From a virus, in IMG/VR virus record IMGVR_UViG_3300032011_000141, positions 1-23,008 of that record: 23,008 nt of DNA; one strand, 5' to 3'. The position numbers and the translations under genes were made by a program. Shown here in pieces: positions 1 through 23,008 of the stretch. Each line of letters begins with the position of its first letter. Position 1 is the stretch's first letter. The notes under the pieces are model-generated. The model was not told the DNA's origin and ran no database searches. It saw nothing but the letters and a program-made list of their open reading frames with translations.

Positions 1-2
1 CA

Positions 3-62
3 ACAACCACGTACAACACTAGTACAAATACTACAACTACGTATAATACTAGTACTACTACT
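3..62 (+). repeat. Two 30-bp tandem repeats coding a Thr-rich decapeptide
   Basis: Positions 3-32 and 33-62 are in-frame copies encoding TTTYNTSTNT and TTTYNTSTTT. They match at 25 of 30 bases. Four of the five differences are silent third-position changes, and the fifth changes Asn to Thr. The array may continue upstream of the window. Confidence 0.75.
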
Positions 63-158
63 AAGTTTATAACTAATTGGTATCAACTACCAAACAAAGC
101 AATGGAAGGCTTATTACACACGTACCCTTACATAAGTGGTGGTAGACAAGGTACATAG
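3..158 (+). CDS. C-terminal end of an unidentified threonine-rich protein (5' truncated)
   Basis: An open frame enters from the left edge and ends at a TAG (156-158), giving 51 residues. The first 20 residues are two copies of a Thr/Asn/Ser/Tyr decapeptide (see the repeat at 3-62). The rest is a more ordinary tail (KFITNWYQLPNKAMEGLL, then a Gly/Arg-rich end). Thr-rich repeats of this kind occur in surface-exposed linkers of phage fibres and other structural proteins, but too little is present to assign a function. The other two forward frames close within the first 75 bases, so this frame is the likely coding one. It is followed by a 57-base gap before the next gene. Confidence 0.6.
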   Translation, partial: TTTYNTSTNTTTTYNTSTTTKFITNWYQLPNKAMEGLLHTYPYISGGRQGT

Positions 159-166
159 GTAGAAAA

Positions 167-177
167 GTGTAATTATA
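167..177 (+). promoter_or_regulatory. Candidate intergenic element GTGTAATTATA
   Basis: This 11-mer lies in the 57-base gap before the glycosyltransferase gene and recurs exactly at 19137-19147 in another gap. Its TAATTATA core is also found at 209-216 (running into the start codon), 7109-7116 and 10019-10026. It could be part of a late promoter or of a translation leader. No standard -35/-10 pair is evident, and A/T richness makes chance matches possible. Confidence 0.3.
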
Positions 178-215
178 TGTAACTATTATAATACTAACAA
201 ATTAAATTTAATTAT

Positions 216-1121
216 ATGGAAATGTTTAATAAAAAGGAACTAGATAATAGAATAGGTCCTTTGAAAAAAGAAAAAAGACTATACGAGTTAGAAAACATAG
301 AAGGTTATGTTATTAGAAAGTGTAGCGAATATGGTATTGAATCAAGCTATGATGTATTAGCTGAAGAAATGCCTTATTTTAAAACTATTGGATATACAGA
401 GTTTGCAGGTAATTTTTATCTACAACCTTTAAATTTTAAATTAAGAAACGAACAATTAGCTGATGCTTGGCATAAGAATTGTTCAAAATGTCCTAAGCAT
501 GACTATGCTGGATTTTTAATAGACAACATACAAAATAATGTTGCTAATAAATATACTGAAAGAAGTCAAGATTTTGAAAAGTATCCACCAAAAGATTACT
601 TGGTTGTTTTACCTGGATCTAACAAGATAAAAACAAATGTTTGTTTAAATAGATTAAGACATATTAAAAAACAACACGGTGATAATGTTTATTTTAAACC
701 ACACCCTATTACAACACATCAGATTATAGGTGAATTAAAAGACTTTTTTGGTGAAGATTGCATACTACCTAGAAATATTGACATGTATTATTATATGCAG
801 AAAGCTAAAACAGTATATACTACTCACATAAGTGAAAGTGCTGTGTATGCAGCAGTGTTAGGTAAAAAGATAGAAGCTATTGATATATGGAACAATATAC
901 AACAAGGATCTTTTTATACAATTAACAATTACCTCTTTACTCATCAAGACAAAATCAAAGAATTTATTAATCACAGTTTTTCTAATTTCGAATCAGGTAT
1001 AATAAATCCTTGGTTAGATAAAGATTGGAGAGTTAAAGTAGATAAGTATTTTGAATACATATCAAAGAAAAGAGATGCGTATAAAAATTGGTTTATTGCT
1101 GATACTAAGAAAAAGAAGTAA
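216..1121 (+). CDS. Capsule-type (KpsC/KpsS-like) glycosyltransferase
   Basis: This 301-residue protein has no signal peptide or membrane segment. The C-terminal half looks like a GT-B nucleotide-sugar-binding domain of the capsule polysaccharide family. A strand at about 128-133 (YLVVLP) is followed by FKPHP (residues 160-164, the KPHP signature), then a Thr-rich turn with S206 and E207 and a helix ending AAVLGKK, matching the family's 'T..S....EA...GK.V' block. The N-terminal half has a Cys/His cluster near residues 85-100 (C..C....H) and is not recognised. In capsule systems such enzymes transfer sugars such as Kdo. Here it might modify a virion or host glycan, but donor and acceptor are unknown. 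Start: ATG 216 follows an A/T-only leader; ATG 222 is an alternative. The 51-base gap after it separates it from the packaging cluster. Confidence 0.6.
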   Translation: MEMFNKKELDNRIGPLKKEKRLYELENIEGYVIRKCSEYGIESSYDVLAEEMPYFKTIGYTEFAGNFYLQPLNFKLRNEQLADAWHKNCSKCPKHDYAGFLIDNIQNNVANKYTERSQDFEKYPPKDYLVVLPGSNKIKTNVCLNRLRHIKKQHGDNVYFKPHPITTHQIIGELKDFFGEDCILPRNIDMYYYMQKAKTVYTTHISESAVYAAVLGKKIEAIDIWNNIQQGSFYTINNYLFTHQDKIKEFINHSFSNFESGIINPWLDKDWRVKVDKYFEYISKKRDAYKNWFIADTKKKK

Positions 1122-1172
1122 AAAGCGTGACAATTGCGTGATAATATAAACAAGTAAATTAAATTAAATAAT

Positions 1173-1448
1173 ATGGGAAATACATACAAAAAGAAAGCAA
1201 AAGCTAAAGCAACTAAAATTACTAAAGAAGAGTTGCAAACAATGCAAGGCTATGTTCAAGCTATTAATAAAACTCAACTTGATATTGGTAGTATAGAATA
1301 TCAAAAGTCAACACTTATTTTTAAAATAGGTTCTTTACAAGATAAGTTAACTGGGTATAACATGGATTTACAGAAAAAATATGGTGACGTAAGCGTTAAC
1401 ATACAAGATGGATCTATTAAATATAAAGAAGATGCCACAGTTAATTAG
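1173..1448 (+). CDS. Small coiled-coil protein of unknown function
   Basis: 91 residues. A Lys/Ala-rich N-terminus (about 1-20) precedes a predicted coiled coil at roughly 18-70 with regular Leu/Ile spacing. A short beta-like end follows (YGDVSVNIQDGSIKYK). I recall similar short coiled-coil proteins ending in a 'yG.v.vni.DG' block in marine phages, without known function. It is the first of four overlapping small genes ahead of the terminase, and its last 17 bases overlap the next gene. Its leader is a TAAAT-type A/T repeat without a Shine-Dalgarno sequence. A scaffold or oligomerisation role is possible but not shown. Confidence 0.7.
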   Translation: MGNTYKKKAKAKATKITKEELQTMQGYVQAINKTQLDIGSIEYQKSTLIFKIGSLQDKLTGYNMDLQKKYGDVSVNIQDGSIKYKEDATVN

Positions 1449-1653
1449 AAAAATTAGTATCGGTAAAGATTACAAAAATGAAGCTATGCACTATTCCGTA
1501 GGCCAAGAGGTTTACGGAGGGCATATAATTTGTGATATAATCGAAGAAGACGATAAGTATAGTATATACATACACAAAGGCGATGAAGTAATTCCATGGA
1601 AAGACTTTAATAAAAACATGGCTATAGCTGTAGAGTATAATTTGGAGTATTAG
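1432..1653 (+). CDS. Conserved small phage protein of unknown function
   Basis: 73 residues beginning MPQLIRKISIG from ATG 1432. An upstream ATG at 1408 would add eight residues, but it lies deeper in the preceding gene and the MPQL start matches my recollection of this family in marine phages. The chain alternates short strands (HYSVGQEVYGGHIICDI, YSIYIHKG) and ends with EVIPWKDFN and AVEYN, which suggests a small beta-rich fold. It overlaps the preceding gene by 17 bases. Its TAG shares one base with the GTG start of the next gene (TAGTG), so translation is probably coupled. No catalytic motif is visible. Confidence 0.7.
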   Translation: MPQLIRKISIGKDYKNEAMHYSVGQEVYGGHIICDIIEEDDKYSIYIHKGDEVIPWKDFNKNMAIAVEYNLEY

Positions 1654-2237
1654 TGAAAAGTATATATAACTTTATAGTAAAACCTAAAGACAATAGATAC
1701 AACAATACTAAGAATATAGGTGGAAAAGAAATAATAGTTAATACTGATATTTTTCAACACCATTATGTTAGTAGAGAAGCTGTAGTAATTTCTACACCAT
1801 CTTTGTTTAAAACAGATATAAAAGCAGGTGACACTATAATAGTGCACCATAATGTATTTAGAAGGTATACAGATGTAAGAGGTGTTGAACAGGATAGTAA
1901 AGCATATTATAAAGATAACTTATATTTTGTTTTTATTGATCAAATATTCGCTTATAAGAGAGATAAAAAGTGGATACCATTAGATGAATATTGTTTTGTA
2001 AAACCTATTAAATCTAATGATATGTTTGATACTAATAAAGAACAACCATTAGTAGGTGTAATAAAACATACAAATAAAAATCTACCAGAAGTTGGTAGTT
2101 TAGTTGGTTTCACACCAAACAGTGAGTATGAGTTTATTATTGATGGTGAACGTTTATATAGAGTAAGAACAAAAGACATTACAATTAAATATGAATATCA
2201 AGGAAAAGAAGAAGAATATAATCCAAGCTGGTTATAA
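1653..2237 (+). CDS. Tandem GroES-like (Cpn10) co-chaperonin-like protein
   Basis: 194 residues from a GTG start, forced by the TAGTG junction. The chain reads as two GroES-like barrels. Copy 1 (about 4-101) follows GroES order: FIVKP (7-11), a loop with GGKEIIV (23-29) where GroES has GGIVL, REAVVIS (41-47), DIKAGDTIIV (55-64) like DVKVGDIVIF, then an FIDQIFAY strand (94-101) like the ESDILAI end. Copy 2 (about 114-180) repeats the plan: FVKPI (115-119), VGVIK (134-138), EVGSLVGF (146-153), IDGERLYRVRTKDITI (163-178), but lacks an IVL-type mobile-loop tripeptide. T4 gp31 shows that phages use such proteins to make GroEL fold the capsid protein, and the capsid gene lies downstream in the same block. 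I made the match by eye; structure prediction should decide it. Confidence 0.6.
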   Translation: MKSIYNFIVKPKDNRYNNTKNIGGKEIIVNTDIFQHHYVSREAVVISTPSLFKTDIKAGDTIIVHHNVFRRYTDVRGVEQDSKAYYKDNLYFVFIDQIFAYKRDKKWIPLDEYCFVKPIKSNDMFDTNKEQPLVGVIKHTNKNLPEVGSLVGFTPNSEYEFIIDGERLYRVRTKDITIKYEYQGKEEEYNPSWL

Positions 2238-2466
2238 AGCTGTAGAAGAATTAGTAAAAGTAGCTAAAGAACCTATAGTTGATAGTGATGATGATATTAG
2301 TGCTGATAGATTAAAAAACGCTGCTGCTACTAAAAAGTTAGCTATATTTGATGCTTTTGAAATACTTTCACGTATACAGGAAGAAGAGAATATGTTAGAA
2401 AATAAACCTAAGGAAGAGAAAAAATCTGTTGCTTTTGGTGGTTTCGCAGAAAGAAGATCTAAGTAA
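2191..2466 (+). CDS. Small helical protein before TerL (position of a small terminase, unproven)
   Basis: 91 residues, almost wholly helical and charged. The core VEELVKVAKEPI (residues about 18-29) and ADRLKNAAATKKLAIFDAFE (38-57) resembles a conserved small protein I recall directly upstream of TerL in related phages. It ends in a Lys/Glu-rich tail and FGGFAERRS. Start ATG 2191 overlaps the GroES-like gene by 47 bases. No later Met precedes the conserved core, so either this start or a non-ATG start is used. The stop overlaps the TerL start as TAATG, implying coupling. A small terminase role is suggested only by position; no helix-turn-helix is evident. Confidence 0.7.
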   Translation: MNIKEKKKNIIQAGYKAVEELVKVAKEPIVDSDDDISADRLKNAAATKKLAIFDAFEILSRIQEEENMLENKPKEEKKSVAFGGFAERRSK

Positions 2467-4676
2467 TGTACGAGCAAAGTTTATCTAAAGTTGTAGATCA
2501 TATAAAGATCAATACAATTAAAAGACTTAATAAGTCTAAGAAATGGAAGTATGGATATAACAAAGAACATGATGTTATTGTTATATCTAAAACTGGTATA
2601 ATAGGAGATGTTATTGAGATACAAAACTTAAAAATAGCGCTACCTAAAATACCTAAAAATGTCACAAAATTTAAGCATGACAAATGGGAAGTAACACCAT
2701 ATCCAAAAGAGTTACAAAGGATAAAAACAATATTTGACTGGAGAGATTATCCAGATGATTTTAAAGAAAATTACGCAGACTATATAGAAGAAGAGTTTGT
2801 TAGAAGAGAAGAAGGTTTCTGGTTTTATAATTTAGGTAAACCAACCTATATAACAGGAACACATTACATGTATCTACAATGGAGTAAAATCGATGTAGGT
2901 AATCCTGATTATAGAGAAGCAAACAGATTGTTCTTTATATTTTGGGAAGCTTGTAAGGCAGATACCAGATGTTATGGTATGTGTTATTTAAAAAATAGAC
3001 GATCTGGTTTTTCGTTTATGGCTTCAGGTGAAACTGTGAATATGGCTACAATATCAAACGATGCTAGATTTGGTATATTGTCAAAGACAGGTTCTGATGC
3101 TAAAAAGATGTTTACTGACAAGGTTGTTCCAATATCAGTTAATTATCCGTTCTTTTTTAAACCGATACAGGACGGTATGGATCGACCAAAAACAGAGCTA
3201 GCATATAGAGTGCCAGCTACTAAGTTAACAAGAAGAAAGTTAACTAGCAATGAAAAAATAGAAGAGTTAGCAGGACTTGATACAACTATTGACTGGAAAA
3301 ACACTGGTGATAATAGTTATGATGGTGAAAAGCTAAAACTACTAGTACATGATGAAAGTGGTAAATGGGAAAGACCTGATAACATATTAAATAACTGGCG
3401 TGTAACAAAAACAACATTAAGGTTAGGTAGTAGAATTATTGGTAAGTGTATGATGGGTTCAACATCAAATGCCTTGGATAAAGGTGGTGATAACTTTAAA
3501 AAATTATACAATGATTCAGATGTTACTCAACGAAACCGTAATGGCCAAACTAATTCTGGTTTATACAGTTTATTTATACCAATGGAATGGAACTATGAGG
3601 GTTTTATTGATCAATATGGTCAACCAGTTTTTAACACACCTTCAGAAGAAAAATTAGATCCATGGGGAGATTTAATCGATATAGGTGTTATAGAGCATTG
3701 GCAAAATGAAGCTGATGGTTTAAAAAACGATCAAGACGGTTTAAATGAATTTTACCGTCAGTTCCCTAGAACAACGGAACACGCTTTTAGAGATGAAGCT
3801 AATAATAGTATATTTAACTTAGTTAGAATATATGAACAAATAGATTACAACGAAGAAACTACACAAGGTATTTCAAGAGGTAATTTTCAGTGGGTTAATG
3901 GTATAAAAGATACAAAGGTTATGTTTTACCCAGATCCAAAAGGAAGGTTTAAAGTCAATTGGACACCAAGACCTGATCTACAAAATAATGTAGTAAATAA
4001 TAATGGTAGAAAATATCCTGGTAATGAGCACATGGGTGCTTTTGGTTGTGATAGTTATGATATATCAGGAACAGTTGATGGTAAAGGATCAAAAGGTTCT
4101 TTACATGGTTTAACTAAGTTTAGTATGGAAGATTGTCCACCTAGTCAATTTTTCTTAGAATACATAGCTAGACCACAAACAGCTGATATATTTTTTGAAG
4201 ATGTTTTAATGGCATTAGTGTTTTACGGAATGCCTTTATTATGTGAAAACAACAAACCTAGACTTTTATATTACTTAAAACGTAGAGGTTACAGAGGTTA
4301 CTCTATGAACAGACCAGATAAGGTTTGGAATAAATTATCAGTAGCTGAAAAGGAAATAGGTGGTATACCAAACACTAGTGAAGATGTAAAGCAAGCTCAC
4401 GCTGCCGCGATTGAGATGTATATACAAAATAATGTAGGTGTAAAAATGGATGGGACATATGGTAATATGTACTTTAATACAACATTAAACGATTGGGCTA
4501 GATTTGATATAACAAAAAGAACAAAGTTTGATGCCACTATAAGTTCTGGACTTGCTGTTATGGCTTGTAATAAACATTTATATACGCCTTACGCAAAAAG
4601 AGAAAAACAAAAGTTAAATATAAGTATATCAAAATATAAAAACAAAGGTATGCAATCAAAATTAATAAAACAATAA
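2466..4676 (+). CDS. terL: Terminase large subunit (ATPase-nuclease DNA packaging motor)
   Basis: 736 residues. The N-terminal ATPase domain has a variant Walker A at 176-183 (KNRRSGFS), with Phe where the usual GK[S/T] lysine sits. Walker B is LLVHDE (292-297) with E297 as the likely catalytic base, and GSTSN (331-335) fits the coupling motif. The C-terminal RNase H-like nuclease has D529 in AFGCDSYD, E578 or E594 (CENNK) and D689 (KFDATISS) as probable metal ligands. The segment YITGTHYMYLQWSKID (about 127-142) before the ATPase core resembles crAss-like terminases as I recall them. The enzyme cuts concatemeric DNA and pumps it through the portal encoded next. The start is fixed by the TAATG overlap, and one base separates its stop from the portal ATG. 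Confidence 0.92.
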   Translation: MYEQSLSKVVDHIKINTIKRLNKSKKWKYGYNKEHDVIVISKTGIIGDVIEIQNLKIALPKIPKNVTKFKHDKWEVTPYPKELQRIKTIFDWRDYPDDFKENYADYIEEEFVRREEGFWFYNLGKPTYITGTHYMYLQWSKIDVGNPDYREANRLFFIFWEACKADTRCYGMCYLKNRRSGFSFMASGETVNMATISNDARFGILSKTGSDAKKMFTDKVVPISVNYPFFFKPIQDGMDRPKTELAYRVPATKLTRRKLTSNEKIEELAGLDTTIDWKNTGDNSYDGEKLKLLVHDESGKWERPDNILNNWRVTKTTLRLGSRIIGKCMMGSTSNALDKGGDNFKKLYNDSDVTQRNRNGQTNSGLYSLFIPMEWNYEGFIDQYGQPVFNTPSEEKLDPWGDLIDIGVIEHWQNEADGLKNDQDGLNEFYRQFPRTTEHAFRDEANNSIFNLVRIYEQIDYNEETTQGISRGNFQWVNGIKDTKVMFYPDPKGRFKVNWTPRPDLQNNVVNNNGRKYPGNEHMGAFGCDSYDISGTVDGKGSKGSLHGLTKFSMEDCPPSQFFLEYIARPQTADIFFEDVLMALVFYGMPLLCENNKPRLLYYLKRRGYRGYSMNRPDKVWNKLSVAEKEIGGIPNTSEDVKQAHAAAIEMYIQNNVGVKMDGTYGNMYFNTTLNDWARFDITKRTKFDATISSGLAVMACNKHLYTPYAKREKQKLNISISKYKNKGMQSKLIKQ

Positions 4677-4677
4677 T

Positions 4678-7101
4678 ATGGCTGAATCAGTTTTAAAAGG
4701 TGCTTTTCCTAGTCAAGTTGTTAGCGACAAAGAGAAACTTACTCAAGAGTACGGTTTAAGTGTTGCTAAAGCTATAGAAAGCGAATGGTTTACTAGAGAC
4801 TCAGGTACAAATAGGTTTTACAATAACCAAAATGAGTTTCATAAGTTAAGACTATACGCTAGAGGAGAACAATCTATCCAAAAATATAAAGATGAATTAT
4901 CAATAAATGGTGATTTATCTTATCTTAATTTAGACTGGAAGCCAGTTCCTATTATACCTAAATTTGTTGACATAGTAGTAAATGGTATTGCTGAAAGAAC
5001 ATATGATGTAAAAGCATATTCACAAGATCCATACGGTGTTAGTAAAAGAACAGCATATATGGAATCTATGTTGAGAGACATGGAAACTAAAGAATTAACT
5101 AAATTTATAGACGAATCATTTGGTATAAGTTTAGCTGAAAATGATCCTAATAAACTACCTGATACAGAAGAAGAGTTACAACTACACATGCAGCTTAACT
5201 ATAAACAAGCTGTTGAAATAGCTGAGGAACAAGCTATTAATGTTATATTAGATGGTAATCAATATGAAAATATTAGAAAAAGATTTTATTATGATTTAAC
5301 AGTACTAGGTATTGGAGCTGTTAAAAATCATTATACACCAACGGAAGGTATTAAAATAGAATATGTAGATCCTGCTAATTTAGTTTGGTCTTATACTGAG
5401 AGTCCTTTCTTTGACGATATATATTATATAGGTGAAGTAAAGTTAATACCTATAAATGAGTTGAAAAAACAATTTCCAATGATTAGCGAAGAAGATTTAA
5501 ATACAGCCGCTAGTTCTGGTTTTCAAAGTCGTGGATTGTTTAGATCACAAACAGAATCTAATAATTTAGATAAAAACACTGTTCAGGTAATGTATTTTAA
5601 TTACAAAACCTATGCTAACGAAGTTTACAAAGTAAAAGAAACAGCTACGGGAGCTACAAAAGTTATATTACGTGATGATGAGTTTGATCCTCCTGTTGAA
5701 GTACTAGAGGAAAAATATGGTAAAATGAAAAGATCTTTAGAGGTCTTATATGAAGGAGCTTTAATAGTTGGTACTAATACATTATTAAAATGGGAACTTG
5801 CTAAAAATATGATGAGACCTAAAAGTGATTACACTAAGGTTAAAATGAATTATGCTCTAGTAGCTCCTAGAATGTATAAAGGTAGAATAGAATCTTTAGT
5901 TGGTAGAGTAACAACATTTGCTGACATGATACAGTTAACACATTTAAAGCTACAACAAGTTATGGCTAGAATGGTACCAGACGGTGTTTATTTAGATGCT
6001 GATGGTTTAGCTGAAATAGATTTAGGTAACGGTACAAATTACAATCCACAAGAAGCATTAAACATGTTCTTCCAAACTGGTTCCGTAATTGGTAGATCGT
6101 TTACACAAGAGGGTGATATGAACCCAGGTAAAATACCTATTCAAGAAATACAAAGCGGTTCAGGAGGACAGAAATTACAGTCTCTAATACAAACATATAA
6201 CTACTACCTACAAATGATCAGAGACGTGACCGGATTAAACGAGGCGCGTGATGCTAGCACACCTGATGCTAAAGCTCTTGTTGGTGTACAAAAACTAGCA
6301 GCTGCTAATAGTAATACAGCTACTAGACATATATTACAAAGTGGTTTATTTTTAACATCTGAAATATGTGAAGGTGTTTCATTAAGAATATCTGATATAT
6401 TAGAATTTTCTGAAACAAGAGACGCTTTTATACAAAAAGTAGGTAATCATAATGTTGCTACATTAGATGAAATGGCTAATCTACATTTATACGATTTTGG
6501 TATATTTATAGAATTAGCACCTGATGAAGAAGAAAAACAGATGTTAGAAAACAACATACAAGCTGCATTAGCAAAAGGATTAATAGAGTTGGATGACGCT
6601 ATTGATTTAAGAACGATTAAAAACGTGAAACTTGCTAACCAGTTGTTAAAGCTTAGAAGAAAGCAAAAAGCTGAAAGAGATCAAGAGATGAATGAGAGAA
6701 ATATAAAAGCTCAAGGAGAAGCTAATGCTCAAGCGCAACAAGTAGCAGCTCAAGCTGAAGTTCAAAAAGCACAAGCGTTAGTTCAGACTAATATGCAGTT
6801 AGAACAAGGTAAAGCTCAGTTAGAAGAAAATAGAATGATGAAAGAAGCTCAAGTTAAAAAAGAGTTAATGAATCATGAGTTTCAAATTAACATGAAATTG
6901 AAGCAAATGGACCTTGAGTCCATCAACCAAAAAGAAAAATATAAGGAAGATAGAAAAGATGGTAGAACTAAAATTCAAGCATCTCAACAATCTGAATTAA
7001 TAGATCAAAGAAAAAGCGGAAAGCCACCTAAAAACTTTGAATCTGCAGGTAATGATATATTAGGTGGTGGTTTTGGATTAAATGCTTTTGATCCAAGATA
7101 A
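4678..7101 (+). CDS. Portal protein (crAss-like type)
   Basis: 807 residues, long for a portal but near the size I recall for crAss-like portals. The N-terminal two thirds are a mixed alpha/beta body, with VPIIPKFVDIVVNGI at about 87-101 and the helical segment IRDVTGLNEARD near residue 515, as in clip and stem regions. From about residue 660 to 765 the chain becomes a Gln/Ala/Glu-rich helix (ERNIKAQGEANAQAQ and onward), probably the crown or barrel inside the head. It ends in a basic stretch and NDILGGGFGLNAF. The dodecameric ring sits at one capsid vertex, docks TerL during packaging, and later binds the connectors. It follows TerL by one base. Gene order, length and C-terminal style make the call solid. 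Confidence 0.88.
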   Translation: MAESVLKGAFPSQVVSDKEKLTQEYGLSVAKAIESEWFTRDSGTNRFYNNQNEFHKLRLYARGEQSIQKYKDELSINGDLSYLNLDWKPVPIIPKFVDIVVNGIAERTYDVKAYSQDPYGVSKRTAYMESMLRDMETKELTKFIDESFGISLAENDPNKLPDTEEELQLHMQLNYKQAVEIAEEQAINVILDGNQYENIRKRFYYDLTVLGIGAVKNHYTPTEGIKIEYVDPANLVWSYTESPFFDDIYYIGEVKLIPINELKKQFPMISEEDLNTAASSGFQSRGLFRSQTESNNLDKNTVQVMYFNYKTYANEVYKVKETATGATKVILRDDEFDPPVEVLEEKYGKMKRSLEVLYEGALIVGTNTLLKWELAKNMMRPKSDYTKVKMNYALVAPRMYKGRIESLVGRVTTFADMIQLTHLKLQQVMARMVPDGVYLDADGLAEIDLGNGTNYNPQEALNMFFQTGSVIGRSFTQEGDMNPGKIPIQEIQSGSGGQKLQSLIQTYNYYLQMIRDVTGLNEARDASTPDAKALVGVQKLAAANSNTATRHILQSGLFLTSEICEGVSLRISDILEFSETRDAFIQKVGNHNVATLDEMANLHLYDFGIFIELAPDEEEKQMLENNIQAALAKGLIELDDAIDLRTIKNVKLANQLLKLRRKQKAERDQEMNERNIKAQGEANAQAQQVAAQAEVQKAQALVQTNMQLEQGKAQLEENRMMKEAQVKKELMNHEFQINMKLKQMDLESINQKEKYKEDRKDGRTKIQASQQSELIDQRKSGKPPKNFESAGNDILGGGFGLNAFDPR

Positions 7102-7128
7102 ATTTGTTTAATTATATAATATTATATT
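7102..7128 (+). promoter_or_regulatory. A/T-only leader of the scaffold-like gene
   Basis: This 27-base gap contains TTTAATTATAT (7107-7117) and a perfect 14-bp A/T palindrome at 7114-7127 ending just before ATG 7129. TTTAATTATAT also directly precedes the starts at 216 and 10034. There is no Shine-Dalgarno sequence. The element could act as a promoter, a translation enhancer or both. Confidence 0.35.
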
Positions 7129-8412
7129 ATGGCTAATAAAAAAGAAGACAAGGTAGTGGAAGCTACTGAAGTTAAAAATGAAAACAACATCAAAGCTCCT
7201 CAAAAAGAAGTTAAAGAAGAGGGTGGAGATATGAAACTTAAAATGCCTAAGACACCAAAACAGTTCGTTAACAAAAAAGATAACGAACCTATTAAAGTTG
7301 ACTTAGATAAGTTTAAAAAAGAAGAAGTTGTTGAACCTGAGGTTACTAAAGTAAATTTAGATCAACCTAAAGAAGAGGTTAAACAAGAAGAGGTTAAAGA
7401 AGAACAACCTACTGAAGAAGTAAAAGAAGCTGAAGAAGCTCCAGTACTAGAAGAAGTTGTTGAAGAAGAACCTAAGGTAAAAACTGAAGAAGAAGTTAAA
7501 GAGGTTGTTGAAAAACAAGTTGAAAAGCTTCAAGAAAACGTAGAAGATGCTGTTAAAGAGTCACAAGAAACAGCAACTCCTTTACCAGAAAATATTCAAA
7601 AAGTTGTAGACTTTATGAATGAAACTGGTGGTACGCTTGATGAATACGTTAAGTTGAATCAAGATTATAATAACGTAGATGATAATACTTTGCTTAGAGA
7701 ATATTACAGGCAAACTAAAGGTCATCTTACTGACGATGAAATTAGTTTTATGATGGAAGATCAATTTGCTATCGATGAAGAAGCAGATGATACTAAAGAT
7801 ATAAAACGAAAAAAATTAGCGTTAAAAGAGCAAGTTGCGAACGCTAAAAGCCATTTGGAAGGCTTAAAATCCAGGTATTATGAAGAGATCAAGGCTGGTG
7901 TTAAGTTAACGCCTGATCAAAAGAAAGCCATTGATTTTTTTGATAGATACAATGAAGAGAGCGAGAGTAATCACAAATTAGCAGAGGAACAAAGAGATGT
8001 ATTTACATCCAGAACAGAACAACTGTTCAGCGATGAATTCAAAGGTTTTGAATACAACGTTGGTGATAAAAAATACAGATTCAATGTTAAGGATGCTGAT
8101 AAAGTAAAAAGTAACCAAAGTGATTTAAATAATTTTGTTGGTAAGTTCTTAGATAAGAAACAACAACTTATGGACCCACAAGGTTATCATAAAGCTTTAT
8201 TTACAGCAAACAACCCAGACGCTATAGCTAATCACTTTTATCAACAAGGAAAAGCAGATGCTATAAAAGAAAGTATGGCAAAAGCTAAAAATGTTGACAT
8301 GTCACCAAATCAACAACATCAAAATGTAGTTGCAGGAGGTACTAAATTTAAAGTGCTTAGTGGAGATGATTCTAGTAAACTTCGAGTAAAAATTAACAAA
8401 ATTAATAATTAA
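7129..8412 (+). CDS. Putative capsid scaffold protein
   Basis: 427 residues lying between portal and capsid genes, the usual scaffold position. Residues about 1-150 are a low-complexity Glu/Lys/Val region of repeated EEVKEE-like units. The middle (about 155-290) is helical with PENIQKVVDFMNETGG, a LHLTDDEISFM-like segment and KSRYYEEIK. Then come EFKGFEYNVGDKKYRFNV (about 304-321) and GYHKALFTA with FYQQGKADAIKE (about 351-385). The end is basic (KLRVKINKINN), as in scaffolds whose C-terminus binds coat protein. No HExxH, Ser-His-Asp or other protease signature was found, so a maturation protease is less likely. It would assemble inside the prohead and leave or be degraded. The family name is not certain. 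Confidence 0.65.
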   Translation: MANKKEDKVVEATEVKNENNIKAPQKEVKEEGGDMKLKMPKTPKQFVNKKDNEPIKVDLDKFKKEEVVEPEVTKVNLDQPKEEVKQEEVKEEQPTEEVKEAEEAPVLEEVVEEEPKVKTEEEVKEVVEKQVEKLQENVEDAVKESQETATPLPENIQKVVDFMNETGGTLDEYVKLNQDYNNVDDNTLLREYYRQTKGHLTDDEISFMMEDQFAIDEEADDTKDIKRKKLALKEQVANAKSHLEGLKSRYYEEIKAGVKLTPDQKKAIDFFDRYNEESESNHKLAEEQRDVFTSRTEQLFSDEFKGFEYNVGDKKYRFNVKDADKVKSNQSDLNNFVGKFLDKKQQLMDPQGYHKALFTANNPDAIANHFYQQGKADAIKESMAKAKNVDMSPNQQHQNVVAGGTKFKVLSGDDSSKLRVKINKINN

Positions 8413-8431
8413 AACTTAAAATTTAAAAACT

Positions 8432-9952
8432 ATGGCATTAGCTGGAACTGGTGCAGAATTAATGCACCTTACTCCTAGACCTATTAAAGATCTATGGGGT
8501 AGTAATTATTTAAACATCGCGGGTAACGATTTTAACTTCGCGAAACAGTTCCTTCCAGAAGTATATGAGAAAGAGGTAGAAAGATACGGTAATCGTACTA
8601 TCTCTGGTTTCTTGAAAATGGTTGGCGCTGAAATGCCTATGGCTTCGGACGAAGTCGTATGGTCAGAGCAAGGTAGAATCCATGTTGCATTTTCTGATGT
8701 AACAATCGCTCAAAACGGTCACAGTTCATCAACATTTACTTTGATCGCTGACGCAAGTGGCCCTGCTGCTTTAAGACAAACTGCTGCTCAAAAGCTAGCA
8801 TTACTTAAAGTTGGAGATACAATTGCGGTAAGCAAAGCGGGATCTACTGTTAAAGCTTATATTATTAGCAAACACGCTAGTAACCCTACTTTCGTAGCAA
8901 AACCTTATAGTGTAGCTAACTTCTCTAACGCTGGATCTGCATGGAATGCATCATCTGCGGCTGTTACAGGAATCAAGTTATTCGTTTATGGTTCTGAATA
9001 CGGAAAAGGAACTCAAAATGTAGGTAACTCAATTGACGCTAAATTTGACTCTTATAGCAATAAGCCAATTATTCTTAGAGACAAGTATAGTGTAAACGGA
9101 TCTGACACTGCTCAGATTGGTTGGGTTGAAGTTACTTCTGAGTTAGGAACTTCTGGATACTTATGGTATCTAAAATCTGAGCACGAAGCAAGATTAAGAT
9201 TTGAAGATCAATTAGAAATGGCAATGATTGAAGCTGAGAAAACTGCTTCTGGTGTAACTATTACTCCAGGTGACGTTTTCGGAGCTACAGGATTTACAGC
9301 TACTGGTTCTGAAGGTCTTTTCGCTGCGGTTGAATCAAGAGGTATTGTTTATAACGATGCTGACTTTGGTAAGCTTGGATCTGCTGACGCAGGTGAAGGT
9401 ATGGTAGAATTTGATAACATCCTTAAAGAGCTTGATAAGCAAGGTGCTATTGAAGAAAACATGATCTTCGCTAATAGAGATATTGCATTAGCAATTGACA
9501 GTATGTTAGCACAGCAAAATTCTTACGGAGCTGGTGGTACTTCTTACGGAGTATTTAACAACTCTGAAGATATGGCACTTAATTTAGGTTTCTCTGGTTT
9601 CAGAAGAGGTTCTTATGACTTCTACAAAACTGACTGGAAATACTTAAATGACAGTACTACAAGAGGTAACGCTGATGATGTAGAAGGTATTATAGTACCT
9701 GCTGGTACTTCTACTGTTTATGATCAAATTCTTGGTCAAAACGTAAAAAGACCTTTCTTACACGTTAGATATAGAGCTTCTGAAGCTGATGATAGAAGAA
9801 TGAAATCATGGATCACTGGATCTGTTGGTGGAAATTATACAAGTGATGAAGACGCAATGAACGTTCATTTCTTATCTGAGAGATGTTTATGTGTTCAAGC
9901 GGCTAACAACTTCGTATTATTGAAGAAAACTGACGCAGTACATGGTGACTAA
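8432..9952 (+). CDS. Major capsid protein
   Basis: 506 residues. Features match HK97-fold capsid proteins of crAss-like and related phages as I recall them: YGNRTISGFL (52-61), SDEVVWSEQGRIH (72-84), a long spine-type helix from about 249 (SEHEARLRFEDQLEMAMIEA), and a conserved C-terminal part (RASEADDRRMKSWITGSVGG). Residues about 88-190 are a beta-rich, Ala/Ser/Gly-rich stretch that looks like an inserted surface domain. Codons shift toward C-ending forms (AAC, TTC, GAC, ATC) compared with the neighbours, as expected for the most abundant virion protein. A strong intrinsic terminator follows. It sits after the scaffold-like gene and would form the hexamers and pentamers of the head. Confidence 0.88.
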   Translation: MALAGTGAELMHLTPRPIKDLWGSNYLNIAGNDFNFAKQFLPEVYEKEVERYGNRTISGFLKMVGAEMPMASDEVVWSEQGRIHVAFSDVTIAQNGHSSSTFTLIADASGPAALRQTAAQKLALLKVGDTIAVSKAGSTVKAYIISKHASNPTFVAKPYSVANFSNAGSAWNASSAAVTGIKLFVYGSEYGKGTQNVGNSIDAKFDSYSNKPIILRDKYSVNGSDTAQIGWVEVTSELGTSGYLWYLKSEHEARLRFEDQLEMAMIEAEKTASGVTITPGDVFGATGFTATGSEGLFAAVESRGIVYNDADFGKLGSADAGEGMVEFDNILKELDKQGAIEENMIFANRDIALAIDSMLAQQNSYGAGGTSYGVFNNSEDMALNLGFSGFRRGSYDFYKTDWKYLNDSTTRGNADDVEGIIVPAGTSTVYDQILGQNVKRPFLHVRYRASEADDRRMKSWITGSVGGNYTSDEDAMNVHFLSERCLCVQAANNFVLLKKTDAVHGD

Positions 9953-9969
9953 TCAATCATCTAATTAAT

Positions 9970-10010
9970 TAAAGGAATAGGCGCTTCGGCGCCTAGCCCT
10001 TTATTTTTAC
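9970..10010 (+). terminator. Intrinsic terminator after the capsid gene, UUCG tetraloop
   Basis: The inner stem 9978-9984 pairs perfectly with 9989-9995 (TAGGCGC/GCGCCTA) around TTCG (9985-9988), a classic stable loop closed by C-G. A 2x2 internal loop follows, then an outer stem 9970-9975 with 9998-10003, and a T-run at 10004-10008 (ATTTTT at 10003-10008). It is by far the most G+C-rich short segment in the noncoding DNA. It would partly uncouple capsid expression from the tail genes. Confidence 0.88.
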
Positions 10011-10016
10011 AAACTT

Positions 10017-10027
10017 TTTAATTATAT
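10017..10027 (+). promoter_or_regulatory. TTTAATTATAT leader after the terminator
   Basis: An exact copy of the 11-mer also at 207-217 and 7107-7117. It lies between the capsid terminator and ATG 10034. A promoter here would restart transcription for the tail genes, but it may instead be only the A/T-rich translation leader common in this genome. Confidence 0.33.
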
Positions 10028-10033
10028 TATATT

Positions 10034-10774
10034 ATGGAAAATTGGGAAATAAAAGACAGACATTATATTCTGTCTGGAATAAAACAACCCTTGGTATTTA
10101 CAGTACCAGGTAGACATTCAAGAAAAAGACCTTTACTTTGGTGGGACGATAAGAAAGGAGAACAGAGAGAACTAAGGTATGCAACAAACCAAAACTCACC
10201 GTTTGTTGATGAGCAAAAGGGTCAAGCAACTCTTGGTAGGATTGTTTTTAGAAATGGATCATTATATGTTCCTGCTAGACAACAGAACCTACAAAAACTA
10301 TTATCACTTTATCACCCTTTAAGAGGTAAAATGTATTATGAACATGATGAGGTTGAAATAGCAACAGATCAACTTGATGTTATAAACTTAGAAGTTGATG
10401 CTTTAATTGCAGCTAAACAATTATCAGTAGATGAAGCTGAAGCAATATTAAGAGTAGAGTATGGAAATCAAGTCTCTAAAATGACTTCGAAAGAAATACA
10501 AAGAGACATATTATTATTCGCTAGAAGTAGATCTGAATTATTTATGCAATTAATGGCGGATGACGATGTTCATTTAAGAAACTTTGCAATAAAAGCTGTT
10601 GAAGCTAATATTATAAAGTTATCTGGTGATAACAGATCATTCCAATGGGCAAGTAACGGTAGAAAGTTATTTGAAGTTCCTTTTGAAGAACACCCATACT
10701 CGGCTATATCTGCTTGGTTTAAAACCGATGAAGGTTTAGAAGTAGTTAAAGCTATTGAAAAAAGATTAAAATAA
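10034..10774 (+). CDS. Conserved phage protein of unknown function next to the capsid gene
   Basis: 246 residues, no signal peptide or membrane segment. The N-terminal part (1-95) is beta-rich: IKQPLVFTVPGRHSRKRPLL, RELRYATNQNSPFVDEQKGQ, GRIVFRNGSLYVPARQQNLQ. The C-terminal part (about 105-246) is helical, with NLEVDALIAAKQLSVDEAEA, KAVEANIIKL, WASNGRKLFEVPF and a final YSAISAWFKTDEGLEV helix. I recall homologues in marine phages without a function. Its place between capsid and connector genes allows a head-decoration, head-completion or nucleic-acid-associated role; none is shown. It lies between the terminator at 9970-10010 and the hairpin at 10782-10823, so it may be a separately expressed unit. 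Confidence 0.75.
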   Translation: MENWEIKDRHYILSGIKQPLVFTVPGRHSRKRPLLWWDDKKGEQRELRYATNQNSPFVDEQKGQATLGRIVFRNGSLYVPARQQNLQKLLSLYHPLRGKMYYEHDEVEIATDQLDVINLEVDALIAAKQLSVDEAEAILRVEYGNQVSKMTSKEIQRDILLFARSRSELFMQLMADDDVHLRNFAIKAVEANIIKLSGDNRSFQWASNGRKLFEVPFEEHPYSAISAWFKTDEGLEVVKAIEKRLK

Positions 10775-10781
10775 TAATCAC

Positions 10782-10823
10782 TTATAGAGGTAACCATCTC
10801 TATGAGGTGGTTACTTACTATAA
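10782..10823 (+). other. Long stem-loop without a T-tract between two structural genes
   Basis: Stem 10790-10800 pairs with 10804-10814: eleven pairs including one G-U at T10797/G10807, with a three-base TAT loop at 10801-10803. After an AG/TTA internal loop, 10782-10787 pairs with 10818-10823 for six more. No T-run follows, so this is not a typical intrinsic terminator. It may be an RNA processing or stability element ahead of the connector gene at 10834. Confidence 0.6.
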
Positions 10824-10833
10824 ATAACAAAAT

Positions 10834-11613
10834 ATGGCAGTCAACGTAGATACAGTATATCAAAGAGTATTAGCAATAGCAAATAAAGAACAAAGAGGTT
10901 ATATAACACCTCAAGAGTTTAACTTATTAGCTAATCAAGCTCAAATGGACATATTCGAGCAATACTTTTATGATTTAGATCAATTTAGAAATAAACCAGG
11001 AAACGATACTACGTATTCTGACATGATAGATTTGATCGAGGAAAAAATAGATATTTTTGAAAGATATAGAGAACCAGTTGTAATGTCTAGCCAAACAGGT
11101 GAAACAGGACAAGGTACTTTACCTTTTTATTACAGAATGGGTGAATTATATTCTTTATGTAATAATCAATTTTTAGAAATAGAAAAAATACCTCAAAATG
11201 AAATTCATCACATATTAAACTCACCTTTAACAGAACCTACAGTTAATAGACCTGTATATGTTAGAACTAGTAGTGTTGTACCTAGAGATAATTCAGGTAA
11301 CACTCAAACATCAACACAGCAAAACGAAATAGGTTTATCAAGATCAATACAAATTTATCCAACAACTATAACAAGCAACGTAGTGTGTAACTATATAGCT
11401 AGACCTTCTGATGTAGAATGGTCTTATACAACTGTATTAGATGAAGCATTATATAACGCTAACAATAGTACAGACTTTGATCTTCATATTTCTGAAGAAC
11501 CTAACTTAATAGTAAAAATATTAGAATTAGCTGGTATAATAATCAAACAACAAGATGTATATAGTATTGCTAATCAAGAAGAGTTACAAGCTAAACAACA
11601 AGAAAAATTATAA
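10834..11613 (+). CDS. Head-tail connector (ring/adaptor) protein
   Basis: 259 residues. The N-terminus VDTVYQRVLAIANKEQRGYI (about 4-23), TPQEFNLLANQAQMDIFEQY (24-43) and onward is helical. The C-terminal half holds IQIYPTTITSNVVCNYIARP (about 173-192), then SDVEWSY, and ends with EEPNLIVKILELAGIIIK plus a Gln/Glu-rich helix. I recall this pattern in structural proteins of marine and crAss-like phages between capsid and nozzle genes, where ring proteins under the portal are encoded. It is followed after three bases by a second connector, suggesting translational coupling. The call as a connector rests on order and fold style; its exact ring level is unknown. Confidence 0.6.
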   Translation: MAVNVDTVYQRVLAIANKEQRGYITPQEFNLLANQAQMDIFEQYFYDLDQFRNKPGNDTTYSDMIDLIEEKIDIFERYREPVVMSSQTGETGQGTLPFYYRMGELYSLCNNQFLEIEKIPQNEIHHILNSPLTEPTVNRPVYVRTSSVVPRDNSGNTQTSTQQNEIGLSRSIQIYPTTITSNVVCNYIARPSDVEWSYTTVLDEALYNANNSTDFDLHISEEPNLIVKILELAGIIIKQQDVYSIANQEELQAKQQEKL

Positions 11614-11616
11614 TAA

Positions 11617-12789
11617 ATGGGATTATTAGGAGCAACAACACAAGAGTCATACTATAATCAGTCATATAGTTGGGATACAGCTAATGGTAGTTTAACATCG
11701 TTTAATTTACCTGATAGTGCATTTCCATCTGAAAGACCGACGCAACAATCTCAGATAAGAGTATTTATAGATGGTATTGAGATAATATCTAGTAACTATA
11801 CTTACAATGGAACTGGTGGAGCGGATACAACTGTTGATAACAGTTATAATCTTGTTTTTACTAGCTCTGGTGTAAACACAACTGTGCAAGCTTCAACTGG
11901 AGCACCATTAAATGGTTTAGTGGTAACATTACAGGAAACAAATCCATCAGAACAATATGGCACGTATCAGTATATAGGTATTAAAGATTTAGTAAATAAC
12001 TTTATAATATCTTATGTTGGTTTAGATAAGATAATACATAAAGTGAAAAGAGCTGATGTTTATTTCCATGCTCAAAGATGTATTGCTGAACTTAGTTATG
12101 ATACATTAAGATCAGAGAAATCACAAGAAGTTGAGATCGGTCCTGATCTGACTATGATAATGCCACAAGATTTTGTTAGTTATATAAAACTTTCAAGATT
12201 AAGTAATGATGGAATTGAACAACCACTTTATCCAGCTAGACAAACAAGTAATCCTACCTCAATTTTACAAGATGGAGATTTTAACTATCTATTTGATACT
12301 GATGGTAGTTTATTAGTACAAAGAGATTCTGACACATGGGAAGAATTCAAAAACTCTGGTAACAGTAGGTTAAATGATAATATAAATGAAGAAAATGATG
12401 ATGTAGATCAAACATTTTTCTTAGGAGGTAGATATGGTATAAACCCAGAAAACGCCTCTTCAAATGGTCTTTTCTATATTGATTCAGCTAGAGGTATGAT
12501 AAACTTTAGCTCACAGTTAAGCGGAGAGACAGTTATATTAAAATATATAAGTGATACGTTAGGTACTGACGGTGAAATGCAAGTTCACAAATTTGCTGAA
12601 GAAGCTGTATACAAATGGATCGCGCATGCTATTCTAGCAATTAGAGTAAATACACCTGAGTATTTAGTAGCAAGATTTAAAAAAGAGAGATTTGCTGAGA
12701 TGCGTAAAGCTAAACTAAGATTATCTAACTACAAAGCTGAAGAGCTTACACAGATAATGAGAGGTAAATCTAAGCACATAAAACACTAA
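11617..12789 (+). CDS. Tail adaptor protein with a fibre-docking-like N-terminal domain
   Basis: 390 residues in two parts. Residues about 10-110 look like a small beta domain: YSWDTANGSLTSFNLPDSAF, IRVFIDGIEIISSNYTY, then NGLVVTLQETNPSE. This order resembles the N-terminal virion-binding domain of T7 gp17-type fibres ('dGs...F...vdG..v...ytf...V.i.R.T'). Residues about 115-390 resemble T7 gp11/P22 gp4-like adaptors: a helix through KVKRADVYFHAQRCIAELSY, LTMIMPQDFVSYIKLSRL, a beta segment, and a C-terminal helical pair (EEAVYKWIAHAILAI and FKKERFAEMRKAKLRL). It would form a ring linking portal to nozzle. Three bases separate its stop from the nozzle start. The adaptor part is firmer than the fibre-like part. 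Confidence 0.62.
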   Translation: MGLLGATTQESYYNQSYSWDTANGSLTSFNLPDSAFPSERPTQQSQIRVFIDGIEIISSNYTYNGTGGADTTVDNSYNLVFTSSGVNTTVQASTGAPLNGLVVTLQETNPSEQYGTYQYIGIKDLVNNFIISYVGLDKIIHKVKRADVYFHAQRCIAELSYDTLRSEKSQEVEIGPDLTMIMPQDFVSYIKLSRLSNDGIEQPLYPARQTSNPTSILQDGDFNYLFDTDGSLLVQRDSDTWEEFKNSGNSRLNDNINEENDDVDQTFFLGGRYGINPENASSNGLFYIDSARGMINFSSQLSGETVILKYISDTLGTDGEMQVHKFAEEAVYKWIAHAILAIRVNTPEYLVARFKKERFAEMRKAKLRLSNYKAEELTQIMRGKSKHIKH

Positions 12790-12792
12790 AAT

Positions 12793-15700
12793 ATGCCAGA
12801 ATTTAAACATCACTTTCGTGCAGGTAAAATGAATAAAGACCTGGACGAGAGATTAGTACCTAATGGAGAATACAGAGATGCCCAGAATATAGAGATTTCT
12901 ACATCTGAAGGTAGTGATGTAGGTAGTGTTCAAAACGTTAGAGGTAATACTAAAATAAGCGGTAAAACATATAATGATAACACTCAAAGTATAACGGCTA
13001 ATTGGGGATCTAAATTTGGCTTAACAAATCCAGTGTGTATAGGACATGTGCTAAATAACGAGACTGATAAGATATATTGGTTTATATCTGCTGATGAAGC
13101 TGATTGTATTGCAGAGTATGATGACGCTAAGGGTATAATATCACCTGTTTTAGTAGATGCTAATAATATATTAAATTTTACATCTGACCAGTATATAACT
13201 GGTATTAATGTTTTAGATGGTATGTTATTTTGGACTGATAATAATTCTGAACCTAAAAAAATAGATATTGAAGTATTCAAGTCAGGTTGTAATGGAGATT
13301 TTACAACACATACTAAATTTACTGGAGAAGTAATACTATCTACTCAATTATCCGCTGCTTCTGCTTTTACAGAAGAACACATAACAGTTGCTAAGCAAGC
13401 ACCAATAACAGCACCTACAATAGCAATGTCCGCATCTAAAAGAGGTGGTAATGGTACAGGTACATCACCTGTATTAGTTACTAACTCTTCAGCTTCATTA
13501 TTTGCTGATATAGATGGTAATGGTAAAACTTCTGGAACTTCAGTAGCATTAACATTTTCACCACAATCTGTTTTTCAAACTGGTGATATATTAGTTTTAA
13601 CAGCAACATATGAAGAATTAGATTCAGCTATAGATTACGAAATAAAAGTTAGAGTAACTAGTGTATCAAATAGTGGTGGTAGTGCTAACTGTAAAATACA
13701 AAGTATACCAGTAGAAGTAGCTTATATTGCTTTACCATGGGAAGCTTTATTAGAAGAAGAGGGCGTGTTGTTTGAAAAGAAAATGGTAAGGTTTGGTTAT
13801 AGATGGAAATATACAAGTGGTGAATATTCAGTATTTTCTCCATTTAGTGAATTAGCTTTTTTACCAACGACCTTTGAATACTTATCATCAGATGGTCACA
13901 ATGTAGGTATGATAAATACTTTAAGAGATTTAACTATAACAATACCCTCATCTGGACCCGTTGATGTAGAGGAAGTTGATATATTATACAAAGAATCTAA
14001 CAACAATAATGTATATGTTGTAGACACATTAAAAAGAGACTCATATAATACTTTTGATTTATCTTATAAATTAGAATCAGAATTAATAGGTAAAGTAGTA
14101 GAGTCAAACCAAATGTTAAGGCCTTGGGATAATGTTCCAAGAAAAGCTAAAGCTCAAGAGATAACAGCTAATAGATTAATATACGCTAACTATCAACAAC
14201 AATACGATATACCTAAGTATAATTTACCAGATATTACGTTAAGCGTTGATACGGCGGATATAACAACTGTTAAAGAACCTGAATTATCTATAAAGTCACT
14301 TAGGACATATCAAGCTGGTATTGTTTATCTTGATAAATACAATAGACAAACACCTGTATTTACAAGTCAATCAGCTTCTAGACAAGTACCTAAAGCATTT
14401 GCTGAAAAAGTTAGTACACTAAAAGTACAAGCTAGTAACACACCTCCTAGTTGGGCCACACATTTTAAATATTATATAAAAGAAACATCTAACGAGTATT
14501 ACAACTTATCAATGGATAGATATTATCTAGCTGAAGATGGTAATGTTTGGTTAAGTTTTCCTTCATCTGAAAGAAATAAAATAGCAGAAGATAGTTATAT
14601 AATATTAAAGAAACAACACGATTCAGATGAATTTGTTGGTACAAAAGCTAGATATAAAGTATTAGATATACAAAATGAAGCTCCTGATTTTATTAAACTA
14701 ACCAAAAAAGCTATTGGTAAAGTTGATGGTGAAACTGCTGCTGCTAACCTACCTCAAATTGGTGCTACAACATTTAGATTTAGAGGTCCTGATCCATTAG
14801 ATAATCCTAGTTTTGCAAAAGCATTTACATCAGATGGTTTAGTACAGATTAGTGTTAGTGGTCAAAAAACAGATAGATATAATATAGTAAGTGGTGGTTA
14901 TACTGGTCAAGAAGATACTAACAATGGTTCAAAACATGTATATGAAGTTAGTATTGATGAGCCTTTAAAAGAAGGTGAAACTATGTTAGCTAACTTATCC
15001 CTAGCATCTAGTAATGGTAGTAGTGGTACGTCATTATCAATAATACTTTTTGAAGAAAAGTTTGAAAGAAAACCAGAATTTTATGGTAGATTTTTTGCAA
15101 AGATAAATAGAGATTCTGAGTTTGATACTAATATTATAGAGACATACCCAGATGTACAAGCTGAGTTTGGAATATCAAATAGTAGACAGATATTTGATAA
15201 TGCTCCCAACACTGGTCCAGGTGATGGTACGCAGGCAGCTTCTTGGTACGATACCAGATCTAAACATAATAAAGTACAATCAGCAAATAATGGTCACCCT
15301 GTTTTAGGTAGTAGGTTTATGACGGTACTTTGGGCTGGCGCACCTAAAGATAAAGATAGAAGTTTTGATAAATCAAACACTATAAATTCTTGGTTAAAAG
15401 CTTTATCAACAGCTGGTACTTTATTTAGAATGAAAGGATCTAGCTCAAATAATACTAGTGAAGTATATAAGGTTATAGGTTGTACAGTAACTTATAAATA
15501 TAGAAGAACTGGTAGAAAAAGATTACAAAGTAGTAAACGTAGACACTACAGAATAGAGTTTGAACATCATCTTAATAAAACTCCATATGAAGATACATTT
15601 ACTTTTAGTAGTGATAAAATAGATGAAATACAAATTGTAGAAAAAGTTATAAGTAGTGATAACGAAGTTTTAACATCTGATAACCCGGCAATTTGGGAAA

Positions 15701-18700
15701 CAGAACCGAAAGAAGCTATTGATCTAGATTTCTACTATGAAACTGGTGATACATTACCAATAGCTCAACATGGAACAGAGCATGCTTTAGTATTTAAGAA
15801 CTGTTATTCATATGGTAATGGTGTTGAGTCTGATAGATTAAGAGATGATTTTAATGCTATTAAAATAGATAAAGGTGTTAAAGTATCTACAGTATTAGCA
15901 GAGCAATATAAAGAAGAACAACGAAAAAATGGTTTAATATATTCAGGTATATTTAACTCAACAAGTGGTATAAATAGATTAAATCAATTTATACAAGGTG
16001 AATCTATAACAAAAGATTTAAATCCACATTATGGTGGTATACAAAAACTACACGCAAGAAATACAGATTTAATAGTATTATGTGAAGATAAAGTTTTAAA
16101 AGTATTAGCTAATAAAGACGCTTTATATGAAGCTGGTGGTAATCAACAGTTAACAGCTACCAATAGAGTATTAGGTCAATCAGTACCTTTTATTGGTAAC
16201 TATGGTATTAGTAAAAACCCTGAGTCTTTTGCTAGTTATGCTTTTAGATGCTACTTTACTGATAAAAATAGAGGAGCTGTTTTAAGACTGTCTAGAGACG
16301 GTTTAACAGCTATATCAGAAAATGGTATGAGAGATTATTTTAAAGACAACCTACCAACTTCTAATTTGTTATTAGGTAGCTATGATGGTAGTAAAGGTTT
16401 ATATAATTTAACCCTTAATAATACAACTGTAGCTTTTGACGAAAAAGTAGGTGGTTGGCCAAGCTTTAAAACGTTTGTGCCAGAAGCAGCTTGTGCTTTA
16501 AATAATAAATACTTTAGTATGAAACTCGGAGAACTTTGGGTACATACAAATGAACAAAGAAATAGTTTTTATGGAGAAGACTCAGATCAAACATCTATAA
16601 CACTATTAATTAATGATGCTTCTGAAACAATAAAAGGTTTTAAAACTTTAAATTATAGTGGTAGTAGATCAAGAGTTTATACATATAACTATGGTAACGC
16701 TACAGAGACATTTACTAAAGGTTGGTTTGCAGAATATATAAACACAGATCAACAAGAAGGTTTTGTAAAACAATTTGAGAAAAAAGAAAATAGATATTAT
16801 AACCATATAAAAGGTGATGCTACTACTTTAGCTAATTTAGATAGTCAAGAATTTAGCGTGCAAGGTATTGGTCATTTCACTGGTAGTTTAGCTGGTGATG
16901 TAAATCCTGCTGACAGAAACTTTATAGTAAATTTAACAGGTATAGCCAATACAACAAACCCAGGTGCTAAAATTGAAGTAACACCTGCAACTGAAGTACA
17001 TTCAAATAGTTCTACTTTAACTATATTAATAACACCTAATGCAGGAAGTACACTTACAGCTAGCGATTTATCAGTTAACGTTTCTGGTAATAGCTACATA
17101 AGTAGTATAACATTTGCTCAAAGTGGATTAAATGTTATAGCAACGGTAAATATTACTGATGGTGTTAACATGCCTAATAATGATGTTACTAATAATATAG
17201 CTGTTACTGGTGACGGAGTTGTTAAGCGTTATAAACTACATGATCTTGTGTTAAGTCACAATACAAATGGTGATGTAACATTTTCTAAAGCTTATGAAGG
17301 TAGTGGTAATGCAACAGCTGAACCTAAAAATGCGGCTACTGGTTTTGAAGCAACTTATGATGGAGTAACATTTGATAAGGTTGCTAGTTTTACAATGACA
17401 ATTGATCCAGCAACTAACGTGTTTAAATCAGTACCACAATTTAAAATATTAAAACAAGATACATTAAAAGAAAGCCAATACGAGATTACTAGACAAGATC
17501 AAGAAGAAAGTAGTGGTAGTTACAGTAACATTACAATAGGTGTTGGTGGTAAAACATTAACAGATGTTCACAGAAGTATATTTAATATAAAATATAGATT
17601 TCCTGCTCAAGACACTAGTGATGATGAAATAGAATTTAACGCTGCAACAGTGGCCAGCGCTACGGTTGAAGGTAATACCATAACAGGTTATAGAGTTGAA
17701 GGAAGACCTAGTCTTACTAGATTTGCAGAAGATAAAAATATACACGTTTACGGTAAACCTGGCGCAACGTTTACATTTAAAAGAGTTATTGATAGTGGTA
17801 CTGCTAATTATTGGGATGGTGATAGTTTTGAAACAGGAAATACATCGCTAACAATACCTAGCTCAGGAATATATACTGTGCCTGTAAGCTTTGTTCAAAC
17901 ATCAAGTAGTAAAGTATATCAAATAACTTTAGCAGGTAAGTCACCTACAACATTAGCTACAAGCTTAGCCGGTAATATATATAACGCAAATGGAACAGTA
18001 CAACATCCATTTGATTTAAATCAATATGCTGATGTAACTTTAACGCTAGGTGCTTCAAGTGCTTCTGGAGATTTTACAATTACATCTAGTAATGTTTCAA
18101 AAACCTCAACGGCATTAAGTTATCCAGTAGAAGGATCATCATTATTCTCAGCTGACTTATCAATAACAGCAACCGCTGCTACAAGCATAAGTCAAACAAG
18201 AGATCCAGAAACAACTGATTACTCTAATTATAATAGTAATGACTTTGATTGGGACTTTGATTTAACTAGTGTAGTTATTAACAATACACCAACACCAAAA
18301 ACAATGGTTATAACTGGTAAAGCATTTATAGATAGATACGGATCTGCAAGTACAACTAGTCAATTAAATTTAGATTCTATGTTTGATAGAGCTAGTGGAT
18401 CAGGCGGTGGTGGATCATTAATGTTACTAGGTGAGGTTACTGGTGGTAACGGTGGTTTTATAAACATACCTAAAATAACATATAACGATGGTACTTATAG
18501 CACAACAAACGGTAAGATAATATATATAGGTACAGCTAATAATACTAACCTTACTGGTACTGGTACTATATTTGGTAATTTCTACGGTAACTCACTTTCT
18601 GAAATTACTTTAGCTATATCAGAAGGATCTGGTACAAGTAATACAACGTCTTGTTTTGATAACTTAACTATAACAAAAGGTACTTTAACTGGTACTGATT

Positions 18701-18807
18701 CAAGTCAAGACTTAACGTATACATGGTCTGGACAATTCAGCGAAACTGTAACATCATCTTCAGTACCAAAAATAAACGTAAACGTAACATTAGCATCAAA
18801 CCCATAA
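12793..18807 (+). CDS. Giant tail nozzle (P22 gp10-like 'stabilization protein') with beta-rich C-terminal extension
   Basis: 2004 residues, far longer than P22 gp10 (about 470) or T7 gp12 (about 790). The N-terminus FRAGKMNKDLDERLVPNGEY (about 7-26), DAQNIEISTSEGSDVGSVQN (28-47), is the hallmark of this family in crAss-like phages. Body motifs include NRGAVLRLSRDGLTAIS (about 1157-1173) and FDEKVGGWPSFKTFVPE (about 1216-1232), ending near RNSFYG. Residues about 205-290 look like an inserted beta domain. From about 1371 to 2004 the chain changes to Thr/Ser/Asn/Gly-rich beta repeats resembling Ig-like or adhesin modules, with a Gly-rich linker (SGSGGGGS) near 1870. The nozzle closes the tail tube and opens on host contact; the extension may be a built-in receptor-contact part. 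It begins three bases after the adaptor and ends four bases before the next gene. Confidence 0.82.
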   Translation: MPEFKHHFRAGKMNKDLDERLVPNGEYRDAQNIEISTSEGSDVGSVQNVRGNTKISGKTYNDNTQSITANWGSKFGLTNPVCIGHVLNNETDKIYWFISADEADCIAEYDDAKGIISPVLVDANNILNFTSDQYITGINVLDGMLFWTDNNSEPKKIDIEVFKSGCNGDFTTHTKFTGEVILSTQLSAASAFTEEHITVAKQAPITAPTIAMSASKRGGNGTGTSPVLVTNSSASLFADIDGNGKTSGTSVALTFSPQSVFQTGDILVLTATYEELDSAIDYEIKVRVTSVSNSGGSANCKIQSIPVEVAYIALPWEALLEEEGVLFEKKMVRFGYRWKYTSGEYSVFSPFSELAFLPTTFEYLSSDGHNVGMINTLRDLTITIPSSGPVDVEEVDILYKESNNNNVYVVDTLKRDSYNTFDLSYKLESELIGKVVESNQMLRPWDNVPRKAKAQEITANRLIYANYQQQYDIPKYNLPDITLSVDTADITTVKEPELSIKSLRTYQAGIVYLDKYNRQTPVFTSQSASRQVPKAFAEKVSTLKVQASNTPPSWATHFKYYIKETSNEYYNLSMDRYYLAEDGNVWLSFPSSERNKIAEDSYIILKKQHDSDEFVGTKARYKVLDIQNEAPDFIKLTKKAIGKVDGETAAANLPQIGATTFRFRGPDPLDNPSFAKAFTSDGLVQISVSGQKTDRYNIVSGGYTGQEDTNNGSKHVYEVSIDEPLKEGETMLANLSLASSNGSSGTSLSIILFEEKFERKPEFYGRFFAKINRDSEFDTNIIETYPDVQAEFGISNSRQIFDNAPNTGPGDGTQAASWYDTRSKHNKVQSANNGHPVLGSRFMTVLWAGAPKDKDRSFDKSNTINSWLKALSTAGTLFRMKGSSSNNTSEVYKVIGCTVTYKYRRTGRKRLQSSKRRHYRIEFEHHLNKTPYEDTFTFSSDKIDEIQIVEKVISSDNEVLTSDNPAIWETEPKEAIDLDFYYETGDTLPIAQHGTEHALVFKNCYSYGNGVESDRLRDDFNAIKIDKGVKVSTVLAEQYKEEQRKNGLIYSGIFNSTSGINRLNQFIQGESITKDLNPHYGGIQKLHARNTDLIVLCEDKVLKVLANKDALYEAGGNQQLTATNRVLGQSVPFIGNYGISKNPESFASYAFRCYFTDKNRGAVLRLSRDGLTAISENGMRDYFKDNLPTSNLLLGSYDGSKGLYNLTLNNTTVAFDEKVGGWPSFKTFVPEAACALNNKYFSMKLGELWVHTNEQRNSFYGEDSDQTSITLLINDASETIKGFKTLNYSGSRSRVYTYNYGNATETFTKGWFAEYINTDQQEGFVKQFEKKENRYYNHIKGDATTLANLDSQEFSVQGIGHFTGSLAGDVNPADRNFIVNLTGIANTTNPGAKIEVTPATEVHSNSSTLTILITPNAGSTLTASDLSVNVSGNSYISSITFAQSGLNVIATVNITDGVNMPNNDVTNNIAVTGDGVVKRYKLHDLVLSHNTNGDVTFSKAYEGSGNATAEPKNAATGFEATYDGVTFDKVASFTMTIDPATNVFKSVPQFKILKQDTLKESQYEITRQDQEESSGSYSNITIGVGGKTLTDVHRSIFNIKYRFPAQDTSDDEIEFNAATVASATVEGNTITGYRVEGRPSLTRFAEDKNIHVYGKPGATFTFKRVIDSGTANYWDGDSFETGNTSLTIPSSGIYTVPVSFVQTSSSKVYQITLAGKSPTTLATSLAGNIYNANGTVQHPFDLNQYADVTLTLGASSASGDFTITSSNVSKTSTALSYPVEGSSLFSADLSITATAATSISQTRDPETTDYSNYNSNDFDWDFDLTSVVINNTPTPKTMVITGKAFIDRYGSASTTSQLNLDSMFDRASGSGGGGSLMLLGEVTGGNGGFINIPKITYNDGTYSTTNGKIIYIGTANNTNLTGTGTIFGNFYGNSLSEITLAISEGSGTSNTTSCFDNLTITKGTLTGTDSSQDLTYTWSGQFSETVTSSSVPKINVNVTLASNP

Positions 18808-18811
18808 TATT

Positions 18812-19135
18812 ATGCCTACAATAACAATGACTTTTCCACATGTGAATGACTCTGTACAAATCGGTGATACATCATATTACCAGAATACAGCAACACCACC
18901 TGTTATAACTGAAATGGGTACTATAACAGATGTAACAGATACAACAGTTACAACTAATATAGGTGGAACAACAACTAGACCTACTGGTACTGATTTTATA
19001 CTATTTAGTAAAGATAGTAGATCAGCTTTATCAGCAATGAGAGGTTATTACGCTGAGATAAAAATGGTTAACGATGAAGAGTCACAATGTGAACTATTCG
19101 ACATTGGAAGTGAAATATTTGAAAGTAGCAAATAA
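18812..19135 (+). CDS. Small virion-type beta protein of unknown function
   Basis: 107 residues, rich in Thr and beta-prone. It runs FPHVNDSVQIGDTSYYQ (about 8-24), ITDVTDTTVTTNIGGTTT, DFILFSKDSRSALSAMRGYY, then CELFDIGSEIFESSK at the end. I recall a widespread small phage structural protein with the same plan: an 'SvqvGD' start, 'f.f.K....S.l.GYYaevk..N' and an 'ELF...SE...SSK' end. Its function is unknown. The start lies four bases after the nozzle stop, so it is probably translated with it. A role as a tail-tip or head-completion part is plausible only from position. Confidence 0.75.
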   Translation: MPTITMTFPHVNDSVQIGDTSYYQNTATPPVITEMGTITDVTDTTVTTNIGGTTTRPTGTDFILFSKDSRSALSAMRGYYAEIKMVNDEESQCELFDIGSEIFESSK

Positions 19136-19136
19136 T

Positions 19137-19147
19137 GTGTAATTATA
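19137..19147 (+). promoter_or_regulatory. Second copy of GTGTAATTATA
   Basis: Exact match to 167-177, placed in the 36-base gap between the small virion-type gene and the first internal virion protein gene. The pair suggests a shared regulatory element, but neither copy has a clear promoter partner. Confidence 0.3.
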
Positions 19148-19171
19148 ATAACATAAATAAAATATAAAAAT

Positions 19172-19825
19172 ATGATAGGAGCAGTAACGCAAGGATTGCA
19201 GGGTTTAACTGGTATAGCCAGTGGTATCATAGGTGGAGGTAAGAGAAGAAGAGAACAAAGAGCCGCTGAGAAAGAACTAGCTATCAACAAAGCTAGATAT
19301 GAAAACCTAGATACGTCTAATCTTGCAGCCGATATGGAAAATACATTTGAAGATCTAACCGTAAACACACAAGCGGCAGATATGGCTATGCAACAACAGA
19401 ACCAAGCTTTAGCTAATACCATGGGAGGTATGAATGCTGCAGCGGGTGGATCTGGTATTGCTGCTTTAGCCCAAGCAATGGCTGGTCAGCAATCACAAAA
19501 CTTACAAGCTTCTTCAGCTAGTGTTGGTCAACAAGAAGCTGCTAATCAAATGGCTGCTGCTCAAGGAGCTTCTAATGTTCAATCAGCACAGATACAAGGT
19601 GCACAAGCTTCTAGAGATGCAGAAGCCGCTAAAACAGAAACATTATTAGGCATGTCACAAAGTAGATTAGGTGCTGCTAATGAAGCTAGAGCTGCTGCTA
19701 CAAAAAGTATAACAGATGGTATTGGTAATGTTATGGGTGGCGCTATGGAAGTTGCCGCTGGCGGAGGATTTGGTGGTGCAGCAGGTGGAGCAATGGATAA
19801 AATTAAAGGATTCTTAGGAGGTTAA
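19172..19825 (+). CDS. Putative internal virion (ejection) protein, Ala/Gln/Gly-rich
   Basis: 217 residues. A Gly/Ala-rich, mildly hydrophobic N-terminus (about 1-23) is followed by a basic KRRREQR patch (24-30). Then comes a long helical region rich in Ala, Gln, Asn and Met (about 30-180, with AMQQQNQALANTMGGMNAAA), and a Gly/Ala-rich amphipathic end (about 185-217, MDKIKGFLGG). This composition resembles small ejection proteins such as T7 gp14 and P22 gp7, which leave the head and insert in the cell envelope. The next two genes have related character, and the three would form one ejection set. Direct sequence identity to gp14 was not established. Confidence 0.6.
   Translation: MIGAVTQGLQGLTGIASGIIGGGKRRREQRAAEKELAINKARYENLDTSNLAADMENTFEDLTVNTQAADMAMQQQNQALANTMGGMNAAAGGSGIAALAQAMAGQQSQNLQASSASVGQQEAANQMAAAQGASNVQSAQIQGAQASRDAEAAKTETLLGMSQSRLGAANEARAAATKSITDGIGNVMGGAMEVAAGGGFGGAAGGAMDKIKGFLGG
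19816..19821 (+). promoter_or_regulatory. AGGAGG, the only Shine-Dalgarno-like site seen at a start
   Basis: AGGAGG lies eight bases before ATG 19830 and is formed by the last Gly codons of the preceding gene. All other gene starts here have A/T-only or A-rich leaders. It may be a true ribosome site or a by-product of the Gly-Gly C-terminus. Confidence 0.4.
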
Positions 19826-19829
19826 AAAT

Positions 19830-20969
19830 ATGAGAGCAAATAAAGGATTAATGGAAGGTGCATTTACATCAGCACCTAAATTTCAAAGTTATGAGTTATT
19901 CGGTAACCCCGAGTATAACAAGCAACAAGCTATGCAAAAAATGTATCAAGACAGAAATGTTAGAAAATACATAGATCAAATGCCTAGTATTGAACTTGAA
20001 AAAGTTAATGGTAGTATGAGAGGTCCTACTTCAGAATACTTAAATAACCAACGTATGTTATATGGTAGATTAGCGAGACAATTAGCAAATCCAAATGTAA
20101 GACCAGGAAGTCCTATGTACATGCAGACTATGTCTAAAATGCAGTCGATACAAGGTGATATAAGGGGATTAAGCACAAGTCTAGATAATTTTAAAAATAC
20201 AAAGACAGAATTTTTACAAGACTTTGACGCTGGTATAGTATCTAGAGGATCTAAAATAGATGATTTAAAAGAATTATCAGCTAAAGATAATTACGAAGTA
20301 GCGATACAAAACGGTAAAATGATGGTTCAAATGGAAGATGGCCGTATGGTTTCTTTAGATGATGTTAACGGATACTTTAACAGGAACGCTCAAAGTGTAG
20401 ATGATTTGTTAAAACTTAACCAACAAGCTTATAAAAACGCTATGCCTATAGATGAAAGCTCTGAATTTATGTACAGAAGACAAGTTAGAGAGTTAGCTAC
20501 AAAAGCAGGTAGAGAAGGTTTAATATCATTAGCTGTTGATAATTTTCTTGGAAACCCAATGATAGACATGGATAATCCTAACGATCCAAACTTAGTTTTA
20601 TTAAATGAAAAGAATCATGAACAGTTAAGGGATTTTGTAATTAACAATTGGATGAGTGGTATTAGTCAAGCTGCTGAACAAGCTTACAGCATGAAAAATA
20701 GAGCTGGTAACATGATGTCTAATATAAGCTATAAACAAGTAATGGATATATGGAATACCGGTGATCTTGAACAAATAACTAATATGTTACCATTAAACAG
20801 TAAGGTTAGCGTAGAAGGTTATGACGATGGAACTTATGATTTAAAAATTGGTAGCAGGACTGTTAGAAAAGGTATTGATCCTGGCGAACCACAACATTTA
20901 AATATGTTATTAGAAGTACTAGGTATACCCGGCGGTGGTGGATCTGGTATTGACAATGATTTAATATAA
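19830..20969 (+). CDS. Putative internal virion (cargo) protein
   Basis: 379 residues, largely helical, no signal peptide. The N-terminal part has Tyr/Gln/Met-rich helices (EYNKQQAMQKMYQDRNVRKY at about 28-47) and LYGRLARQLANPN. The middle (about 90-280) is helical with short turns, including DDLKELSAKDN, MVQMEDGRMVSLDDVNGYF and RQVRELATKAGREGLISLAV. A short beta segment (about 325-345, VEGYDDGTYDLKIGSRTV) precedes a Gly-rich tail (GGGGSGIDNDLI). I do not recognise a named family. It lies four bases after an Ala/Gln-rich ejection-type protein and five before a giant ejection-type protein, as in the internal-core clusters of T7-like phages and the cargo clusters of crAss-like phages. Confidence 0.55.
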   Translation: MRANKGLMEGAFTSAPKFQSYELFGNPEYNKQQAMQKMYQDRNVRKYIDQMPSIELEKVNGSMRGPTSEYLNNQRMLYGRLARQLANPNVRPGSPMYMQTMSKMQSIQGDIRGLSTSLDNFKNTKTEFLQDFDAGIVSRGSKIDDLKELSAKDNYEVAIQNGKMMVQMEDGRMVSLDDVNGYFNRNAQSVDDLLKLNQQAYKNAMPIDESSEFMYRRQVRELATKAGREGLISLAVDNFLGNPMIDMDNPNDPNLVLLNEKNHEQLRDFVINNWMSGISQAAEQAYSMKNRAGNMMSNISYKQVMDIWNTGDLEQITNMLPLNSKVSVEGYDDGTYDLKIGSRTVRKGIDPGEPQHLNMLLEVLGIPGGGGSGIDNDLI

Positions 20970-20974
20970 TCAAT

Positions 20975-23008
20975 ATGCAAGACTTATATAGACAAATGTA
21001 TCTTAAATACGCTCCGAATTTAAGTGATGCGGAGCTAAATAAAAAAGTATCCTACGCAATGGAGCAGGATCAAGATACGTTTATAAATGCGTTCTATAAT
21101 AAATACACAGGCGGAGCACCTTCCGCAGAACAATCACAATACATACAGAAAAAATCGGGTTTTTGGGAAAGAAAACTAGACAATATTGAAATAGGTCTTA
21201 ATAGATTTGTTGGGGATGTAGTAGCTGGTGCTGAGCAATTAGCAGGAATACCAGCTGATCTAAGTGATCAATGGGACGATCTTAAAGAACAAGCTAATGC
21301 TATTGGGCAACCAGGTTTTCAATGGTCAGATATATCAAAACTAGAATTTAACAAATTATCAGCTCAAGAAAAAATAGCAAATAGAAAAAATTTTAAAGAA
21401 AATGGATTTTTTGGTTTTGCAACAAGTGCTGATATAGATAGAAGATTACAAATGCTACATGCAAAGCAACCTGAGTATGATCAAAGTATTACTGATGCTA
21501 TTGCAAATGGTGATTTATTAGAAGCTGGAGATAGAATATTAGATGGTGGTTTATCATCATGGACAAGTTTTGTTTCTATGCTACATCCAAAAGCTATAGC
21601 TGCTTTAGCTGTTTCGCATGCTGGTGGTAAGTGGGACGAGAACTTTATGGAAAATCCTGAAATGGCTAATGGATTATTAATGCTAAATGGAGCTGGTACA
21701 GGAGCGATAGAATATCTTGGTGATATGCTTTCTAGAAGATTTATATTACAACCAGCAATGGGTAAGTATAGAGAATTAATGAAAGTAGGAGATGTTGCTG
21801 CTAAAAACGCTGTAAAAGATTTAGCAATAGGTCAAGCAGGTAGATTCTTAAAAACTACTGGTTTAGCTATGGTTGGTGAAGGTGGTACTGAAATGGCACA
21901 AGCTATGGCTGTTGATTGGTTAGATAGTGTAGATAAAATATATGGAACTGATATTACCATAGGTATAGGTAAAAGTGAAGAGTGGGATAAAATAGGCGGT
22001 TGGAGTGGAGCTTTAACTTTAGGTATGGCCGCTGGTGAGCGTAAAAAATGGCACGAGATATATGATGAAGGTATTATAGGTGCTTTTATGGGTGGTGGTA
22101 TAAATGTAGGTTTACAAGGTGTTAATAGTTTAACGGGTAACACTGCACAAAGAAGAGCTGAGGTATTAATGAGACCTAAGCATGAGCAAGAGTATATTAA
22201 CGAAAGAATGAAAAGGTTAAATACTCTACAACAAGAGATTCTACAAACTGAAGATCAATCTGTAAGAGATAGATTAAATGTGGAGCAAGATATATTAAGT
22301 AGAGAAATAGTATTAAAACAAAGCCAAACATCTAAAGTTGTTAGGATGTTAGGTGGTAAAGATCTTATGTCTTATGCTACAAATGTTGATATTATAAACA
22401 CTAACTCTAAAAAATTATCTAATAAGAAAAACCCTGTTTCAACTGAAACTGCTAATTTACTTAAACAAGATATTGATAAAGCTGTAGAAGCTAATAAAAA
22501 ATTATACAAAGATCATTTACATAAATCATTAAATAATAACTTAAATACATCACAAGCATATGCTAACGCTGCTGGTGTAAATCAAGTTGTTGTAGATAAC
22601 CAAGATGATTATCAAAAAGCTTATGAAGAATCAGAGATCGGTAAAAAACAATCTGTAACAGATGGATACTTTGATAATGTAAGAGATACAGATGGATTTT
22701 TTGATGGATCAGGTAATTGGTATATAAATAAAGATCAGGCATTAAAAACAGAGGCCATATCTGTAGGTTCTCACGAACTTTTACATGGTATATTAAAGTC
22801 AACTGTACAAGATGAAAATGGTAATTTAAGTCAACAAGGTCAAAAACTTGTTAAAGAATTTATGGCTAAGTTATCACCAAAACAACAAAGAGTTATACAA
22901 AGAAGAATAGACGCTAACTATAGATTTCAAAGAGATGCTGACGGTAATATAATGAAAGATGCTGAAGGTAAAAATATTGAAAATGATTTTGAAGCTTATG
23001 GTGAAGAA
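20975..23008 (+). CDS. Large ejection-type internal virion protein with zincin (HExxH) domain, 3' truncated
   Basis: An open frame from ATG 20975, five bases after the preceding stop, runs without a stop to the window edge (678 residues). The N-terminus (about 1-50) is compact and helical. Residues about 180-380 hold Gly/Ala-rich amphipathic helices, including EGGTEMAQAMAVDWLD (302-317) and a Gly-rich IIGAFMGGGINVGLQG segment, as in proteins that insert in the envelope on DNA ejection. A coiled coil spans about 400-452. H600-E601-L602-L603-H604 is an HExxH zinc-binding and catalytic motif preceded by a beta strand (AISVGS). Acidic residues at the edge (E673, E677, E678) could give the third ligand. 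Crass-like phages encode very large virion proteins in this position. A peptidase acting on virion or envelope proteins is inferred. Confidence 0.7.
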   Translation, partial: MQDLYRQMYLKYAPNLSDAELNKKVSYAMEQDQDTFINAFYNKYTGGAPSAEQSQYIQKKSGFWERKLDNIEIGLNRFVGDVVAGAEQLAGIPADLSDQWDDLKEQANAIGQPGFQWSDISKLEFNKLSAQEKIANRKNFKENGFFGFATSADIDRRLQMLHAKQPEYDQSITDAIANGDLLEAGDRILDGGLSSWTSFVSMLHPKAIAALAVSHAGGKWDENFMENPEMANGLLMLNGAGTGAIEYLGDMLSRRFILQPAMGKYRELMKVGDVAAKNAVKDLAIGQAGRFLKTTGLAMVGEGGTEMAQAMAVDWLDSVDKIYGTDITIGIGKSEEWDKIGGWSGALTLGMAAGERKKWHEIYDEGIIGAFMGGGINVGLQGVNSLTGNTAQRRAEVLMRPKHEQEYINERMKRLNTLQQEILQTEDQSVRDRLNVEQDILSREIVLKQSQTSKVVRMLGGKDLMSYATNVDIINTNSKKLSNKKNPVSTETANLLKQDIDKAVEANKKLYKDHLHKSLNNNLNTSQAYANAAGVNQVVVDNQDDYQKAYEESEIGKKQSVTDGYFDNVRDTDGFFDGSGNWYINKDQALKTEAISVGSHELLHGILKSTVQDENGNLSQQGQKLVKEFMAKLSPKQQRVIQRRIDANYRFQRDADGNIMKDAEGKNIENDFEAYGEE

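Follow-up and report, generated by a model that had tools for sequence, protein, structure and literature searches.

No domain is more common in polyvalent proteins than the zincin metallopeptidase, and 12 clades of polyvalent-protein MPTases were described by Iyer in 2017 (PMC5512222). These combine a HExxH helix, a second helix carrying a Glu, three strands, and an N-terminal helix, and they form part of giant multidomain proteins whose genes lie among the late virion genes of phages; crAss-like phages appear nowhere in the text of that paper (PMC5512222). The virion RNA polymerase (vRNAP) injected by phage N4 also carries a HExxH domain (PMC12633501), and this polymerase, the best precedent for the protein considered here, is packaged unprocessed (PMC5512222). 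In crAss001, cargo encoded just after the muzzle gene (gp45, gp46, gp47, gp49, and gp50) was found in virions by mass spectrometry and is proposed to be ejected partly unfolded through the tail, in a paper that mentions no protease (PMC10172136). No protease is mentioned either in the Crassvirales review and the structural atlas paper.

The locus compared with these systems is the entire IMG/VR record IMGVR_UViG_3300032011_000141 (the window), a linear fragment of 23,008 bases from a marine bacterial virus. Its gene order, terminase-portal-capsid-muzzle-small ejection-like proteins-giant ORF, is that of the crAss-like/Pervagoviridae virion module and matches Cellulophaga phi38:1 (Pervagoviridae), Maribacter Panino, and Flavobacterium elemoA, and more distantly crAss001. 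Upstream of the giant ORF lie a terminase (phrog_6681, 1e-169), a portal (phrog_6547), a GroES-like protein, virion structural proteins, and the muzzle. The GroES-like co-chaperonin, at 1653-2237 (phrog_13932, 8.7e-23), directly precedes the terminase region, as in phi38:1. The end of the block reads as follows, with identities to the related contigs L013 and L007:

12793-18807, plus strand, muzzle-type virion structural protein of 2004 aa (phrog_14478, E 5e-139; Pfam crAss_MUZ_C, E 5.8e-5, below the curated cut-off)
19172-19825, plus strand, small Gly/Ala/Gln-rich protein of 217 aa, a probable ejection-module protein by sequence and position (84% identical in L013)
19830-20969, plus strand, 379-aa protein, known by its position between the 217-aa protein and the giant ORF (54-56% identical in L013/L007)
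20975-23008, plus strand, giant ORF open at its 3' end, with ATG at 20975 and 678 aa within the window

The 217-aa protein, which starts with a glycine-rich hydrophobic segment and has no profile match, recalls by analogy the small ejection proteins of podoviruses, for instance T7 gp14, and the 379-aa protein is probably a second ejection/cargo protein. In the phages of matching gene order, the very long ORF of the post-muzzle block is annotated as a structural protein (phi38:1, elemoA) or as cargo (crAss001). This shared placement beside genes for virion structure or cargo supports an earlier note on this DNA, which had described the giant ORF as a putative ejection protein: ORF 20975-23008 would encode the N-terminal portion of a giant ejection/cargo protein of the polyvalent type, and by analogy with crAss001 and N4 the protein is very likely ejected from the virion. 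A literature search for virion proteomics of elemo or Cellulophaga phages returned nothing usable. The syntenic giant ejection-type ORF of Panino, CDS0069, has an N-terminal region in common with the window ORF (25% identity over residues 154-368); it is annotated as a 'tRNA methyltransferase', apparently via a phrog_4752 match at residues 381-599.

The same note had drawn attention to a HELLH motif in the giant ORF, with a strand before it and a helix after it, and to acidic residues near 673-678 as a possible source of a third zinc ligand. Translation of ORF 20975 confirms the position of the motif, with CAC GAA CTT TTA CAT encoding H600-E-L-L-H604. The features discussed below are:

22412-23008, plus strand, zincin domain region as aligned, window residues 480-678 (alignments A2 and A3; AlphaFold2 model of the L013 equivalent)
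22715-22729, plus strand, predicted core strand NWYIN, residues 581-585, before the active-site helix (L013 model strand 102-106, ungapped)
22763-22807, plus strand, predicted active-site helix, residues 597-611 (L013 model helix 118-132)
22772-22786, plus strand, HELLH, with H600 and H604 as predicted zinc ligands and E601 as predicted general base
23006-23008, plus strand, E678, predicted third zinc ligand and last codon of the window

At least one HExxH occurs in 0.77% of residue shuffles of the 678-aa ORF, so that the motif alone is no more than suggestive. Since the window domain, used as a direct query against viral contigs, gave no matches, relatives were gathered through the muzzle gene: 80 contigs were found with a muzzle alignment, and the large ORF after the muzzle was then read. 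Among the post-muzzle ORFs, 41 reach 1100 aa or more, and 39 of these have a HExxH, where residue shuffling predicts 0.26; the two without it are those of phi38:1 and Panino. The giant ORFs hold 43 HExxH in 102,360 residues, against 2 in the 408,639 residues of the other ORFs of at least 200 aa on the same contigs; L085 accounts for one of the two, with its zincin ORF. The ORF of L019 has two HExxH, at residues 1064 and 1160, and only the first sits at the aligned active site.

In a 42-sequence alignment of the domain, the only fully invariant columns are the H, E, and H of the motif and one downstream Glu, and A2 (41 sequences) and A3 (23 sequences), which were made independently, agree in having exactly these four as their invariant columns. 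Codon usage varies at all four sites: CAC 25/CAT 17 at the first His, GAA 26/GAG 16 at the motif Glu, CAT 22/CAC 20 at the second His, and GAA 24/GAG 18 at the downstream Glu. This synonymous variation indicates that the amino acid is what is held. The earlier note had made its proposal depend on conservation of H600, E601, H604, and a downstream Glu in homologues, and it is precisely these four residues that never vary. Judged by this conservation, which refutes a chance motif, the HELLH belongs to a real conserved enzyme-like domain.

The window ORF is 47% identical to that of L013 and 45% to that of L007 over residues 1-678. A closer relative, L002, is 95% identical over residues 1-233 and then stops, which is why L013 and L007 stand in for the missing part of the window domain. 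A zincin profile built without elemoA found elemoA gp21 at 9.8e-12 in a whole-genome search; with the same profile, the domain was not found, at this sensitivity, in the genomes of phi38:1, Panino, crAss001, and phi14:2, so that not every relative depends on it. When a profile was made from the 23 sequences closest to the window, it recovered L042, L080, L026, and L040 well and missed the most distant members, L012, L032, L058, and L073, which points to several subfamilies; in the most distant members, the position of the Glu rests on alignment. Searches of isolate phages by tblastn with the L013 and L036 domains gave no matches. The bacterial genome contigs scanned contained no relative of the domain, so at that sensitivity there is no support for a host-derived gene or for an origin from a prophage.

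AlphaFold2 was run with A2 on the closest full domain, that of L013, which is 61% identical to the window in this region (pLDDT 86.5, pTM 0.84). The model consists of a long N-terminal helix (10-53), a strand (56-60), a helix (63-72), two strands (95-97 and 102-106), the HExxH helix (118-132), and the Glu helix (198-209). It thus shows the features of a zincin, with the HExxH on a helix, the third ligand on a later helix, and a three-stranded core sheet plus an N-terminal helix. The strand and helix proposed around HELLH are borne out by this model, and the predicted fold is one that could form a zinc site, a point on which the earlier proposal also hung.

The invariant Glu lies 44-99 residues downstream of the motif in the 42 domains, usually in the context EYLxxFSD, and corresponds to E199 of the L013 domain, within the Glu helix. 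The L013 sequence QYGEE-YLNAYSD aligns with the AYGEE at which the window ends, and the L013/L007 alignment places the invariant Glu at E678, in the acidic stretch that had been pointed out. The zincin domain runs on past the window end, and everything after E678 is inferred from L013/L007. In thermolysin/neprilysin-type gluzincins, the second motif carries an Asp four residues after the Glu ligand (ExxxD/NExxSD). Here the conserved acidic residue stands at +7 from the Glu (D in 31/42, E in 9/42), and the domain is therefore not filed under that type, which was rejected.

In Foldseek searches of the predicted domain against the PDB, the first six matches are all to one zincin, anthrax lethal factor (M34), followed by PPEP-2 and PPEP-3, with E values of at least 0.2, none significant, and TM about 0.3; neither membership of nor shared targets with the M34 zincins (anthrax lethal factor, Pro-Pro endopeptidases) are claimed. 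Against viral models, the best match is an uncultured-virus protein (8.7e-10), and an elemoC structural protein ranks fourth. Against PDB sequences, the A2 profile reached only E 0.3-0.7, with M48 zincins and small neutral protease zincins. When the domain and the full ORFs were scanned against Pfam and PHROG, the matches were scattered and weak, none trustworthy for the domain; Peptidase_M13 (1.4e-4) and ATLF (0.003) were single-member matches and were not taken as evidence of family. On the predicted fold, residues 480-678 and their continuation almost certainly form a zincin metallopeptidase domain, in which H600, H604, and E678 would bind Zn2+ and E601 would activate water.

The complete syntenic ORFs of the relatives are about 1,700-3,700 aa long. 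In 17 of them, HAD-phosphatase motifs (DFDDTLA, LTARP, Lys, ADD) follow several hundred residues after the zincin, always in the same giant ORF:

L013, 22757-23704, HAD-type domain
L010, 23140-24234, HAD-type domain
L009, 24283-25377, HAD-type domain
14 other contigs, HAD-type domain

This domain is found in about half of the long relatives and is 41-52% identical to the L013 copy. The fold search with its model is led by HAD phosphatases, and tblastn against isolate phages gave no match. Within the giant ORF, the HAD domain is better conserved than the zincin. A C-terminal region, PxSAEDFxGLxYxxxGKGKxG...F...L..P, is conserved in L013 and most relatives, including contigs without the HAD domain. 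The zincin, the HAD domain, and the conserved C-terminal region give the relatives the make-up of a polyvalent protein: several unrelated domains stand in one giant polypeptide (in the relatives, as the window shows the N-terminal 678 aa only), and this polypeptide is encoded with virion structural genes, terminase, portal, capsid, and muzzle being directly upstream.

A number of similarities and differences with the described systems can be noted. The domain shares with the polyvalent-protein MPTases both its elements and its setting; however, it has no reliable Pfam/PHROG profile match, and it is likened to them as a group, by topology and architecture. The C1 domain of N4 gp50 (Schitoviridae) likewise sits in a giant injected virion protein and has an invariant HExxH (HELVH in N4) and a downstream Glu. 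With a profile of this HExxH domain built from 10 phages with N4-like virion RNA polymerases, hhalign gave P 3e-5 and a probability of 73% for A3, and P 3.5e-4 and 37.5% for A2, compared with 0.42-0.73 for controls, and the match is in register over the beta-helix-beta-beta-HExxH core. This supports the same superfamily but not membership in the N4 clade. The probability is only 73%, and the Glu context is EYLxxFSD here instead of NEFMAW. The catalytic motif of the N4 vRNAP-type/crassvirus RNA polymerase is DxDGD. This motif is absent from the zincin-bearing giant ORFs examined, and an RNA-polymerase fusion was rejected. Another virion protein with a zincin-like domain is PDB 9sfn chain G, a solved 'internal virion protein' of 1337 aa whose residues 420-560 match the N4-type HExxH profile at 1.8e-8; it contains HEAVH, followed further on by a Glu.

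Nearer to the window, elemoA gp21, annotated as a structural protein, has the same gene position and a HEIFH zincin domain; it differs in being much longer (3694 aa), in carrying a DUF3293 domain before the zincin, and in an annotation without any protease. The crAss001 cargo proteins share the position after the muzzle and the presumed ejection, whereas no zincin domain was detected in the crAss001 genome. The suggestion in the earlier note that a protease delivered with the DNA is less usual does not hold for this class of proteins, given the frequency of zincins in polyvalent proteins (PMC5512222) and the HExxH of N4 vRNAP (PMC12633501). As no Pfam/PHROG family covers the domain, and as the Crassvirales literature cited above is silent on proteases, we call it a new, predicted family of zincin sequences, placed in a polyvalent protein that the virion would carry, and thus a known kind of domain in a lineage for which no earlier report was found.

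Taken as a whole, a zincin domain in a virion-ejected polyvalent protein is a highly probable reading, and the zincin is probably an active protease. The giant protein would travel in the virion and leave it together with the genome or before it, threaded partly unfolded through the portal and tail barrel, and would refold in the host, where the zincin would cut a peptide bond; ejection and action at or after entry are proposed by analogy with the crAss001 cargo (PMC10172136) and the N4 HExxH protein (PMC12633501). Our leading guess for the cut, which may be the main role and to which we give slightly less than an even chance, is cleavage in cis or between copies that would separate the enzymatic parts further along the protein (in the relatives, for instance, the HAD phosphatase) from the N-terminal ejection part. 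That N4 vRNAP is uncut in virions weakens obligatory self-processing before entry.

Self-processing has to be weighed against an effector role, in which the same zincin, once injected, would cleave host proteins (defence, toxin-antitoxin, envelope/cytoskeletal) and not its own polypeptide. Divergence generally grows toward the end of the virion block (2466-23008 compared with L013/L007), from 93-96% identity for TerL to 45-47% for the giant ORF. With L013, identity is 93% for TerL, 92% for the capsid protein, 84% for the portal, 68% for the muzzle, 54% for the 379-aa protein, and 46% for the giant ORF, which is thus the fastest-diverging in the window while its catalytic residues stay fixed; a role in conflict with the host has also been suggested for polyvalent proteins (PMC5512222). 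Fast divergence is, however, equally consistent with self-processing, and the near universality of the domain in the clade and its place inside a larger protein are also expected of a processing enzyme. We regard the effector role as possible but somewhat doubtful. A protease of maturation, processing virion or cargo proteins in the prohead before packaging, would suit the location in the late virion gene block and has a proposed counterpart in P1 DdrB, a protein with a C-terminal metallopeptidase that undergoes cutting before packaging (PMC5512222). But the syntenic phi38:1 and Panino are without the domain, so the assembly of such virions does not need the zincin, and this role is improbable, the more so as N4 vRNAP enters the virion uncut.

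Nor does the HExxH have to signify proteolysis. It occurs also in alpha-ketoglutarate-dependent HExxH enzymes, and the N4 vRNAP structure paper, speaking of its own HExxH domain, notes the motif in zincins and in radical-SAM-associated enzymes (PMC12633501), so the domain could be a fold that binds zinc or iron and has some other activity, or a structural role only. Yet an invariant general-base Glu together with an invariant third Glu ligand is the pattern of zincin peptidases, which the fold search also weakly favours over other folds, and a non-proteolytic domain seems to us a poor prospect. As for a chance motif in an alpha-helical structural protein, the missing Pfam/PHROG match and the shuffle frequency would allow for it, but the conservation among the post-muzzle ORFs, four invariant columns with synonymous codons, and a confident zincin-like model make it vanishingly improbable.

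The most far-reaching interpretation is an undescribed zincin family, near-universal in a large uncultured marine crAss-like/Pervagoviridae-related clade and apparently fast-evolving around a fixed active site, that would be injected alongside a co-injected HAD phosphatase and would cleave a host defence or envelope protein; we consider it unlikely. A prediction of 2017 made zincins the most frequent enzymes among the proteins that phages inject. The relatives collected here provide a comparative set of about 40 sequences with one active site and a natural absence in phi38:1 and Panino. The domain also occurs in a relative available in culture, elemoA, which grows on Flavobacterium BAL314, and the choice between self-processing and host targeting is thereby directly testable. 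With the zincin, the cargo module of crAss-like phages gains a predicted enzymatic function.
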